From: Roseivirga seohaensis
Lineage (GTDB): Bacteria; Bacteroidota; Bacteroidia; Cytophagales; Cyclobacteriaceae
Reading direction: 5' to 3'
Assembly (NCBI RefSeq): GCF_001592945.1
Contig: NZ_LRPB01000046.1
Span: 62,001-126,000 of the forward strand
Length of the DNA stretch: 64,000 nucleotides
Below are positions 1 through 64,000 of the stretch, one piece after another. The translations under genes and the position numbers were made by a program. Positions within the stretch are counted from its first letter, which is position 1. Each line of letters starts with the position of its first letter. The notes below the pieces were generated by a model, which made no database searches, had not been told where the DNA came from, and was given only the letters and a program-made list of their open reading frames with translations.

Positions 1-938
1 TGTGTGTTTATTCTAACAATATTCAGAAACTTTTCCCTAAAGACGATATGTTGGTGCCTCTAAAGGCTGAAAGTTACATTGGCATTCCTCTATGGGATTC
101 TGAAGGAAAGGCAATAGGCTTAATTGCTTTATTAGACACAAAACCAATCACTAACGCCTCGGCCATTGAGACCATCCTACAAATTGTGGCTGTTCGGGTA
201 GCTCATGAGATAGAGCGGAACAATTATGAACAAGCGCTGCTTAACAAAAACAAGGAATTAGAAAGGCAAAACAAAGAATTAGAACAATTTACTTATATCG
301 CTTCACACGATCTTCAGGAACCCTTGCGCACCTTAACAAGTATCAATCAGCTGTTTCAGAACGAGTTTCAAGGGAAATTAAATGAGCGAGGCGATACTTA
401 TTTAAAGTTCATCAACCAATCGGCTCAGAGAATGCAACTCTTGGTCAAAGGTTTATTGGATTACTCTAAAATTGGAAAGCTCGACAACTTTACTGAAGTG
501 GATTGCAACCAAGTAATTAGTGAAGTTTTAGCTGACATTTCACTGACTATAAATGAAAGCAAGGCGAAGATTACAATTGAAAATTTACCTATAGTGCGAG
601 GCTATAAAACTGAACTGAACCAGCTCTTTCAGAATTTGATCGTCAATGCAATGAAATTTAAGGATAAAGATGTAATCCCTGAAATCGAAATTTCAGCCAC
701 TGAGCTCGAAAAAGAATGGTTGTTCTCTGTAAAAGACAATGGTATTGGCATAGATGAAAATGATAAGGAGAAGATTTTTGTGATCTTTAGAAGGTTACAT
801 GATAGAAGTAAATATGAAGGTACTGGGATTGGCCTTTCCAACTGTAAAAAAATAGTAGAGCTACACAACGGGAACATTTGGGTAGAATCTGTGTTAGGAA
901 AGGGAAGCACTTTCATTTTTACCATTCCCAAAGTTTAA
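1..938 (+). CDS. GAF-domain sensor histidine kinase, 5'-truncated by window edge
   Basis: The frame is open from base 3 to the stop at 938, so the gene begins outside the window; the ATG at 48 is internal. The first ~50 visible residues resemble the end of a GAF sensor domain (YIGIPLWDSEGKAIGLIAL). A coiled-coil linker rich in Lys/Glu/Asn follows, then a HisKA H-box (ASHDLQEPLR, His codon at 306-308) and an HATPase_c domain with N-box (NLIVNAMKFKD), G1 (DNGIGID), F-box (IFRRLH) and G2 (GTGIGLSNCK). All catalytic motifs are intact. It is soluble as far as visible. The H-box and RRLH type is that of phytochrome/bacteriophytochrome-like kinases, whose partner is usually a free receiver protein; one follows 4 bases later. 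Signal sensed: unknown. Confidence 0.93.
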   Translation, partial: CVYSNNIQKLFPKDDMLVPLKAESYIGIPLWDSEGKAIGLIALLDTKPITNASAIETILQIVAVRVAHEIERNNYEQALLNKNKELERQNKELEQFTYIASHDLQEPLRTLTSINQLFQNEFQGKLNERGDTYLKFINQSAQRMQLLVKGLLDYSKIGKLDNFTEVDCNQVISEVLADISLTINESKAKITIENLPIVRGYKTELNQLFQNLIVNAMKFKDKDVIPEIEISATELEKEWLFSVKDNGIGIDENDKEKIFVIFRRLHDRSKYEGTGIGLSNCKKIVELHNGNIWVESVLGKGSTFIFTIPKV

Positions 939-942
939 ATCT

Positions 943-1368
943 GTGAATAATAAACTCAACTGCATATTGCTGATCGATGATGATGATGCCACGAACTTCA
1001 TTCATCAAATCATCATTAAGAAATCTAATATCGCAGAACAGATCGTCACAGCCTTAAATGGGAAACAAGCAATTGAATTTTTAACTAAGAATGGTGAAGA
1101 TGCTAATACCGAGAATACTCTCCCTTCATTAATTTTTCTCGACATCAACATGCCTGTAATGGATGGCTGGGGGTTTATCGAAGCCTATAAGGGACTAAGT
1201 GAAAGCATAAGAAAGCAGATCGTTATTGTAATGCTCACCACATCATATGATCCTGACGATAAAAAAAGAGCGCTACAGATTCCTGAGATTTCTGAGTTCG
1301 AAAAGAAACCTTTAACCTTTGATATAATCAACCGACTAATGGAAAAACACTTTCCCGAAAATAGTTAA
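943..1368 (+). CDS. single-domain response regulator (Rcp1-like receiver)
   Basis: 141 aa made of one CheY-like receiver domain with no output domain. The acidic pocket is DDDD at residues 12-15, the phospho-acceptor is Asp67 (FLDINMPVMDGW), the switch Thr lies in LTTS (99-101) and the conserved Lys-Pro is KKP (121-123). The long insert before the phosphorylation strand and the PDDKKRAL element after the switch are typical of Rcp1-type receivers that pair with phytochrome-like kinases. It starts with GTG 4 bases after the kinase stop, so the two are almost certainly co-transcribed and form a phosphorelay; output probably passes by protein-protein contact. Confidence 0.93.
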   Translation: MNNKLNCILLIDDDDATNFIHQIIIKKSNIAEQIVTALNGKQAIEFLTKNGEDANTENTLPSLIFLDINMPVMDGWGFIEAYKGLSESIRKQIVIVMLTTSYDPDDKKRALQIPEISEFEKKPLTFDIINRLMEKHFPENS

Positions 1369-1414
1369 GTGAAGAAAAAACCTTGATTGAGAAGTGAGTT
1401 TGAGAATTAAACTC

Positions 1415-1996
1415 TTACTTCAAAAACAAGTTTGCATCCTCAGTCCCCACCCTAAAAGTAGAGCACATATCAGTCGTTATAATAGTGTTCCTTCTTGCAA
1501 GCCTTTTCCAGTAGCGATATTCTTTACGGTTTCCTAAAATTTGTAGAGAGTGCCTGTAACCAAGAATAGGAGGTTGTTCTTCCCAATATGGGAAGTCTCC
1601 TTTTTTTACACGATTCCAGTTAAGTTTATCTATTCTTTTACCAACAACAATGTATTTCTCCCCCAACTTGAACCACATGTTGCAACTGTCCATACCAAAC
1701 TGGTTGACGATAACGGTTTTTAATTTGGATTCACCCTTAATGACGGAATCTATTTCGAAAATAACATTCATGCCTCCTTTACTTTCATTTGAAGTAAAAT
1801 CAGGCTTCTCATCATCAGGATGGAGCACCTCAATGGCACTGCCCACAAATACATAATCATATTTTTCGATAAGTCGCTTCACCACAGCGTCATCTATTCC
1901 AGCACATTCACATGCATTCGTTATTTGCGGTAAACATAGCAAAGCTAAAATCAGAGGAAGGATCACAAGTCTCATCATAGGCATATTTAAATCCAT
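1415..1996 (-). CDS. secreted TIMP/NTR-like protein
   Basis: 193 aa. The N-terminus is a signal peptide (positive MMR, hydrophobic VILPLILALLCL, then QITNA) followed directly by CECAG. If signal peptidase cuts after TNA, the mature protein begins Cys-x-Cys, the hallmark of tissue inhibitors of metalloproteinases. The following pattern (YDYVFVGSAIEV ... VIFEIDSVIKGE ... VNQFGMDSC ... LGEKYIVVG) matches the beta-barrel of TIMP/netrin-like proteins. A lipoprotein reading is weaker because position -3 is Thr. In-frame ATGs at 1978 and 1975 would give a neater signal peptide than the first ATG. It is convergent with the response regulator. Function in bacteria is not established. Confidence 0.7.
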   Translation of the reverse strand: MDLNMPMMRLVILPLILALLCLPQITNACECAGIDDAVVKRLIEKYDYVFVGSAIEVLHPDDEKPDFTSNESKGGMNVIFEIDSVIKGESKLKTVIVNQFGMDSCNMWFKLGEKYIVVGKRIDKLNWNRVKKGDFPYWEEQPPILGYRHSLQILGNRKEYRYWKRLARRNTIITTDMCSTFRVGTEDANLFLK

Positions 1997-2037
1997 ATGA
2001 ACTTACAAAAGAATCAACAACTAATCTATTCGTTAAA

Positions 2038-2075
2038 CAAAAAAACCTGTCAGTCTAGAAACTAACAGGTTTAAA
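2038..2075 (-). terminator. rho-independent terminator of the trp-aroF operon
   Basis: On the minus strand AAACCTGTTAGT and ACTGACAGGTTT pair around a 6-base loop with one A-C mismatch, and the stem is followed by six Ts. It lies about 20 bases past the aroF stop codon, so it ends the trp operon. Confidence 0.8.
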
Positions 2076-2096
2076 AATCATAGTTCTCTCTTCAAC

Positions 2097-3107
2097 CTAA
2101 AAACTTTCTCTCAGTTCGAAAGTCTTGCGCATTCGGTTGATCATTTTTGTAGACTCTTCAAAGTTCAGCGTTTGCTGGCCATCAGAATAGGCTTCTTCTG
2201 GCTTTTCATGCGTTTCGAAGATCACGCCATCGGCACCTGCCATAATACTGGCCAAAGCGATAGGCTCTACAAAGTCACGGATACCAATTCCATGCGATGG
2301 ATCTGAAATCACTGGTAAATGCGTTTTCTCTTTCAAAACAGCAATCGCATTCAAGTCCATGGTGTTTCTTGTGGCGCTTTCATAAGTACGGATACCTCTT
2401 TCGCAAAGCAAAAGCCTTTCATTTCCTCCACTAAAAACATATTCCGCAGAAGAAAGCAGTTCGTCAATGGTGCCAGAAATACCACGCTTGATCATTACGG
2501 GTTTATCTACTTTACCCAATTCATCCAGCAGGTTGAAGTTTTGGGTGTTCCTCGCCCCTACCTGATAAATATCGGTGTACGGATACATTTCAGCAATTTG
2601 CGAAACCTGCATAACTTCAGTAATGATTTTAATACCTGCTTCTTTGGCCAATTGATACCACAACTGTAAGCCTTCAATACCCAAACCACGGAAAGAGTAA
2701 GGCGAGCTTCGGGGTTTGTATACGCCTCCACGCATAATAGAAATGCCGTTTTCTTTCAAGTGACCAATCACCTTTCTGATCTGGTCTTCACTTTCGATAG
2801 AGCATGGCCCAGCCATAATTTGAAAACCACCTTCTTCAATCACAACGCCATCGCCAAGGTCGATAATGGTAGGTTTTACCTTCCACTTTTTCGATACCAG
2901 TTTATAGTCGTCAGATACAATATGAATATCGCTGATGCCTTCCATATGACCGATTTCACGGATATCGAAATCTTTTTTACCGGTTCCAATCAGGTATTCT
3001 CCCTTTTGGGTAATCACGGTGGTCGGCTTATATTTCAAGCCCTTTACTCTATTGACAATAGCCTCTTTTTGGGCCGAATTAATGTCTTTCTCGAATTGTA
3101 TAATCAT
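2097..3107 (-). CDS. aroF: 3-deoxy-7-phosphoheptulonate (DAHP) synthase
   Basis: 336 aa. Condenses phosphoenolpyruvate with erythrose 4-phosphate, the first step of the shikimate pathway. Residues 1-70 form a ferredoxin-like N-terminal domain as in the Thermotoga/Bacillus-type (I-beta) enzymes; the TIM barrel follows with MAGPCSIES (metal-binding Cys), KPRSSPYSFRGLG, KRGISGTIDE, LCERGIRTYE and SDPSHGIG. Length and motifs are normal. In the I-beta class the N-terminal domain mediates feedback inhibition; which amino acid acts here cannot be told. It is the last gene of the trp operon, after trpA, so chorismate supply is coupled to tryptophan synthesis. A chorismate mutase domain is absent. The symbol aroF follows common usage for this class. 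Confidence 0.95.
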   Translation of the reverse strand: MIIQFEKDINSAQKEAIVNRVKGLKYKPTTVITQKGEYLIGTGKKDFDIREIGHMEGISDIHIVSDDYKLVSKKWKVKPTIIDLGDGVVIEEGGFQIMAGPCSIESEDQIRKVIGHLKENGISIMRGGVYKPRSSPYSFRGLGIEGLQLWYQLAKEAGIKIITEVMQVSQIAEMYPYTDIYQVGARNTQNFNLLDELGKVDKPVMIKRGISGTIDELLSSAEYVFSGGNERLLLCERGIRTYESATRNTMDLNAIAVLKEKTHLPVISDPSHGIGIRDFVEPIALASIMAGADGVIFETHEKPEEAYSDGQQTLNFEESTKMINRMRKTFELRESF

Positions 3108-3241
3108 GGTATTTAGTCATTGGTCAATAGTCATTGGTCAATAGTAACCAGTGACTATGAATTCTAATTTCTTTAAATATTTTTGGTGCCTCTAATCCCT
3201 GTTTTTCTGATTCACAGATATACTGTTTCACTGATTCCTGA
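3108..3241 (-). repeat. intercistronic simple repeat, aroF-trpA spacer
   Basis: This spacer is built from short words. AGTCATTGGTCAAT occurs twice in tandem near 3116-3145, followed by AGTAACCAGTGACTA. The other half (3200-3241) carries CTGATT and CACTGATTCCTGATC words. The CTGATC words run into the 3' end of trpA and encode its last residues (RSVIG). The layout matches the other trp spacers: one word set next to the downstream gene, complementary words next to the upstream gene. Confidence 0.7.
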
Positions 3242-4015
3242 TCACCCAATCACTGATCTTACAAAACCAGAAATCTTCTCTTCCAAATTCCCCTCTTCGG
3301 AAATGGCTTTAATAAAGGCACTGCCAATAATGGCTCCGTTGGCATTTTCACAGGCTTTATCAAAGGTTTCTGCATTTGAAATACCAAAACCTATGAGGGT
3401 CGGATTTTTCAAGTTCATATTTTTTACGCGAGCGAAATAGTCGGATTGATCGAGTGAAATACTGGTCTTTGCCCCAGTGGTACTCGCTGACGATACCATG
3501 TAGATAAAGCCGTTTGAGTTTTCGTCAATCTGCCTAATTCTGGCCTCAGAAGTTTGAGGAGTGATTAAGAAGATATTGTACAAGCCATGCTTTTCAAACA
3601 TTGGCTTATAAATTTCTAAATACTCAAACATCGGTAAGTCAGGCAGAATCACCGCGTCTACTCCTACTTCTTCGCACTTTGCGCAAAAATTTTCTACACC
3701 AAACTGCACAATTGGGTTTACATACCCCATCAGCACAATCGGTACAGAAACTTTGTCTCTAATGCCTTTCAATTGGTTAAACAACACTTTCAATGTCATG
3801 CCGTTTTCCAAAGCCACACCATTACTTTCTTGAATGGTCGGCCCATCGGCAATAGGGTCGGAATACGGAATCCCAATTTCGATCAAGTCGGCACCCGAAG
3901 TTTCAAGTGCTTCTAAAATTGTAGTGGTATCGTTCAGCTGTGGGTAACCCGCAGTAAAGTACACGTTCAATACGCGCTCCTTTTTGTCCTGAAATAATTT
4001 ATCTATTCTGTTCAT
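3242..4015 (-). CDS. trpA: tryptophan synthase alpha subunit
   Basis: 257 aa from the ATG at 4015, the usual family length. Cleaves indole-3-glycerol phosphate to indole and glyceraldehyde 3-phosphate and passes indole to TrpB. Catalytic Glu46 (LIEIGIPYSDP) and Asp57 (ADGP) are present, as are the phosphate-binding GFGISNAET and GAIIGSAF loops. An in-frame ATG at 4060 would add 15 residues encoded by spacer repeat sequence and is rejected. The last five codons lie in the repeat of the next spacer. Sits between trpB and aroF. Confidence 0.97.
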   Translation of the reverse strand: MNRIDKLFQDKKERVLNVYFTAGYPQLNDTTTILEALETSGADLIEIGIPYSDPIADGPTIQESNGVALENGMTLKVLFNQLKGIRDKVSVPIVLMGYVNPIVQFGVENFCAKCEEVGVDAVILPDLPMFEYLEIYKPMFEKHGLYNIFLITPQTSEARIRQIDENSNGFIYMVSSASTTGAKTSISLDQSDYFARVKNMNLKNPTLIGFGISNAETFDKACENANGAIIGSAFIKAISEEGNLEEKISGFVRSVIG

Positions 4016-4090
4016 TTTTGTGTGTCTTGGGTCTTGCGTAATCAGTGTTGAGCTGATCACTCAACACTCAATACTATCTACTCCATACTC
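4016..4090 (-). repeat. trpB-trpA spacer with perfect hairpin
   Basis: AGTGTTGAG (4044-4052) and CTCAACACT (4060-4068) pair perfectly over 9 bases with a 7-base loop. The spacer also holds ATCAG and CTGATC words like the other trp spacers. There is no T-run, so it is not a terminator; a processing or stability hairpin in the polycistronic RNA is possible. Confidence 0.7.
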
Positions 4091-5272
4091 CTAATATTTT
4101 CCCCATTTAATGTAAGTCTCCAAATCTTTATCGCCACGGCCAGAAAGGTTGATGACCACTACATCGGAAGAATTGAAAGTCATTTGATTGAGTGCGGCAA
4201 AAGCATGCGCGCTTTCTACGGCTGGAATAATTCCTTCGGTTCTGCTCAATAGCACGCCTGCTTTCATGGCTTCTTCATCGGTTACGCTGTAGAATTTCGC
4301 TCTACCTGTTTCAAATAAATGGGCATGTACTGGGCCAATTCCAGGGTAATCCAGTCCTGCAGAAATTGAATAAGGTTCTACAACTTGGCCGTCTTCCGTC
4401 TGCATTAAAAGTGTTTTACTACCGTGAAGAATACCTGGTTTTCCTAAAACCGTAGTTGCTGCAGATTCTCCCGTATGATTTCCCAAACCAGCGGCTTCCA
4501 CCGCTACTAACTGCACGTCTTCTTCATTATAATAATGATAGAAAGCGCCAGCAGCATTGCTACCTCCGCCCACGCAAGCAATCACATAATCTGGGTTTTC
4601 TTTGCCCTTCTTCTCCAACAATTGGGCTTTAATTTCTTTGCTTATGACCGACTGAAAACGAGCCACCATTTCAGGATACGGGTGAGGCCCCACTACCGAA
4701 CCGATAATATAGTGCGTATCGGTTGGGTTGTTGATCCAATGACGCATGGCTTCGTTAGTGGCATCTTTTAGGGTTTTGCTTCCGCTTGTGGCAGGACGAA
4801 CCTCAGCGCCTAAAATGCGCATCCGCTCTACGTTTGGTTTTTGACGCGCCATGTCCACTTCGCCCATGTACACAATGCATTCAATGCCCATTAGAGCACA
4901 AACCGTAGCGGTTGCTACCCCATGCTGGCCTGCACCAGTTTCAGCTATAACCTTCTGTTTGCCCAGCTTTTGCGCCAACAGGATTTGGCCTACTGTGTTG
5001 TTCACCTTATGCGCTCCCGTATGGCAAAGGTCTTCTCTTTTGAGGTAAATTTCCGCACCGTACTTTTCAGACAAACGCTCTGCTAAGTACAGCGGTGTTG
5101 GGCGACCGACAAAATCGCGCAGCAAATGATTGAATTGCTTTTGAAAATCAGGCGCCTGAACAATCTGCTCATAGTTCTCTCGTAGTTCTTCAATGTTTGG
5201 ATAAAGCATTTCAGGAATAAAGGCTCCACCAAAATTTCCGTAATACCCTCTTTCGTCTACTTGTATTTTCAT
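4091..5272 (-). CDS. trpB: tryptophan synthase beta subunit
   Basis: 393 aa, normal length. PLP enzyme that joins indole and L-serine to make L-tryptophan. The Schiff-base lysine is Lys89 in HTGAHKVN; the phosphate-binding loop is GGGSNAAG, and the catalytic Glu region is ETGAGQHG. The protein starts with [10 protein letters not shown], as in TrpB1 that pairs with TrpA rather than TrpB2. It is separated from trpA by a 75-base hairpin spacer and from trpF by a 340-base palindromic element region. Confidence 0.98.
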
Positions 5273-5307
5273 TTCCTTTTGTTTTCTAAACTCTTATATA
5301 TTCGAAC

Positions 5308-5460
5308 CGTCATTGCGAACGCTTGCGCATTAGCTTCAGCGTTGGCGAAGGAAGTAGACTTGTCGATAGACAAGGTTACGACCGCGCCAATCTGTTTATT
5401 CCAACCTCGAAACTGCCGCGTTCTTTATCTCCCGCTGGTCGAAAAGAACTCGCAGTGACG
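5308..5460. repeat. degenerate copy of CGTCATTGCGAG palindromic element
   Basis: Begins with CGTCATTGCGAA at 5308-5319 and ends with CTCGCAGTGACG at 5449-5460, the inverse with one or two changes. Inside are GGCGAAGG, a small hairpin (CTTGTCGATAGACAAG) and CGCCAATCT, which correspond to degenerate versions of the second copy. Lies in the trpB-trpF spacer. Confidence 0.65.
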
Positions 5461-5484
5461 GCTCTGTACACTGTCCGTTCGAAC

Positions 5485-5609
5485 CGTCATTGCGAGAAAC
5501 AAACCTTACGATAGTGAAGGTTTGTGACGAAGCAATCTCACTGTATCTAAAAAAGAGATTGCTTCGTCACCTTTCTTTGCTATCGCAAGAAAGCCTTCTC
5601 GCAATGACG
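5485..5609. repeat. CGTCATTGCGAG palindromic intergenic element (cruciform-like)
   Basis: Outer arms CGTCATTGCGAG (5485-5496) and CTCGCAATGACG (5598-5609) are perfect inverses. Inner arms GTGACGAAGCAATCTC (5524-5539) and GAGATTGCTTCGTCAC (5555-5570) pair perfectly over 16 bases around a 15-base loop. Between outer and inner arms each side has its own small hairpin (AAACCTT/AAGGTTT on one side, CTTTCTT/AAGAAAG on the other), giving a four-way folded RNA or DNA. The consensus GTCATTGCGAG...GAAGCAATCTC is a widely dispersed intergenic repeat in many bacterial phyla. It carries no gene and interrupts the trp operon between trpF and trpB. Confidence 0.85.
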
Positions 5610-5612
5610 ATT

Positions 5613-6227
5613 CTAAATTAAATTCTTCAACTCCTTCAATCTCTCCACATCCTTCAACCCAGGTTCAATCTCAAACTTTGAGTTGACATCAATAGCATAA
5701 GGTTGAACTTTCAAATCGCTTAACGATTCAATGTTTTCTAGGTCAATTCCACCACTTAAAAAGTAAGGAACTGCACCATCATATTCATTCAATAACCCCC
5801 AGTTAAACAGCTCTCCATTCCCTCCTCTTTCTTTTCCTTTGGTATCGAAAAGAAAGAAATTAACATTGGGCTTATACCTTTCTAATTCACCGAAATCAAA
5901 ACTTTCTCCCACCGAAAAGACCTTCATTACCTTAATTCCGTTCGCTTTTAGGTCAGAACAGTACTCTGGTGTTTCATCACCGTGAAGCTGCACTAAATCC
6001 AAACCAAATAGAGCTACTCTTTCTTTCACAAAATCAAGTGTTGCATTTACAAAAACACCTACCTTTTCTATACTAGAAGGAAAAGCATTCAACAACTGAG
6101 CATCCAAACCATCCGCTACATCACGCTTCGATTTTCCGTAGAAAATAAAGCCCATATAATCAGGCTGTAGCCTCAACAGCTCGCTGATATTGGTGCTTTC
6201 TCGCATGCCACAGACTTTTAGTTTCAT
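5613..6227 (-). CDS. trpF: phosphoribosylanthranilate isomerase
   Basis: 204 aa, normal for a free-standing TrpF. Catalyses the Amadori rearrangement of phosphoribosyl-anthranilate to CdRP in a TIM barrel. The catalytic Cys is in KVCGM (Cys6) and the catalytic Asp in FLFDTKG; the phosphate loops are FLSGGIDLEN and AIDVNSKFE, the latter matching the family DVNSGVE with Lys-Phe variants. The heptamer array at 6232-6284 stops 5 bases before the ATG, so the ribosome loading region consists of repeat sequence. Confidence 0.96.
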   Translation of the reverse strand: MKLKVCGMRESTNISELLRLQPDYMGFIFYGKSKRDVADGLDAQLLNAFPSSIEKVGVFVNATLDFVKERVALFGLDLVQLHGDETPEYCSDLKANGIKVMKVFSVGESFDFGELERYKPNVNFFLFDTKGKERGGNGELFNWGLLNEYDGAVPYFLSGGIDLENIESLSDLKVQPYAIDVNSKFEIEPGLKDVERLKELKNLI

Positions 6228-6231
6228 GGTT

Positions 6232-6284
6232 AGTTATCAGTTATCAGTTATCAGTTATCAGTTATCAGTTATCAGTTATCAGTT
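6232..6284. repeat. tandem heptamer array (AGTTATC)7
   Basis: Seven perfect tandem copies of AGTTATC plus four further bases, 53 bases in all. On the transcribed (minus) strand the unit reads TGATAAC, which contains TGA and TAA. Because the unit is 7 bases, the array places stop codons in all three frames. It occupies the leader of trpF. Confidence 0.95.
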
Positions 6285-6388
6285 AAAACGAATTTTTATC
6301 AGCGATTTCAGTTCCCTGTTTCTCTGTTTTCTGATCAACTATTTCATTTTTTCCTGATTTCTGATTTTCTGATCAACTTTTTCCTTTT
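6285..6388. repeat. trpF-trpC spacer, CTGATT-word repeat
   Basis: A pyrimidine-rich stretch built from CTGATT, CCTGTTT and TTTTCTGATCAACT; the last 14-mer occurs at 6327-6340 and again at 6365-6378. It forms the second (CTGAT) half of the spacer, complementary in words to the ATCAG heptamer array on the other side. Confidence 0.75.
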
Positions 6389-7189
6389 TTACACTGAAAG
6401 CTGTTTCCTTACTTGTTCGACAAACTCAGCTGCTGCACGCTCTGGCCTGCCGGTTTTCATAAAGGTCTCGCCAATTAAAAAGCCTTGGAAGCCCACCTTT
6501 TTCAACTCAACAATCGTAGAAGGGTCGCTAATACCGCTTTCCGAAATCTTCACAAACTCGTTCGGGATTTTGTCCACCAACATTTTTGAAGTTTCAATAC
6601 TGGTTTCGAAAGTCTTGAGGTTACGGTTGTTTACTCCTACCACATCTAAATCTGGTGAGAGGTACGGATGCAACTCTTCTTCATTGTGAATTTCCATGAG
6701 CACTTCTAACTGAAGCGTTTTGGCAAATGCCGCTAATTCCTTCAACCGCTCTGGTGTCAAGCAAGCCGCAATCAACAAAATAGCATCAGCACCAATCGAC
6801 TTGGCTTCAATGATTTGGTATTCATCAATGATAAAGTCCTTTCTAAGTACTGGGCAGAAGTTGAATTTTCTGGCCGTAGAAAGGTCTTCGTTCTTTCCTC
6901 CGAAAAACTCAGAATCCGTCAATACAGAAAGTGCCGAAGCACCTGCCTGCATGTAACCGATTGTAGTTCTTTCTACCTTGGCGTGGGCATTAATCACGCC
7001 CTTCGAAGGCGATTTACGCTTGAATTCGGCTATAATTCCCGATTTATCTTCGCGCAGCAAATACTTTTTCAACGAAACTGTTTTGCTCTCGAAGTAAATG
7101 CTCTGCTCTAATAATTTAGGAGGAAAAAGCCCCTTCCGTTCAGCTACTTCTTTCTCTTTGTGTGCTATGATTTTTTGTAAAATATCCAT
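6389..7189 (-). CDS. trpC: indole-3-glycerol phosphate synthase
   Basis: 266 aa, normal length. Ring-closes CdRP to indole-3-glycerol phosphate. The signature motifs are in order: IIAEFKRKSPSKG (catalytic Glu and Lys), LRKDFIIDEYQI (Lys), LMEIHNEEEL (Glu), GVNNRNLKTF (Asn), ISESGI (Glu/Ser) and LIGETFMKTGRP. Free-standing, not fused to TrpF. Operon neighbour of trpD (91-base repeat spacer) and trpF. Confidence 0.97.
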   Translation of the reverse strand: MDILQKIIAHKEKEVAERKGLFPPKLLEQSIYFESKTVSLKKYLLREDKSGIIAEFKRKSPSKGVINAHAKVERTTIGYMQAGASALSVLTDSEFFGGKNEDLSTARKFNFCPVLRKDFIIDEYQIIEAKSIGADAILLIAACLTPERLKELAAFAKTLQLEVLMEIHNEEELHPYLSPDLDVVGVNNRNLKTFETSIETSKMLVDKIPNEFVKISESGISDPSTIVELKKVGFQGFLIGETFMKTGRPERAAAEFVEQVRKQLSV

Positions 7190-7280
7190 TCTATGTCAGT
7201 TATCAGGGATTAGTTAATCAGTGGATCAGTGAATTATTGTCATCCATTCTACTGATTACTGATTCCCTGTTTTCTCGATT
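7190..7280. repeat. trpC-trpD spacer, inverted ATCAG/CTGAT words
   Basis: The half next to trpC reads CAGTTATCAG, then ATCAGTGGATCAGTGA; the other half reads ACTGATTACTGATTCCCTG. ATCAGT-GG-ATCAGT and ACTGAT-T-ACTGAT are complementary over 12 bases with a small internal bulge and a loop of about 20 bases. This is the clearest short form of the spacer element. Confidence 0.8.
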
Positions 7281-8267
7281 TTATAAATCTAATAATGTCT
7301 TAAATACCTTGAGTGCCTTCCCCGATTCAAGCGATTCCCGTGCGTAACCCACTGCATCATCGGAGCTATAGCCTTTACCGCATTGTAAAGCCATAGCCGA
7401 ATTGGCAATCACTACCTCGTTTTGGGCTTTTTTACCTTCGCCTTTTAATATCCTCTCGAAAATTTTGGCCGATTCTTCCACGGTTTCGCCACCAAAAATG
7501 GCTTCGGGCTGAATTCGGGTAAGACCTAAATCTTCAGGTTGAACAATTTCTTCCTGCAAATGCGTGATTTTCTTAAAACCTCCTGTCAATGAAATTTCAT
7601 CATAACCATCGAGGGCATGCAAAATCACAAACTGCTTATCGGTTTTTTGGTAAAGGTAGCCGTATAATCTGGCCAACTCTAGACTAAACACTCCTACCAA
7701 TTGTTTTTTCGGGAACGATGGATTTACCATTGGCCCCAACATATTGAAAAAGGTTTTTACGCCTAAGTCTCTTCGAATGGGTGCTACGTTTTTCATAGCT
7801 GGGTGAAAAAGTGGTGCATGCAAAAAGGCAATTCCGCTTTCGTCCAAACTCTTTTTGAGCTTACCAATGTCGTTGGTGAATTCGTAACCGAAATGCGCCA
7901 TCAGATTCGAAGAACCAGAAACAGAGGACACGCCATTGTTTCCGTGCTTGGCTACGTTCTGCCCTGCACCAGCCACTATAAATGAGCTTAGTGTAGAGAT
8001 GTTAAAGGTGTTCTTTCCGTCTCCGCCTGTTCCACAAAGATCGATGGCATCGTATTCTGGAATATCTACCGGCACACAAAGTTCTAGCATGGCATCGCGA
8101 AAGCCTTCGAGTTCCTCCACTGTGATACTTCGCATTAAGTACACCGTTAGAAATGCCGCCACCTGACTCTGATTGTATTTCCCCAATGTGAGGTTCATCA
8201 AAATCTCCTTTGCTGTGGTCTTATCCAGCGATTTATATTCTATAAGTTGGTTTAATATGTCTTTCAT
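7281..8267 (-). CDS. trpD: anthranilate phosphoribosyltransferase
   Basis: 328 aa, normal length. Transfers phosphoribose from PRPP to anthranilate. The PRPP-binding GTGGDGKNTFNIST loop and the KHGNNGVSSVSGSSNLM anthranilate-site loop are both intact, followed by RRDLGVKTFFNMLGP (anthranilate-binding Arg/Asn region). Free-standing rather than fused to TrpG. Lies between trpG and trpC. Confidence 0.97.
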   Translation of the reverse strand: MKDILNQLIEYKSLDKTTAKEILMNLTLGKYNQSQVAAFLTVYLMRSITVEELEGFRDAMLELCVPVDIPEYDAIDLCGTGGDGKNTFNISTLSSFIVAGAGQNVAKHGNNGVSSVSGSSNLMAHFGYEFTNDIGKLKKSLDESGIAFLHAPLFHPAMKNVAPIRRDLGVKTFFNMLGPMVNPSFPKKQLVGVFSLELARLYGYLYQKTDKQFVILHALDGYDEISLTGGFKKITHLQEEIVQPEDLGLTRIQPEAIFGGETVEESAKIFERILKGEGKKAQNEVVIANSAMALQCGKGYSSDDAVGYARESLESGKALKVFKTLLDL

Positions 8268-8385
8268 CTTCTTTTATTAGTTATCAGAAATCAGAAAATC
8301 AGTGGATCAGGATTTAGTAAATGAGGTGAGTTCCTGTTTTCTGATCACCGTTTCACTGTTTACTGAATCATTGAGCCAATTCTCA
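8268..8385. repeat. trpD-trpG spacer repeat that extends into trpG coding sequence
   Basis: The spacer half (8272-8306) reads TTATCAG, AATCAG, AATCAGTGGATCAGGA; the matching CTGAT half (CCTGTTTTCTGATCACC, TTTCACTGTTTACTGAATC) lies at about 8331-8372, inside the 3' end of trpG. The repeat therefore encodes roughly the last 20 residues of TrpG. Confidence 0.75.
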
Positions 8386-8936
8386 AGCAATTTATGCCCA
8401 TACTCTGTCATGATGGATTCTGGGTGAAACTGCACTCCTTTAACATCATATTCTTTATGACTGATGGCCATGATTTCACCAATTTCGTCATAGGCGGTTA
8501 CTTCAAGTTCACTTCCTAGATCCTCCTTACTCACATTCCAGCTGTGGTAATGGCAAATTTCATATTCGCTTGGAATGCCATTGAAGAGTCTGTCCTCAGG
8601 CTTCACCACTTTAATTTTGCTCGAAACACCATGCAATACTTCGGACATATTATAAAGTGAAGCTCCATATGCCTCGGCAATGGCCTGATGCCCCAAGCAA
8701 ACACCTAAAATACTTTTGGTTGCCCCATAACGCTTTATCAGTTCAGGCATAATTCCCGCTTCTTCTGGAATTCCTGGTCCAGGAGAAAGCAAAATCTTAT
8801 CATAAGCCTCCACTTCGTCTAGTGCAATTTGATCGTTTCGTACCACGGTCATTTCTGCATCGCCCCCCAACTCGCGCAGGTAATGCACCAAGTTGTAGGT
8901 GAATGAATCGTAGTTATCTAGTATTAGTATCTTCAT
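8307..8936 (-). CDS. trpG: anthranilate synthase component II (glutamine amidotransferase)
   Basis: 209 aa. Supplies ammonia from glutamine to TrpE. Class I amidotransferase triad: Cys80 (GVCLGHQ), His171 and Glu173 (VQFHPES). Oxyanion motif SPGPGIP is present. The fold ends near residue 189 (LLENWLND); residues 190-209 are encoded by the ATCAG/CTGAT repeat and look like an added tail. Such proteins may also serve PabB in folate synthesis. Operon position between the four-helix-bundle gene and trpD. Confidence 0.96.
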   Translation of the reverse strand: MKILILDNYDSFTYNLVHYLRELGGDAEMTVVRNDQIALDEVEAYDKILLSPGPGIPEEAGIMPELIKRYGATKSILGVCLGHQAIAEAYGASLYNMSEVLHGVSSKIKVVKPEDRLFNGIPSEYEICHYHSWNVSKEDLGSELEVTAYDEIGEIMAISHKEYDVKGVQFHPESIMTEYGHKLLENWLNDSVNSETVIRKQELTSFTKS

Positions 8937-8985
8937 TTTGTTCAGTTATCGGTTATCGGTATATCAGGAATCAGTTTATCAGGGT
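8937..8985. repeat. ATCAG arm between trpG and the four-helix-bundle gene
   Basis: Reads CAGTTATCGGTTATCGG then ATCAGGAATCAGTTTATCAGGG. The 20-mer starting ATCAGGAATC matches, at about 16 of 20 positions by eye, the reverse complement of words in 9358-9419, so the two arms could pair across the intervening gene. Confidence 0.75.
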
Positions 8986-9357
8986 TTATTGTTTCTCCTG
9001 TTTGCTCTTAACTAAGTAATTGATGTAGCCGTTAATGATTCGAATACATTCTTCCACTTGTTCATCGTACTTCTTTGCTAGTTTCTCATCAATGTATCCT
9101 TCATCATAGGCCACAGTTATGTGGTCTTGTATTTCAGTTAAAGAACCTCTAGAAACCCTACAAAACTGGATATTCTCCTGATAATGAAACCTTCCGTAGC
9201 CTTCAGCTAAATTGGCAGTAACAGATCGCGAAGCCCTGATAATTTGATCAACAAGTTTGAATTTCTCCTCGACAGGAAAAGTCTTTGTCAAAGCCGATAT
9301 ATCGTTCCTTAGCACTCTACCCTTTTTCCAAGCTTCTAAATCCTTAAAACTCTTCAT
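8986..9357 (-). CDS. four-helix-bundle protein (23S rRNA IVS protein / S23 family)
   Basis: 123 aa. The start MKSFKDLEAWKKGRVL, the mid segment IIRASRSVTANLAEGYGR and the later CRVSRGSLTEIQDHI are the signature of the TIGR02436-type four-helix-bundle family. Members include proteins encoded in intervening sequences of 23S rRNA and the Avd accessory protein of diversity-generating retroelements; the family forms pentameric, basic bundles thought to bind nucleic acid. It is not a tryptophan enzyme. It sits in the trp operon between trpG and trpE, flanked on one side by ATCAG words and on the other by CTGAT words, so it looks like a cargo gene between inverted arms. Function in an mRNA context is unknown. 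Confidence 0.9.
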   Translation of the reverse strand: MKSFKDLEAWKKGRVLRNDISALTKTFPVEEKFKLVDQIIRASRSVTANLAEGYGRFHYQENIQFCRVSRGSLTEIQDHITVAYDEGYIDEKLAKKYDEQVEECIRIINGYINYLVKSKQEKQ

Positions 9358-9419
9358 CTGATTATTTTTTTCTCCGTTCCTAATTCCTGATCCACTGATT
9401 TTCTGATCCCTGATTACTA
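9358..9419. repeat. CTGAT arm between the four-helix-bundle gene and trpE
   Basis: Reads CTGATTATTT, then CCTGATCCACTGATTTTCTGATCCCTGATTACT. Words are the inverse of the arm at 8937-8985. It ends at the trpE stop codon. Confidence 0.75.
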
Positions 9420-10829
9420 CTATCTAATATTCTCCGCCATTTCAATGGCCTTTCTCAATGCTCCTAGCTTATTATTTACTTCTTGTAGTTCAGAGGCTTT
9501 GTCTGATTTAGCGACTACGCCAGCACCTGCTTGAAAGTGTAGATTGCTGTTTTTGCTCAGAAAAGAACGGATCATAATGGCATGGTTGAAATTGCCATCG
9601 AAACCCATGAAACCAATAGCGCCACCGTAATAGCCTCGTCTAGTTTTTTCGTATTCGTTGATCAGTTGCATGGCACGGACTTTCGGAGCGCCAGAAAGCG
9701 TTCCAGCTGGGAAAGTGCTTGTTACCATGTCGGTTGATAGCACATCGGCATTCAGTGTTCCTGTTACCTTCGATACCAAGTGAATAACATGCGAGTAGTA
9801 TTGAATTTCTTTATAGGTATCCACTTTCACATTCGATCCAGCACGACTTAAATCGTTGCGTGCCAAGTCCACCAACATGACGTGTTCCGAATTTTCTTTT
9901 GGATCATTATGAAGTGCCTTGGCCAACTCTGCATCTGCCTCATCGTTTCCTGTACGTTTGAAGGTTCCTGCAATCGGATGGATAGTGGCCTCGCCATCTT
10001 TAATCACCAATTGTGCTTCGGGCGAAGAACCGAATATTTTGAAGCTACCGTAGTCAAAGTAGAAAAGGTAAGGCGAAGGATTTACCGACCTTAGGGCACG
10101 ATAAACGTTAAACTCATCTCCCTTAAAGCCCTTCTGAAACCTTCTCGAAAGCACAATCTGAAATACATCCCCTCTGTGACAATGATCAATTCCTTTTTGA
10201 ATGATGTTCAAAAATTCATCATCTGTATAGTTAGAGCTTTCTTCGGCTATGGTTTTGAATTCGTAAGATGGATAGTTCTTATTGTTCACCAAATTGATAA
10301 TTGGCTCCAAACCTTTAGGTGCAGTTCCTTCTGGCGAATGCTCAAAAACATAGAGTTCGTTTTTGAAATGATCGATGGCGATGACATAGCGGTACACATG
10401 GTAAAGCACATCGGGAATTCCATATTGATCTTCTTTCTTTTCGTTTACTGGAATGTTCTCGAAATACTTGACCGCATCGTAGCCAATGTAACCGAAAAGG
10501 CCATTATTGATGAATTTGTAAGGGTTATCATCTGACTCGAAGCTCTTTGAAAAGGCACTGAGCTCATCACCCACCTTACTGTTTTCTACTTGGTATTGCA
10601 TTTCCACTTGGCCGGGCAACTGCTTTGTCAATTGACCATCTTTCAACCTAAAACTGGCCAAAGGCTCGCAACAGATGTAAGAAAAGCTATTGTCATTTCC
10701 ATGATAATCAGAGCTTTCCAGCAAAATTGGATTCTCGTATTTGTCGCGCAACTTTAAGTAGATACTCACCGGGGTGACGGTATCTGCCAATAGTTTTTGC
10801 GAGGTAGTATTTAATATAATCTTGTTCAT
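9420..10829 (-). CDS. trpE: anthranilate synthase component I
   Basis: 469 aa from the ATG at 10829; an upstream in-frame TTG at 10844 is less likely. Converts chorismate and TrpG-derived ammonia to anthranilate. The LLESSDYHG motif near residue 36 is the tryptophan feedback-binding LLES motif. Chorismate-binding signatures are HPIAGTFKRTG, MLVDLARNDLSR, STFPAGTLSGAPKVRAM, YYGGAIGF and QAGAGVVAKSD. Missing any would suggest PabB, and the trp context supports TrpE. First structural gene of the operon; its start is 22 bases after the T-run of the attenuator. Confidence 0.97.
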   Translation of the reverse strand: MNKIILNTTSQKLLADTVTPVSIYLKLRDKYENPILLESSDYHGNDNSFSYICCEPLASFRLKDGQLTKQLPGQVEMQYQVENSKVGDELSAFSKSFESDDNPYKFINNGLFGYIGYDAVKYFENIPVNEKKEDQYGIPDVLYHVYRYVIAIDHFKNELYVFEHSPEGTAPKGLEPIINLVNNKNYPSYEFKTIAEESSNYTDDEFLNIIQKGIDHCHRGDVFQIVLSRRFQKGFKGDEFNVYRALRSVNPSPYLFYFDYGSFKIFGSSPEAQLVIKDGEATIHPIAGTFKRTGNDEADAELAKALHNDPKENSEHVMLVDLARNDLSRAGSNVKVDTYKEIQYYSHVIHLVSKVTGTLNADVLSTDMVTSTFPAGTLSGAPKVRAMQLINEYEKTRRGYYGGAIGFMGFDGNFNHAIMIRSFLSKNSNLHFQAGAGVVAKSDKASELQEVNNKLGALRKAIEMAENIR

Positions 10830-10850
10830 TTTTCGGTTCTTCAATGGCCT

Positions 10851-10884
10851 AAAACAAAAAAAGCCTGCGTGAAGCAGGCTTTTG
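10851..10884 (-). terminator. trp attenuator terminator
   Basis: On the minus strand AAAGCCTGC (10883-10875) and GCAGGCTTT (10869-10861) form a perfect 9-bp stem with a TTCAC loop, followed by TTTTTGTTTT. It lies between the Trp-rich leader peptide stop (10920) and the trpE start (10829), the position of an attenuator. GTGAA at about 10913-10917 could pair with the loop TTCAC as part of an antiterminator, but no strong alternative pairing was established by eye. Confidence 0.88.
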
Positions 10885-10919
10885 AATATCGTTATATTAC
10901 ATATAGCATGTGTTTCACA

Positions 10920-10976
10920 TCAACTGAGTTCAGTTAAATGCCACCACCATGCGCTATGTAAATTTGTGTTTCTCAT
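10920..10976 (-). CDS. trpL: trp operon leader peptide with three tandem Trp codons
   Basis: An 18-codon reading frame, MRNTNLHSAWWWHLTELS, with TGG-TGG-TGG at codons 10-12, ends at TGA 10922-10920. Trp is the rarest amino acid, so three in a row in a short frame directly upstream of a terminator and trpE is the classical signature of ribosome-mediated transcription attenuation: stalling at Trp codons under tryptophan starvation would favour an antiterminator and allow trpE transcription. No Shine-Dalgarno sequence is seen; TTTGGGG precedes the ATG. The start lies about 8 bases after a promoter -7 box, so the transcript leader may be absent or nearly so. Confidence 0.88.
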   Translation of the reverse strand: MRNTNLHSAWWWHLTELS

Positions 10977-10983
10977 TATGCCC

Positions 10984-11014
10984 CAAATCTAGGAAAGGAT
11001 TTTTCTAAAGCAAA
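10984..11014 (-). promoter_or_regulatory. Bacteroidota-type promoter of the trp operon
   Basis: TTTG at 11014-11011, a 19-base spacer and TAGATTTG at 10991-10984 match the Bacteroidota -33/-7 consensus TTTG-N19-TAnnTTTG exactly. Transcription should start about 10976-10980, at or just before the trpL ATG. Confidence 0.75.
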
Positions 11015-11146
11015 CAGAAAATTAAAATTTTCCATTTGAGGTTACTTTTCTATCCAGAAACTGAAGTGAAAAGCCATTCAACCGACATTCTTGTTTTTAT
11101 CATTGAGGAATACCTTAAATTGTGAGCTCAAAAAAACGCTTAAGCC

Positions 11147-12004
11147 ATGACCCGCAAATTGAATTTTTTAGTTGCTGCAATTCTTCTTTTTTCTTTCAAC
11201 TCGTTAGCCTTTCAGGGGCAAAAACTTCAAGAACAAGTAGACTTAACTTCTAAGATTACTGGCCATACGGAAATCAAAGGCAATACAAAACTAAAGGATC
11301 GTCATGCACAAGAATCGCGTGAAATAGTAGCTGATTTCTTAAAGAATGAGCTTTCTGAGTTTATCGATCAAGTTGAAATTGAGAACTACAGCGCCACGGG
11401 AAATAATGTGGTAGGCACCATTATGGCCACTACAAAAACTGATGAATGGGTAGTTTTAGGTGCTCATTATGATTCTGTAAAAGATTGCCCTGGCGCAAAT
11501 GATAATGCCTCAGGTGTGGCTTTGGTGTATTCTGTAGCCAAGCATATTGCAGGTTTAAATTCACGTAAATACAATATGAAGATTGTTTTCTTCGATGAAG
11601 AAGAGCGCGGCCTAATAGGCAGTAAAGCTTACGCTAAAAAACTAAAGGATGAGAAATTCAATATTGTTTCGGTACATACCATTGACCAAATGGGTTGGGA
11701 CAATGATGGCGACCGCGGTTTTGAATTGGAAATGCCTACCGAAGCACTAAAAGATCATTACTTAAAAGTAGCCAAAGATTATGGTTATGAATTCCCAATC
11801 CATATGTCTACCGTAACTTCTACCGACCACCGTTCTTTCAGAAATGTGGGCTTTAATGCCATTGGTTTGACTGAAGAATATGTAAACAAAGACACTACTC
11901 CACATTACCACAAACCAACCGATACTTTCGAAACCATCAACTTTGAATACTTAGGAACAATTACAGTATATGTACAAAAGGTATTTGAGGAGTTGTTGAA
12001 GTAA
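11147..12004 (+). CDS. secreted M28-family metallopeptidase
   Basis: 285 aa with a signal peptide (MTRKLNFLVAAILLFSFNSLAF). The zinc aminopeptidase fold has all metal and catalytic residues in the M28 spacing: His107 (GAHYDS), bridging Asp119 (GANDNASG), catalytic Glu151/Glu152 (FFDEEERGLIGSKAY), Asp180 (TIDQMGWD) and His255 (HYHKPTDT). Probably an exported or periplasmic aminopeptidase releasing N-terminal amino acids from peptides. Divergent from the trp operon with a 170-base shared upstream region past trpL; no clear promoter found. Confidence 0.92.
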   Translation: MTRKLNFLVAAILLFSFNSLAFQGQKLQEQVDLTSKITGHTEIKGNTKLKDRHAQESREIVADFLKNELSEFIDQVEIENYSATGNNVVGTIMATTKTDEWVVLGAHYDSVKDCPGANDNASGVALVYSVAKHIAGLNSRKYNMKIVFFDEEERGLIGSKAYAKKLKDEKFNIVSVHTIDQMGWDNDGDRGFELEMPTEALKDHYLKVAKDYGYEFPIHMSTVTSTDHRSFRNVGFNAIGLTEEYVNKDTTPHYHKPTDTFETINFEYLGTITVYVQKVFEELLK

Positions 12005-12071
12005 AGGCTGCATAATTATTAATCCATGAGGCTTAACCCTATTTTTGGCTTTCTTATAAAATCAAATTGAT

Positions 12072-12653
12072 ATGCTCGGTTTAAAACTTGCCACAGACCC
12101 ACGTTGGGCACATTTAGCAGAAACTAATATTGAAGAAATTCTAACAGACCATGCTTGGTGCGAACAAAAAGCAGCTACCAATGCCATCACCATTATTGCG
12201 GGGAATTCGGAACATACTGAACTGGTAACTGAACTACTGATTTTGGCGCAAGAAGAGCTCGAGCATTTTAGAATGGTGCATGAAATCATAAAGAAACGTG
12301 GCTATACTTTAGGGCGAGAACGAAAAGACAGCTATGTCAATGAACTTTTTAAAGCGAGAATTAAAGGTGGCAGCAGACAACAAAGCTTGGTAAACAGACT
12401 CTTATTTTCTGCCATGATTGAAGCCAGAAGCTGCGAACGCTTTAAAGTGCTCTCTGAAAATATCAAGGACGAAGAACTCTCTAAATTTTACTATCAACTT
12501 ATGGTAAGTGAAGCTGGGCATTATACTACATTTCTAGGTTTTGCCAAAAAATACGGTGAAGGTTTAGATGTAGATAAACAATGGAAAGAACTGATTGAAA
12601 TCGAAGGCGAGATTATACAACGCTACGGTAAATCAGAGACGATTCACGGTTAA
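12072..12653 (+). CDS. miaE: tRNA 2-methylthio-N6-isopentenyl adenosine-37 hydroxylase
   Basis: 193 aa, MiaE family. Diiron monooxygenase that hydroxylates the isopentenyl group of ms2i6A37 in tRNA. Diiron ligands are seen in the ferritin-like order: Glu in TNIEEIL, EELEHF (E..H), EARSCERF and EAGHYTTF (E..H). Length agrees with the family. It is monocistronic or follows the peptidase by 67 bases. Confidence 0.93.
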   Translation: MLGLKLATDPRWAHLAETNIEEILTDHAWCEQKAATNAITIIAGNSEHTELVTELLILAQEELEHFRMVHEIIKKRGYTLGRERKDSYVNELFKARIKGGSRQQSLVNRLLFSAMIEARSCERFKVLSENIKDEELSKFYYQLMVSEAGHYTTFLGFAKKYGEGLDVDKQWKELIEIEGEIIQRYGKSETIHG

Positions 12654-12679
12654 TTCGATCAAGCAATAGTAAAGACTAT

Positions 12680-12722
12680 AAAAAAACGCCCTTTCAAGAA
12701 AGACTTGAAAGGGCGTTTTTTT
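12680..12722. terminator. bidirectional terminator between miaE and the EEP lipoprotein gene
   Basis: A perfect inverted repeat AAAACGCCCTTTCAAG / CTTGAAAGGGCGTTTT with a 5-base loop; A-run before and T-run after serve both strands of this convergent pair. Confidence 0.92.
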
Positions 12723-12735
12723 AAGGTATTGATTT

Positions 12736-13626
12736 TTAATTATTATTCAACCGAATCATAACAGGCCTGTGGTCGGATACTTGAGATTCAAATGTGGTTT
12801 GACAATTGTCGAGTTTCAATACTAGGGTTTCTGTTGCCTTTGTAAAAAGCTCATTAGTGATTAGAATTTGATCGATTTGGCTAGGCCAAGAAGGGTACGA
12901 CCATTCACTTGAAGGCCCTTGAGCAATAGGCATGGTAGCAAATTTATAGTTCGCATTGTCATCGATAAAGTTCTGATAAACATTATCTGCTTGGTCTACA
13001 ATTTCATCATTAAAATCTCCGAGTAAAATCACATTCTCATTTGGCAAATTAGTATCAATGTAGTCTTTCAGTAATACAGCCCCACTTCTTCTTCTGTCTT
13101 CTGAACCATTACAACACTTCATATGAACATTAATGATGTTCACCGTCAAGCCGTTAATATGCTGAAATTTCATGTATAGTGGCCTTCTTACACTGGTGAA
13201 AGCAAAATTGTAATCGTCATTACTGCTTTCTGGAAATAGGTTTTCGGGTTGCGTCAATACTGTAACTTCAGAAGTCTTATACATATATCCCACCCACTGT
13301 GAGCCTGCATAGTCCTCAACATGACCCGACCAGCCATCTAAAGCATCAACAAGAGCATTAAACTCTGACTTTGAGGTAATCTCTTGAAGTGCGATTACAT
13401 CCACATCTGTATCTTCAATGATTGTTTTTACCGCGACCGCAGTATTGGTGTGCACCGGGAAATTTTCAATATTCCAAGTCACCACTTCTAGAGTACTCTC
13501 TCCAACTTCCGGCAGACAAGCATCGTAATTTGGGGTTTCTACCACCGGATCTGGCGTTGGGATATCTCCTCCCCCACAAGCTGTTGCCAAAAAACAAATC
13601 ACTACCACCGATCTCCACAACTTCAT
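12736..13626 (-). CDS. endonuclease/exonuclease/phosphatase-family lipoprotein
   Basis: 296 aa from the ATG at 13626; an in-frame ATG further upstream (13671) would put 15 residues before the signal peptide. The leader MKLWRSVVVICFLATAC-GGGD is lipoprotein-like: Cys followed by GGGD, the Bacteroidota surface-export type context, although Leu is at -4 rather than -3. The EEP (DNase I-like) fold shows TWNIENF, ALQEI, LGDFND and SDHRPV, so the metal and catalytic residues are present. Probable extracellular or outer-membrane nuclease/phosphodiesterase. Convergent with miaE. Confidence 0.88.
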   Translation of the reverse strand: MKLWRSVVVICFLATACGGGDIPTPDPVVETPNYDACLPEVGESTLEVVTWNIENFPVHTNTAVAVKTIIEDTDVDVIALQEITSKSEFNALVDALDGWSGHVEDYAGSQWVGYMYKTSEVTVLTQPENLFPESSNDDYNFAFTSVRRPLYMKFQHINGLTVNIINVHMKCCNGSEDRRRSGAVLLKDYIDTNLPNENVILLGDFNDEIVDQADNVYQNFIDDNANYKFATMPIAQGPSSEWSYPSWPSQIDQILITNELFTKATETLVLKLDNCQTTFESQVSDHRPVMIRLNNN

Positions 13627-13733
13627 AATGTTTTTTTTGTGCAAAATTAAACGATATTTCATGCATTGCATGATTAATCTCTATCAATTCGTATTAAGCT
13701 AACATTACCTTTTTCGCGCTGAAAGTCAAAGAT

Positions 13734-14240
13734 CTACTCACAAATACGGCCATATAGTTTCCAATTAGAAATCACCTTTACATAATCTCCATCGACTTGA
13801 AAAACTTCACTGATCGGTTTCCATTTAGCATTTGAAGTATCAAAAGCTCCAGAAACATCATAGTCTGCAAGCTTCCCATTTACTACCGGCACTTGGATTT
13901 CGACTACATCTTTCGTCTTCACCCAAACCTCTACCTCAAAGGCTTCCGCTTTAGGATTGATTAAGTAGGTAAACGTTTCGGCTTCCCAAGTTTTCAAGTC
14001 TACCTCGCCTTTTGATTTCTTCACTACTACATCTTCAGTTCCGAAATCATCCAAAGCCAATTTGAATCTAATTTTGACTCCTTCGTGCATGCAAAATGTA
14101 ACGGTTTCTGTTCCAAAATCAAGTTCGGTAACCGTAACTTTTGGAGTATTTTTTAAGTGGTGAACATTTGGAAGTTGGGCACTAAACAGTATTATCGAAA
14201 CCAATACCGTACACAAGCCAAAAGAAATCCGAGAACCCAT
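13734..14240 (-). CDS. secreted protein of unknown function
   Basis: 168 aa. N-terminal hydrophobic segment (GLCTVLVSIILFSAQL) is a signal peptide or anchor. The rest is beta-rich and Val/Lys/Asp-rich, suggesting a single Ig- or lipocalin-like domain; two Cys (FCMHEG near 50, ICE at the end) may form a disulfide. No family recognised. It starts 17 bases after the NRAMP-like gene on the same strand, so the two are probably co-transcribed. Confidence 0.72.
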   Translation of the reverse strand: MGSRISFGLCTVLVSIILFSAQLPNVHHLKNTPKVTVTELDFGTETVTFCMHEGVKIRFKLALDDFGTEDVVVKKSKGEVDLKTWEAETFTYLINPKAEAFEVEVWVKTKDVVEIQVPVVNGKLADYDVSGAFDTSNAKWKPISEVFQVDGDYVKVISNWKLYGRICE

Positions 14241-14257
14241 TTTTAGACGTATTTTAC

Positions 14258-15553
14258 TTATTTAATAACCTTAAGCGACCTCTCATTCATTACTTTCCAG
14301 CCCGCCAAAAAAGTAACCAAAAACGACAAGGCAAGAATAACCATTTGATTTAAGTCCTCAAAAGCAAAACTACTTCCCACAGTAGCATAACCCGCTTTAA
14401 AAACGTTAATAAAACCCAGAACGCTAGCAACAAAAACAGTAATTAGCATGGCCAAATTCATTCCAAACCCATTCCTATGTACTTTGAGGTAATTTGAATT
14501 ATTACAGATTAGCCAAAGAAAAATAGCGATCACAGGAAGGATTAACCCATTGGCTGCCTGGGCCAAAATTATTACAGGAATGGGCTTCACGCCTGTCATA
14601 CCGAAAACCAAGCCAGTGAGCATTACGCTTCCCCAAGCCAGCCTATATTTTAAGCCATTGGCCTCCCAACCTTTTTCACTTTTGGCTACACTCTTTAAAG
14701 TAATGGCTGCTGCTAATGGCGCTGTAATGCTGGAAGTAAAGCCTGCCGCAAAAAGGCCTATTGCAAACGTATAGGACATCCAAACACCGTTATTCTTTGT
14801 CAAAGTAGCTGCTAAATTTTCAAAGCTGAATTCCCCCACTACCGAAGACCCCGCCAATAAAATGGCCGTAGAGATCAATCCGCCAATTAAAATGGCCAGT
14901 ACCAAACCAAAACGCATAAAAGACAAGCTTTGCCCTTTCGCCAAGCCTGAACCCATAAAAATATTATAAGGCACAATGGTGGTTCCTACCAAGCCTAAAG
15001 TGATCAAAACAGAACCCTCTGATAAAGAAGGAATGAAAGCACCCTTCAATAAATCTGCTCCATTAATCGGAGTGCTTAAGCCCGAAATCAGAAAAGCGAC
15101 TCCCATAATGGCCACCACAAAGCCCATAATATTGGCTACGGTTTGCGTTTTACCGCTCCACAATACAAGAGTGCTTACTCCTACAATAATCAAAGTGAAA
15201 ACGGAAGGTTGGATACCAGTAAAAATCAATGCAACGCCTGAAATCGCACCCAAAATATTTCCAGCTTCATAAGCAGCACAGCCCAAAAATATAGCTACTC
15301 CAATGCTCAGTGCTACTTTTTGCGACTTAAACCTATCCTTAATGGCTTCGCCCAAGCTGAGTTCGGAAGCAATGGTAATTCTAGCCGCAGATTCTTGTAA
15401 GATAATACAAGCAAAGACCGAAAACACCAATGCCCAAAGTAAGCTATAACCATAGCCAGCACCAGCGGCAGCCGCTGTAGTTACAGTACCGGGCCCAATA
15501 AAGGCGGCAGCAACGATCATCCAAAAAAGTAAGCTCCACAGTTTTGATTTCAT
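14258..15553 (-). CDS. divergent NRAMP-family transporter lacking canonical metal ligands
   Basis: 431 aa with about 11 membrane segments in the LeuT/NRAMP fold. In canonical NRAMP Mn/Fe transporters the TM1 DPGN motif and TM6 MPH motif bind the metal. Here TM1 reads FIGPGTVTTAA (Asp to Gly, Asn to Thr) and TM6 reads TTIVPYNIF (Met to Val, His to Tyr). The rest, including EAGNILGAISG, is recognisably NRAMP. It therefore belongs to a divergent NRAMP-related clade; the substrate may be Mg, another divalent cation or something else and cannot be assigned. Operon with the 168-aa secreted gene. Confidence 0.85.
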   Translation of the reverse strand: MKSKLWSLLFWMIVAAAFIGPGTVTTAAAAGAGYGYSLLWALVFSVFACIILQESAARITIASELSLGEAIKDRFKSQKVALSIGVAIFLGCAAYEAGNILGAISGVALIFTGIQPSVFTLIIVGVSTLVLWSGKTQTVANIMGFVVAIMGVAFLISGLSTPINGADLLKGAFIPSLSEGSVLITLGLVGTTIVPYNIFMGSGLAKGQSLSFMRFGLVLAILIGGLISTAILLAGSSVVGEFSFENLAATLTKNNGVWMSYTFAIGLFAAGFTSSITAPLAAAITLKSVAKSEKGWEANGLKYRLAWGSVMLTGLVFGMTGVKPIPVIILAQAANGLILPVIAIFLWLICNNSNYLKVHRNGFGMNLAMLITVFVASVLGFINVFKAGYATVGSSFAFEDLNQMVILALSFLVTFLAGWKVMNERSLKVIK

Positions 15554-15598
15554 CTCAGCAAGTTAAAAAGTAAAAGCTAAAAACCCTTTCACCAAATA

Positions 15599-15631
15599 TT
15601 TGCCCTAAACTCATCAAAACCGTTATCTTGG
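15599..15631 (+). promoter_or_regulatory. possible Bacteroidota promoter
   Basis: TTTG at 15599-15602, 21 bases, then TATCTTGG at 15624-15631 (one change from TAnnTTTG). The start codon of the next gene is at 15647. Confidence 0.4.
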
Positions 15632-15646
15632 CACTCTATTAAAACT

Positions 15647-16312
15647 ATGCAACGACTTTTAATCACCTCATTTCTCATTCTCTTGTCAATCAATGCCTTT
15701 TCTCAAAAAACTTGGGAACACAAAGGCATTACCATGACTCAATTAGACACCCTTGGAGATGGATATGAGGCATTAAGAGGTTCCTTTATTATAAAAAATT
15801 CAAGCATCTATGAAGTCATGAACCTCATTTTAGATGTAGATGGTTATGACTGGGTAGAAGGTGAAAGCAAATCCAAAATGCTCTTGGTAGATAAACAGGA
15901 TTCCTCTTTCACATTCGATTTCTTTGTCGACATCCCCTGGCTTTTTGTCAAGAAAACAGGTCGAGTAAAAGTAGATGTCAGGTACGAAAACGAGACTTTT
16001 CATACTCGATCCACCCAAATAAAAGAGTATAATAGAAATGAGGACTACGATTTAGTGGATTTCTATTCTGCTCAATGGAAATTGCAAAAGCACGGGGCAA
16101 ATGATGTGAAGGTTAACTACTTGGGCGTATATCAGGATCAAAAAATGGTAATTAACCTAAACAGTATCATTATCAGTAGAATTAGAAAACGATTGAGCGG
16201 CACGCTGTATAACCTAAAAGTAAGGGCTTCGGAAAAAGTAAACCCCGTTCAATCGCTGGCATGGCCAATGGAAAAAGCCAATACCCAGTTCAAGTCAGAT
16301 AGAAATCAGTAA
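15647..16312 (+). CDS. secreted START-like domain protein
   Basis: 221 aa with a cleavable signal peptide (LLITSFLILLSINAFSQ). The order of segments (helix GSFIIKNSSIYEVMNLILDVDGYDWVEG, strands with SFTFDFFVDIPWLFVKKTGRVKVDV, long C-terminal helix) resembles START/polyketide-cyclase-like lipid-binding proteins, where a hydrophobic pocket is covered by the last helix. No catalytic residues can be named. Single gene, divergent from the NRAMP-like gene. Confidence 0.6.
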   Translation: MQRLLITSFLILLSINAFSQKTWEHKGITMTQLDTLGDGYEALRGSFIIKNSSIYEVMNLILDVDGYDWVEGESKSKMLLVDKQDSSFTFDFFVDIPWLFVKKTGRVKVDVRYENETFHTRSTQIKEYNRNEDYDLVDFYSAQWKLQKHGANDVKVNYLGVYQDQKMVINLNSIIISRIRKRLSGTLYNLKVRASEKVNPVQSLAWPMEKANTQFKSDRNQ

Positions 16313-16416
16313 ATACCTTTATTCCTGTCAAACTCACTTGAATAAATTTCTTAAACCAATATGAATATTTAGTTCTCTTGGCGTTATTCACGTGTACAAA
16401 TTCATTTACTTTTTAG

Positions 16417-17484
16417 ATGTCAAAAATTAAAGTTGCGGTGGTTTTCGGTGGGCGATCTACCGAGCACGAAATTTCCCTTATATCTTCAGAAGGTATTCTG
16501 AAACATATTAATAGATCGTTGTTTGAAGTCATTCCACTGCGAATTGACATTGGAGGCCATTGGTTTTTACAAGACACTGAAAACACGCATGATAAAGTAG
16601 GAACCTCTGTAACCTTGATTCAGGGTGAAAAAGGAGCTGCAGTGCTGGAAAACGGCTCTGGAAAAATATTAAGAGAAATCGACATTGTCTTCCCTGTATT
16701 ACATGGGGTTTTTGGGGAAGACGGAACCATTCAAGGCATGTTGAAAATGCTCAATGTGGCCTTTGTAGGCTGCGGAGTTTTAGCTTCAGCTACCTGCATG
16801 GACAAAGATGTAACCAAACGTTTGTTGCGCGATGCCAACATTGCCATCGCCCCTTATGTTTGCGCTACATGGACTCATCAACCTAATTTCGAAAAGGTAG
16901 AGCAAGAGCTTGGTCTTCCACTTTTCATCAAGCCTGCTAATTTAGGTTCTTCCGTAGGTGTGCATAAAGTAAATTCCAAAACGGAATATGATGCGGCCTT
17001 ACAAGATGCGCTAAAGTACGATAGCAAAGTGCTTATTGAACAGAATATCAACGGGCGCGAAATCGAAGTGGCGGTAATGGGCAATGAAAAGCCGCAAGCG
17101 TCTTTACCTGGCGAAATAGTAAACACAGCTGGTTTTTATGATTTCGAATCCAAATATGTAAGTAAAGATGCTTCGAGCATTCATATTCCAGCCCAACTCA
17201 CCGATGAGCAAATCAACGATGTTCGCGAAATGGCGAAAAGGGCATACACTACATTAGGTTGTGAAGGCCTTGCCCGTGTCGATTTCTTTATCAGCAACGA
17301 TGGCACTATTATGATCAACGAGATTAATACGCTTCCAGGCTTTACGCCTATTAGTATGTATCCAAAAATGTGGGAAGCCACAGGTGTAAGTTATTCTGAA
17401 TTAATTGAGTTGCTTATTCAGTTTGGCTTGGAAAGATTTGAAAGAGAACGACAGTTAAAAATTGTTGCTCGAGAGGTGAAATAA
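16417..17484 (+). CDS. ddl: D-alanine--D-alanine ligase
   Basis: 355 aa, ATP-grasp enzyme making D-Ala-D-Ala for peptidoglycan. Signatures: VVFGGRSTEHEISLIS (N-terminal), FPVLHGVFGEDGTIQGML, MDKDVTKRLL, FIKPANLGSSVGV (ATP-grasp loop), and C-terminal RVDFFISNDGTIMINEINTLPGFTPISMYPKMW (metal-binding Glu-x-Asn). All motifs intact. Monocistronic or leading the following acidic-protein gene at 110 bases. Confidence 0.97.
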   Translation: MSKIKVAVVFGGRSTEHEISLISSEGILKHINRSLFEVIPLRIDIGGHWFLQDTENTHDKVGTSVTLIQGEKGAAVLENGSGKILREIDIVFPVLHGVFGEDGTIQGMLKMLNVAFVGCGVLASATCMDKDVTKRLLRDANIAIAPYVCATWTHQPNFEKVEQELGLPLFIKPANLGSSVGVHKVNSKTEYDAALQDALKYDSKVLIEQNINGREIEVAVMGNEKPQASLPGEIVNTAGFYDFESKYVSKDASSIHIPAQLTDEQINDVREMAKRAYTTLGCEGLARVDFFISNDGTIMINEINTLPGFTPISMYPKMWEATGVSYSELIELLIQFGLERFERERQLKIVAREVK

Positions 17485-17593
17485 CGGCCCTGACAAATCA
17501 GGTTAAAACAGATATTCTCTTTTTATTTGCCCTAGCCCTTGACTTTTTAACTTTTAAATAGAAATTGCCTTAAAATTGAATCAGAAATAAACT

Positions 17594-17965
17594 ATGAGCT
17601 CACCAAGTCCCAAGCCAAGGGTAATTAAAGATTTTGACAAGCTGGACGTAGAAATCCAAGAGCAAATTAAGCTTGAGTATCCTGAAGGCTTTGAAGACAA
17701 CCTTATTTACTTTACCAATAAAGATGGTAAACGTGTATCTGCCCTTCCTTTCGAAACTGAGGAAAAATATTACCTTGTTCGAATGACCGTTGAAGAAGCA
17801 CAACAAATCATTGAAGATGACGATGATTACGATGCAGACGGTAACCTCAAAGATGAGATTAAAGAGGAATACGAAGAAAGACATGCTGAAGATGTGGATG
17901 ACGAAGACGAAGGTACTGGCTTCGACATTGCAGATGATGAGGACGAAGATGATGATGAAGACTAA
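17594..17965 (+). CDS. acidic protein of unknown function
   Basis: 123 aa. The first 80 residues have a mixed composition (KVIKDFDKLD..IQEQIKLEYPEGFEDNLIYFTNKDGKRVSALPFE, then YYLVRMT), reminiscent of a small soluble domain conserved in Bacteroidota; the last 40 residues are almost only Asp and Glu (DDDDYDADG, DDEDEDDDED). The acidic tail suggests interaction with a basic partner such as ribosome or DNA-binding proteins, but no function is known. A high-coding-density gene, 53 bases before the epimerase gene. Confidence 0.75.
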   Translation: MSSPSPKPRVIKDFDKLDVEIQEQIKLEYPEGFEDNLIYFTNKDGKRVSALPFETEEKYYLVRMTVEEAQQIIEDDDDYDADGNLKDEIKEEYEERHAEDVDDEDEGTGFDIADDEDEDDDED

Positions 17966-18018
17966 TCTTCATTCCTCTATTCAACCTCTTACTTAAAACT
18001 TACTACTTCTTATACATT

Positions 18019-19008
18019 ATGAAAATTGGCATTATTGGTGGCACAGGCATGTTGGGTCACCATTTGGCCATAGCCGCCCAATTGCGACAGTACGAAGTAG
18101 TGATTATTCATCGAAAAGACTCCAACCTATCCCATATTAAAGACCTTAAGTTCGAAAGCCGTATTGCCGACCTAAACGATAGAGGCAGTATGATTCGAGC
18201 CATGGAAGGATTAGACTATGTAGCCAATTGCGCTGCCTATTACCCTACTGTTCCCAAACCACTCGCTCAAGAAATTAAGACTGCCCGTTTGCAAATGCAG
18301 TTCTTTATTGATGGCGTTCGCGAAGCAAAAGTAAGTCGAGCATTGTATGTGGGCGGTTCCATTGTTCTGCCCAAAAACCCTAACGGCTTAGGCCACGAAA
18401 GTCTAGACTACCCTCAAGAGCCAGAAAGCACTAATGCCTATTTAAGGGTAAAATGGCTCATGGATTATATGGCCAAAATAAACGCTGAAGACGGCCTGCC
18501 TCTTGTAATTGGAATTCCAAGTATGACTTTTGGTGAATATGATTATTCCCCTACCACAGGCCGGTTAATTCAAGATGCGGCCAATGAAGAAATCCCGGCT
18601 TATGTTCATGGGCTTCGAAATGCGGTTTATGCTGGCGATGCAGCCCGTGGTTTACTATTGGCATTAGAAAAAGGTCGTTTTGGGGAGCGATACTTGATCA
18701 CTGGTGAAAATACTTCGATAGAAGAAATCATTAAAATGATTTGTGAGATTGCCCAAGTTCCCATGATCAAAAAGACCATTCCTTTGAACATGGCCAAATT
18801 CATTTCTAAATCACAAGAAATAAAATATACGCTTTTCAGAGGCTCTCCTCCTACTCTTTCCTCAACGGCAGTGGCCATTTTAGCTTACGGTCAGCATTTG
18901 GATGGAAGTAAGGCTAAAGAAGAATTGGGTTACGAACCTGACCTTACCGTGAAAGATGCTATCGAAAGAGCTTACAATTGGTTCAAGAAAGAAGGTTATA
19001 TTGAGTAA
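18019..19008 (+). CDS. NAD(P)-dependent epimerase/dehydratase (extended SDR)
   Basis: 329 aa. Rossmann motif GGTGMLGHH at residues 7-15 and the extended-SDR catalytic Tyr141-x3-Lys145 (YLRVK) are present, with the Ser of GGSIVLP before them. Closest to dihydroflavonol-4-reductase/ hopanoid-associated sugar epimerase-like members. Substrate unknown. Directly upstream of a SnoaL gene (19 bases) and the pxp genes, so probably one transcript. Confidence 0.88.
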   Translation: MKIGIIGGTGMLGHHLAIAAQLRQYEVVIIHRKDSNLSHIKDLKFESRIADLNDRGSMIRAMEGLDYVANCAAYYPTVPKPLAQEIKTARLQMQFFIDGVREAKVSRALYVGGSIVLPKNPNGLGHESLDYPQEPESTNAYLRVKWLMDYMAKINAEDGLPLVIGIPSMTFGEYDYSPTTGRLIQDAANEEIPAYVHGLRNAVYAGDAARGLLLALEKGRFGERYLITGENTSIEEIIKMICEIAQVPMIKKTIPLNMAKFISKSQEIKYTLFRGSPPTLSSTAVAILAYGQHLDGSKAKEELGYEPDLTVKDAIERAYNWFKKEGYIE

Positions 19009-19027
19009 ATTTTAACTCCGCTGCCTT

Positions 19028-19501
19028 ATGTCGATACAAGAGAACCGCCTGCTTATCGATCAGTTTTACACTGCATTTGCCCAAAAGAATGCCGAAGCCA
19101 TGAATGCCTGCTATGCCAAACAAGCTGTATTCGAAGATCCAGCCTTTGGTCGATTAAATGATTCAGAAATCACTTCTATGTGGTCGATGTTGATAGAAAG
19201 AGGTGGGAAAGATTTGACGGTGACCCATAAAATACTTGAGGTAACTAACGGAAAAGCCAAAGCTCAATGGACGGCTGTGTACCCTTTCAGCAAAACACAG
19301 CGTGTGGTGCACAACAAAATTACTGCAGAGTTTATTATTGAAGAAGGGAAGATTGTTTACCACAAAGATCGTTTCAATATGTGGAAATGGTGTTCGATGG
19401 CACTGGGTTTACCCGGAATGCTTTTAGGCTGGAGTGGCTTTATGAAAAACAAAGTGCAAAAAACTGCTTTATCATCACTTCATAAGTACATGCAAAAATG
19501 A
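19028..19501 (+). CDS. SnoaL-like / NTF2-fold protein
   Basis: 157 aa, starting SIQENRLLIDQFYTAFAQKNAEAMNACYAKQAVFEDPAFG, the usual start of SnoaL-like NTF2-fold proteins, with the later ITAEFIIEEGKIVYHKDRFNMWKW strand pattern. A C-terminal hydrophobic stretch (MALGLPGMLLGW) is atypical. Its stop overlaps the pxpA start by 4 bases (ATGA), so translation is coupled. Function not known. Confidence 0.85.
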   Translation: MSIQENRLLIDQFYTAFAQKNAEAMNACYAKQAVFEDPAFGRLNDSEITSMWSMLIERGGKDLTVTHKILEVTNGKAKAQWTAVYPFSKTQRVVHNKITAEFIIEEGKIVYHKDRFNMWKWCSMALGLPGMLLGWSGFMKNKVQKTALSSLHKYMQK

Positions 19502-20262
19502 AACAAATAGACATCAATTGCGATATGGGAGAAAGCTACGGCAACTTTTCAGTTGGCAATGACAAGGCTATTTTTCCTCATATTACCTCCACCAATATTG
19601 CCTGTGGCATGCATGCTGGCGATCCTTACCATATTCAGAAAACCATAGAAATGGCCATTGCTCAAGGTATTCAAATCGGTGCGCATCCTGGCTATCCTGA
19701 TTTACAGGGTTTTGGTAGAAGGGTGATTCAAATGTCTGTTGAAGAGTTGTCTGCCTCTGTCAAGTATCAGGTGTCTGCTTTAAAAGGAATGGTGGAAAGC
19801 GCTGGAGGGCAACTGAAATATGTAAAACCACATGGTGCACTTTACAACGAAATATCCAAGAATGAAAAGGAAGCTGCCACCGTTGTGAAAGCCATTAAAT
19901 CCATTGACCCAACCCTTATGATCATGGGCTTAGCAGGCAGTCACATGAAGCACATTGTGGAAGCAGAAGGCATGACTTTTATTGCCGAAGCATTTGCCGA
20001 CAGGAGGTATGAAGCTGATGGAAAGTTGATGAGCAGAGGAAAAGAAAACTCAGTAATTCATAATGCTGAAGCCGCTGTTAGTCAAGTGCTATCAGTTATT
20101 AAAAACGGCTATACTCAAACACTGAATGGCGAAAAGGTTGAATTGCAAGCGGAAAGCTTTTGCATTCATGGCGACAATCCTCAGGCGGTGGAAATTCTAA
20201 AAGCCATTAAATTAGGTTTGGAAGAAAACGGAATAACTCAAAAAGCCTTTTCAACACCATGA
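19498..20262 (+). CDS. pxpA: 5-oxoprolinase (ATP-hydrolysing) subunit A
   Basis: 254 aa, LamB/YcsF family. Together with PxpB and PxpC it opens 5-oxoproline (pyroglutamate) to glutamate using ATP, disposing of a by-product of peptide and glutamine chemistry. Family motifs: DINCDMGESYG, TSTNIACGMHAGDP, AHPGYPDLQGFGRR, YVKPHGALYN, EAFADRRY and CIHGDNPQAVEI. Normal length. First of three overlapping genes. Confidence 0.95.
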   Translation: MKQIDINCDMGESYGNFSVGNDKAIFPHITSTNIACGMHAGDPYHIQKTIEMAIAQGIQIGAHPGYPDLQGFGRRVIQMSVEELSASVKYQVSALKGMVESAGGQLKYVKPHGALYNEISKNEKEAATVVKAIKSIDPTLMIMGLAGSHMKHIVEAEGMTFIAEAFADRRYEADGKLMSRGKENSVIHNAEAAVSQVLSVIKNGYTQTLNGEKVELQAESFCIHGDNPQAVEILKAIKLGLEENGITQKAFSTP

Positions 20263-20966
20263 AAATTGTGCGCTTTGGCGATTCAGCTTTGCTCGTGAAT
20301 TTTGAGCAGAAAATTGATGAAGCCATCAACAATCAGGTGCTTTCACTGTATAAACAACTTCAAGAGCACAAAGAAGTTACTTTTCTTATCCCGGCTTATT
20401 GCTCGTTAACAGTGGGTTTTAGTGAGAACACTTCGTTCAAAACTCTCTCTAAACAAATTGAAGAACTAAACTCAAAAATCCAATCGAAAAACCTAGAGTT
20501 AAACTCAAAAATCATTCATATTCCTGTTTGCTATGAGGCACCTTACGCGCTCGACATAAATGAAGTAAGTGAAAAAACTGGCCTGACTCAGCAGGAAATT
20601 ATTGATACACATTGCCAAGAAACTTACAAAGTATACATGCTCGGTTTTGTAGCGGGCTTCGCCTATTTAGGCAGTTTGCCCGAGCAATTATTCTGCCCTA
20701 GAAAAGCAGAACCAAGAAAAGAAGTTTTGGCGGGTTCAGTCGGTTTAGCGGGTTTGCAAACTGGAATTTACCCAGCAAATGCACCGGGCGGATGGCAAAT
20801 TATAGGCCGCACTCCTATCCCTACTTTCAACCCTAAAACAGAAAACCCTACGCTTTTAAAAGCGGGTGATGCTGTCAAATTCAAATCTATTTCTTCTTCA
20901 GAATTTGAAGAGATAGAAAAGCAAGTATCCAGCAATACATTCAACTTAGAAGAGTATTATGGCTAG
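20259..20966 (+). CDS. pxpB: 5-oxoprolinase subunit B
   Basis: 235 aa, KipI/allophanate-hydrolase subunit 1 family. Seen motifs: FGDSALLVNF at the start, IPVCYEAPYALDINEV, HCQETYKVYMLGFVAGFAYLGSLP and AGSVGLAGLQTGIYPANAPGGWQIIGRTP. Overlaps pxpA by 4 bases and pxpC by 8, so the three subunits are translated together. Acts with PxpC as the ring-activating part. Confidence 0.95.
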   Translation: MKIVRFGDSALLVNFEQKIDEAINNQVLSLYKQLQEHKEVTFLIPAYCSLTVGFSENTSFKTLSKQIEELNSKIQSKNLELNSKIIHIPVCYEAPYALDINEVSEKTGLTQQEIIDTHCQETYKVYMLGFVAGFAYLGSLPEQLFCPRKAEPRKEVLAGSVGLAGLQTGIYPANAPGGWQIIGRTPIPTFNPKTENPTLLKAGDAVKFKSISSSEFEEIEKQVSSNTFNLEEYYG

Positions 20967-21834
20967 GCTGCATTTTTTAAAACCGGGTTTACAAACTACC
21001 ATACAGGATTTGGGTAGACAAGGTGTGCAGGATTTGGGCATCCCCATCAACGGAGCCATGGACAAAGCTTCGGCTCAACTTGCCAATCAGTTGGTTGGCA
21101 ACAATGCTAATTCCCCAGTTTTAGAAATCACTTTACTAGGGCCGAAAATTCAATTCGAAGGCCCATGTCAAATTGCGATTACGGGTGCTGACCTTTCTGC
21201 GGAAATTAACGGAAATACAATACCATTATTCAGAACAATAAACATTGAACATGGGGATGTATTGAGCTTTGGTAAACCCCTTATAGGTTGCAGGGCTTAT
21301 CTGGCCATTAATGGAAAGTGGGACATTCAAAGTTGGTTAGGAAGCTTTAGTGCTTCGGCCACAAACACAGCCCAAACTACACCTGACAGTATAATCGTCA
21401 AAGATCAAATCTTAGAGATTATCCGTGGCAAAGATCAGCCTATTATTACTATTTCTGAAAGTGAAAGACCAAGTCTATCCATTGAAACCCCAATAAAAGT
21501 GTATCCCGGGCCAGAATTTGAGGCTTTTTCTGCTGTTGAAAAACAAAGCTTTTTTGGCGACCGCTTCACCATTGGCCAAGATTCGAATAGAATGGGTTAT
21601 AGACTAAATGAAGCGCTTAACGGCTATACCAAAAAGGAAGAAGTGATTTCGTCAGGGGTAATTCCCGGCACCATACAAATCACCAATTCAGGTCAACCCA
21701 TCGTTTTAATGGCCGATGCTCAAACCACTGGCGGCTATCCAAGAATTGCCAATGTAAGTTCAACCGAGCTGGATAGACTGGCTCATTTTAAACCTGGAGA
21801 TACAGTAAGGTTTGAGTTGATAAGTTTTAAATAA
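20959..21834 (+). CDS. pxpC: 5-oxoprolinase subunit C
   Basis: 291 aa, KipA/biotin-dependent carboxyltransferase-like family. Seen motifs: LKPGLQTTIQDLGRQGVQDLGIPINGAMDKAS, ITGADLSAEING, GCRAYLAINGKWD, SNRMGYRLN and GVIPGTIQITNSGQPIVLMADAQTTGGYPRIA. End of the operon, followed by a hairpin. Confidence 0.95.
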   Translation: MARLHFLKPGLQTTIQDLGRQGVQDLGIPINGAMDKASAQLANQLVGNNANSPVLEITLLGPKIQFEGPCQIAITGADLSAEINGNTIPLFRTINIEHGDVLSFGKPLIGCRAYLAINGKWDIQSWLGSFSASATNTAQTTPDSIIVKDQILEIIRGKDQPIITISESERPSLSIETPIKVYPGPEFEAFSAVEKQSFFGDRFTIGQDSNRMGYRLNEALNGYTKKEEVISSGVIPGTIQITNSGQPIVLMADAQTTGGYPRIANVSSTELDRLAHFKPGDTVRFELISFK

Positions 21835-21851
21835 TAGCCTTTAAAATAGAC

Positions 21852-21878
21852 AAGGCGATCTCCGTCTGAAATCGCCTT
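21852..21878 (+). terminator. possible terminator after pxpC
   Basis: AAGGCGAT and ATCGCCTT form an 8-bp stem with an 11-base loop, 17 bases past the pxpC stop. No long T-run follows, so it may be a weak terminator. Confidence 0.5.
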
Positions 21879-21911
21879 AATCAACCTTAAACTAAACTAC
21901 TAGCTATACTA

Positions 21912-22253
21912 TTATTTCAATCGATAGTATTTCGTGTTATACAAAGACGACAAATAATCTGCCTGTCTGTAAATTCTCAAACCTTCTTCGCTCAATTCGG
22001 AAACCATACCTTGCAAAACCAAGTTGCCTTCCGCATCGAATACTTTTACAGTTTGAGGAGCTTCTTCGAACACCATAGGACTTGGTTCCATGTATGCGTC
22101 AACATACTCTTGAACATCCTCTAAATAGGATAAGTCTTCTTCGAAAATTGGGGTGTTGGAATCATTAGATTTAGCGTCAACCGATGTAACGATTGTAATT
22201 GCTAAAAAAAGTGCGATTAACGCAGAGATGTTTTTTTGACCTAGATTTTTCAT
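21912..22253 (-). CDS. secreted protein of unknown function
   Basis: 113 aa from the ATG at 22253. MKNLGQKNISALIALFLAITIVTSVDA is a good signal peptide, followed by an acidic region (FEEDLSYLEDVQEYVDAYME) and a short module VKVFDAEGNLVLQGMVSELSEEGLRIYRQADYLSSL. Longer starts read upstream give unconvincing N-termini. No family recognised. Confidence 0.65.
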   Translation of the reverse strand: MKNLGQKNISALIALFLAITIVTSVDAKSNDSNTPIFEEDLSYLEDVQEYVDAYMEPSPMVFEEAPQTVKVFDAEGNLVLQGMVSELSEEGLRIYRQADYLSSLYNTKYYRLK

Positions 22254-22459
22254 GTTGTTGCTTTGATATTTTGAGTTACCGCCCGACCAAAGGCGGCTAA
22301 TTTTAACCTTATTGTTTTTAACCTTGCCAACTTCTTTCCAATAGATGTGCCAAAAGATCAAACCATTTGATTATCAGCTAATTAAACAAAACAAAGGAAA
22401 TCAACCACTCAAAAAGTGTACGGAAACGACCGATCATGTGAACACTTTCGAATACCCAA

Positions 22460-22492
22460 AAACAGTGAGGTCGGCATTTCTGCCGACCTCAC
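22460..22492 (-). terminator. terminator of the bTHX gene
   Basis: Perfect 12-bp stem GTGAGGTCGGCA / TGCCGACCTCAC with a TTTC loop at 22465-22492. On the minus strand a TGTTTTTG tract follows at 22464-22457, giving a T-rich tail. It sits 31 bases after the bTHX stop. Confidence 0.75.
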
Positions 22493-22522
22493 ATAAATTT
22501 GTTAAGTTGATTAGCACTCAAT

Positions 22523-22639
22523 TCAGCGCTTTGTTTTTGGTTTAGGACTAACGATTTTACTCGCTTTCCGAGGACGGTTAACGCCAAAACTTCCGTTGGC
22601 GATTTTGCCTTTCTTGGTTTTTATGTCTCCTTTTCCCAT
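22523..22639 (-). CDS. 30S ribosomal protein bTHX
   Basis: 38 aa, MGKGDIKTKKGKIANGSFGV followed by NRPRK and a Lys/Ser/Pro-rich tail, stop TGA at 22525-22523. The motif MGKGDxKTxxGKIxxGxxGxxRPRK is that of the tiny basic bTHX (Thx) protein of the bacterial 30S subunit, known in Thermus and found in Bacteroidota. It buries in a pocket at the top of the 30S head. Start chosen from the motif. Too short for standard gene-finding cut-offs. Confidence 0.92.
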   Translation of the reverse strand: MGKGDIKTKKGKIANGSFGVNRPRKASKIVSPKPKTKR

Positions 22640-22738
22640 AATATTGATTGTTTAAGATTTACTCATTTTACTAATCGAATAGAAAAAAGTTTCAATCTAT
22701 CTCCGTTTACGGTTGTGCCTTAATAAATTGCACTGCAA

Positions 22739-23950
22739 ATGATGAAACCAGAGAAAGAGATTAACCTAAGCAATTACACCTACTCGCTACCTGATGAACG
22801 AATTGCTAAATATCCGTTAGCCAAAAGAGATCAGTCTAAGCTTCTGCATTATCATAATGGCTTAATTGAGCATAAGAGTTTTAAAGACATTGAAGCACTC
22901 ATTCCTGATCAATCCACACTTTTTTTTAACAATACTAAAGTAATTCCAGCCCGATTAATTTTCCATAAATCTACTGGTGCCCAAATTGAGATTTTTCTAC
23001 TCAAACCCATTTCCCCTTCGCCTATTCTAAGTGTGGTAATGGAAGAACGTGAAACCGTGATTTGGGAATGCATGATTGGCAATGTCAAAAAATGGAAGGA
23101 TGATATTCCGTTGGTGAGGCAACTTACTATTGGTGAAAAAAACATCACCCTCAGTGCCAGTATTCACGATCGCGAAAGCCGACAAATTCAATTCAGCTGG
23201 AGTGATGACTCTATTTCGTTTTCAGAAATAGTTGAAGCTTCTGGTAAGGTGCCGCTTCCACCCTACTTAAACCGACAGCCAGAAGAAGATGACAAACCCC
23301 GCTATCAAACTGTTTATTCAGCACATGACGGTGCTGTGGCGGCTCCAACAGCTGGTCTGCATTTCACCCCAGAAATTCTGAAGTCTTTGGCTGACCGAGG
23401 GATTAAAGAAAGTTTCCTTACGCTCCATGTAAGTGCTGGTACTTTTCAGCCTATTAAAACCGAGAATATTTTGGAGCACCCCATGCATTCGGAACAAATG
23501 GTGGTAGATAGACAGAGTATTCAGAGTGTAGTTGAGGCCGAAGGAAAGATCATTGCCATTGGCACAACCTCCATGCGTACTTTGGAAAGCCTTTATTGGT
23601 TTGGTGTTCGGCTAATGAATGGAAATGAAAATTTCGCGATTGAGAAGCTAGAGCCTTACCAAAGCCCACAAAAAGCCAGTCGTTTAGAAGCCTTTTCTGC
23701 CATTCTGAAATGGATGGATAAAAACGAATTGAGCCAAGTAATTGGCACAACAGAGATTTTCATTTTTCCTGGCTATCAATTCAGAGTTTGTGATGGTTTG
23801 ATCACCAATTTCCATCAGCCCGGAAGCACTTTGATTTTACTGGTTGCAGCATTTATTGGTGAAGATTGGCGCAAAGTATACCAAGAAGCCGACACCAATG
23901 GCTATCGTTTTTTAAGCTATGGCGACTCATCTTTCTTACTGCCTAAGTAA
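22739..23950 (+). CDS. queA: S-adenosylmethionine:tRNA ribosyltransferase-isomerase
   Basis: 403 aa. Adds the epoxycyclopentane ring precursor in queuosine synthesis at tRNA position 34. Signatures: YTYSLPDERIAKYPLAKRDQSKLL, LFFNNTKVIPARL, GKVPLPPYLNR, RYQTVYSAHDGAVAAPTAGLHFTPE, LTLHVSAGTFQPI and ITNFHQPGSTLILLVAAF. The length (403) exceeds the ~340 of E. coli; the extra residues are in the middle, commonly seen in Bacteroidota QueA. The start is the ATG at 22739; the next ATG codon follows at once. Confidence 0.95.
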   Translation: MMKPEKEINLSNYTYSLPDERIAKYPLAKRDQSKLLHYHNGLIEHKSFKDIEALIPDQSTLFFNNTKVIPARLIFHKSTGAQIEIFLLKPISPSPILSVVMEERETVIWECMIGNVKKWKDDIPLVRQLTIGEKNITLSASIHDRESRQIQFSWSDDSISFSEIVEASGKVPLPPYLNRQPEEDDKPRYQTVYSAHDGAVAAPTAGLHFTPEILKSLADRGIKESFLTLHVSAGTFQPIKTENILEHPMHSEQMVVDRQSIQSVVEAEGKIIAIGTTSMRTLESLYWFGVRLMNGNENFAIEKLEPYQSPQKASRLEAFSAILKWMDKNELSQVIGTTEIFIFPGYQFRVCDGLITNFHQPGSTLILLVAAFIGEDWRKVYQEADTNGYRFLSYGDSSFLLPK

Positions 23951-23977
23951 AGAAATGTGTTATATTGGTAACCACTT

Positions 23978-25132
23978 ATGCAAAACGACTTAGAAGAGGT
24001 ATTATCTAGTTATGAACAGTTAATCACCTCTATTAATGATAATATCCCATTCATCAGCGAGCCTATTTCTTTTTTAGGCATAGAGTTCACCATCGCTGAA
24101 GTGGTTCTGCCTGTTGTTTTCTTGATATTAATTAACCTATTGGGTAATCTGGTTAGGTCTATCTTAATCAATAAAGTGCTGGGTAAGTATATTGAAGACC
24201 GAAAAACAATTCTTTCAATAGGAAACACTACCAAATACATTATTCTGTTTTTCGGTTTGCTAATGGCACTTACCGCTATTGGAATAGATAAAGACTCAAG
24301 TTTAAATTTTGCACTAAGCAAAACTGGAGAAAACCCATTAATGTTCTTCGAACTACTCAGGGTGATTTTTCTTTTGATTTTACTCATTTTTTTAAGTGGA
24401 AAACTTAAAATCATCTTTGTAAAACAAATCATGAGTCGTTATTCCGATGACCTCGGTGTGAACCAGTCTATTGGTACTATTTTTCAATACACCGCGGTTT
24501 TAATTGGAGGTCTCATTATAATACAAAGTACAATTGAATTAGGCTCTTTAAATGTATTGGCAGGTGCACTTGGTGTTGGTATTGGTTTTGGTCTTCAGAA
24601 TATTGCTAACAATTTTATTTCGGGTCTGATTATACTTTTTGAACGCCCTATTAAAGTGGGTGACAGAATTGAAGTAGGGCAAGTGACAGGTGATATCGTC
24701 AGGATTTCTTCCAGAGCTACTACTGTGAGTACTAACGATAATATTTCAATCATTATTCCTAATGCCGAATTCATCAGTAAGCCAGTAATCAACTGGAGCC
24801 ATAGTGGTAGAAATATTCGTTTTCATGTTCCTGTGGGGGTGGCTTATAAAGAAGATCCAGCGCACATTAAATCAATTTTATTGGACATAGCCACCAAACA
24901 TCCAGATGTACTACAAACTCCTGGACCCGATGTACTCTTCTCAGAGTATGGCGATAACTCTCTAAATTTCGACTTGTTAGTATGGACAAGCACCTATATA
25001 AATAAACCAACCGTATTAAAAAGTCAGTTGTATTATTTAATATTTGAGAAATTTAAAGAGCACAATGTAGAAATACCTTTCCCTCAAAGAGATATTCACA
25101 TAAAATCTGGAAGTGTAGTTTCTCAAAAATGA
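23978..25132 (+). CDS. MscS-family mechanosensitive channel
   Basis: 384 aa with several N-terminal membrane segments, then the pore-lining TM3 with the alternating Gly/Ala pattern (GALGVGIGFGLQNIANNFISGLIILFERPI) and the beta domain (KVGDRIEVGQVTGDIVRISSRATTVSTNDNISIIIPNAEFIS). The C-terminal portin cage ends at about 380. Opens under membrane tension to release solutes on hypo-osmotic shock. 27 bases after queA. Confidence 0.93.
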   Translation: MQNDLEEVLSSYEQLITSINDNIPFISEPISFLGIEFTIAEVVLPVVFLILINLLGNLVRSILINKVLGKYIEDRKTILSIGNTTKYIILFFGLLMALTAIGIDKDSSLNFALSKTGENPLMFFELLRVIFLLILLIFLSGKLKIIFVKQIMSRYSDDLGVNQSIGTIFQYTAVLIGGLIIIQSTIELGSLNVLAGALGVGIGFGLQNIANNFISGLIILFERPIKVGDRIEVGQVTGDIVRISSRATTVSTNDNISIIIPNAEFISKPVINWSHSGRNIRFHVPVGVAYKEDPAHIKSILLDIATKHPDVLQTPGPDVLFSEYGDNSLNFDLLVWTSTYINKPTVLKSQLYYLIFEKFKEHNVEIPFPQRDIHIKSGSVVSQK

Positions 25133-25211
25133 TAGAAATCCTTTTTGGCATATTGTTAAAAGCATTTACTTGCACCACTAGGATTTAAGCTAAACATAGC
25201 GATTTTCGGAT

Positions 25212-26558
25212 ATGACAATGAGAGTAATAATTGCGGGTGTTGGAAATGTGGGATTTCATTTGGCTAAATTACTATGCGCTGAAGGTCAGAACATTGTATT
25301 GATTGACCAAGTGGCAGATAAATTGAAGTCTGCGTCAAACTCTGTAGATGCGTCTACAATTAAAGGAAACTCCACTTCATACAGTGTTTTGGAGGAAGCG
25401 GGAGTTTCAGAAGCAGATTTACTTATTGCCGTGACTTCATCAGAAGACGCCAATATAGCCACGGCCATTATAGCCAAGCATTTAGGCGCAAAGAGAACCA
25501 TAGCTAGAATTTCGAATACCGAGTTTATCTATCAAAAAGATAAACTCAACCTTAAACATCTAGGGATTGACGATATTATTTCCCCAGAGTCGCTAGCCGC
25601 CAAAGAAATTAAAAGACTTTTAAAAGAAGTAGCTCTCACCGACAGTTTTGAATTTGAAAAGGGGCTTCTTTCTTTAATTGGGGTAAATATCGCAGAAAAC
25701 AGCCCTCTGAATGGTAAAACCATGATGGAGGTAGCCAAATTAAATCCAGATCAGAAGTTTATGACCGTGGCCATATTACGCCACGATGAAACTTTAATTC
25801 CTTACGGAAACACTAAGTTTCAGGTAAACGACCATGCCTATTTTGTAGCACAACCTGACGGGGTTGAAAAACTACTCTTCTTGGCTGCCAAGAAAAAAGA
25901 ACCCGTTAAAAGTGTAATGATTCTGGGGGGCTCAAGAGTTGGGTTTCATGCGGCTAAAATCTTAAGTAACCGTTACAATGTTAAAATCATTGAGCGCGAC
26001 CCTCAGAAGTGTTTCGAACTTGCCGATCAACTTCCTGACGCCATGGTAATTAATGGAGACGGCAGAAACGTAGACTTACTTCACGAAGAAGGCATTAGCG
26101 ATATCGATGCATTTATTGCAGTAACTGGAAACTCAGAAACCAATATTATTTCCTGTTTGGTAGCCAAAAACAATGGGGTAAAGAAAACCATTGCTATGGT
26201 AGAAAACATGGACTACATCCACCTTTCTCAAAGCATTGGAGTGGATACTATGATCAACAAAAAGCTGATTGCAGCCAACTTTATCTTTCGCCATATTAGG
26301 CAAGGTGATATTGTATCTATTACCAGTATTCATGGTGTAGACGCTGAAATTCTTGAGTTTGAAGTAAAAGAAGGCTCAAAGATTACCCAGCAACAATTAA
26401 GAAATCTTCAATTCCCGAAAACCGCTATTATTGGCGGTGTTATTCGTGACGGCAGAGGTTTCACCACTCCTGGTGATTTTAGATTTCAACCAAAAGACAG
26501 AGTAGTTGTGCTATCGAAACCAGAGAGTATCAATAAAGTAGAGTCTTACTTTATTTGA
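25212..26558 (+). CDS. trkA: Trk potassium uptake regulator TrkA
   Basis: 448 aa with two RCK halves, each starting with a Rossmann motif: VIIAGVGNVGFHLAKLL near 5 and VMILGGSRVGFHAAKIL near 235; each is followed by an RCK_C (TrkA_C) domain. Binds NAD(H)/ATP and gates TrkH. ATG at 25212 or the second ATG at 25218 could be the start. 14 bases before trkH, same strand: an operon. Confidence 0.95.
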   Translation: MTMRVIIAGVGNVGFHLAKLLCAEGQNIVLIDQVADKLKSASNSVDASTIKGNSTSYSVLEEAGVSEADLLIAVTSSEDANIATAIIAKHLGAKRTIARISNTEFIYQKDKLNLKHLGIDDIISPESLAAKEIKRLLKEVALTDSFEFEKGLLSLIGVNIAENSPLNGKTMMEVAKLNPDQKFMTVAILRHDETLIPYGNTKFQVNDHAYFVAQPDGVEKLLFLAAKKKEPVKSVMILGGSRVGFHAAKILSNRYNVKIIERDPQKCFELADQLPDAMVINGDGRNVDLLHEEGISDIDAFIAVTGNSETNIISCLVAKNNGVKKTIAMVENMDYIHLSQSIGVDTMINKKLIAANFIFRHIRQGDIVSITSIHGVDAEILEFEVKEGSKITQQQLRNLQFPKTAIIGGVIRDGRGFTTPGDFRFQPKDRVVVLSKPESINKVESYFI

Positions 26559-26572
26559 TAAATTAAGGACAG

Positions 26573-28030
26573 ATGAGGTTCAATATTAAAGCAATTTCAA
26601 AAGTCCTCGGTATTCTTCTTATGATGAATGCTGGCTTTATGGCTCTTTGTCTGCCTGTATCTATTTATTATGGCGAACATGATTTAATAGCCATTGCCTC
26701 TTCAGCAGCCATTACGGCATTGGTGGGGTTTTCAATGAAATTCTTTACACGAAAACTTCCAGACAAAGAACTCAAAAAGCGTGATGGATACATTGTTGTT
26801 ACATCAGGCTGGATTTTCATGTCAATTTTTGGAGCACTACCTTTTGTATTGAGTAATAGTATCCCTGATTTTACCAATGCTTTTTTCGAGACCATATCTG
26901 GCTATACTACCACAGGAGCTTCAATTCTTAATGATATAGAGGCAGTTCCAAAGGGTATATTACTATGGCGAAGTCTTACCCAATGGATTGGTGGAATGGG
27001 GATTATTGTATTGGCGGTAGCCATTCTTCCATTTTTGGGTATTGGTGGCATGCAGCTTTTTGTAGCAGAGGCCCCTGGCATTACGCCCGATAAACTTCAA
27101 CCTAGAATTCAAGACACCGCCAAACGCCTTTGGTTCATTTATGTAGGATTAACTGTTGTAGAAGCTATTCTGCTCTACTTCGGTGGAATGACTATTTACG
27201 ATGCAGTAAATCATTCGCTTACCACCATGGCTACCGGAGGTTTTTCTACTAAAAATGCCAGTGCAGCACATTACGACTCTCCTTTTATTCAATATGTATT
27301 AATCGTGTTTATGTTTTTAGCGGGTACTAGTTTTACGCTTACCTACTACGCACTTAAAAGGAATTTTAAAAAAGTATTTAAAAACGAAGAGTTCATTGTT
27401 TACAGCATTTTCACCATCGTTATAGCGCTTATTGTTACCATTACGGTATTTATTGCTACGGATAGTGGGCTTGAAAAATCATTCAGAGATTCACTCTTTC
27501 AGGTGGTTTCAATCATTACAACAACTGGCTTTGTATCAGCCGACTATACTGCTTGGGCACCTTTTCTAACCACACTTTTTTTCATTCTATTATTAGTTGG
27601 AGGTTCTGCTGGTTCCACAGCTGGTGGTGTTAAAGTGATTCGACATGTAGTGTTATTTAAAAACTCATTTCTAGAATTAAAAAGGCAACTCCATCCATCG
27701 GCAGTTATTCCCGTAAGAATAAGCGGAAAAGCCATTGAACAAGGAGTTGTGTCGAATGTGCTGGCCTTTATTATGATCTATATTTTAGTTATGATTTTGG
27801 GAGTAATCTTGCTCTCTACCATGAATGTAGACTTCGACACTGCCTTTGGAGCCGTGGCGACATCATTAGGTAACGTTGGGCCTGGAATTGGAAATGTAGG
27901 CCCTTTGGACAACTTTTATAATATACCGGCCCCAGGAAAGTGGCTCCTCTCTTTCTTGATGCTTTTAGGTAGGCTAGAGTTATTTACCGTACTTATGTTG
28001 CTTTCTCCTTACTTCTGGAAGAAGAATTAA
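26573..28030 (+). CDS. trkH: Trk potassium transporter membrane subunit TrkH
   Basis: 485 aa, superfamily of K+ transporters with four selectivity-filter repeats. Visible filter-like loops include TISGYTTTGASIL, SLTTMATGGFSTKN, VVSIITTTGFVSADY and AVATSLGNVGPGIGNVGP. Pairs with TrkA to take up K+ at the inner membrane. Its stop overlaps the convergent HMA gene by 4 bases. Confidence 0.96.
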   Translation: MRFNIKAISKVLGILLMMNAGFMALCLPVSIYYGEHDLIAIASSAAITALVGFSMKFFTRKLPDKELKKRDGYIVVTSGWIFMSIFGALPFVLSNSIPDFTNAFFETISGYTTTGASILNDIEAVPKGILLWRSLTQWIGGMGIIVLAVAILPFLGIGGMQLFVAEAPGITPDKLQPRIQDTAKRLWFIYVGLTVVEAILLYFGGMTIYDAVNHSLTTMATGGFSTKNASAAHYDSPFIQYVLIVFMFLAGTSFTLTYYALKRNFKKVFKNEEFIVYSIFTIVIALIVTITVFIATDSGLEKSFRDSLFQVVSIITTTGFVSADYTAWAPFLTTLFFILLLVGGSAGSTAGGVKVIRHVVLFKNSFLELKRQLHPSAVIPVRISGKAIEQGVVSNVLAFIMIYILVMILGVILLSTMNVDFDTAFGAVATSLGNVGPGIGNVGPLDNFYNIPAPGKWLLSFLMLLGRLELFTVLMLLSPYFWKKN

Positions 28031-28260
28031 AATAACTTGCCAAAAACGGACTGCTTTTTTTCTGCCTTAAATCCTGCTTGTTCAACCGCTTGAACAACTC
28101 GGTCAGAATCAATATTTTCGGCCTTCACGGTAAGCAGCCTATCTTTACTGCTTAAATCTACAGACCATTCGGACAGTTCTTTTAACTCATTTAAGAAAGG
28201 CGTAACCGTAGAAAGACAGCTACCACAATTAATATTGGTTTTATATACGGCTTTTTTCAT
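28027..28260 (-). CDS. heavy-metal-associated (HMA) domain protein
   Basis: 77 aa with a beta-alpha-beta-beta-alpha-beta pattern. The motif NINCGSC (CxxC) is the metal-binding site of HMA domains; later KDRLLTVKAENIDSDRVVQAVEQAGFKAE fits the rest. The usual G/M before the first Cys is Asn-Cys here. Could be a small copper chaperone or a regulatory HMA protein. It is convergent with trkH and overlaps its end by 4 bases. Confidence 0.82.
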   Translation of the reverse strand: MKKAVYKTNINCGSCLSTVTPFLNELKELSEWSVDLSSKDRLLTVKAENIDSDRVVQAVEQAGFKAEKKQSVFGKLF

Positions 28261-28326
28261 TTAATTTTCAATCTAAATTGTAACAGGCTTAGGCAATTCC
28301 CTAAGTCTCATAAAGATAAATCACAC

Positions 28327-29541
28327 TTGACATTTAAAGAACTTAATCTCCACGAAAGTGTATTGGAAGGTTTGGATGCTATGGGTTTTGAAAACCCAAC
28401 CCCTATCCAAGAGCAAGCTATTCCAGTAATTATTGAAAACAAAGATTTAATTGCTGTGGCTCAAACAGGCACCGGAAAAACTGCTGCTTTCTTGCTACCA
28501 ATTCTACACAAAATCTGTTCGAACGAAATACCAGACGGCCAAATCAACACCTTGATTATTTGCCCTACCAGAGAGCTTGCCGTGCAAATAGATCAGCAAC
28601 TTGAAGGCCTTGGCTACTTTACTCCGGCTACATCATTGCCGATTTATGGTGGCGGTGATGGCGATGGATTTTCAAGAGAAAAGAAAGCCTTGACCACAGG
28701 AGCTCATATTATTGTAGGAACACCAGGGAAACTTATTTCTCACCTTAATTTGGGCTATGCGAAAATTGACCATTTAGAACATCTTATTCTTGATGAAGCC
28801 GATCGCATGTTGGACATGGGCTTTTATGAAGACCTAATGCGCATCATCGGTTTTCTGCCTAAAAACAGACAAAACCTGATGTTTTCCGCTACTATGCCTC
28901 CAAAAATCAGGAAGCTGGCTAAAGACATTCTGCAAGACCCGCATGAAATTAGCATAGCCATTTCTAAACCAGCCGAAAAGGTGGTTCAGGTAGCTTTCAA
29001 TACCTACAATAATCAGAAAATTGGACTTGTAAAGCATTTGTTGCGCTTCAACGACATTCCTAGTTTGGTAATTTTTGCTTCTACAAAATTGAAGGTAAAA
29101 GAACTCACCAGAGAGTTGCAGCGTGAAAAAATGAATGCGAAACCAATTTCTTCTGACTTAGAGCAAAAAGATAGAGAAGACATTCTTCGAGAATTTAAAA
29201 GCCGAAAACTTCAAATTTTAGTGGCTACCGATGTAATTTCAAGAGGTATCGATATTGACAATATTGACATGGTAATTAACTATGATGTACCCAACGATGC
29301 GGAAGATTACATCCACCGTATTGGCCGTACGGCCAGGGCTTCTTCTGAAGGTGAAGCGGTAACTTTTATCAATGAAGAAGATCAATTCAAATTTTCAAAA
29401 ATTGAAGATCTAATCGGTAAACCCGTGCGTAAAGTAGCTTTACCTGAGTTTTTGGGCGAGGCTCCTGTTTATGACCCTGTCAAAAATAAAAGCAAGGGCA
29501 AACGTTCCTTTGGCAATAAAAAAGGATTTAAAAGGAGGTAG
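28327..29541 (+). CDS. DEAD-box RNA helicase
   Basis: 404 aa starting at TTG 28327 (MTFKELNLHESVLEGLDAMGFENPTPIQEQAI: Q-motif). Motifs: I AQTGTGKT, Ia PTRELA, Ib TPGKL, II DEAD, III SAT, V VATDVISRGIDI, VI HRIGRTAR. Short basic C-tail (GKRSFGNKKGFKRR). Resembles RhlE-type helicases. Probably acts in RNA or ribosome remodelling. The terminal AAAGGAGG and downstream CCTCCTTT form a hairpin at the stop. Confidence 0.95.
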   Translation: MTFKELNLHESVLEGLDAMGFENPTPIQEQAIPVIIENKDLIAVAQTGTGKTAAFLLPILHKICSNEIPDGQINTLIICPTRELAVQIDQQLEGLGYFTPATSLPIYGGGDGDGFSREKKALTTGAHIIVGTPGKLISHLNLGYAKIDHLEHLILDEADRMLDMGFYEDLMRIIGFLPKNRQNLMFSATMPPKIRKLAKDILQDPHEISIAISKPAEKVVQVAFNTYNNQKIGLVKHLLRFNDIPSLVIFASTKLKVKELTRELQREKMNAKPISSDLEQKDREDILREFKSRKLQILVATDVISRGIDIDNIDMVINYDVPNDAEDYIHRIGRTARASSEGEAVTFINEEDQFKFSKIEDLIGKPVRKVALPEFLGEAPVYDPVKNKSKGKRSFGNKKGFKRR

Positions 29542-29829
29542 TATAAAACCTCCTTTCATGGCAAGACTTTCTGATTTAAGCGCTAAAAAACATTAAATCA
29601 GATGTTTAGCCATCTGCTGCATTCAGTTCTATCCCTTCTGTTAATCAAAAAAACAGTACATAAATTGTACGAATGCGTTCATAATTCAGTTCAATAGCGA
29701 ACAGCAATCGTAACTCACACCAATCATCTTCAGTATAAAACACTGATTAACAAATCATTAAAGCCAATATAAAGCTTTGGCATCTTTAGTGGTACTAACC
29801 CTGTTGTTCATCAGCTTTAAACCACTTCT

Positions 29830-32292
29830 ATGAAGAATTTTTCCTACGCCTTCAGGGTCTTACTTCGCAATAAGTTTTATTCATTCCTAAATATCTTCGG
29901 TTTAGCTATTGGCTTGGCTGTAGCTATTATCATCCTTCTTTATGTTCAAAGCGACATGAGCTTTGATAAGCACCATGAAAAGTACGATCAGATTTATAGG
30001 GTAGAATCTAAATTCAGAATCCCTCCTAAGGATGATGAATTTGCGCTTAGCTCTTTTGTATTGGCCGAAATGATGAAGGAAGAATTTCCTGAAATTCAGA
30101 ATTTCACAAGGTTTATGGGGGCTGGAAGGCAATTATTCAGAATTGGTGATAAAAATATTTATCAAGACAACCTATACTTTGCCGACTCTTCTGTATTTAG
30201 CATTTTCACTCATGAATTTATAGAAGGGAACCCTAAAACGGCCTTAGTAGAGCCTAGCAGTATTGTGCTCACGCAAACAGCCGCCAAGCGTATTTTTGGT
30301 AATGGCGAAGCAATGGGGCAAGTAATAGAAACCGATAACAATAACTTAAAGGTAACGGGTATAATCAAAGACTTACCAGACAACGTCCATCTTACATTTG
30401 AAGGATTGATTTCCATCTCAACAATTACGTCTGGGCAACCTGTACAAACAGGTCAACAAAAAGCGAATCAGTTATGGAATATCTCCCTATATTCTTACAT
30501 CATGCTTCCGAAAAACTATGATGTGAATAACATCTACAACAAGTTTCCTGACTTTTTTGAAAAATACATGAAGCCTTTGGTGCTACAAGCTGGCTTGGGA
30601 GATGCTGGCTTTAGCCCACGACTGATGCCTTTAGCAGACATTCATTTTAATTCAAAAGTACAATATGATTTACCCACTGGTAATCTAACCTACACAAAAG
30701 CCTTTACCGCCATTGGTATTTTCATTCTTCTATTAGCCAGCATAAATTACATGAACTTGGCCACAGCAAGGGCTACCAACCGATCTAAAGAAGTTGGAGT
30801 ACGAAAAGTATTGGGGTCTAGCAGAGGAAAACTTCGTGCGCAATTCTTAAGTGAATCGGTCATCATTACTTTTCTTTCTTTGATGTTGGCCATATTAATC
30901 GTGAACATTTTAATTCATGGTACAAACTTAAATGCACTCTTAGGAAAAGACCTTCAACTCAACTTCTTTGGCAATCCACTCCTATTGTTTGGGTCGCTGG
31001 GAGTTGCTATAGTCATCGGTTTATTTTCAGGCATTTATCCTGCTTTTTATCTGTCTGCTATTTCAGTATTAGTGGCTATGAAGGGAAGTGTGAAAACTGG
31101 CCCTAAGAGTGTTTTCTTAAGAAAAGTCTTAGTGGCATTTCAGTTTTTTATCTCCATTGCGGTAGTTATTACCACTCTACTAATGAATAGCCAAATCGAC
31201 TTTTTGAGAACCAAAGACCTAGGCTTTAATAAAGACAATGTGGTGTTAATTCCATTGCAGGACACTACAGTTAGGAATAGAATGGAATTTATAAAAGCAG
31301 AATTAATGCAGAACCCAAATATTCTAGGCATTACTGATGCTTTTGGTGTAGGCAGAGGTGGAGGAAATGTAGGTAATAATCTTTTAGGGGCTGGCAGACG
31401 ACTATTAAGTGTAAGTGACAATGAAAACAACATTACTCAAGACACCTACAATGTTCTTACTGTTGGAAAAGATTACTTCAAAACAATGGACATTGAAATT
31501 GTTCAGGGAAGAGATTTTGACGAGAAAATGCCTACCGATATTACTCAAGGGGTAATTGTTAATCAAGCTGTTGTTGATGCTATGGGTTGGGATGACCCTA
31601 TTGGACAAACGGTTTCACCTATTGGCTTACCAGAACCTACTAAAGTAATTGGTGTGGTTAAAGATTTTAATGCGTTTTCACTTCATGTAAAGGTAGAACC
31701 CACCGCTATTTTTAGATACCAATTACAAAACGCTGGAGCGCAGGGATTACCCACCTTAATGGTTCATGTGAATGATGGTGCTATTGGCCCAACCATGAAT
31801 TACTTAGAAAATAAATTTACCGAATTAGACCCTAATCATCCATTCGAATATGAGTTTCTAGATCAACAAGCGGAAGAGCTTTACCGTGGAGATCAACGAC
31901 AAAGCAAGCTTACAGGAATACTTTCATACATCTGTATTTTGATCTCTTGCTTGGGTTTATTAGGTCTATCGTCATTCACTACGGCTACTCGAATAAAAGA
32001 AATTGGGGTGAGAAAAGTATTAGGCGCCACAGTTCCTCAATTGGTCTTCATGATTTTCAAGGATATTATGGTGCTAGTACTGATTGGCTTCGTATTGGCC
32101 GCACCTGCCGCCTACTGGTTAATCAATGATTGGTTAGATGTATTTGCTTATAGAATGAATTTGCAAGAAGTTATACTTCTTGCGGCAGGTATGTCGGGAA
32201 TATTGGCCTTAGTTATCTCTTTTATAACGGTCAGCTTCCATTCGCTAAAAGCTGCAAACCAGAACCCTGTAAAAGCATTGCGATACGAATAA
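29830..32292 (+). CDS. FtsX/MacB-type ABC transporter permease (paralogue 1)
   Basis: 820 aa with two repeated halves, each a MacB periplasmic core plus FtsX membrane domain. N-terminal segment: RVLLRNKFYSFLNIFGLAIGLAVAIIILLYV; the repeated VGVRKVLG motif appears twice (about residues 325 and 720, REVGVRKVLG/KEIGVRKVLG), and EKYDQIYRV is a typical start of the periplasmic core. No ATP-binding protein gene lies in the window. Similar to the permeases at 42253-44667 and 59172-61565. The cargo is unknown; many such Bacteroidota proteins export antimicrobials or lipoproteins. Convergent to the macA-like gene. Confidence 0.9.
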   Translation: MKNFSYAFRVLLRNKFYSFLNIFGLAIGLAVAIIILLYVQSDMSFDKHHEKYDQIYRVESKFRIPPKDDEFALSSFVLAEMMKEEFPEIQNFTRFMGAGRQLFRIGDKNIYQDNLYFADSSVFSIFTHEFIEGNPKTALVEPSSIVLTQTAAKRIFGNGEAMGQVIETDNNNLKVTGIIKDLPDNVHLTFEGLISISTITSGQPVQTGQQKANQLWNISLYSYIMLPKNYDVNNIYNKFPDFFEKYMKPLVLQAGLGDAGFSPRLMPLADIHFNSKVQYDLPTGNLTYTKAFTAIGIFILLLASINYMNLATARATNRSKEVGVRKVLGSSRGKLRAQFLSESVIITFLSLMLAILIVNILIHGTNLNALLGKDLQLNFFGNPLLLFGSLGVAIVIGLFSGIYPAFYLSAISVLVAMKGSVKTGPKSVFLRKVLVAFQFFISIAVVITTLLMNSQIDFLRTKDLGFNKDNVVLIPLQDTTVRNRMEFIKAELMQNPNILGITDAFGVGRGGGNVGNNLLGAGRRLLSVSDNENNITQDTYNVLTVGKDYFKTMDIEIVQGRDFDEKMPTDITQGVIVNQAVVDAMGWDDPIGQTVSPIGLPEPTKVIGVVKDFNAFSLHVKVEPTAIFRYQLQNAGAQGLPTLMVHVNDGAIGPTMNYLENKFTELDPNHPFEYEFLDQQAEELYRGDQRQSKLTGILSYICILISCLGLLGLSSFTTATRIKEIGVRKVLGATVPQLVFMIFKDIMVLVLIGFVLAAPAAYWLINDWLDVFAYRMNLQEVILLAAGMSGILALVISFITVSFHSLKAANQNPVKALRYE

Positions 32293-32313
32293 GAACTTCA
32301 ATCTCAACTCAAA

Positions 32314-32346
32314 TAAAAGGCAACCTCGAATGGGGTTGTCTTTTTG
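32314..32346 (+). terminator. terminator after permease 1
   Basis: AAAAGGCAACC pairs with GGTTGTCTTTT, with a G-U pair, and is followed by TTTTTGCTTTTT. Confidence 0.75.
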
Positions 32347-32520
32347 CTTTTTAGGTAACCCTATTAGTTGGTTTAACTTTTAGTTAAGGCTACCTTAAAG
32401 TCAACGAGTCAAACCATATATAACCGTATTACTAAGCCGTAATTAAATATTACTCATTACCCGACAAACTAATTTAAGTGTATAGAGAAGTAAAAAACTC
32501 ATTTGGTTAATGACGGATAG

Positions 32521-32566
32521 CAAAAAAAAATCTCCCTGCGAGTAGAAGGCTACTTACAGGGAGATC
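32521..32566 (-). terminator. terminator of the tolC-macA operon
   Basis: ATCTCCCTG and CAGGGAGAT form a 9-bp stem; inside is a small CGAGTAG/CTACTT hairpin. On the minus strand a run of nine Ts follows the stem, 40 bases after the macA-like stop. Confidence 0.85.
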
Positions 32567-32605
32567 AATATGTTTTTAAACGGTTTTTAAGCGCTTCAGT
32601 TCATC

Positions 32606-33973
32606 TTAATTGTTAGATACAGCACCAAAGTTCTTAGCCTCAGTTTTCTCTATTAAATCGCCTTCTTTAATGGTTTTAGATACCACTAAAAATGGACCAG
32701 AAACTACAACATCACCTTCTTTCAAACCTTCTAATACTTCGATGTTATCATAATCACTAATGCCAGTTTTTACTACAACCATTTTAGCTTTTCCACCTTC
32801 ATCAATGAATACTACTTCTTTGGTTTCATCCTTAGATGAAGCATTTGTAGTTGCAACCGCATTGGTTCCTGTGGTCTGTCCTTCTGTTGCTTTAGCGCTT
32901 GGGTTTCTTGTAGTTACCGCTGAAAGAGGAACTGAAAGTACATCTGCTTTAGTATTAGTGATAATCTCAACACTAGCCGTCATTCCTGGTCTGAAAGGAG
33001 AAGCACTTTGAATCTCAGAAAGTAAGTCCGCAAAAGACTCGTTCAATATTCTGATTTTCACTTCAAATTCAGTTACTGCATCTGCAGATGATTTAGCATT
33101 TGCAGTATTTGCAATTGAAGTTACAATACCTTTGAATTTTTTATCCATTGAGCTGTAAGAGTCAACATCAATAATAGCTGTATCACCTTGAGTTACACGA
33201 ATGATGTCGTTTTCATTAACATCAACTCTAACTTCCATCATTGTTAAATCGGCTATACGCATCATTTCGGTACCTGCCATTTGCTGAGTTCCTACCACAC
33301 GCTCTCCCTTTTCAACATCTAGCTTCGAAACAGTACCAGACGATGGCGCTCTTACTACAGTAAGTCTAACATTTTCTTCTGCTTCTTCTACCGTAGCTTG
33401 ACTCGACTTAATAACAAACTCAGATGCCTTAACACTTTCTTTTGCAGCGTCTAAGTTCTTTTTTGCTACTTCATAATTTGCTTTTGCTGTTTCAAAATCA
33501 GACTCTGAGATTACATTTTCTTTTCTAAGCTGCTCCGAACGCTCAAAAGCTTGTTTAGACTGAAGCAACTGAGCTTCATTTCTAGCTACCTGAGCAATAC
33601 TTGAGGCTAAATTGGCCTTCTGCTGATTTAAGTTTGCTCTTGCTCTTTCTAATGCCGACTGTAAGTTATCTGGTCTGATTTTTACCAAAATCATACCTTC
33701 AGTTACAAAATCTCCTTCTTCAACATTCAACTCGATAATCTCCCCTGCCACATCTGGACTAAGCTTAATTTCTGTTACAGGCTGAACTACACCAGAGGCA
33801 GTTACTTTCTCTATAATAGTAGCTTTCTTGGCAGATGCCATCTGAACTTTTAATGTTTTCGGCTGGCCAATAAAGCCTGCTTGCTTGCCAACCACGGCAA
33901 TTACTAAAACCAGTACTACTGCTACCAACAGTATATAGATTAGTTTATTTGATCCTTTCTTTTTCTTTGCCAT
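32606..33973 (-). CDS. RND/MacA-type efflux periplasmic adaptor
   Basis: 455 aa. N-terminal membrane anchor (LIYILLVAVVLVLVIAVVG), then lipoyl-like SPDVAGEIIELNVEEGDFVTEGMILVKI, a long coiled-coil hairpin (about 105-215), the second lipoyl half RAPSSGTVSKLDVEKGERVV, beta-barrel and membrane-proximal FVVNENDIIRV and PFRPGMTASVEI regions. Links an inner-membrane pump to TolC. Separated from the tolC-like gene by 1 base; the expected pump genes do not follow. The nearest candidate pump is the permease at 29830, encoded convergently. Confidence 0.92.
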   Translation of the reverse strand: MAKKKKGSNKLIYILLVAVVLVLVIAVVGKQAGFIGQPKTLKVQMASAKKATIIEKVTASGVVQPVTEIKLSPDVAGEIIELNVEEGDFVTEGMILVKIRPDNLQSALERARANLNQQKANLASSIAQVARNEAQLLQSKQAFERSEQLRKENVISESDFETAKANYEVAKKNLDAAKESVKASEFVIKSSQATVEEAEENVRLTVVRAPSSGTVSKLDVEKGERVVGTQQMAGTEMMRIADLTMMEVRVDVNENDIIRVTQGDTAIIDVDSYSSMDKKFKGIVTSIANTANAKSSADAVTEFEVKIRILNESFADLLSEIQSASPFRPGMTASVEIITNTKADVLSVPLSAVTTRNPSAKATEGQTTGTNAVATTNASSKDETKEVVFIDEGGKAKMVVVKTGISDYDNIEVLEGLKEGDVVVSGPFLVVSKTIKEGDLIEKTEAKNFGAVSNN

Positions 33974-33974
33974 G

Positions 33975-35423
33975 TTATTGTAATGTAATTGGGTTCCCTA
34001 AATAGAAATCTAAAATCTTTGTTCTAAAAATGTATTCGTATTTGTTTCGAATTAAATCTGCTCTTGCTGAAAACAAGTTGTTACTCGCAATTTGGTAATC
34101 AAGATTGTTCACATCACCTACGTTGTATCTTTGTTCAGTTGACCTGAACGATTCCTCTAAAGCGGCTACACGCTTAAGGGTTGCATTGTATGTATTTAAA
34201 GCTGCCAAAGCACTATTATAAGCAGACTCGATACTTTGTCTTAACTGGTTTCTTGTATTCATTGATGTGATCTCTGCACGTTGCTTGGCTATTTTTGCTC
34301 TTTGCAGGTTAGCACTATTTGAATACCTGCTGAAAATCGGAACGTTTAAACGAATAGAAACCGACTGACCAAGGTTGTCATCATACTGATTTAATACCCC
34401 GTAGCTCTCTGAGTATACCGGAACCGTTTGTTGGCTTGGGTTAGAAAAAACAGATTGATTAGTTCCATCTACAAAACCAATATTCTGTGCTGGAACTGTT
34501 ACTTGCTGTGTTCCTATTAGCTGTCTAGCTCTTCCCGAATGGTTAGTAGAAATGCTACCACTTAAACTTAAACTAGGCAAGAAAGCACTCTTAGCAAGAT
34601 CGACTCCCACTTCGCTACTTTTTACTCCAAGTTCAGCACTTTGTATCTCTGGTTGTACGCCCATTGCAATGTTATATATCTCATTTGGACTTTGAGATAT
34701 AAATCCCATATTATCTACCGAAACCTCTGGCGCTTCAACTTCTAAAGGTTCGTCAGCTGGCATTTGCATAGCCTGCTTTAAGCTTAAAGTAGCTGCCCTA
34801 AGGTTATTTTCTGCATTTACTACAGATACCTCGTTTGTGGCCACTTGCGACTCTAAATCCAATTGGTTAGTCATTGGCAAAGAACCCGCGTTTACTAATT
34901 TTTTGGTTCTTTCTAACTGTGCTTGAGAAGACTCTAATTGAAACTTAGCATTCTTAAGCTGTTCTCTTCCCAATAAAACATTTAAAAAGTTTGTTGCTAC
35001 AGTTACCCCAATATCATTTTTTGCCTTCTGTAGATCAAATTCACTTGCATCAAGGTTAAGCTCATTTCTCTTAATGGTATTTCTCAGCGCTCCTCCATTA
35101 AATAATGTAACAGAAGAACTAGCAGAAACCCCACTACTCACAAAGCTTGTACTAATAAAACCGTTTGTAACTGGGTCAATGGTTCTACCAAATGATTTAC
35201 TCAAATTACCTCCACCACTTAGGCTCGGTAAAAGAGCAAATTTTGATTCCTTCAAGGCTATTTCACTATTCAACTTGTTCAGCTCGCTTGAACGAACGGT
35301 TAAATTATTTTGCCATGCATAATTAATGCACTCTTCTAGCGTCCAGTTATTCTGCTGACCGTAGGACGCCATTAGCATAAAGAGCCCTGTGAGACTCAGG
35401 TAAATTTTTCTTTTCCAAATCAT
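33975..35423 (-). CDS. TolC-family outer-membrane efflux protein
   Basis: 482 aa with signal peptide MIWKRKIYLSLTGLFMLMASYG. Contains the duplicated long alpha-helical OEP repeat (NWTLEECINYAWQNNLTVRS at the start, and alternating Leu/Ala-rich helices), typical of trimeric outer-membrane channel tunnels. One base upstream of the adaptor gene, so operon tolC-macA. The channel should serve a tripartite pump. Confidence 0.92.
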   Translation of the reverse strand: MIWKRKIYLSLTGLFMLMASYGQQNNWTLEECINYAWQNNLTVRSSELNKLNSEIALKESKFALLPSLSGGGNLSKSFGRTIDPVTNGFISTSFVSSGVSASSSVTLFNGGALRNTIKRNELNLDASEFDLQKAKNDIGVTVATNFLNVLLGREQLKNAKFQLESSQAQLERTKKLVNAGSLPMTNQLDLESQVATNEVSVVNAENNLRAATLSLKQAMQMPADEPLEVEAPEVSVDNMGFISQSPNEIYNIAMGVQPEIQSAELGVKSSEVGVDLAKSAFLPSLSLSGSISTNHSGRARQLIGTQQVTVPAQNIGFVDGTNQSVFSNPSQQTVPVYSESYGVLNQYDDNLGQSVSIRLNVPIFSRYSNSANLQRAKIAKQRAEITSMNTRNQLRQSIESAYNSALAALNTYNATLKRVAALEESFRSTEQRYNVGDVNNLDYQIASNNLFSARADLIRNKYEYIFRTKILDFYLGNPITLQ

Positions 35424-35436
35424 GTTTGATTGCTTT

Positions 35437-36114
35437 TTAAAAATCTATATCGGGTATGTAAATGACCTTTTTGACCCAACTTAAATGGTTTAAATATTCA
35501 ATAGTAATTTTATCTAATCCTGAATCGGCTTCAATACAATGACAAGCCATATCAGATTTGCCTTTACGGTTTACCGACATATTTGCGATGTTACATTCAG
35601 AATTAGCTAAAATGCTTGCGATAAACGCTATTGCTCCTTTTCTATCGTCTGCTGTAATAATCAAAGTGTGCAAATTGGCATTAAAGCCTGTAGAAAATCC
35701 ATTTACACTAACAATTTTTATTACTCCTCCTCCTCTACTTTCTCCTATCACCTCAATGGTTTCTTCCTTGGCGGTCGCTCGAATCTTAACCGTATTAGGG
35801 TGCATGGTGAGCGAGTTACCAACTGACCTAAAAGTGTAAGTAAAGCCTGCTTTCTCAGCTTCATCAAATGATGTTTTAATTCTAGCATCATCTGTTTTAA
35901 AATCGAGAAGTCCAGCTACAATAGCTCTGTCGCTTCCATGCCCTTCATAGGTTCTCGCAAAAGAATTATAAAAAGTGATTTCAGCAGTATCTGGTTGGCA
36001 ACCTAAAATTTTTCTAGCCACCCGCCCAATTCTTACCACTCCGGCAGTATGCGAACTAGATGGACCAATCATTACAGGGCCAATCATATCAAATACGCTA
36101 CTTTGTTCAGCCAT
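35437..36114 (-). CDS. sdaAB: L-serine dehydratase, iron-sulfur-dependent, beta subunit
   Basis: 225 aa. Residues 1-145 are the SDH beta domain (SSVFDMIGPVMIGPSSSHTAGVVRIGRVARKIL), and residues 148-225 an ACT regulatory domain (LIITADDRKGAIAFIASILANSECNIANMSVNRKG). Deaminates L-serine to pyruvate with the alpha subunit (4Fe-4S), which is not in this window. The ACT domain probably senses serine. Ends 13 bases before the tolC-like gene, same strand. Confidence 0.92.
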   Translation of the reverse strand: MAEQSSVFDMIGPVMIGPSSSHTAGVVRIGRVARKILGCQPDTAEITFYNSFARTYEGHGSDRAIVAGLLDFKTDDARIKTSFDEAEKAGFTYTFRSVGNSLTMHPNTVKIRATAKEETIEVIGESRGGGVIKIVSVNGFSTGFNANLHTLIITADDRKGAIAFIASILANSECNIANMSVNRKGKSDMACHCIEADSGLDKITIEYLNHLSWVKKVIYIPDIDF

Positions 36115-36196
36115 AACCTAAATTTATTCTACTTTCAATATTAGAGAATAATCCCCTACTTGAATTGGCAATCTGTTTAAGTGGTTTATAGAATAC

Positions 36197-37003
36197 ATGA
36201 AAGCGATATTTAATTCCCGACTCATCGAAATTGACAGCGTAGCGCTCAATATAAAAAACCGAGCGTTCTGCTATGGAGACGGCCTGTTCGAAACAATTGT
36301 TACAGGCCCTAACAGAATTAATTTGACTGATTTTCACTTACAAAGATTAGCAAGGGCTTGTCAAGTATTAGAACTTGACCCACCTCAAATTTCAAGTCAA
36401 AATTTAAATGAAATGATTTCACAACTATCTGAAATCAATCAACTTAAAGGAAACATAAGGGCGAGAATTCAAGTTTGGAGAGAGGATGGCGGACTCTATA
36501 CTCCTGAACAATATGCATCTTCTTTTTTATTACAAGTAGCCGAAACTACAAAACCTGTCTTTATGGAAGGCGGGGCAGTTGGCGTTTCAGAGTCATCAAA
36601 AGTGAGCCATACCGCCATCTCTTTTGCTAAGACCATGAGTGCACTGCCTTATGTATTGGCTGGCATAGAAATGCGACAAAAAAACTTAGACGAAATTATT
36701 TTACTGGATACCCAAGGAAATTTAGCAGAAACCCACAGTTCAAATCTTTTTTGGGTTGATGGTGATAAAATATTCACCCCTTCTCTCCAAACGGGTTGTA
36801 TTGAAGGAATAATGAGAAGATTGATTCTAGAAACCTTAGAAGTAAAGGAAGTTTTGGCTAAACCTGAAATTCTTCTTAAAGCAGATTCTATATTTAATTC
36901 TAACGCAAGCGGAATTCGTTACTTCACTTCTTTTGGCAAAAAGAAGTATTCAAACCCAAAAGAAAAACTGATGGAAGTGCTTAAACAGCTACAGCCCCTT
37001 TAA
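36197..37003 (+). CDS. aminotransferase class IV (aminodeoxychorismate lyase-like)
   Basis: 268 aa of fold-type IV PLP enzymes. The signature [12 protein letters not shown] is near the start; the PLP lysine is Lys145 in [14 protein letters not shown]; the phosphate-binding end motif is [33 protein letters not shown]. PabC (4-amino-4-deoxychorismate lyase) and branched-chain aminotransferase share this pattern; length and motif fit PabC better. If PabC, it makes p-aminobenzoate for folate. The last 23 bases overlap the convergent thyA; both enzymes would be linked by folate metabolism. Confidence 0.82.
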
Positions 37004-37775
37004 TATGTGGATGGGGATCGTAACCCACTAATTCGAAATCCTCAAACTTGAAGTCAAAAATATTCTTCACATCAGGGTTAATCTTCATGGTTGGCAATGG
37101 GCGGAAATCTCTTGACAATTGAAGTTCTGCTTGTTCAAAGTGATTAGAGTATAAGTGGGCATCACCGAAAGTATGGATGAATTCACCTGGCTCTAAACCA
37201 CAAACCTGAGCTATCATTAACACTAACAAGGAATATGAAGCGATATTAAACGGCACACCTAAAAATACGTCTGCACTACGCTGATACAGCTGACAAGAAA
37301 GCTTTCCATCTGCCACATAAAATTGGAACAATGCATGACAAGGCGGAAGCGCCATATGATCTACGTCTGCAACATTCCAAGCGCTCACCATTAATCGTCT
37401 GGAATTAGGGTTTTTCTTAATTTGATCGATAAGTTTAGTGATTTGATCGATTGTTCCACCATCTCTGGCAGGCCAATTTCTCCACTGATAGCCATAAACT
37501 GGGCCTAAATCTCCATTTTCATCTGCCCAATCATCCCAAATGGAAACACCATTCTCTTTCAGGTATTTTATGTTGGTATCGCCTTGAAGAAACCAAAGCA
37601 ATTCATGAATGATAGACCGTAGATGGAGTTTTTTGGTGGTTACCACTGGAAAACCCTCAGATAAATCAAAACGCATTTGATAACCAAAAATACTCCTAGT
37701 ACCTGTTCCTGTTCTATCTCCTTTGTCCACTCCGTTTTCAAGAATGTGTTTCATTAGGTCATGGTACTGCTTCAT
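36981..37775 (-). CDS. thyA: thymidylate synthase
   Basis: 264 aa, the same length as the E. coli enzyme. Converts dUMP to dTMP with methylene-tetrahydrofolate. Catalytic Cys146 in [12 protein letters not shown]; other motifs: [66 protein letters not shown] and the [12 protein letters not shown] region. Intact. The 3' end overlaps the convergent PLP enzyme gene by 23 bases. Confidence 0.98.
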
Positions 37776-37904
37776 ACGTAAGGGTATTTTCGAATTAAGA
37801 ATTGATCATCAAAATAAGTTATTTTAAAGATCAATCCGAAGTTTGATGGCGCCTTTTTGGCCACTATTCTTTTCAATATTTATAAAAAATAGTGGCCTAA
37901 AGTT

Positions 37905-39269
37905 TTACAATGAGTCTAAATCAACAATATCTAATTTTGGCAACCATTTTTTATAACCAAACATAAGGTTGAGCCCAAAACGAAGATCGAATTTAGAGTA
38001 CTGCTCAGGCTTGTTTGAAACCAAAGCGTTATCGGTTGCTACATAAAGTTGTATAGGACCAATATCAGCAGCAATGTTCATCCCCATATTAAATTCGTTT
38101 TGAGGACCTCTATAACTACCTAATAGTCCGAATGTGAATTTATTCACCGTATGGTTATAAGCAACAGCAAAAGAAGGATCGATTTCCTTGAACACATGAT
38201 TATTGAATGCCACTACGGTAAACTTATCTTTCGAAGTCAAAAATAGCGAAGCTGCCAAATAGGTTTTCGTAGGTAAGCTTGTACTGAATTCATTTTGAGT
38301 CTCGTTTGATCTGAATTTATTTTCAATACTATCTCTAAATACTTCAGAAGAATTTTCTAAGCCTCTTAACTGCACACCATTAATGGTTACTGTAGTGTCG
38401 TCAGAGTTGTAATTCCTTACCTGCTCTTTCCATTTAATGGTACCAATATCATTCATGGCAGCCTCGACTGTGAGCCAATCCAACACCTTAAATTTCGCCC
38501 CTAAATCAAAGGCTACTGATTTGTTTTGGTTGTTCATAGCATATTTAGAAGTAGCATTACTTTCGTAATCATCGCTATTCATTAATAGGTCTAATCCAGC
38601 AGTGTTCACTGTTGCGTTTTTCAGTGAAATCCTCCAGCTGTTGTCTATTTCATTGGTATATAAGGTTCCACTTGCGCCTTCGGCAGTCGAGGCATGAAAT
38701 AAACCTGTAATAACTTTAACCCTAGCGCCAACTGTTAAGCGGTCTCCTAAAAATTTACGAGCATGTCCTACCCCAATTTCTTGATAAGAATTTGCAAAAA
38801 CTCTAGATTCAGAAAGGTTAATTTCACCTCCAATTCGGTTTGAGTTACCGTTGGCCATAAACTCCATAAAATCCTTTCCATACCTTAGGTCTACAGAAGC
38901 TCTGGCATTGGCAAAAAGGCTAAACGCACCATTCTTGGTTTTATAGCCAATATGAAAAAGGTTTGCGGTTACATCTGTGCTTACTCTGTTTATTTCTGCG
39001 GAAGCTCCCAAAAGCACATTAAAATTGATCTCAAAATTAATATCTCCATCAGGTTTAGAAATTAGTTCGCGAAGTCTGAAGTCTGATTGCGCCACGAAAC
39101 CAGCAGTTGGCAAGCCAAAAGTAAAAGTATTGTTAGGAATAAAGGCTGGCTGTAAACTCTGTGTCTGAGGAACTAGTTCTCTTAGTTGAAAATAAGAAAA
39201 GTAGGCTTGAGAATATGACAGTTGAATACCGAATGCCAATATTAACGATGTAAGTAGAAGTTTTTTCAT
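37905..39269 (-). CDS. outer-membrane beta-barrel protein (DUF5723-like)
   Basis: 454 aa with signal peptide MKKLLLTSLILAFGIQLSYSQ. The rest is rich in alternating aromatic/hydrophobic beta strands ending in a typical C-terminal strand (KFDLRFGLNLMFGYKKWLPKL). Organisation matches DUF5723 proteins of Bacteroidota (PAFIPNN TFTFGLPTAGF near the start). Adjacent lipoprotein gene (8 bases upstream) suggests a two-component outer-membrane assembly. Precise function unknown. Confidence 0.75.
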   Translation of the reverse strand: MKKLLLTSLILAFGIQLSYSQAYFSYFQLRELVPQTQSLQPAFIPNNTFTFGLPTAGFVAQSDFRLRELISKPDGDINFEINFNVLLGASAEINRVSTDVTANLFHIGYKTKNGAFSLFANARASVDLRYGKDFMEFMANGNSNRIGGEINLSESRVFANSYQEIGVGHARKFLGDRLTVGARVKVITGLFHASTAEGASGTLYTNEIDNSWRISLKNATVNTAGLDLLMNSDDYESNATSKYAMNNQNKSVAFDLGAKFKVLDWLTVEAAMNDIGTIKWKEQVRNYNSDDTTVTINGVQLRGLENSSEVFRDSIENKFRSNETQNEFSTSLPTKTYLAASLFLTSKDKFTVVAFNNHVFKEIDPSFAVAYNHTVNKFTFGLLGSYRGPQNEFNMGMNIAADIGPIQLYVATDNALVSNKPEQYSKFDLRFGLNLMFGYKKWLPKLDIVDLDSL

Positions 39270-39277
39270 GGCTTAGA

Positions 39278-40906
39278 TTAATCGTTAGAGGTTATTTCAA
39301 TATCGGCCTGCGCGGCTAACTTAATTTTGAGTGTGTAGTCTGAAAAGAACTTCACGATCTCGTTAGAAGCAGCGCCAGTTGTCGTCATTCGAGTTATCAC
39401 ATCAATACTCGTTGCGTTCTCTAAAAGTCGAATATCAGCATCTGCAAAATGAATATCCACAATTTTAGAGGTTGCTTGAGTTGTTCTGCCGTCACTTCCT
39501 ACTGGAGCACCATCAAACAAAGCTCTTTCACTTACAGTAAAAACTGCATTGTTATTAGCATCTTTAAAAACAAGTTCTATTTCACCACCTAGTGGTAAAT
39601 TATTTTCGGCAATCAACCTTAGCGTTAATTGCTTGGCTTGCTCTAAATCGTCAGCAATATCAAATTCAACGTTTTGTGTTGAAACCAAACCATTGATGTT
39701 CACAATCATTGGTAATTCTAATCGTACCCCCACATTTAATTCACTACCGGCATCTACAAAATTATACTGTGCTGGAGCATTTGCAGGGTTCGCTTCAGTA
39801 TTCACTTCAATAATCACCTTTTTCGGCATTGAGCTTATCAGTTCTGGAAGGTTAGAATTGGTTGAATTTAAATCTAAAGTGGTATTTACATTTGTGCCAA
39901 TTGCATCAATTAACGGACCGTTAACAATACCTGGAGTAGTAGCTGCACTTCCTGTTAAAGGAATAATTTGGCCTTGTTGAGTAATGGCAGCAATTTGATT
40001 GAAGCTAACGCCTAATGGAAACCCAAAACTATTATCGAAAACAAAGCTAAAACGAGGTTCTGAAAAGCTTATCGTTCCTTCTCTAAAGGAGTCAAAGAAA
40101 TCGAGATTCAGCAACTCAAAGTTCACATCAAGTCTTCTTTCACCTACATAACCGTAAACCAAATCAAACTCTGGATTTGAAAGGTTCATTGTAAAACTAA
40201 CTCCATCAGTTGGTTGAATCACAGAGGTTGGTGATACTCTCACTTGATAATCTAGCTTCACAACAATTTTATTTCTTACCGCATTCGCATTCGTGTCTTT
40301 AGAAAAATCGCCCAAATACTTGTTCAACGCATCGGTAAAACTTGCAGAGGAATTAGATGGGTTCAAAACCCCTGAAACTACCAATGGCTGATGAGTTTCA
40401 TTAATAATCAGTGAGTTCAAGGTAAGTGTATATGCCACTTCTGCATCCAATTCGGAAGACATCAAAATATCGAGGTTTCCTCCACTAAAGTTCACGCTGT
40501 CATATTCTTCATTCTGAGTGGCCGCAAGATCAAATACGAAAACCTCATTATAATCATGTAGAGAAGAAAAGCCTTGGGCGTTAATATTTAAACCAGCATC
40601 TACACTTTGTCCGAAACTCTGATTGGCCAAGGTTAGAAAACCAGTAGCACTTTGAGATTGCAATTGCGCTTCATAAGTAAGCATTACAATGTCATCTGAA
40701 TTCTGACCGATATCTACTCCAGCGCCACTCAACTCATCAAACAGATCTTCTACAGTATAGGAAAGTTCGCCAATTGGAATTGCCAAGGAAGGTTTCCATA
40801 CAAAATCATTCAGCTTGGCATCTGCAAAATACTCGAAATTACAGCCCACCAATATTGCTGTAGCGCATACTGCAAGCAGAAAGCTCTTTATTCTTTTTAT
40901 CGACAT
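39278..40906 (-). CDS. large lipoprotein of unknown function
   Basis: 542 aa. Lipobox ILVGC at about residues 18-22 follows a good hydrophobic core (FLLAVCATAILVGC). The mature part is beta-rich, with Asn/Ser-rich strands, and contains repeated ...DLNSTNSN... and polar patches; no recognised domain. Eight bases upstream of the DUF5723-like gene, so probably secreted partner to it. Confidence 0.72.
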   Translation of the reverse strand: MSIKRIKSFLLAVCATAILVGCNFEYFADAKLNDFVWKPSLAIPIGELSYTVEDLFDELSGAGVDIGQNSDDIVMLTYEAQLQSQSATGFLTLANQSFGQSVDAGLNINAQGFSSLHDYNEVFVFDLAATQNEEYDSVNFSGGNLDILMSSELDAEVAYTLTLNSLIINETHQPLVVSGVLNPSNSSASFTDALNKYLGDFSKDTNANAVRNKIVVKLDYQVRVSPTSVIQPTDGVSFTMNLSNPEFDLVYGYVGERRLDVNFELLNLDFFDSFREGTISFSEPRFSFVFDNSFGFPLGVSFNQIAAITQQGQIIPLTGSAATTPGIVNGPLIDAIGTNVNTTLDLNSTNSNLPELISSMPKKVIIEVNTEANPANAPAQYNFVDAGSELNVGVRLELPMIVNINGLVSTQNVEFDIADDLEQAKQLTLRLIAENNLPLGGEIELVFKDANNNAVFTVSERALFDGAPVGSDGRTTQATSKIVDIHFADADIRLLENATSIDVITRMTTTGAASNEIVKFFSDYTLKIKLAAQADIEITSND

Positions 40907-40933
40907 AAAAATATTATTAAGTACACACTTTAG

Positions 40934-41122
40934 TTATTCCTGAGGCATTACTATCCACAGAACTATATAGACCAAAAGCCCAGAAAATGCGGTGAAAATT
41001 GTGGCGAATACATACAAAACCCTAACAAGGCTAACGTCCCAACCGAGCCATTCTGCAAGACCTCCACATACTCCTGCGATTACTTTATCAGAAGTTCTTT
41101 TAAGTTTTTTATTTGATGACAT
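40934..41122 (-). CDS. PspC-domain membrane protein
   Basis: 62 aa. Typical PspC: KLKRTSDKVIAGVCGGLAEWLGWDVSLVRVLYVFATIFTAFSGLLVYIVLWIVMPQE. Membrane-anchored stress-response type protein. Lies 23 bases after the EEP gene on the same strand. Confidence 0.93.
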   Translation of the reverse strand: MSSNKKLKRTSDKVIAGVCGGLAEWLGWDVSLVRVLYVFATIFTAFSGLLVYIVLWIVMPQE

Positions 41123-41145
41123 GCGTAAAAAAGTAAGCCACTAAA

Positions 41146-42141
41146 TTAGTGACTTATTGAATAAATACCTACTACTGGAAAATGGTCAGAGTAGTCTATT
41201 TCGCTTAATGTGTTAAAGTCAAGGGCCTTTAACTTACTATTATAGAACTGATTATCGATTCTTAAAAATGGTAATTTTCCGTTATAGGTAAACCCAAAAC
41301 CTCTTCCGGCATCTTCAAAGGCATTATTGAATTCTCTTGAAATTTTAAAGTAATTGTAGCTATAGGGTATGTCGTTAAAATCGCCTGCAATAATGATCGG
41401 GTAAGTAATGTTTTCTGCATGCTTGAGTAAATCGTTAATTTGGGCAGTTCTTCTTACTGAACCATCTTGAAACTTTCTACGCACTGTTTCATACTTCTTT
41501 TCAAATTCAGCCTGATCAATCACTTCTTGATCGACATTTATGCTCATAGACTGCAAATGCACATTGTACACCCTCAGTGTGTCCTTTCCTATTTTCAAAT
41601 CGGCAAAAATTATATTGTTGCTCGTCTGTTTTTCATAAAACACGCCTTTGTTCAAAATAGGATATTTCGAAAATATAGCATAGCTGTCAGCATAACCTCC
41701 AGTAAAACTATTATACTTTCCCGATTGTGAAATGGCTTTCATTACATTTTTAGAACCTAGAAATTCTTGAAAGCATTTAATATCACAAGGATGAGAGGCA
41801 ATCCACTGAAGCATATCCTTTTCATTTCCTTTGTTCATCCTCATCATATTGTAATTCATTACTTGAAAAGATGAAGGAGCTTCATTGCTTTTACTTAAAG
41901 AGAATGTTGATTTAATAAAGGGAAGCCCAATGAGGAGCAACACGGCTGGTATAACTGCTATTCTTGACCTTGCAAATAAAAAGATCAAGAAGAAAATTAG
42001 GTTTAGAATCAGTAAAAAAGGAATACCCAATGAAACCAGCCCAGAGTATTTAAACAGCTCAGGAGAAACCCATACACTTCCGTAAACAACTAGCGTTAGA
42101 ATACACCAAATGAAAATGGGAAGTTTTAAAATGCGCTTCAT
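41146..42141 (-). CDS. membrane-anchored EEP-family phosphodiesterase/nuclease
   Basis: 331 aa with three N-terminal membrane segments (residues about 8-92). Catalytic EEP motifs: MNYNMMRMN, CFQEF (usually LQE), IIAGDFNDIP and DYSDHFPVV. All metal-binding residues are present. Second EEP gene in the window, not closely similar to the lipoprotein at 12736. Substrate unknown. Confidence 0.85.
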   Translation of the reverse strand: MKRILKLPIFIWCILTLVVYGSVWVSPELFKYSGLVSLGIPFLLILNLIFFLIFLFARSRIAVIPAVLLLIGLPFIKSTFSLSKSNEAPSSFQVMNYNMMRMNKGNEKDMLQWIASHPCDIKCFQEFLGSKNVMKAISQSGKYNSFTGGYADSYAIFSKYPILNKGVFYEKQTSNNIIFADLKIGKDTLRVYNVHLQSMSINVDQEVIDQAEFEKKYETVRRKFQDGSVRRTAQINDLLKHAENITYPIIIAGDFNDIPYSYNYFKISREFNNAFEDAGRGFGFTYNGKLPFLRIDNQFYNSKLKALDFNTLSEIDYSDHFPVVGIYSISH

Positions 42142-42200
42142 TGATTAAGGTAATTGTTGCTATTCTAACCATTTTCGGTCGTAATTCTAATATTCAGAGC

Positions 42201-42233
42201 ATAAAAAAAGCAGTTCAAGTACGAACTGCTTTA
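42201..42233 (-). terminator. terminator of permease 2
   Basis: AAAGCAGTTC and GAACTGCTTT form a perfect 10-bp stem with a 6-base loop, followed on the minus strand by TTTTTTTA. It sits just after the permease stop at 42253. Confidence 0.88.
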
Positions 42234-42252
42234 TAATCAATGAGATAATTCT

Positions 42253-44667
42253 CTATTCACTTCGAAGCGATTTTACTGGATTCGCTCTTGCTACCTTAAT
42301 AGATTGATAACTCATAGTGAGTAAGGCAATTGCAAAAGCAGACACACCCGCTAAAACAAATGATAATAAACTAATTGGTGGTCGATATGTAAAATCTTGC
42401 ATCCACCAGTTTACTCCCCAATAGCCCAAGGCCGATGCTAACACAAAGGATATAAATACCAAAATTGAAATTTCTTTCGACATTAAATACACCAATTGAA
42501 TAACTGATGCACCCAATACTTTTCTGATTCCCACTTCTTTGGTTTTCTTTTGGGCGGTAAATGCTGCTAAACCAAATAAACCTAAACAAGCGATTACAAT
42601 CGCTAAGGCTGCAAAAACCGTAAAAATTTCGCCCAATTTACTTTCGGCAGTATACATGTTTGTAAAGCGATCATCTAAAAACGAATACTCAAATGGTTGG
42701 CCTGGAGCCATTTCATCCCATTTGGCTTCCGCATCTTTCACTTGAGCGCTAAGATTTTCACTATTCAACTTTATACTTAAATACCCTGTAGTTTTACCCA
42801 ATCGCATAATCAAAGGCTCAATTCCGCTTTTTAATGACTCGAAATTGAAATCTTCAATGATTCCAATCACATTGTAACGATCGAGCACTTCTGCATTATC
42901 ACCAAAGGTACCTATAATACGGCCATCAATTTCTTCTATCCCAAAATCCTTAGCTGCAGTTTCATTAATGACCATGGCAGTAGAATCCGATCCATATTCT
43001 TTAGAAAAGAACCTTCCTTGTTTCATCTTCATGCCAAAAACATTAAGATAGTTCTCATCTACTCGCCAGTTTTGACAAACCATGCCTCGGTCCTTATCAA
43101 TCACTGCGTCAGGAAAAAACACGGTAGAAGAACGACTACTTGATGTAGGCAAATAGCTAGAAAATGAAGCTTGCTCTACATCTGGGCTTTGTAATATCAT
43201 GTTCCGAAAGGCATCTGAATTATCGCCTAACATATAAGCGTTATGAATCACCAAAACCCTATCTCTTTCAAAACCCAACTTCTTATTCTGAATAAAATTC
43301 AGTTGGTTGAGAATACTAAAAGTAGCGATGATTAAGAGTATGGAAACAAAAAACTGAAAACTCACCAAGGCTTTTCTAAGACCGCCCGATTTCCCGCCAG
43401 TACTCACATCGCCTTTTAAAACCTTAGCCGGACTGAAAGCTGAAAGGAAAAATGCTGGATATAACCCTGCTAAAAACCCAACTAAAACCGACCCAATAGC
43501 CACAATTGGCAAATTGGGAATAAACTCCAAAACCATCTGTCTATCGGTAAAATCATTGAAAAATGGGATAACGACCACAGCTAGTGAAAGCCCCAAAAGG
43601 CCAGAGATAAACGTAATAAGTATAGATTCGGAAATGAATTGACCAATTAGCTGAGACTTAAATGAACCTAAAACCTTTCTAACACCTACTTCTTTTGCCC
43701 TATTGGCAGAACGCGCGGTAGATAGGTTCATAAAATTGATACAAGCGATTACAAGAATAAAAATTGCAATTGAGGTAAATATATAGACATAGGTAATGTC
43801 ACCTTCAGGTTCAAAGCCACCATAATTATTCGACCTCAAATGAATATCAGTTAATGGCTGCAAAAAGTAATTGAAGTTATTTCCTCCAGCTTTAAACTGC
43901 TCAAAACTCATATTAAGGTATTGCTGAAGCTCCAAGCCCATTTTCTCAATAGCAATCTCGTTGATCTTGTTCTCAACAGAAGCAATGTCAGCATTCTTAT
44001 TAATCACCAAATAGGTGTCAAAATTCTGGCTCAACCATTCCTGATTATTATAATCGCCTCCTCTAGTGATAAATGAGAGTATAAAATCAAAATGAAAGTG
44101 GCTGTTATCTGGAATGTCTTCATACACTCCACTAACTATCCATTCTTCGTCATTATCCAGCTTGAGCACTTTACCCATTGGGTCTTCTTCCCCAAAATAT
44201 TTTTTGGCCTGGGTCTGGTTCAGCACCAAATGATTTGGTCTCGACAAAGCTTCCTCGGGGTTACCTTGAACAAGGTTTACAGAAAACACTTTAAAGAAAG
44301 TTTCATCTGCAAAAACTAAGTCGTCTTCGTTGAACACTTTATCGCCATACTGCACCACCCAGTCGCCAGTATTCCTAAAACGAAGGCGTTCCTCGACTTC
44401 AGGAATTTGCTCTTTAAATGTTGGTCCGGCTGGGGATGGATTTTGGGAACCTGTGAAATCACGGCCATTAAAGCGGCCTTCAATCACTACTCTGTAAATC
44501 TGTTCCTGATTTTCGAAGTGTTTATCGAAACTCAGTTCGTAGTTTACGTAAGTCATGATTAACAGCACACAAGAAATGCCTATAGCAAGTCCGGTGACGT
44601 TTAAAAATGAAAAGAACTTATCACGCAAAAGGCTGCGGAATGCAATTTTGAGGTAATTTTTAAGCAT
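42253..44667 (-). CDS. FtsX/MacB-type ABC transporter permease (paralogue 2)
   Basis: 804 aa from the ATG at 44667 (MLKNYLKIAFRSLLRDKFFSFLNVTGLAIGISCVLLIM). Same two-half MacB-PCD/FtsX layout as the permeases at 29830 and 59172, with VGVRKVLGSFK and the second-half VGIRKVLGASV repeats. An earlier start would add 19 weakly supported residues. No ATPase gene is adjacent. Confidence 0.9.
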   Translation of the reverse strand: MLKNYLKIAFRSLLRDKFFSFLNVTGLAIGISCVLLIMTYVNYELSFDKHFENQEQIYRVVIEGRFNGRDFTGSQNPSPAGPTFKEQIPEVEERLRFRNTGDWVVQYGDKVFNEDDLVFADETFFKVFSVNLVQGNPEEALSRPNHLVLNQTQAKKYFGEEDPMGKVLKLDNDEEWIVSGVYEDIPDNSHFHFDFILSFITRGGDYNNQEWLSQNFDTYLVINKNADIASVENKINEIAIEKMGLELQQYLNMSFEQFKAGGNNFNYFLQPLTDIHLRSNNYGGFEPEGDITYVYIFTSIAIFILVIACINFMNLSTARSANRAKEVGVRKVLGSFKSQLIGQFISESILITFISGLLGLSLAVVVIPFFNDFTDRQMVLEFIPNLPIVAIGSVLVGFLAGLYPAFFLSAFSPAKVLKGDVSTGGKSGGLRKALVSFQFFVSILLIIATFSILNQLNFIQNKKLGFERDRVLVIHNAYMLGDNSDAFRNMILQSPDVEQASFSSYLPTSSSRSSTVFFPDAVIDKDRGMVCQNWRVDENYLNVFGMKMKQGRFFSKEYGSDSTAMVINETAAKDFGIEEIDGRIIGTFGDNAEVLDRYNVIGIIEDFNFESLKSGIEPLIMRLGKTTGYLSIKLNSENLSAQVKDAEAKWDEMAPGQPFEYSFLDDRFTNMYTAESKLGEIFTVFAALAIVIACLGLFGLAAFTAQKKTKEVGIRKVLGASVIQLVYLMSKEISILVFISFVLASALGYWGVNWWMQDFTYRPPISLLSFVLAGVSAFAIALLTMSYQSIKVARANPVKSLRSE

Positions 44668-44756
44668 AGGGTTGTTGTTTGAGTTGTTTGACCTTAGCCT
44701 GCTATCCAACAGGCTCAAAAACAAGACGACACCAATAGTGGATTGGTTGCATCGAG

Positions 44757-45860
44757 CTAAAAACTTTCTAAATGTTTAATTTCCTGACCATTGAGCGTGG
44801 TGTATGACTTCATTAAATTGGCAGTAAGACATGAATGGATAGGAAGTACACCTAAAATATCACCTACTTCAATGGCTTCAAATACTTCAGGCGTTGCCCT
44901 AAGCACACCGTGTTCTTGTGAAAGAGAAACCAATTTAATCCCCTCTAGAATTGGCGACCAACCTTCCTCTTCTAACACTACTACTTCTCCAAAAAATCTT
45001 TCTTCGTTTTCATCAAAGAGGTGATCTTTCGAAAAATGAACTGCTCCGCCATGAATAATGATTTCGCTTTTATTTCCATTTTTAGCCACTACTGGGCAGG
45101 CCATGGCTACGGCAATATCGCCCTCGGTGCATACATCTAGGTAATTCATTACTAAATCGTAGAAAACGAAATTGCCAGGCCCAATTTCGTCTATCCCTTC
45201 CATTTCTTCTACCACAGCGCAGCCTGGCGTATCTCCCATTCTAATTTTCAATGATGCTCCAATGGGTTCTAAAGCAGTTTTAACGGCCAACATTTCTTGA
45301 ATTACACCCGCCCATATGTTTTTAATTTCCTCCACCGAATTAGCGTGATACGTATTTCCGGGGTGACAATACAAACCATAAAGGCTAGTCATACTTCCAG
45401 CCTCAATCAATGCAGCTAATTCTTTTACTTTAGCAATATCTTTTGTAGAAACACCAGACCTACCATATCCAGCATCCATTTCGATAAACAAGTTTACCGG
45501 AGCTTCCAGTTCTTCATTCAACCGATCAATCACCTCCGTATTCACCACAAAAAGAGTAAGCTTGATATTTTGCTTCAACATTCTATTCACGGCCGGAATT
45601 TCATGCATATTGAAAGGAAAAGCTACAGTAATATTACTCCAACCTGAACGTGCAAAAAATTCAGCCATCTTTACAGAAGAAACCGTGATGTTTTCAATAC
45701 CATGGGCCTTAAACCACTCCCCAATTTCTGACGACTGATGGGTTTTAAAGTGAGGAACCAGTTGCACATTCAAACGTTTGGCTTTGTCGGCCATTCGCTG
45801 AATATTAATTTTGCACTGTTTTTCGTTTAGTAATAAGGTTGGTCTGGTAATTGCAATCAT
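44757..45860 (-). CDS. PLP-dependent D-amino-acid enzyme (D-threonine aldolase/D-serine dehydratase-like)
   Basis: 367 aa from the ATG at 45860 (an upstream start at 45980 is not credible). Alanine racemase-like N-terminal TIM barrel: TRPTLLLNEKQCKINIQRMADKAKRLNVQLVPHFKTHQ, with the PLP lysine in HFKTH. The rest (GIENITVSSVKMAEFFARSGWSNITVAFP; GDTPGCAVVEEMEGIDEIGPGNFVFYD) matches the DSD1/D-threonine aldolase family. A C-terminal domain holds H...C-type zinc ligands (GDILGVLPIHSCLTAN). Role: degradation of D-threonine or D-serine; substrate not determined. Confidence 0.85.
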   Translation of the reverse strand: MIAITRPTLLLNEKQCKINIQRMADKAKRLNVQLVPHFKTHQSSEIGEWFKAHGIENITVSSVKMAEFFARSGWSNITVAFPFNMHEIPAVNRMLKQNIKLTLFVVNTEVIDRLNEELEAPVNLFIEMDAGYGRSGVSTKDIAKVKELAALIEAGSMTSLYGLYCHPGNTYHANSVEEIKNIWAGVIQEMLAVKTALEPIGASLKIRMGDTPGCAVVEEMEGIDEIGPGNFVFYDLVMNYLDVCTEGDIAVAMACPVVAKNGNKSEIIIHGGAVHFSKDHLFDENEERFFGEVVVLEEEGWSPILEGIKLVSLSQEHGVLRATPEVFEAIEVGDILGVLPIHSCLTANLMKSYTTLNGQEIKHLESF

Positions 45861-45887
45861 TGGATTCGAACGATTAAAAACATTAAC

Positions 45888-46757
45888 ATGAATATAGCCA
45901 TGAAGAAACCACTTTTTATCCTGATGTCCATACTTATTTTGAGTAGTTGTGAATCTGGCAATAGCAATTACCTTGGGCAAGAACTTGCAGATGTAGAGCG
46001 CGAAAAGGTTGCGGTAGGATATGGAAACCCAAATGAAAGCATGAAGCTTTCTGCCGATAGTTATTCAGGTAGAGCAATGGCTACCTCTAATTTTGTAGAG
46101 CAAGACCAAACCTCAAAAATTATAACCACAGCCGACCTAAATATGGAAGTGGCCAGTTTAGAAAAATTCGAAGCTAGTTTAAGCGAACTATTGAGTAAGT
46201 ACAAAGCCAATGTAACCAACCAAAGCCGAAATGATTCGGACAGAAGGCTGGATGCTTATTTTACTATTCGTGTTCCACAAGATCAATTCAATAATCTGTT
46301 TGACGGCTTAAAACCATTTGCTAAAAAAATCGAACATCAGTCGCTTAATCAGCAAGATGTTACTGAGCAATTTATTGATGTTGAAACTAGGTTGAAAAAC
46401 AGAAAAGCACTAGAAGCACGTTATTTAGAACTTCTGAAAAAAGCCAACAATGTGAATGATATGCTGAATATCGAAAGGCAATTGAACCAAGTGCGTTCCG
46501 AAATTGAATCTCAAGAAGGAAGACTGAAATACCTCAACGATCAGGTAGATATGAGCACTATTCAATTGAATGCTTATGAAGTAAAGCCTTATGTGTATGA
46601 GCCCGAAAACCAAGACAACTTTGGCCAGCGTATTCTGAAATCGTTAGCGAATGGCTGGGCAGGTCTTATCAACGGAATCATGTGGATCATAGGTCTATGG
46701 CCTTTATTCCTTGTAGTTGGCCTAGTGGTGTTGGTGGCAAAAAAGAGAAAAGCGTAA
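45888..46757 (+). CDS. DUF4349-family lipoprotein
   Basis: 289 aa; the first ATG is at 45888 and the likely functional ATG at 45900 (MKKPLFILMSILILSSCESG). Lipobox LSSC. Middle: coiled-coil region (ASLEKFEASLSELLSKYKA; ETRLKNRKALEARYLELLKKA) typical of DUF4349, and a C-terminal membrane segment (IMWIIGLWPLFLVVGLVVLVA). Possible envelope stress sensor; function unknown. It is divergent from the D-amino-acid enzyme, with the two starts only 27-39 bases apart. Confidence 0.85.
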   Translation: MNIAMKKPLFILMSILILSSCESGNSNYLGQELADVEREKVAVGYGNPNESMKLSADSYSGRAMATSNFVEQDQTSKIITTADLNMEVASLEKFEASLSELLSKYKANVTNQSRNDSDRRLDAYFTIRVPQDQFNNLFDGLKPFAKKIEHQSLNQQDVTEQFIDVETRLKNRKALEARYLELLKKANNVNDMLNIERQLNQVRSEIESQEGRLKYLNDQVDMSTIQLNAYEVKPYVYEPENQDNFGQRILKSLANGWAGLINGIMWIIGLWPLFLVVGLVVLVAKKRKA

Positions 46758-46783
46758 TTAGTTATCTCTCGAATAAGAATTTT

Positions 46784-46809
46784 AAAAGTGGCAAAAGCCA
46801 CTTTTTTTT
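46784..46809 (+). terminator. terminator after the DUF4349 gene
   Basis: AAAAGTGGC and GCCACTTTT form a 9-bp stem with an AAAA loop, followed by a run of Ts. Confidence 0.88.
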
Positions 46810-46948
46810 ATGCCCAAAAAATCAAGACCAAGCCCTTTTTATACTGCGTAGTAAAAATATTCAGAACCTATTCTTTCGTTCTTCCGTAAAATGAGTTACT
46901 TTGATATTAAATTAATATCACTTTAAATCAACTCAAAACACATACATC

Positions 46949-47800
46949 ATGAAAGAAGAAAAAACTTTTGAACCAAGGTCGGGTTTCCCAATGCTCTTAT
47001 TGAGCTTCCTTATTTTATTCGGAACAATAGCCGCATTGATTGTTACACGGATGCCGATTTTCGCATTATTCTTCCTCGTATTCTTTATTATGCTTTTAGG
47101 CTTTTTCGTAATTAACCCAAATTCATCTCGCGTAATGGTATTTTTTGGAGACTACCGCGGAACCGTTAAGAAAAATGGTTTTTTCTGGGCCAACCCCTTC
47201 TATTCTAAAAAGAAAGTATCGCTCAGAGCTTATAATTTTGATAGTGAAAGACTAAAAGTGAATGATAAACTAGGAAACCCAATTATGATTTCGGTAATCT
47301 TAGTATGGCAGGTAAAGAACACCTACAAAGCCATGTTTGAAGTAAATGATTACGAACATTTTGTCCGCGTTCAGTCCGATGCCGCTGTACGTAAATTAGG
47401 TGGAAGCTACGCATACGACAACTTTGAAGACGATGGTGAAATTACTTTAAGAAGTGGCATGAACGAAGTAAACCACGACCTTGAAGAAGAACTTCGTGAA
47501 AGATTGGCCATGGCTGGAATTGATGTAATTGAAGCCAGGATTGGTTACTTGGCCTATGCTGAAGAAATTGCAAGTGCTATGTTGCAGCGCCAACAGGCTA
47601 CTGCTATTGTTGCAGCCAGACAAAAGATTGTTGAAGGTGCTGTGGGAATGGTAGAAATGGCTTTAGATGAACTGAACCAAAAGAGTATCGTAGAATTAGA
47701 CGAAGAAAAGAAAGCCGCAATGGTATCTAATTTAATGGTAGTGCTTTGTTCCGACAGGGCCGTAACCCCAGTAGTCAATACCGGCACACTAAATCATTAA
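46949..47800 (+). CDS. SPFH/band-7 membrane protein
   Basis: 283 aa. Two N-terminal membrane segments (MLLLSFLILFGTIAALIV, FALFFLVFFIMLLGFFVI), then the SPFH domain with VVMVFFGDYRGTVKKNGFFW, VSLRAYNFDSERLKVNDKLGNPIMISVILVWQV and a C-terminal helical region with the QQATAIVAARQKIVEGAVGMVEMAL pattern. Oligomerises in membrane microdomains. First gene of a four-gene cluster with very small partners. Confidence 0.92.
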   Translation: MKEEKTFEPRSGFPMLLLSFLILFGTIAALIVTRMPIFALFFLVFFIMLLGFFVINPNSSRVMVFFGDYRGTVKKNGFFWANPFYSKKKVSLRAYNFDSERLKVNDKLGNPIMISVILVWQVKNTYKAMFEVNDYEHFVRVQSDAAVRKLGGSYAYDNFEDDGEITLRSGMNEVNHDLEEELRERLAMAGIDVIEARIGYLAYAEEIASAMLQRQQATAIVAARQKIVEGAVGMVEMALDELNQKSIVELDEEKKAAMVSNLMVVLCSDRAVTPVVNTGTLNH

Positions 47801-47844
47801 TACCAAAGTTCATTCTCACATTAATCGATTAAAACATTAATTCT

Positions 47845-47991
47845 ATGGAATATAAAATTATACATAAAGGGCCATTTGAGAAAATAGAGAGCTTTGAGAA
47901 AAAGCTCAATACCCTAGCCACATCAGGATGGCGAATTGTTACTTCGTATAGTGGTGGTGCATATCTCATACTAGGCCGATCTAAACACTAA
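47845..47991 (+). CDS. DUF4177-like small protein
   Basis: 48 aa: MEYKIIHKGPFEKIESFEKK then LNTLATSGWRIVTSYSGGAYLILGRSKH. The opening with a Lys/Glu-rich region, LNxLAxxGWRIV and a terminal hydrophobic strand is the pattern of DUF4177-type proteins. It begins 44 bases after the SPFH stop and ends 5 bases before the next small gene. Probably a small partner of the SPFH protein; function unknown. Confidence 0.82.
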   Translation: MEYKIIHKGPFEKIESFEKKLNTLATSGWRIVTSYSGGAYLILGRSKH

Positions 47992-47996
47992 AGCTT

Positions 47997-48167
47997 ATGT
48001 CAAAGAAAAAGCCATTTGTACTACGACTTGACCCTGAACTATTGGGGGCTGTTGAAAAGTGGGCTGCGGACGAATTTCGTAGTACAAATGGGCAGTTGGA
48101 GTGGTTGATCAATAAGGCATTGAAAGACGCTGGCAGATTAAAAAACAAATCTAAAAATGAAGAATAA
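47997..48167 (+). CDS. small ribbon-helix-helix (Arc-like) protein
   Basis: 56 aa: MSKKKPFVLRLDPELLGAVE and then KWAADEFRSTNGQLEWLINKALKDAGR. One basic strand followed by two helices with NGQLEWLI is the Arc/MetJ ribbon-helix-helix fold of small DNA-binding proteins. The last base of its stop codon overlaps the start of the SdpI gene (TAATG), so translation is coupled. Could be the transcriptional regulator of its own operon. Confidence 0.85.
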   Translation: MSKKKPFVLRLDPELLGAVEKWAADEFRSTNGQLEWLINKALKDAGRLKNKSKNEE

Positions 48168-48547
48168 TGGAAGGAAATGAATTGCTCATAGTACACTTGG
48201 TGATCGCATTTACCGTCATACTACCCGCAGTATTGATGAAATTGGTCGTATCAGAATACCCAAACACATTTGTGGGGTATAGAACTCCGGCCTCGTTGAG
48301 GAGTAAAGAAGCATGGGATTTTGCCCAGCCTTATAGTGCTAACCTCATGCTTTGGTCTTCGGGCGCCACATTATTAACCCAAGTGATTACTTATTTTACG
48401 GTTCCTCCCGATGCATCAATACTCATTACATCAGGAGTATTAGTAATAGGTTTGGCAGTAGTAATTATACTCACTGAATTAGAACTTAAAAAGCGATTCG
48501 ACAAAAAAGGCAATCCAAAATCTAAAACCATTATTAGAGGAAACTAA
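48167..48547 (+). CDS. SdpI-family membrane protein
   Basis: 126 aa with about three membrane segments; the GYRTPASLRSKEAWDFAQPYSA motif identifies SdpI/YhfL-like proteins. In Bacillus, SdpI confers immunity to a secreted toxin and controls regulator localisation; here it is only inferred. Last gene of the SPFH operon. Confidence 0.85.
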   Translation: MEGNELLIVHLVIAFTVILPAVLMKLVVSEYPNTFVGYRTPASLRSKEAWDFAQPYSANLMLWSSGATLLTQVITYFTVPPDASILITSGVLVIGLAVVIILTELELKKRFDKKGNPKSKTIIRGN

Positions 48548-48586
48548 AAGCAGGGGTGATTATTTAATAATCACCCGCTGTTTTCT
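48546..48586. terminator. bidirectional terminator between SdpI and GT39 genes
   Basis: GGGTGATTAT and ATAATCACCC form a strong stem around TT; A- and T-runs (AAAAGCAG/CGCTGTTTT) flank both sides. It overlaps the ends of the convergent genes. Confidence 0.85.
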
Positions 48587-50263
48587 TCCATTAATTGGTG
48601 CTTCAATTCCTTCTACCTGAATAGAAAAGCGCAAATCGAATTTACCCTCAATATCAGGCAGTTTCACTGTTACCGTTTTAATCAACTCTTCGCCAGGTGC
48701 AAGACTAATTTTCAATAGCTCGTGTACATCGGTTTGTATTGGGTTTAACCCTTCTAGGATATGCGCATTTAGATAAACTTCCCTTCCATTCACGTCAGAA
48801 AAATCAACCGCATAATCGTAGTTGTTTTTCATGGTAATGTTAAGCGTTACCTCTTCACCAGGCCTAAACTCATTGTCATCAAGTTTATCTACTTCAACAT
48901 TCACATTTCTAAACGACCTGAAATTCTCTACTACCCTGTAATGAATTCCCTTACCAATTGAAGTAGTAAAAGTTTCATACTCCCCTTTACGGTTATGCCT
49001 ATCTATTAAAAAAATGGTTTTGCCTTGTAAATTCTCTTCCAACGGCCATAAATCGTGCTGCGTTTCTCTGTAATCAAAAGTGTTATAACAATGAACAATA
49101 TCGCCAGTCAGATAACTATATCTCGAAGCACGCTCATAGTGGTTTATAAACACAATGGGAAGTCCACCAGAAAGGTCTTCTACTTCTTCGGCCCAGCCAT
49201 CCCAGCCATGAAGTACGTCCCATCCCTCAGTCCATTTTGAAGGAAGAAAATCATACATCAAATAAATACGCGCGGGAATAAATAACACCAATGAAATCAC
49301 GCACAGCTTCATCATCCACTTTCTCCAATTTTCACGGCTAGAAATATATTCATGCCCTAAAAGAATTAATGGAATCATAACTACACTTGTCCAGTGCTTG
49401 TGAACTTCTACCCTAAAAGCAGAAATTAAGAAGAAGATAAGCACCCCAACAATATTGAATTTTAGCGCTCTATGAAAAGCCGATTCAGTCTTGTGCTTAT
49501 AAGCCGCTGCAAATAGCATTACGCCAATTAGAGGACCAAAAACAAGCGGTTGAATACTGATATAATAAAGGATTGTACCGAAACTGAAACCTAAATCAAT
49601 ACGATTGTACAGGTGGAATTTAATACTCGCAAAATCGTGAGAATACTGCCAATAGGTATGTGGCAGCATGAATACTACTGTTAAACCTACAATGGCCCAA
49701 AATGATTTCTTCTTAAATAGCCCCAAATTGGAAAGCACGGTAAAGAAGACCACCAAAACGCCATGGTACTTGCTCATCATCACCAAGGCAATGTTTAAAG
49801 CCAAAAGCACTACGGTTTTCCAATTATCTTCTTTTAAATATTGTTTATAGAAATAGAAGAAAGTGGCTGTAAAGAATAAAAGAGGCACATCTGTTTTTAC
49901 CAATAAAGCACCTAGGTGAAAAGGCAGTAGCCCCAGCATCATCCAGACAAAGAGCTTATCATCGTTAACTTCTAGTGTTCTGCGCAGCACAATAATGGTA
50001 AGAATGTTCGTAATCAACATTCCCATTCTCAAGCCCATATCGTTCGGAAAAAGCCAATAACCAGGAGCGGTAACCACCCCTACCATAGGCGGATGATCTA
50101 GGTAACTCCAATCTAAAAACTGAGAAAACAACCAATAATAAGCCTCTTCACCACTTACCTCTGTAAAATAGTTTTGTATTAGGCCTGCAATTGTCCAAAG
50201 GATTAAAAAATAGAAAAAGAACCGTTCATGTTTACCGTTCTGCTGCGTATCCAGTGAAGTCAT
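48560..50263 (-). CDS. glycosyltransferase family 39 membrane protein (ArnT/PMT-like)
   Basis: 567 aa from the ATG at 50263; a TTG at 50293 is another possible start. About 10 membrane segments. The first external loop has TEVSGEEAYYWLFSQFLDWSYLDHPPMVG, the acidic residues being the catalytic/metal region of the C-family glycosyltransferases. The last 110 residues form a soluble beta domain. Transfers a sugar from a polyprenyl-phosphate donor at the outer face of the inner membrane. The divergent GtrA gene could provide the donor flippase. Confidence 0.85.
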   Translation of the reverse strand: MTSLDTQQNGKHERFFFYFLILWTIAGLIQNYFTEVSGEEAYYWLFSQFLDWSYLDHPPMVGVVTAPGYWLFPNDMGLRMGMLITNILTIIVLRRTLEVNDDKLFVWMMLGLLPFHLGALLVKTDVPLLFFTATFFYFYKQYLKEDNWKTVVLLALNIALVMMSKYHGVLVVFFTVLSNLGLFKKKSFWAIVGLTVVFMLPHTYWQYSHDFASIKFHLYNRIDLGFSFGTILYYISIQPLVFGPLIGVMLFAAAYKHKTESAFHRALKFNIVGVLIFFLISAFRVEVHKHWTSVVMIPLILLGHEYISSRENWRKWMMKLCVISLVLFIPARIYLMYDFLPSKWTEGWDVLHGWDGWAEEVEDLSGGLPIVFINHYERASRYSYLTGDIVHCYNTFDYRETQHDLWPLEENLQGKTIFLIDRHNRKGEYETFTTSIGKGIHYRVVENFRSFRNVNVEVDKLDDNEFRPGEEVTLNITMKNNYDYAVDFSDVNGREVYLNAHILEGLNPIQTDVHELLKISLAPGEELIKTVTVKLPDIEGKFDLRFSIQVEGIEAPINGRKQRVIIK

Positions 50264-50375
50264 TCCAATAGTCAAGTTTAAATGGGAGTTCAAAAGTACA
50301 AGTTTTCGCGTTACGAAAATTGTTCAGCATATTTGTATTTGACTTAACCTAAAAAATCAGACCTCAGCATACTTC

Positions 50376-50762
50376 ATGTTTGAATTAGGCTTCAAATTTT
50401 TAAAATTCAGCGCAGTAGGCCTTTCTGGCCTCGCTATAGATTTCTGCATCACTTTTTTAACAAAAGAAAAACTGCGCTTAAATAAATATTTCGCCAATAG
50501 CCTCGGCTTTGTATTTGCCGCTACCTCCAATTATTTACTCAACAAAACCTGGACTTTTCAGGACACCAATCCATATGCGGTCACTCAATTCTCAAAGTAT
50601 ATTCTCATTGCCCTTATTGGCCTTGTTATCAACAATTTAATCATCTACTTATTGGTTAATAAGAAAGAAATAAGCTTTTATTGGGCGAAATTAGTAGCCA
50701 TAGGAATTGTGGTGTTATGGAATTTCATCGCCAATTACAACTTCACTTTTGTTGCCAATTAA
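50376..50762 (+). CDS. GtrA-family membrane protein
   Basis: 128 aa, four membrane segments, with family motifs FLKFSAVGLSGLAIDFCITFL, LNKYFANSLGFVFAATSNYLLNKTWTF and the terminal FIANYNFTFV. GtrA-like proteins are thought to flip polyprenyl-linked sugars or act in glycosylation. Divergent from the GT39 gene, 112 bases apart. Confidence 0.9.
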   Translation: MFELGFKFLKFSAVGLSGLAIDFCITFLTKEKLRLNKYFANSLGFVFAATSNYLLNKTWTFQDTNPYAVTQFSKYILIALIGLVINNLIIYLLVNKKEISFYWAKLVAIGIVVLWNFIANYNFTFVAN

Positions 50763-50925
50763 TCCTGTTTTAAGAGCTATAAAAATCAGAATTGCTTTAA
50801 TCTTAGCTGGCCTCTCTCTTTCATGCAAACTTTAAACAAAACAGCCTTTCTCCGATTGAGTATGTTTTCTTAAATTTTATTACCCTACTTTTTCGATAGA
50901 CTTTATATTTATTAATCAAAATATT

Positions 50926-50933
50926 TAGATTTG
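50926..50933 (+). promoter_or_regulatory. possible -7 box (TAGATTTG) of the peroxiredoxin gene
   Basis: TAGATTTG matches TAnnTTTG exactly and is 35 bases before the ATG at 50968. A -33 TTTG is not at the expected spacing (TTTA lies there), so the match is half. Confidence 0.5.
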
Positions 50934-50967
50934 CGTATTGATTAGTTCACTATAAAACGCAAATGAA

Positions 50968-51603
50968 ATGAGCATTAGATTAGGAGACATTGCCCCAGAT
51001 TTTAAAGCAGAGACTACTGAGGGCACCATTAATTTTCATGAGTGGTTGGGCAACAGCTGGGGAATGCTGTTTTCACACCCGGCAGATTATACACCCGTTT
51101 GCACCACTGAATTAGGCAGAACCGCGCAACTTAAATCAGAATTTGAGAAGCGCAATGTAAAGGTTTTAGCGGTTTCGGTTGACGGACTGGAGTCGCACAA
51201 AGGCTGGGTTAAAGACATTGAGGAAACTCAAAACACCACTGTTGACTTCCCCATCATTGCCGATGAAGATAAAACCGTAGCCAATTTGTACGACATGATT
51301 CACCCCAATGCAAACGATACGTTAACGGTGCGTTCTGTATTTATTATTGGACCAGACAAAAAGGTAAAACTGACCTTGACATATCCAGCTTCTACTGGCC
51401 GAAACTTTCACGAACTTTTGAGGGTAATCGACTCTCTTCAACTGACAGCAAATTATAGTGTTGCTACCCCTGCCGATTGGAAAGATGGAGAAGACACGGT
51501 GGTCTCTCCTGCTATCGCTACGGAAGATATTCCTGCGAAATTCCCTAAAGGGCACCGTGTAGTAAAACCTTATTTACGATACACACCACAGCCAAATAAG
51601 TAA
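50968..51603 (+). CDS. 1-Cys peroxiredoxin (Prx6 type)
   Basis: 211 aa. Peroxidatic Cys45 in SHPADYTPVCTTELG; no other Cys is present, so it is a true 1-Cys enzyme. The C-terminal extension (PAIATEDIPAKFPKGHRVVKPYLRYT) is typical for Prx6. Reduces H2O2 and alkyl peroxides; an external thiol must resolve the sulfenic acid. Confidence 0.95.
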   Translation: MSIRLGDIAPDFKAETTEGTINFHEWLGNSWGMLFSHPADYTPVCTTELGRTAQLKSEFEKRNVKVLAVSVDGLESHKGWVKDIEETQNTTVDFPIIADEDKTVANLYDMIHPNANDTLTVRSVFIIGPDKKVKLTLTYPASTGRNFHELLRVIDSLQLTANYSVATPADWKDGEDTVVSPAIATEDIPAKFPKGHRVVKPYLRYTPQPNK

Positions 51604-51612
51604 GTTTGGGCA

Positions 51613-51648
51613 AAATTAAAGGACTTCAAAATGAAGTCCTTTAATTTA
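51613..51648 (+). terminator. terminator after the peroxiredoxin gene
   Basis: ATTAAAGGACTTC and GAAGTCCTTTAAT pair over 13 bases around AAAAT. The 3' flank is TTATTCATT. Confidence 0.75.
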
Positions 51649-51714
51649 TTCATTGTCACAAAAAAGGATATTAAGACTTCCGAGACTTTGGAATCAGGAC
51701 GACTAGTAGCTTGA

Positions 51715-52425
51715 TTATTTCCCAAAAACCTTTTTAAGTAATTCCGAAGTACGAGCCCCAGCATTCTCTCTGATATTAAGCTCTTCTTTGGCAATCATCA
51801 CGAACAAGCCATCAATGGCTTTTGCAGTAACATAAGCCGTTAAATCCGTTTCTACTTTCTTCACAAATGGCACCTTGTTGTAAGTACCCATTACATCTGA
51901 CCAATATTTAGTAGCATTTACCTTTTGCAGTGACGCCTCTATAATTGGGTTAAATTTTCCTTCTAGCGAAGTGGTTGTTTCTCGCTCTAAAAATTGAGTA
52001 GCCGCATCTTTATCACCTTTTACAATGTTTATAGCATCGTTAATGGTGAGAGATTTAATGGCCGCAATAAAAATATCCTTGGCTTCATAGGCAGCATTTT
52101 CTGCTGCACGGTTCAAAGACTCCACCGCTTGATCAACTTGATTCCCCAAACCGAGTGCTCTTAGCTTACTTTCAACCGCTTGCGCCTCTTGCGGAAAAGG
52201 AATCTTGATTTCAGGGTTTTTATAATAACCATCTACTTTAGAAAGTATATCAACCCCTTTTGAAGTACCTTGCTCCAAAGCTTCTTTAAGCGCATTGGCC
52301 GCTTCTTCTTTAGAAAAGGCTGCTCCTCCTCCACCTAAAATATCTTTAGCCTGTTTAAATATTTGGCCTTGAGCGGAACAACCGAATAATAGGAAAAGGG
52401 AAAATAGTAATGTTAGTTTTTTCAT
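51715..52425 (-). CDS. DUF4197-family secreted protein
   Basis: 236 aa from the ATG at 52425 with lipoprotein-like leader MKKLTLLFSLFLLFGCSAQG. All-helical, matching DUF4197: GVDILSKVDGYYKNPEIKIPFPQEA, NRAAENAAYEAKDIFIAAIKSLTINDAINIVKG, ATTSLEGKFNPI... and AIDGLFVMIAKEE. Function unknown; likely outer membrane or periplasmic. Upstream reading of a longer start (52536) is not convincing. Confidence 0.85.
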   Translation of the reverse strand: MKKLTLLFSLFLLFGCSAQGQIFKQAKDILGGGGAAFSKEEAANALKEALEQGTSKGVDILSKVDGYYKNPEIKIPFPQEAQAVESKLRALGLGNQVDQAVESLNRAAENAAYEAKDIFIAAIKSLTINDAINIVKGDKDAATQFLERETTTSLEGKFNPIIEASLQKVNATKYWSDVMGTYNKVPFVKKVETDLTAYVTAKAIDGLFVMIAKEELNIRENAGARTSELLKKVFGK

Positions 52426-52673
52426 AATGACGATTCTTTGTTTGAACCTAACGAACGACTTGGCAAATACTACACCAAACCCATATAATTTTTTAAAGTG
52501 GTCAAATTTAAATTTAGTGTAGCTCAATTTATTCAACGAACCTCAAATATTGTGTTCAGAAACAATTCATTATCGATAATAAATATTCACACACTTTAAT
52601 GTTGCTCCTACCATTGTTTTAAATAGAAATTAATTGCTTATTTTTAATTGAAATTTTAAATTTAATTCAAATC

Positions 52674-52967
52674 ATGGCATATTCAATCACACAAAACATC
52701 GAATCACTTCCAGAAGAACAGAATTTTGAGCATAAACTTACTACTACTTTAGAGAAAGGAAAGTTTCTTGCCATTACGGAAAACAAATTAGAAGAAGGAT
52801 CCAATCAAAGAGTTATTACAGCTCAAATTATGTCTATGGAAGAGGCTGAAGGAGGAGAAACTTCTGTACCAATTACTTTAGTAAAAGGTGAAAAAGAAGA
52901 TAGTATAAAAGTAATAGTCAATGATGAAACTGGAAACCAAATAGCCAGTAGCGAAACAAAATATTAA
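52674..52967 (+). CDS. small acidic protein of unknown function
   Basis: 97 aa, MAYSITQNIESLPEEQNFEH start, rich in Glu and Thr; alternating strand-like pattern (VITAQIMSMEEAEGG, VPITLVKGEKEDSIKVIV). No signal peptide, no membrane segment, no family recognised. Followed by a 527-base stretch without genes. Confidence 0.6.
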   Translation: MAYSITQNIESLPEEQNFEHKLTTTLEKGKFLAITENKLEEGSNQRVITAQIMSMEEAEGGETSVPITLVKGEKEDSIKVIVNDETGNQIASSETKY

Positions 52968-53494
52968 TTAAAAAAGATTGCCGTCAATATTCAGTTTTAG
53001 ATTAAATATTGACGGCCAATTTGGTTTCTCTTCAAACTCTCCTTCTGATTTTCACATCTACTCCTTCATAAGTAGCACTAACCCATTACAGGGTAATGCG
53101 ATACACCGCCAATTAAAGCTGTCTACAGCCTAATAAAAAACACTAATAAAAGAATTGTAGCCTTATTGGTTTTAGTTTTTTGGCGTCCGTTAAAACACTC
53201 TCCTCCCCCAACATAAACACCATTCAAGCACTTGATTATCAATACATTTTTAAAGACACTACTTATTATCAGTAATAACTATTTTGATAAAAATAGCTGA
53301 AACACTTTCCATAACCTCTTCCGAATTTAAAATGGAAAGCGGGAGAACTCCGACCCGCTTTTGAACCAATCTCTTCCCAAAACAGTTGGCAAAATCTATA
53401 TAGAAATTTCTAAACACCAACGACCCAATATTTAGAAAATCACGGGTCGTTCTTGGGTTAATCCAGAGACTAAAAAAAGCAAATTATTATTAAA
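52968..53494. other. gene-free region with several inverted repeats
   Basis: No credible reading frame. Hairpins: GCCGTCAATATT (52980-52991) / AATATTGACGGC (53005-53016); AAAGCGGG (53336-53343) / CCCGCTTT (53354-53361); AACGACCC (53419-53426) / GGGTCGTT (53444-53451). The first is suited to end the 97-aa gene; the others are unexplained. Confidence 0.6.
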
Positions 53495-54151
53495 ATGAAT
53501 ATTACTGAAATTTTAAACAGACGTTATTCCACTAAGGAATTTGACACAACAAAAACCATTTCGGACGAAGATTTCGAGCAAGTAAAAGCATTACTAAGAT
53601 TAAGTCCGTCAAGTACTAACCTTCAGCCTTGGCACTTTATTATAGCCAACACAAAAGCCGGGAAAGAAAGAATTGCTAAAGGAACTCAAGGCTTCTTCCA
53701 ATTCAACAATTCTAAAGTATTAGACGCATCTCATGTGATTGTTTTCTGTTCTAAAATTGATGCGGATGAAGAGTTCTTAAACCGCATTTTAGAGCAAGAA
53801 GATAAAGACGGTCGTTTTGCACAACAATCATTCAAAGAGCAAATGAGAGGCGGTAGAAAAACGTTTACCGACATTCATCGCTATGATTTGAAAGACCTTC
53901 AGCATTGGTTAGAAAAGCAGGTTTATTTAAATATGGGCTCACTTTTACTTGGCGTAGCCGCATTAGGCATTGATGCCGTACCTATGGAAGGGGTTGATGT
54001 AAAAACTCTCGACCAAGAGTTTGGCTTACGCGAAAAGGGGCTAACCACATTGGCTGTTGTAGCTTTGGGTTATCGTAAAGACACTGACTTTAATGCGACT
54101 TTGCCAAAATCGAGACTACCAGAAGAAGAAATCATTACTCAATTGGATTAG
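53495..54151 (+). CDS. nitroreductase-family FMN oxidoreductase
   Basis: 218 aa. Opening NITEILNRRYSTKEFD, with the typical FMN-phosphate region SPSSTNLQPWHFIIANTK and VYLNMGSLLLGVAALGIDAVPMEGVD and C-terminal GLTTLAVVALGYRKDTD. NfsB-like NAD(P)H-dependent reductase of nitro compounds or quinones. A 35-base spacing to the downstream SnoaL gene suggests co-transcription. Confidence 0.92.
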   Translation: MNITEILNRRYSTKEFDTTKTISDEDFEQVKALLRLSPSSTNLQPWHFIIANTKAGKERIAKGTQGFFQFNNSKVLDASHVIVFCSKIDADEEFLNRILEQEDKDGRFAQQSFKEQMRGGRKTFTDIHRYDLKDLQHWLEKQVYLNMGSLLLGVAALGIDAVPMEGVDVKTLDQEFGLREKGLTTLAVVALGYRKDTDFNATLPKSRLPEEEIITQLD

Positions 54152-54185
54152 TCAACTTGATATTTCCGCCTGCAAAAAAACGAAC

Positions 54186-54563
54186 ATGGATTTAGAAAAG
54201 AATAAACAAAACGCCATTGCTTTCTATAAAACGGCCTATGAAGGAAATCCTCAAAAGGCAATTGAACTGTATGTTGGTGAGGAGTATATTCAGCATAATC
54301 CCGATGTTGAGGATGGAACAGCGGGGTTTGTCAACTATTTCAAACGAATGCAGACCGAATATCCAAATAAGTCGATTGAGTTTGTGCGCTGCATTGCCGA
54401 AGGGGATTTAGTAGCGCTACACACCCATCAAACTTGGCCGGGGAATGACCAATACGTGACCATGGATTTTTTCCGCTTTGATAAAAACGGAAAAATCTGT
54501 GAACATTGGGATGCCATTCAACAAATACCAAGCGTATCGAAGAATCCCAACACCATGTATTAA
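54186..54563 (+). CDS. SnoaL-like polyketide-cyclase family protein
   Basis: 125 aa from ATG 54186; a longer start overlapping the nitroreductase gene is not needed. NTF2-like fold: NAIAFYKTAYEGNPQKAIELYVGEEYIQHNPDVEDG, then TEYPNKSIEFVRCIAEGDLVALHTHQ and DFFRFDKNGKICEHWDAIQ. Could be a predicted SnoaL-type cyclase/isomerase; substrate unknown. Confidence 0.85.
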   Translation: MDLEKNKQNAIAFYKTAYEGNPQKAIELYVGEEYIQHNPDVEDGTAGFVNYFKRMQTEYPNKSIEFVRCIAEGDLVALHTHQTWPGNDQYVTMDFFRFDKNGKICEHWDAIQQIPSVSKNPNTMY

Positions 54564-54573
54564 AACCTACATC

Positions 54574-54616
54574 AAACACCTCTCTTTCCTTAAAAAAAGA
54601 GAGGTGTTTTCTTTTT
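54574..54616. terminator. terminator between SnoaL and rapA-like genes
   Basis: AAACACCTCTCTTT and AAAGAGAGGTGTTT form a perfect 14-bp stem with a 9-base loop; TTTTCTTTTT follows on the plus strand. It lies between convergent genes. Confidence 0.9.
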
Positions 54617-54630
54617 AATAATAACTCAAC

Positions 54631-57462
54631 TTAAGCTCCTTCTTTAATCAACTGAAGCGCATCCATTCTTACACGTGAACTTTTTATCAACCTTGAAAGC
54701 ATGGCTTGTTCATTCAGAGCTATTTGGATTTCTTCTGACCTAATATTTTTATTTTTCTCATGCAGTGAAGCCAACCTACCAATTTCGTGATTCATAGTTT
54801 GACTCATTTTTTTCAGCCCTTTTATAACTTCCTTCTCTCTATGTTCTTCCACCAATTCTGTGGCGCACTTTATCATATGAGGAAGAATAATATCTACCAA
54901 ATACTCATTCTCCAGCAAATCATTCACTTGCCCTGGCCGTAATTGCTGATCGAACAATTCAACAGGGTATTCGTCTGTAACCTCCTCACCACTATGATCC
55001 ACTACAATCCTCAAAGGTGTATTGGGAAGAAAACGATCTACGTTAATATTTTTACCTCCAGATGTTTCGAGTACAAAAAGCACTTCCAAAAGAATCATTG
55101 AATTCCCTGTTCCGCGAAGCACTCCGTAACTGGCGCCTCCCGTTCCTGAACTGAGCACCATATCTATGGCACCTGTAGCCATCGGGTGATCCCAACTGAT
55201 AAAACTTACATCTTCCCTACTCAATGCGCGTTTCCGATCGAAGGTGATTGAAATCCCTTGGTCTGGAATGGAAGGAAATTGAACCGCATTGGATTGCTTC
55301 GGATGTAACAAATAAGTTCTTGACGCTAAATCTTCCGTATCAATTCCGAACTGCTCAAAAACTTGAATCATGTACTTTTCTAAGTCCATATCCAGGTCGG
55401 CAGCTTTAATCTGTTCTACCAGTTTTTCTGCAACTTTTGGCCTAAAAGAATTCATTTCAAGCAATCGATCCCGGCCTTTGGCCAGCATTTTCTTTAGCTT
55501 TTGATGATAAGCCGCGGTATCGGCAATCAGCGATTCAAGTTGGTAAGCCGAGGCTTCATTCGCAACAGACACTGTTACTTCCTTCAGGCGATTGTAAAAC
55601 AGCTGCACCAGTTGATTTCCACCCTCCAAATTTTCTTCAAAAGCATTCAATCCTTCGTGAAACCATCGAACAAGCACTTCTTGCGGACTTCCCTTAAGGT
55701 ATGGCACATGAATTTGGATATCTTCCAATTGCCCAATCCGATCCAAACGCCCAATTCTCTGTTCCAATAATTCAGGGTGAACCGGCAAATCGAAGAGAAT
55801 GAGGTGATGTGCAAATTGAAAATTCCTTCCCTCGCTCCCTATTTCAGAACAAAGGAGTAAACGAGCACCATCGGGTTCAGCAAACCAAGCCGCATTTCTA
55901 TCCCTTTGCACAATGGTAAGGTCTTCGTGAAAAACGGCCACTTTTATGCTACTGAGCTTTTTTAAAGCAGCTTCCAAGGCCAGTACTTTTTCTTCACTTC
56001 TACAAATCAGCACCGCTTTTGACGGTTTTAGTTGCTTCATCAGCTTCACCAACCAACTCACCCTGGGGTCTTCATTAAACCAAAACCTTTGCTTGACCGA
56101 AGCGGAGTCTGATGGCTCCATATCGAGTGTATATTCCTGTGATAAACGTTTTACCCACAGGTCATGCTCTTTTGCTGCTTGAAGAGGAATAAGGTGAACT
56201 TTTCGCTTCGGAAAACCACTCATGGCTGAACGTGTGTTTCTAAACACCACCCTTCCTGGGCCATGTTGGTCGAGCAAATCTTCGATAAGATGGTTCTTTG
56301 CTGCTTCGCTTCCTTTAGCAAAGGCATCCATTCTTTCTTTGCCAAACATCTGTTCCAATAATTGAAACTCAGCCGCCACTAAATCCTTGCCCGATGACAA
56401 TTTCTCTACAATATTGGCAATAGCAGTATTGTCCTGCGATTCATTCTTAAAGGTATTATAGTCCGCATACCGCTCTGGATCAAGCAATCGAAGCCTTGCA
56501 AAATGACTCTCTACACCCAATTGTTCAGGTGTGGCCGTCAATAATAACAGGCCCTTTGCTACTTTGCTCAATAGCTCTACAATGGCGTACTCATGACTTA
56601 CTTTATCAACAGACCATTCCAAATGATGAGCTTCATCCACCACCAGCATGTCCCAGTTGGCGGTTAGGGCCTGCCGAGCACGCTTTTTTGAACCCGCCAC
56701 AAAAGAAGTGCTGCAAATAATCAATTGATCATCTAAGAACGGGTTCCCTTCTGGCGCACTTTCATCGAGCGAAGCGCAGCGCTCTTCGTCATAAATATGA
56801 AACCACAGGTTAAATCGTCTGAGCAGTTCTACAAACCATTGGTGTACCAATGAGTCGGGAACAAGGATTAACACCCTAGAAATTCGTCCGCTCAAGAGTA
56901 ATCTATGCAAAATCAAACAGGCTTCAATTGTTTTACCAAGCCCTACTTGATCTGAAAGCAGCACACGCGGTGCATAGCGAGAACTGACCTCGTGGGCAAT
57001 ATATAACTGATGGGGAATAAGGTCGATTCGGCCACCCACAAAACCATTGATGGGCGAAATTCTTCTATGGTGGTCGTATTCTAATGTCTTTCTACGTAAT
57101 GCGAATAATTGAGGGGTTTCAACATCTCCCATAAACAAGCGATCGTCAACCCCGTGCGTTACGGATACATCTCCAAGTTCTGCTTCCGAAAGGCTTCTAT
57201 CTTTCCCTATATAGAGGAATAAATCACCTTTCTCCTCTACACGATCCACCAATAAGGGTTGCTGGTTCATATCCACGATGGTATCTCCAGGTTTGAAAAC
57301 TACCCTACGCAATGGAGCATTTTCCATGGCATACTGTCGCGTTTCATCTGGTACAGGAAAATGAATCGTGACCCTCCCTTTGCTGGTTTCTGTAACGATT
57401 CCCACGCCTAGTTCAGGCTCTCCCTCACTTGTCCATCTTTGCTCTGGAAAGAAGTTTCCCAT
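54631..57462 (-). CDS. rapA: RapA-type SWI2/SNF2 ATPase (RNA polymerase recycling)
   Basis: 943 aa (E. coli RapA has 968). N-terminal MGNFFPEQRWTSEGEPELGVGIV is the RapA signature for RNA polymerase binding. Helicase motifs: I SDQVGLGKT, II DEAHH, motifs V/VI GSEGRNFQFAHHLILFDLP and QRIGRLDRIGQ. It is the only apparent SNF2-type protein in the window. In E. coli RapA stimulates RNA polymerase recycling; RapA is mainly a gammaproteobacterial gene, so this copy may be horizontally gained. Convergent to the SnoaL gene. Confidence 0.93.
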   Translation of the reverse strand: MGNFFPEQRWTSEGEPELGVGIVTETSKGRVTIHFPVPDETRQYAMENAPLRRVVFKPGDTIVDMNQQPLLVDRVEEKGDLFLYIGKDRSLSEAELGDVSVTHGVDDRLFMGDVETPQLFALRRKTLEYDHHRRISPINGFVGGRIDLIPHQLYIAHEVSSRYAPRVLLSDQVGLGKTIEACLILHRLLLSGRISRVLILVPDSLVHQWFVELLRRFNLWFHIYDEERCASLDESAPEGNPFLDDQLIICSTSFVAGSKKRARQALTANWDMLVVDEAHHLEWSVDKVSHEYAIVELLSKVAKGLLLLTATPEQLGVESHFARLRLLDPERYADYNTFKNESQDNTAIANIVEKLSSGKDLVAAEFQLLEQMFGKERMDAFAKGSEAAKNHLIEDLLDQHGPGRVVFRNTRSAMSGFPKRKVHLIPLQAAKEHDLWVKRLSQEYTLDMEPSDSASVKQRFWFNEDPRVSWLVKLMKQLKPSKAVLICRSEEKVLALEAALKKLSSIKVAVFHEDLTIVQRDRNAAWFAEPDGARLLLCSEIGSEGRNFQFAHHLILFDLPVHPELLEQRIGRLDRIGQLEDIQIHVPYLKGSPQEVLVRWFHEGLNAFEENLEGGNQLVQLFYNRLKEVTVSVANEASAYQLESLIADTAAYHQKLKKMLAKGRDRLLEMNSFRPKVAEKLVEQIKAADLDMDLEKYMIQVFEQFGIDTEDLASRTYLLHPKQSNAVQFPSIPDQGISITFDRKRALSREDVSFISWDHPMATGAIDMVLSSGTGGASYGVLRGTGNSMILLEVLFVLETSGGKNINVDRFLPNTPLRIVVDHSGEEVTDEYPVELFDQQLRPGQVNDLLENEYLVDIILPHMIKCATELVEEHREKEVIKGLKKMSQTMNHEIGRLASLHEKNKNIRSEEIQIALNEQAMLSRLIKSSRVRMDALQLIKEGA

Positions 57463-57768
57463 AGAATTATTCTTATTTGGTGAATGTTGAAATGGAGCAA
57501 GACCAAATGGATTTTCCTCTGGATTGCACCGCTCTCTTCTTACTCAGCAAAGTTGACGAACAAATTCAATATTGACTTACAAATGTTTAGGAAATGTGAT
57601 TAGACTCATTGATCTGAAGGTCTCACTCAGACCAACATAAAAGCCCAAACCATACGCTTGAACTAGTGCTAGGCACTTAAGTCAAAAGCACATTAACTTA
57701 ACTTTATAATTTAAAGATTTACCAAAGAATACAAATCAAATAATAATGACATTCGTTACATTAGCACT
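57463..57768. other. gene-free region with palindrome GGTCTCACTCAGACC
   Basis: No gene is seen. It holds the palindrome GGTCTCACTCAGACC at 57619-57633 and the 20-mer TCTCACTCAGACCAACATAA (57621-57640), nearly repeated at 59092-59111. Promoters for rapA and the next gene may also lie here, not identified. Confidence 0.55.
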
Positions 57769-57957
57769 ATGGAAGCAAAACTTAAAGAGCATTTAATTCA
57801 GATTGCGGATCAGCTTACACCGGAGTCAACTCTTGAAGATGTTTTTGAGCAACTTTCACTTCTTTCAGACATTGAAACCTCTGAGCAACAAGAAAAGGCG
57901 GGTGAAACGCTAAGCCACCGAGAAGTTAAAGAAGCCTCAAAAGCATGGCTTTTATAA
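57769..57957 (+). CDS. antitoxin-like small protein, without adjacent toxin
   Basis: 62 aa, MEAKLKEHLIQIADQLTPES then TLEDVFEQLSLLSDIETSEQQEKAGETLSHREVKEASKAWLL. The pattern LSHxEVKExxxxWL at the end and STLEDVFEQL at the start resemble small addiction-module antitoxins of type II systems. A RelE/ParE-like toxin normally overlaps downstream, but none is seen; a repeat element starts 29 bases after the stop. Possibly a solitary antitoxin or the remnant of a broken TA pair. Confidence 0.7.
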   Translation: MEAKLKEHLIQIADQLTPESTLEDVFEQLSLLSDIETSEQQEKAGETLSHREVKEASKAWLL

Positions 57958-57985
57958 TCCCACCACAAATATCCTCCACCCATTT

Positions 57986-58123
57986 TATTAACCACCTCAG
58001 CATTCCTTCCTTTTTCTTGCCTCCGAAGCTTTCACTGGTGGACTGTAGCCTCTGGAGAAGAGCTCAGCGAAGTAGCAGAGAGGATTAGGGAGGTGATGGA
58101 ATACAAAAAATCAGTAGATTGAG
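57986..58123. repeat. copy A of a dispersed repeat (5' bracket of GIY-YIG gene)
   Basis: Starts TTATTAACCACCTCAGCATTCC (57986-58008) and ends GAGGATTAGGGAGGTGA (58081-58097) ... AGTAGATTGA (58114-58123). The same three blocks occur in the same order in copy B (61756-61829). The middle differs in length, with copy A holding an additional ~60 bases. Confidence 0.75.
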
Positions 58124-58200
58124 GGAAAATATTAGGAGAAGTGAACCAAAGCACATCTACTCTATTGCTACAAATAGTTTATGCATCATATTAACTAAAA

Positions 58201-59064
58201 ATGAGATTCGGTAAAACAATAAAAATATTTCTTATTGACGGTGATCCAAATGGAAGAATGAGTTGTGAACTTTCCAACTGGTCTGGAAAAGCATATAAAA
58301 TCCCAAGGATTAAAATCAAAGATTGCACAGACCGGGATGACTTAACAAGTACAGGCGTTTACTTGCTTTTTGGAAAAGATGATACTGGAAAAGACCAAGT
58401 CTATATTGGCGAGGCTGAATCAATTTTAAAACGACTTAACCAACAATTGAATCAGAAGGATTTTTGGAATGAAGCAATCATTTTTATCAGTAAAGACGAA
58501 AACTTAAACAAAGCGCATATAAAGTATTTAGAGAACCGTCTTCATGAAATTGCAAAATCCGCTAATCGCTATACTGTTGACAATTCAATTATTCCTACTC
58601 AATCCTCAATCTCAGAATCGGATCGTGCAGAAATGGAGGAATTTATTGAGTATATAAAAATGCTAGTAAACACTCTAGGACATAAAGTATTTGATGAAAA
58701 AAGGGATTTCAAACCAAAGAAAAAACAAGAGACTTTTTTTATCAAAGCAAACCGAGGTGCTGACGGACAAGGCGAGCCTACATCGGATGGTTTTGTTGTT
58801 TTTAAAGGTTCAAAAGCTGCCGGTTCAACAGTCAATTCGATGACTCAAAACTTTGTAAATCTTCGACAAAAATTAATTAACGAAGGGGTTCTCATGAACA
58901 AAGGTGAGTATTATGATTTCCCTGAAGATTATATTTTCAGTAGCCCTTCTACTGCTGCTTCAATTGTTTTGGGAAGGAATGCAAACGGGTTAACCGAATG
59001 GAAGTTATCAAATGGAAAGACTCTAAAAGAATTCGAATCAAATGAGAAATCAACTAAAGTATAA
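58201..59064 (+). CDS. GIY-YIG nuclease domain protein with C-terminal DUF4357
   Basis: 287 aa. GIY-YIG motif: GVYLLFG (GVY at 52-54), QVYIGEAESI (YIG at 68-70), Arg78 in LKRL and catalytic Glu111 in YLENRL. Residues 170-285 (RGADGQGEPTSDGFVVFKGSKAAG ... FSSPSTAASIVLGRNANGLTEWKL) match DUF4357, a domain often found in restriction or phage-defence proteins. No methyltransferase is adjacent. Predicted endonuclease acting on DNA; a host-defence role is an inference. The gene sits between repeat copy A and the palindrome at 59091. Confidence 0.88.
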   Translation: MRFGKTIKIFLIDGDPNGRMSCELSNWSGKAYKIPRIKIKDCTDRDDLTSTGVYLLFGKDDTGKDQVYIGEAESILKRLNQQLNQKDFWNEAIIFISKDENLNKAHIKYLENRLHEIAKSANRYTVDNSIIPTQSSISESDRAEMEEFIEYIKMLVNTLGHKVFDEKRDFKPKKKQETFFIKANRGADGQGEPTSDGFVVFKGSKAAGSTVNSMTQNFVNLRQKLINEGVLMNKGEYYDFPEDYIFSSPSTAASIVLGRNANGLTEWKLSNGKTLKEFESNEKSTKV

Positions 59065-59090
59065 ATCAGGCTTCGCCTTCTGGTCTTCGC

Positions 59091-59111
59091 GTCTCACTGA
59101 GACCAACATAA
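59091..59111. repeat. palindrome GTCTCACTGAGAC plus CAACATAA
   Basis: GTCTCA-C-TGAGAC is a perfect 13-base palindrome (59091-59103). The 20-mer TCTCACTGAGACCAACATAA is the same as at 57621-57640 with one change, so two direct copies bracket the antitoxin-like and GIY-YIG genes. Confidence 0.75.
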
Positions 59112-59112
59112 C

Positions 59113-59151
59113 ACAAAAAAGGCCCATTCCACAAACAGAATGAGCCTTTTG
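59113..59151 (-). terminator. terminator of permease 3
   Basis: On the minus strand AAAAGGCTCATTC pairs with GAATGGGCCTTTT (one G-U) around a 7-base loop and ends with TTTTTTG. It is about 20 bases after the permease stop at 59172. Confidence 0.8.
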
Positions 59152-59171
59152 ACTTTTAATTACTTTACTCC

Positions 59172-61565
59172 TTATTCACTCCTCAACTTTTCTGCAGGAT
59201 TAGCGGTGGCTGCCTTGCGGGCATGATAACCCGTGGTAAGCACGGTGACTATCATAGTGCCTACCAAAACAGTAGCGAAGATTGTGAACCCCGGAGTTAT
59301 ATGAAATTGGAAATTTTCTAACCAATCCATCATAGAAAAATAGCCCAATACTGATGCTGGTATAGCAGCTATCACAATAAGAATTACAAAATCTTTAATA
59401 AGCAAGCTAATTAATCCTTGTGTATTAGCGCCAAGCACTTTTCTGATGCTAATTTCCTTAGAGCGTTGCTCGGCAGTGTACGAAGCCAAGCCCAATAAGC
59501 CCAAACAGGCTATCAAGATTGTCATGCCAGAAAAGCCCAAGAACAATTGACCACGGATTTTATCAGCCTCGTAACTCTTCATGAATTGCTCATCGATAAA
59601 TACAGGTTCAAATGCTGTGTTTGGATATGTTCTTTCCCATGCTTCCCTGATATAAGCAACCGTAGGCGCCACATCACCTGTTATTTTAATTAATGCAGAA
59701 GGATTAATACGACCTGGGGTAAACATTAAAGCCGCAATTGGCTCGTACAGCGATTTTTGATGGAAGTCTTTGACCACACCCACAACTACGGCAGGAGGCA
59801 GAGACTCGTCTCCTGATATATTCACTTTTTTTCCAATCGGGTTAGTCCAATTCATTCTTCGAACCATGGCCTCGTTTACCATTACGGCCTGAGATGAGTC
59901 TGAAGGATAATCCAACGAAAAGTTTCTACCCTCAACCACATCAATACCTAGCGTAGGAAAGAAATCATAGTCAACCTGATAATGGTCTAATCCACGATTA
60001 TCCATTGGCCCTTCTTCAGTCTCAATTGGCATTACGTTTTTAGCATAACCATTACCTGGAGTGGTGCTAGCAGATGCGATTCCACCTATATTGACATTTT
60101 GAGCAAGTTCATTTTTAAGAACATTCCATTTCTCTACATCGGCCCTACTTCTAAAGTCTATTTGCATCATCTGCTCTTTGTCGAAACCTAAATCTGTGTC
60201 CCTTAGAAATTGCATTTGACGATAAATAACCAAAGTACCGATCAACATAAAGATGGAAATGGAAAACTGAAGCGTCACCAAAAACTTCCTTAAGAATTTA
60301 CTGCCAGATTTTCCGCCACCTCCTTTAAGCACAGCCGCTGGCTGAAATGAAGACAAAAAGAATGCGGGGTAACAACCACCCAAAACCCCTGTAATAAATA
60401 TAATACCGATAACCGCCAATATCACATTGGTGTTAAGCAATGCCTCTATAGCCAAATTAGTACCCACAATGCTATTTATTGCTGGAACCACAGCCATCAT
60501 TACCAAGATGCTTAAGATTAAAGAAATTATTGTAATAAGAATTGATTCAGTTAAAAACTGACCTATTAGACCGCCTCTTTGAGCACCCATTACTTTTCTT
60601 AAACCAACTTCCATCGACCTTTTGGCCGACCGTGCCGTGGCCATGTTCATATAATTGATACTGGCAATAACGATAAGGAAAATGGCTATTGCCGTGAAAA
60701 TTTGAACATATTCCATATTGCCTACCGCCACGGGCTCTCCTTCAAAGTCGGACGTTAAATGGATATCTTTTAACGGAACTGGTATCATTTTAACCTTGAT
60801 ATTAAGCGGGTCAAAAATTGGAGCAATATATTTGGCAACAGTCTCATCAAGCTTCACCTGTAAAGCTTCTTGCGTCACACCTTCATTCACTAAAACATAG
60901 GAAAAAACACCCCAGCCTCCCCAGCTGCCATCTCCATCTGGGAAGATCATCTTCCAAGAAACCAGTGCTTCGGCAATAAGGTGAGAAGTTTGAGGCATGT
61001 CTTTGTAAACCCCAGTAACTTGTAAGGAAATCTCCCTATTCCCATCACTTCTAATTGTTTTACCAATGGGGTCTTCATTCTTGAATATTTTTTTGGCCAT
61101 GGACTGATTGATGACAATCGAATTTGGAGCCTCTAGTGCAGTTTTAGGATTTCCTGCTACAAATTCAAAATCAAATACTTCAAAAATTGTTGAATCCGCA
61201 GCGTATACATTATCTTGATAATAGTCTACTTGATTATAGTCGAATCGCCTGCCTCCTTGACCACTGATACCAGACAATCGAGTGGCCTGTACTACCTCTG
61301 GATTTTCATTTTTAATTGTAAATGCAGCAGACCTTGTCATAATGGCCCACTTAAATGAATTGTCAGGTTCCTTAATTTCAGTTGAAAGACGATAAATCCG
61401 ATCACCCTTAGAGTGCTGCTTATCGAAACTCGTTTCATGAAAGATGTATAGAAGAATTATTAAACTAGAGGCAATACCAACGGTGAGTCCAATAATATTG
61501 AGTGCCGTGTAGCCGGGTTGTCTAAGCAGGCTGCGGAAAGCAACCTTAATGTAATTTTTAAGCAT
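59172..61565 (-). CDS. FtsX/MacB-type ABC transporter permease (paralogue 3)
   Basis: 797 aa; opening MLKNYIKVAFRSLLRQPGYTALNIIGLTVGIASSLIILLYI and repeats MEVGLRKVMGAQ and KEISIRKVLGAN in the two halves, as in paralogues 1 and 2. MacB periplasmic core and FtsX domains are complete. No ATPase partner in the window. Nearest neighbours are accessory genes, so it may be part of the variable segment. Confidence 0.9.
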   Translation of the reverse strand: MLKNYIKVAFRSLLRQPGYTALNIIGLTVGIASSLIILLYIFHETSFDKQHSKGDRIYRLSTEIKEPDNSFKWAIMTRSAAFTIKNENPEVVQATRLSGISGQGGRRFDYNQVDYYQDNVYAADSTIFEVFDFEFVAGNPKTALEAPNSIVINQSMAKKIFKNEDPIGKTIRSDGNREISLQVTGVYKDMPQTSHLIAEALVSWKMIFPDGDGSWGGWGVFSYVLVNEGVTQEALQVKLDETVAKYIAPIFDPLNIKVKMIPVPLKDIHLTSDFEGEPVAVGNMEYVQIFTAIAIFLIVIASINYMNMATARSAKRSMEVGLRKVMGAQRGGLIGQFLTESILITIISLILSILVMMAVVPAINSIVGTNLAIEALLNTNVILAVIGIIFITGVLGGCYPAFFLSSFQPAAVLKGGGGKSGSKFLRKFLVTLQFSISIFMLIGTLVIYRQMQFLRDTDLGFDKEQMMQIDFRSRADVEKWNVLKNELAQNVNIGGIASASTTPGNGYAKNVMPIETEEGPMDNRGLDHYQVDYDFFPTLGIDVVEGRNFSLDYPSDSSQAVMVNEAMVRRMNWTNPIGKKVNISGDESLPPAVVVGVVKDFHQKSLYEPIAALMFTPGRINPSALIKITGDVAPTVAYIREAWERTYPNTAFEPVFIDEQFMKSYEADKIRGQLFLGFSGMTILIACLGLLGLASYTAEQRSKEISIRKVLGANTQGLISLLIKDFVILIVIAAIPASVLGYFSMMDWLENFQFHITPGFTIFATVLVGTMIVTVLTTGYHARKAATANPAEKLRSE

Positions 61566-61755
61566 GTGTGTTGTTTTTAGATTTGAGAATCTGATTAAAA
61601 AAAATTGACCGCTATAAATGTAATAAAAATACGTAATGCCTTACGTAGAAATTATAGCTATTTTAAAACCCATTCAAAAACTCTTCGGATTAATGATTCA
61701 TTCCATTGCTCTCTGAGAGCATCATTAAGTTTTCGCACCTATGAACATCTGCCGA

Positions 61756-61829
61756 TTATTAACCACCAAAGCATTCCCTGCTTAAAGAGGGTTAGGGAGG
61801 TGACAAAGCGGTAAAATTTAGTAGATTGA
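61756..61829. repeat. copy B of the dispersed repeat (5' bracket of 127-aa gene)
   Basis: TTATTAACCACCAAAGCATTCC (61756-61777), GAGGGTTAGGGAGGTGA (61787-61803) and AGTAGATTGA (61820-61829) match the three blocks of copy A. It ends 7 bases before the next gene's ATG. Confidence 0.75.
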
Positions 61830-61836
61830 AGAAAAA

Positions 61837-62220
61837 ATGACTCCAGAATACGGTGAAGAAATTTATGAAATCCTATCTAAGTTAATTGGATTAAAATTCA
61901 AGGCGCAAATAAAAGACAGCGGAATTCAACTCAAGAAAATTTATAGAATCACTGATCTAGAAACTAGATCAGAATACTACTCTATAATTATAGATAATGA
62001 GCATATAAACTTTAAGAGTAAGGCTGAATTCATAAAAGGTTTCATATTACTTCTAGAAGACAACATTAATGAATTTCATAGAAGGTTTGAAGAATTGCAA
62101 AAAACAAGAAAAAATAGATGGACAGATGAAAATCAAATTTTCATGGAACACGATGAAATTGGATACTATAGCTATAAACAATCCAAATTATTAAACAAAA
62201 TGAGAGAGTTTGAGAAATAG
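61837..62220 (+). CDS. protein of unknown function, 127 aa
   Basis: 127 aa, MTPEYGEEIYEILSKLIGLK start; charged, helix-rich, with Lys/Glu/Arg blocks and no signal peptide. It shares the flank layout of the GIY-YIG gene: repeat copy B before and a related short GGTCTCA... stretch after. No family recognised; the context suggests an accessory or defence-type gene. Confidence 0.65.
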   Translation: MTPEYGEEIYEILSKLIGLKFKAQIKDSGIQLKKIYRITDLETRSEYYSIIIDNEHINFKSKAEFIKGFILLLEDNINEFHRRFEELQKTRKNRWTDENQIFMEHDEIGYYSYKQSKLLNKMREFEK

Positions 62221-62228
62221 AACCCACC

Positions 62229-62249
62229 GGTCTCATTCTCGGTGAAACC
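62229..62249. repeat. degenerate version of the GGTCTC... palindrome
   Basis: GGTCTCATTCTCGGTGAAACC is similar in ends (GGTCTCA/ACC) to the copies at 57619 and 59091, but only loosely; listed as possible third copy. Further on, CAGGTTT-GGA-AAACCTG (62329-62345) is an unrelated palindrome. Confidence 0.35.
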
Positions 62250-62380
62250 AAAAAAGTCCAAGTGAGACACATGGACTAGTTGAGGCTTAGTATTATGCGG
62301 ACAGAGTCCTAGAAATCATAGTGGGTCACAGGTTTGGAAAACCTGCGACAGTAGCTAAGGGCATTAACAGAAACTTGAAC

Positions 62381-62626
62381 TCAATCCTTCTTCAAAATCA
62401 CTTTCTGATTCTCGGTAATCGCATCCACCATACGCACATAACTTACACGCTCTCCAGTTTCAATCGACTCGTAAAAAAATACCAGTTCTTCCAATACCAC
62501 TTTACAATCACCCAAATCATAGCGCAACGAGGTCACTATATCGCCTTCGTTGATGGGATTGCTATTCAGATCGAGCAGTTTTGGCGCCTGCTTTTCTTTG
62601 GGCTTCTTTTTAAATAAACCGAACAT
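62381..62626 (-). CDS. small protein of unknown function
   Basis: 81 aa, MFGLFKKKPKEKQAPKLLDL, then LNSNPINEGDIVTSLRYDLGDCKVVLEELVFFYESIETGERVSYVRMVDAITENQKVI. A single mixed alpha/beta domain with a basic N-terminal tail. No family recognised. Divergent from leuS (130 bases apart). Confidence 0.65.
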   Translation of the reverse strand: MFGLFKKKPKEKQAPKLLDLNSNPINEGDIVTSLRYDLGDCKVVLEELVFFYESIETGERVSYVRMVDAITENQKVILKKD

Positions 62627-62692
62627 AAATTTCTATTCAATGATTAAATATAATGGCTCTTGCCCAAAGGGCACGAATAATCTCGAAAATGA

Positions 62693-62722
62693 TTTCTTCA
62701 AGGGCGAAAAACACTATTTTTG
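62693..62722 (+). promoter_or_regulatory. possible leuS promoter
   Basis: TATTTTTG (62715-62722) fits TAnnTTTG; the -33 element would be TTTC (62693-62696) at 18 bases, one change from TTTG. Start codon 62756. Confidence 0.45.
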
Positions 62723-62755
62723 CACACTTTAGATATTAGAAACGGTTAAGCGGCA

Positions 62756-64000
62756 ATGGCAGATTATAATCACAAGCATATAGAACCTAAATGGCAGGCA
62801 TTCTGGAACGAAAACCAAACGTTCAAAGCCACAGTAGACAAGAGCAAACCTAAGTTTTACTCGCTCGACATGTTCCCCTACCCTTCGGGCGCTGGGCTTC
62901 ATGTGGGTCATCCGCTGGGCTATATCGCTTCCGATATCGTTTCTAGGTTCAAAAGAAACAAGGGCTTTAACGTATTGCACCCTATGGGCTTCGATGCCTT
63001 TGGTTTACCTGCCGAGCAATATGCCATTCAAACGGGGCAGCACCCCGCCATTACCACCAAAGAAAACATCGACCGCTACAAAGAGCAGTTGAAGAACATC
63101 GGTTTTTCATTTGATTGGGACAAAGAAATTCAAACCTGCGACCCTGCGTACTACAAATGGACGCAGTGGATTTTCCTTAGAATTTTCAACAGTTGGTACA
63201 ACAAAGCCACCGAAAAGGCCGAAACCATCGACCAATTGGTAGCTACTTTTAGCCAATCGGGCAATGTAAATGTAAATGCCGCTTGCGATGAAGACACACC
63301 GTCTTTTTCAGCATACGAATGGAATGCTTGGTCGGAAGAAGAGCAGCAGCGCATGTTGCTCAAATACAGACTCACTTACCTTTCTGAAACCTCAGTAAAC
63401 TGGTGTCCCGAACTGAAAACCGTATTGTCTAACGATGAAGTAAAAGATGGTTTTTCGGAACGCGGTGGCCACCCCGTAGTAAAGAAAAAAATGAAGCAAT
63501 GGAGCATGCGCATTACTGCCTATGCTCAAAGATTGCTCGAAGGTTTGGACAATCTTGATTGGCCTGAACCATTGAAAGAAATGCAGCGCAACTGGATTGG
63601 CAAGTCCATCGGTGCCGAATTGGCTTTCCCTGTAGTTGGTCATGATTTGAAAATCAATGTGTTCACCACCCGTATCGATACGATTTTCGGGGTGACATTC
63701 CTTTCTTTAGCGCCAGAAAGCGAAATGGTGGCCGAATTGACCACAGAAGACCAAAAAGAAGCGGTGGCTGCTTATGTAGAAACGGCCAAAAACCGTTCGG
63801 AACGCGACAGAATGAGTGATGTAAAAACGATCTCAGGCGTATTTACGGGCAGTTATGCCACCAATCCGTTCAACGGAGAAAAAATTCAGATCTGGATTGC
63901 CGATTACGTTTTGGCGGGTTATGGTACTGGTGCAGTAATGGCCGTGCCTTGTGGCGACCAGCGCGATTACGACTTTGCAAAGCACTTCGATTTACCGATT
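62756..64000 (+). CDS. leuS: leucyl-tRNA synthetase, 3'-truncated by window edge
   Basis: 415 codons from ATG 62756, open to the last base. Begins [17 protein letters not shown]; the class I HIGH motif appears as [16 protein letters not shown] (HVGH), with the neighbouring [14 protein letters not shown] and CP1 editing-domain sequences [13 protein letters not shown] and [13 protein letters not shown]. An insertion after [14 protein letters not shown] (about 45 residues longer than the E. coli enzyme) is the kind seen in Bacteroidota LeuRS. KMSKS and the anticodon-binding domain are beyond the window. Charges tRNA-Leu; editing removes mischarged norvaline/isoleucine. Confidence 0.97.

Follow-up and report, generated by a model that had tools for sequence, protein, structure and literature searches.

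The trp operon of Roseivirga seohaensis carries, between trpE and trpG, a gene of the kind found in the intervening sequences (IVSs) of 23S rRNA, and this gene is enclosed by two arrays of complementary short words. The question raised by the locus is what such an arrangement is doing in an mRNA. The original prediction, made for the same 64,000-nucleotide stretch of DNA that we call the window (all coordinates below are positions in it), was that this is an IVS-like element, that the other trp spacers could hold empty versions of it, and that such elements form a mobile family targeting intercistronic sites. The reading that we favour, to which we give a probability of roughly 0.63, is that the trp element belongs to a widespread class of minimal insertion elements, here called S23 elements, of which the rRNA IVSs are one habitat.

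Anatomy of the element between trpE and trpG

The element and both of its host genes lie on the minus strand. The S23 gene (8986..9357, 123 amino acids) forms the loop; its product, predicted to be a four-helix bundle, matches TIGR02436 at 105.5 bits (cut-off 24) and PF05635 at 112.2 bits (cut-off 33.8), and a profile search of the element's gene returned matches to S23-type families only, with none to a nuclease, transposase or Y1 (RAYT) family. On the mRNA strand, the 5' arm (9358..9419) is an array with five ATCAG words that runs from the stop codon of trpE (9420..10826), the upstream host gene, to the S23 start codon, while the 3' arm (8937..8985), with three CTGAT words and diverged copies, runs from the S23 stop codon to the start codon of the downstream host gene trpG (8307..8936), whose last ∼20 codons themselves run into a word array. 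Arms and S23 gene take up the whole trpE-trpG spacer, and the words of the arms recur with a period of 7-8. Counted on both strands of the 64-kb window, ATCAG occurs 183 times against 126.6 expected (sd 10.7), a number reached by 0/100 shuffles. The gene, the inverted arms and the family assignments of the original prediction were all verified.

As in an IVS, terminal inverted repeats enclose the S23 ORF. The site is the trpE-trpG junction and not a 23S rRNA gene, and an Rfam search of 3000-11200 gave no match. Stable pairing of the arms had been anticipated, and this was borne out in part: the two arms are paired in the minimum-energy RNA structure of the full element, but the energy of that fold is unexceptional (z −1.3, with 9/100 shuffles equally good).

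The AlphaFold2 model of the S23 protein has a mean pLDDT of 95.5, and Foldseek matches it to XCC0516 (2gsc) and BT_0352 (2rld). XCC0516 is reportedly, to go by the title of a 2006 paper, assembled from five four-helix bundles. Residues invariant in a 25-row alignment include W10, P28, E31, Q38, R41, S45, N49, E52, G53, S72 and E75. More distant Foldseek matches, with E-values of 0.06 and above, are to the DGR accessory protein Avd (4dwl and 8ub chains); chain 4dwl_D aligns with the window model at TM 0.77, probability 1.00, E 0.06 and 6% identity, the likeness to Avd being one of predicted fold. That PF05635 resembles Avd is already in print, in passages of PMC10053308.

Each S23 gene has words of its own

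Had ATCAG arms been the hallmark of the family, as was supposed, they should recur at other copies. The window's genome has five PF05635 genes, and ATCAG clusters are found only at the trp copy; the other four have none and carry their own words instead, which rules out ATCAG as a family signature. ATCAG is the word of the trp locus, and the common denominator is an array of YAG-type heptamers. By gene names assigned by eye, the copy between two CoA-transferase genes has the word pair GATTTG/CAAATC, that between ftsA and ftsZ has GAAGTTGG/CTTCGG, and that in an apparent restriction operon has ACGATTTA/TAAATCGT; the fifth gene (L001) has a weaker pair, GGGTATTG/CAATACCC. With five S23 genes carrying different words, a near-identical family is absent from this genome.

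PF05635 genes are present in 19/19 genomes of the set of relatives, the window's genome included, and in 116/148 sampled Bacteroidota genomes. From 104 unique S23 genes in the genus/order set, removal of those with short flanks or partial domains left 99, which occupy 61 junctions; 20 of these junctions are shared between loci, and there the S23 gene and its words are mostly inherited. Within a genome, the words of elements at different junctions are unrelated, with the exception of one tandem pair (G008), although the assignment of junctions is imperfect, and some pairs scored as lying at different junctions resemble one junction with a mis-called neighbouring ORF. Such unrelated words give no sign of recent bursts. 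Within-genome amplification was looked for and not seen, arm similarity between same-genome elements being at background level except in the tandem pair.

The arms are heptamer arrays

Arm complementarity was scored by local alignment of the left flank with the reverse complement of the right flank. Over the 99 genus/order loci it averages 16.0, compared with 9.7 for mismatched partners and 9.6 at 175 neighbouring genes, and 30/99 loci lie above the 99th percentile of the neighbouring genes. Predicted RNA duplexes at these 99 loci average −37.2 kcal/mol against −26.5 kcal/mol for mismatched arms, 38/99 falling beyond the 5% tail. Autocorrelation of the spacers in the genus set peaks at lag 7 (z 23.4 on the left, 15.8 on the right); the peak is echoed at lag 14, and a lesser one is seen at lag 8.

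A conserved-motif pattern gave at least 591 matches, of which the best 80, from many phyla, make up a second collection, the named set. Chosen in this way, it favours typical S23 proteins; 75 of the 80 have the full flanks used for paired-arm counts. Among these best 80 of at least 591, arrays were found in 65 left and 60 right flanks, where shuffles give an expectation of ∼1. Arrays on both sides accompany 52/75 named S23 genes and 2/65 control genes taken from these loci; when an array on one side is enough, the figures are 65/75 and 17/65. Complementarity in the 75 named loci is 23.2 against 10.3 for mismatched partners; 54 loci score above the 95th percentile of mismatched pairs, and 42 above the 99th. 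The mismatched-partner, neighbour-gene and shuffle controls together rule out chance complementarity. In 67/75 named loci the inverted match exceeds the direct match, and in 6 (L205, L215, L219, L225, L227 and L279) the direct match wins; the flanks of two plasmid loci, L197 and L200, also match better in direct order by eye.

When the heptamers of the named set (best 80 of at least 591) are aligned by rotation, left arms and reverse-complemented right arms independently give the degenerate word Y-A-G-K-N-N-N, in which Y is followed by A (0.80 left, 0.81 right), G (0.93, 0.89), T (0.58, 0.63) or G, and three free positions. The information content is 2.41 nats on the left and 2.44 on the right, where left words with permuted letters give ∼1.65. 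In the genus/order set the YAG core is less pronounced (A 0.66, G 0.60; 1.92 and 1.86 nats against a null of 1.58-1.68), and in the small Bacteroidota-plus-plasmid set the 2.24 and 2.08 nats are hardly over the null of 1.89-2.12. On the host mRNA strand, the genus/order left arm is G-rich in 61/75 cases and the right arm C-rich in 53/65, and for the best 80 of at least 591 the skew is positive on the left in 72/79 and negative on the right in 65/77. Directly upstream of S23 and its left arm (L001-L005, L036-L124), TAG stops are enriched (40/82 against 40/192, p 6e-6, in a count where orthologous loci are not independent). This excess fits the YAG core: the stop codon may be where an arm starts, or may be contributed by the arm.

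Are the arrays then simply repeats made by ordinary slippage, with S23 a passenger that is found in them or inserts into them? Gene-less arrays are common enough to make this worth asking: the window's genome has 44 (partly overlapping) matches to the ATCAG triple where a reversed control has 4, the either-side frequency at control genes (17/65) is far from nil, and orphan arrays are described for Xanthomonas, Nostoc and Beggiatoaceae in parts of the papers cited in the last section. Seven of the seven ATCAG-triple places checked are intergenic. Several contig ends of the draft genome G000 (C2, C3, C9, C28, C44) fall within ATCAG tandem arrays, and longer arrays may for this reason be missing from the assembly. 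Nor did a test for co-occurrence of arms and gene across Bacteroidota, made with one TAACTGA-type run, give an association: a perfect CAGTTAT run is present in 11/148 genomes, of which 9 have S23, no excess when 116/148 have it overall, and the other 2/11 are genomes with arrays and no S23. TAACTGA-type heptamers were also noted in two Bacteroidota genomes (L317, L318), apparently within coding sequence and directly following an NPFNP-like motif identified by eye. Against slippage stand the matching inverted words on both sides of S23 in most loci examined, and the one degenerate core common to the all-phyla set (best 80 of at least 591); a third argument comes from copies inside coding genes, described below.

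Other trp junctions of the window

Period-7 arrays were called in the window from identities at lag 7, with 20 shuffles as the control. With at least 14/21 identities there are 7 arrays (shuffles: mean 3.35, maximum 6), 6/7 of them at trp junctions between 3106 and 9430; with at least 15/21 there are 4, against 0.7 in shuffles (maximum 2). The statement that all other trp spacers have facing ATCAG and CTGAT words was right for three, each of which holds a gene-less hairpin on the minus strand that we regard as putative solo arms: trpG-trpD (8262..8365, fold z −1.2), trpD-trpC (7190..7280, z −3.3) and trpC-trpF (6228..6388, z −5.3 for 6228-6375), the last containing a perfect TAACTGA run. It was wrong for the others. 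The trpA-aroF junction (3108..3241, minus strand, fold z −0.7) has one-sided ATCAG words and a hairpin of a different heptamer, the trpB-trpA junction (4052..4091, minus strand) has a single array of another heptamer, and much of the trpF-trpB spacer (5273-5612) is an unrelated palindromic repeat, CGTCATTGCGAG...GCAATGACG, which is also present in trp spacers of several relatives.

Folded as the mRNA strand, two of the four solo spacers clearly beat their shuffles (z −3.3 and −5.3) and two do not (−1.2 and −0.7), and for some solo hairpins the other strand folds at least as well. The words at some of these spacers differ from those of the genome's five S23 elements. At the trpG-trpD junction, the C-terminal tail of TrpG (∼20 codons, 8307-8370) is encoded by the heptamer-word array, as though the gene's first stop codon had given way to an arm. 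We infer that the window's other trp spacers are empty versions of the element.

The trp site in relatives

Comparison of the trp spacers with those of relatives covered 18 genomes of the genus with trpE (of 19 searched), the window's included. An S23 gene lies between trpE and trpG in G000, G004, G019, G007, G009 and G022, and in G006 it follows trpE where the contig ends, a seventh occupied trpE site. Elsewhere in the operon, S23 genes lie between trpG and trpD in G024 and G012, and between trpC and trpF in G010 and G024. In G023, G010, G011 and G005, trpE and trpG overlap by 4 nt, and in G003 they are separated by 7 nt. The trpE-trpG spacer of G024 has both arms and the first ∼13 and the last codons of S23, the remainder being gone; it is plainly an internal deletion of an S23 element, leaving a gene-less derivative. 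The proposal that gene-less spacers are empty versions of the element has in this spacer an actual case, while for the window's own spacers it stays at the strength given above.

Closely related genomes can differ at the trp site. The TrpE proteins of G004 and G019 are both 98% identical to the window's; the G019 element is close to the window's (S23 96% identical, ATCAG words, with a TAACTGA doublet as part of the 3' arm), and the G004 element differs from it (S23 68% identical, words GTTATTGG). G000 and G004 share an almost identical trpD-trpC hairpin, and G019 has another. From these occupied, swapped, deleted and empty sites, of which the original prediction had asked for the empty ones, it appears that certain fixed positions exchange, acquire or lose both elements and gene-less hairpins. 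The empty sites, both in the trp relatives and in the plasmid homologues described below, are too diverged to show duplicated bases, and no target duplication was seen in them. At the trp junctions of the 18 genomes, most short gene-less spacers had hairpin z-scores that did not reach the threshold. At trpC-trpF in two genomes (L146 in G001, L155 in G022), an unrelated ORF of ∼110 aa lies between heptamer-like words, possibly as another cargo.

These data bear on a second account, in which the element is a module that serves its host: an RNA-binding S23, made in the operon, would bind its own arms and tune the processing, stability or coupling of the cistrons. The concentration of 99 genes in 61 junctions, 20 of them shared between loci, suits this account, as does the keeping of words at a junction. 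The patchy presence within the genus, the empty 4-nt overlaps and the deleted copy at trpE-trpG do not.

Copies nested inside coding genes

We called a copy nested if one of the other sense frames runs without a stop through S23 and for at least 60 codons past both sides. There are 11 such copies among 251 loci (L036, L163, L179, L188, L203, L209, L213, L263, L271, L282 and L294), each within one uninterrupted host ORF; these ORFs measure at least 728-1290 aa, the majority running off the fetched stretch. Every open alternative sense frame, nested or not, is frame +2 (17/17). By Pfam, 10/11 nested hosts are DNA-modification enzymes of the N6_N4_Mtase, Eco57I/MmeI-type or type ISP families, the assignment of L263 being from matches below the curated cut-offs only; the type ISP domain match of L036 comes in two stretches. 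One nested host, on a viral contig, is DNA polymerase III alpha, in which the block of arms and S23 lies between the NTPase and finger domains.

Plasmid homologues of the L213 host from Rhizobium and Picosynechococcus are without the block. The Rhizobium protein shares 463/733 aligned positions, and where L213 reads '...FVIFGEPDI [block] VTIHGVDVF...' it reads '...FVVFGEPDVDILDDGGPQIRVKVNGVDVF...'. A comparison of L036 with a Rhizobium type ISP enzyme agrees with the reading of L213. The lack of the block in these homologues is direct evidence that arms and S23 entered L213 as an insertion that kept both frames open in place, the array pair arriving with S23. In the nested copies, S23 and the host enzyme are open in two frames of the same DNA, an apparent case of dual coding by insertion. 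The open read-through frame argues against cutting of these mRNAs.

An array pair that arrives together with S23 inside a coding gene is the third argument against slippage, an explanation that we consider a long shot. Insertion inside proteins also tells against the host-serving module.

Other habitats and orientation

A tblastn search of plasmids with the S23 protein gave 36 records, mostly cyanobacterial, of which 12 were read; by eye, most have inverted word arms, L197 and L200 have direct arrays, and one of the 12 (L199) has no evident arms. In Azospirillum lipoferum (L196), the Rfam match to bacterial LSU rRNA (RF02541) extends across the S23 gene, which is thus located within an rRNA gene, between heptamer arms GAGGACGGATGACAGAGGACGGAGGACAG and CTGTCTTCTGTCATCCGTCTTCTG; this copy is a classical IVS with heptamer arms. 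The likeness to 23S rRNA IVSs from which the original prediction set out is upheld by this shared anatomy and by the heptamers published for the Coxiella IVS, as reported in part of PMC4990558. None of the named set (0/80, the best 80 of at least 591) lies within 23S rRNA by blastn. Two copies are in CRISPR operons, at cas10-cmr3 and cas6-cas4, with heptamer arrays that are inverted at L192 and direct at L197. On viral contigs, 30 S23 matches gave 27 unique loci with flanks, in which arm complementarity is 21.3 against 10.1 for mismatched partners and 18/27 loci lie above the 95th percentile. A family that targets intercistronic positions, as predicted, is thus right as far as operon junctions go, but rRNA and coding genes are hit too.

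S23 is strongly biased towards the sense of its neighbours. In the genus/order and Bacteroidota sets combined it is co-directional with same-strand neighbours in 114 cases and opposed to them in 2 (p 1.6e-31, in a sample where orthologous loci are not independent; the 30-locus Bacteroidota set by itself gives 23 against 1), after exclusion of 5 undetermined and 8 mixed loci of 129. For the best 80 of at least 591 the counts are 46 same-strand and 4 opposite, with 8 undetermined and 22 mixed of 80 excluded, and in the small plasmid set they are 7 and 3. Such a bias points to use of the host transcript.

Pairing at the RNA or the DNA level

If pairing of the arms were selected in RNA, sense-strand G-U pairs should outnumber A-C mismatches. 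Over 122 loci there are 184 G-U and 192 A-C, which gives no sign of RNA-level selection on pairing and led us to reject RNA-level covariation. The sense duplex is more stable than the antisense duplex in 54 of the 99 loci and less stable in 44. Given similar G-U and A-C counts, and the unexceptional fold of the window element, pairing may be kept by a process at the DNA level. Orientation bias and rRNA habitat speak for a role of the transcript.

A third account puts everything into DNA. In a system of the REP/RAYT type, S23 would act on cruciform or single-stranded heptamer hairpins and spread solo hairpins, RNA having no part. The lack of wobble asymmetry is what such a system would give, the opposite strand of some solo hairpins does fold as well or better, and solo arms and one deletion derivative exist. 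However, sense orientation and the rRNA habitat point to transcripts, S23 is without a nuclease or transposase family match, and the solo word at some trp spacers is not that of any of the genome's five S23 elements; we judge this account improbable. The host-serving module draws support from the strong sense orientation, but it is burdened by the absence of RNA-level covariation and by hosts that are functionally unrelated (rRNA, restriction-modification genes, CRISPR operons), and it strikes us as unlikely, if somewhat less so than the REP/RAYT type.

How S23 elements may work

On the insertion-element reading, an S23 element would have the layout (YAGKNNN)n - S23 - (NNNMCTR)n, roughly, each element spelling NNN in its own way. 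Landing sites would be transcribed genes that tolerate extra sequence, namely operon junctions, rRNA loops and the linkers of large proteins, entered mostly in sense, and S23-bearing 23S rRNA IVSs would be the members that landed in rRNA. S23 would be expressed from the host transcript. The arms would pair, and in host RNAs that can bear cutting they may be cleaved like those of rRNA IVSs. S23, as an Avd-like four-helix protein, might recognise the YAG arms or their RNA and aid the copying of the element. Movement would be rare, leaving most copies to be inherited in place.

Several of our results count against this reading. One group is the absence of a transposase and of near-identical copies, with no target duplication seen at the diverged empty sites; another is the conservation of many elements at one junction across species, as is seen for genes that serve the host; and a third is made up of the null result of the wobble test, the unexceptional fold, the near-balance of sense and antisense duplex stability, the weaker YAG core in the genus and in the Bacteroidota-plus-plasmid set, the loci with direct-order arms or, at L199, none evident, and the lack of association with the CAGTTAT run. 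The suggestion from Coxiella that the S23 protein is not produced, and the read-through frame of nested copies, belong on this side too.

S23 (PF05635) is frequent in the sampled Bacteroidota, and heptamer repeats in spacers have been reported, in the portions of the literature considered here, without an origin. Tying the two together makes testable the binding target of S23, the upkeep of matching words in the two arms, and the mode of movement.

Comparison with known systems

Intervening sequences of 23S rRNA with an S23 ORF were reportedly described by Ralph and McClelland in 1993. As in the window element, their terminal inverted repeats enclose a loop with an ORF of the S23 family; they differ in habitat, the window copy being in an mRNA junction and others inside coding genes. 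In the Coxiella IVS, according to sections of PMC4990558, tandem GACAGAT heptamers precede the S23 start codon and RNase III cuts at the first heptamer repeat. GACAGAT can be read as CAGATGA, and arm heptamers are common to this IVS and the window element; those sections of PMC4990558 do not say how general heptamer arms are. The same sections suggest that Coxiella does not produce S23p in vivo and that the RNA is the more important part, an argument against S23 having a role in that IVS. Further hosts of the protein family are on record: 18 23S_rRNA_IVP genes in cas loci, treated as a cas-associated function, in parts of PMC3936711, and an rRNA insertion ORF of CPR bacteria in parts of PMC11270868, the arms being described in neither of these parts.

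Orphan heptamer repeats are the second point of comparison. Passages of PMC4679880 give TAACTGA intergenic repeats in Beggiatoaceae, cyanobacteria and Bacteroidetes, and passages of PMC4692102 give GGGAATC and GGGGA(C/T)T repeats in Xanthomonas and Nostoc, those of Xanthomonas in convergent pairs. As far as these passages go, the repeats share with S23 arms a seven-base period, a mostly intergenic location and a core that fits YAG or YGG; neither main text uses the term 'S23' or 'four helix'. We propose that orphan heptamers are linked to S23 elements, the Xanthomonas and Beggiatoaceae repeats being known here from their published words. At its widest, the proposal is that S23 elements form a bacteria-wide class of insertions tolerated in transcripts. 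A single system, with an Avd-like protein working on private arms of YAG heptamers, would then have as its members or relics the rRNA IVSs, the S23 genes of operons, CRISPR loci and nested sites, and the orphan repeats of Xanthomonas, Nostoc and Beggiatoaceae; to this we would give even odds.

REP/RAYT systems and MITEs also provide short palindromic spacers and gene-less derivatives of gene-bearing elements. The S23 element differs from them in having no Y1 or DDE transposase, and in arms that are tandem heptamers with a spelling private to each element; from a classical insertion sequence or MITE it is further set apart by the absence of a transposase gene and of near-identical genomic copies. 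Among open-licence PMC papers, we found no description of S23 elements with heptamer arms, whether placed in operons or nested within coding sequence. The S23 IVS is as a kind already known, and it is the habitat, the general arm code and the nested insertions that appear to be new.
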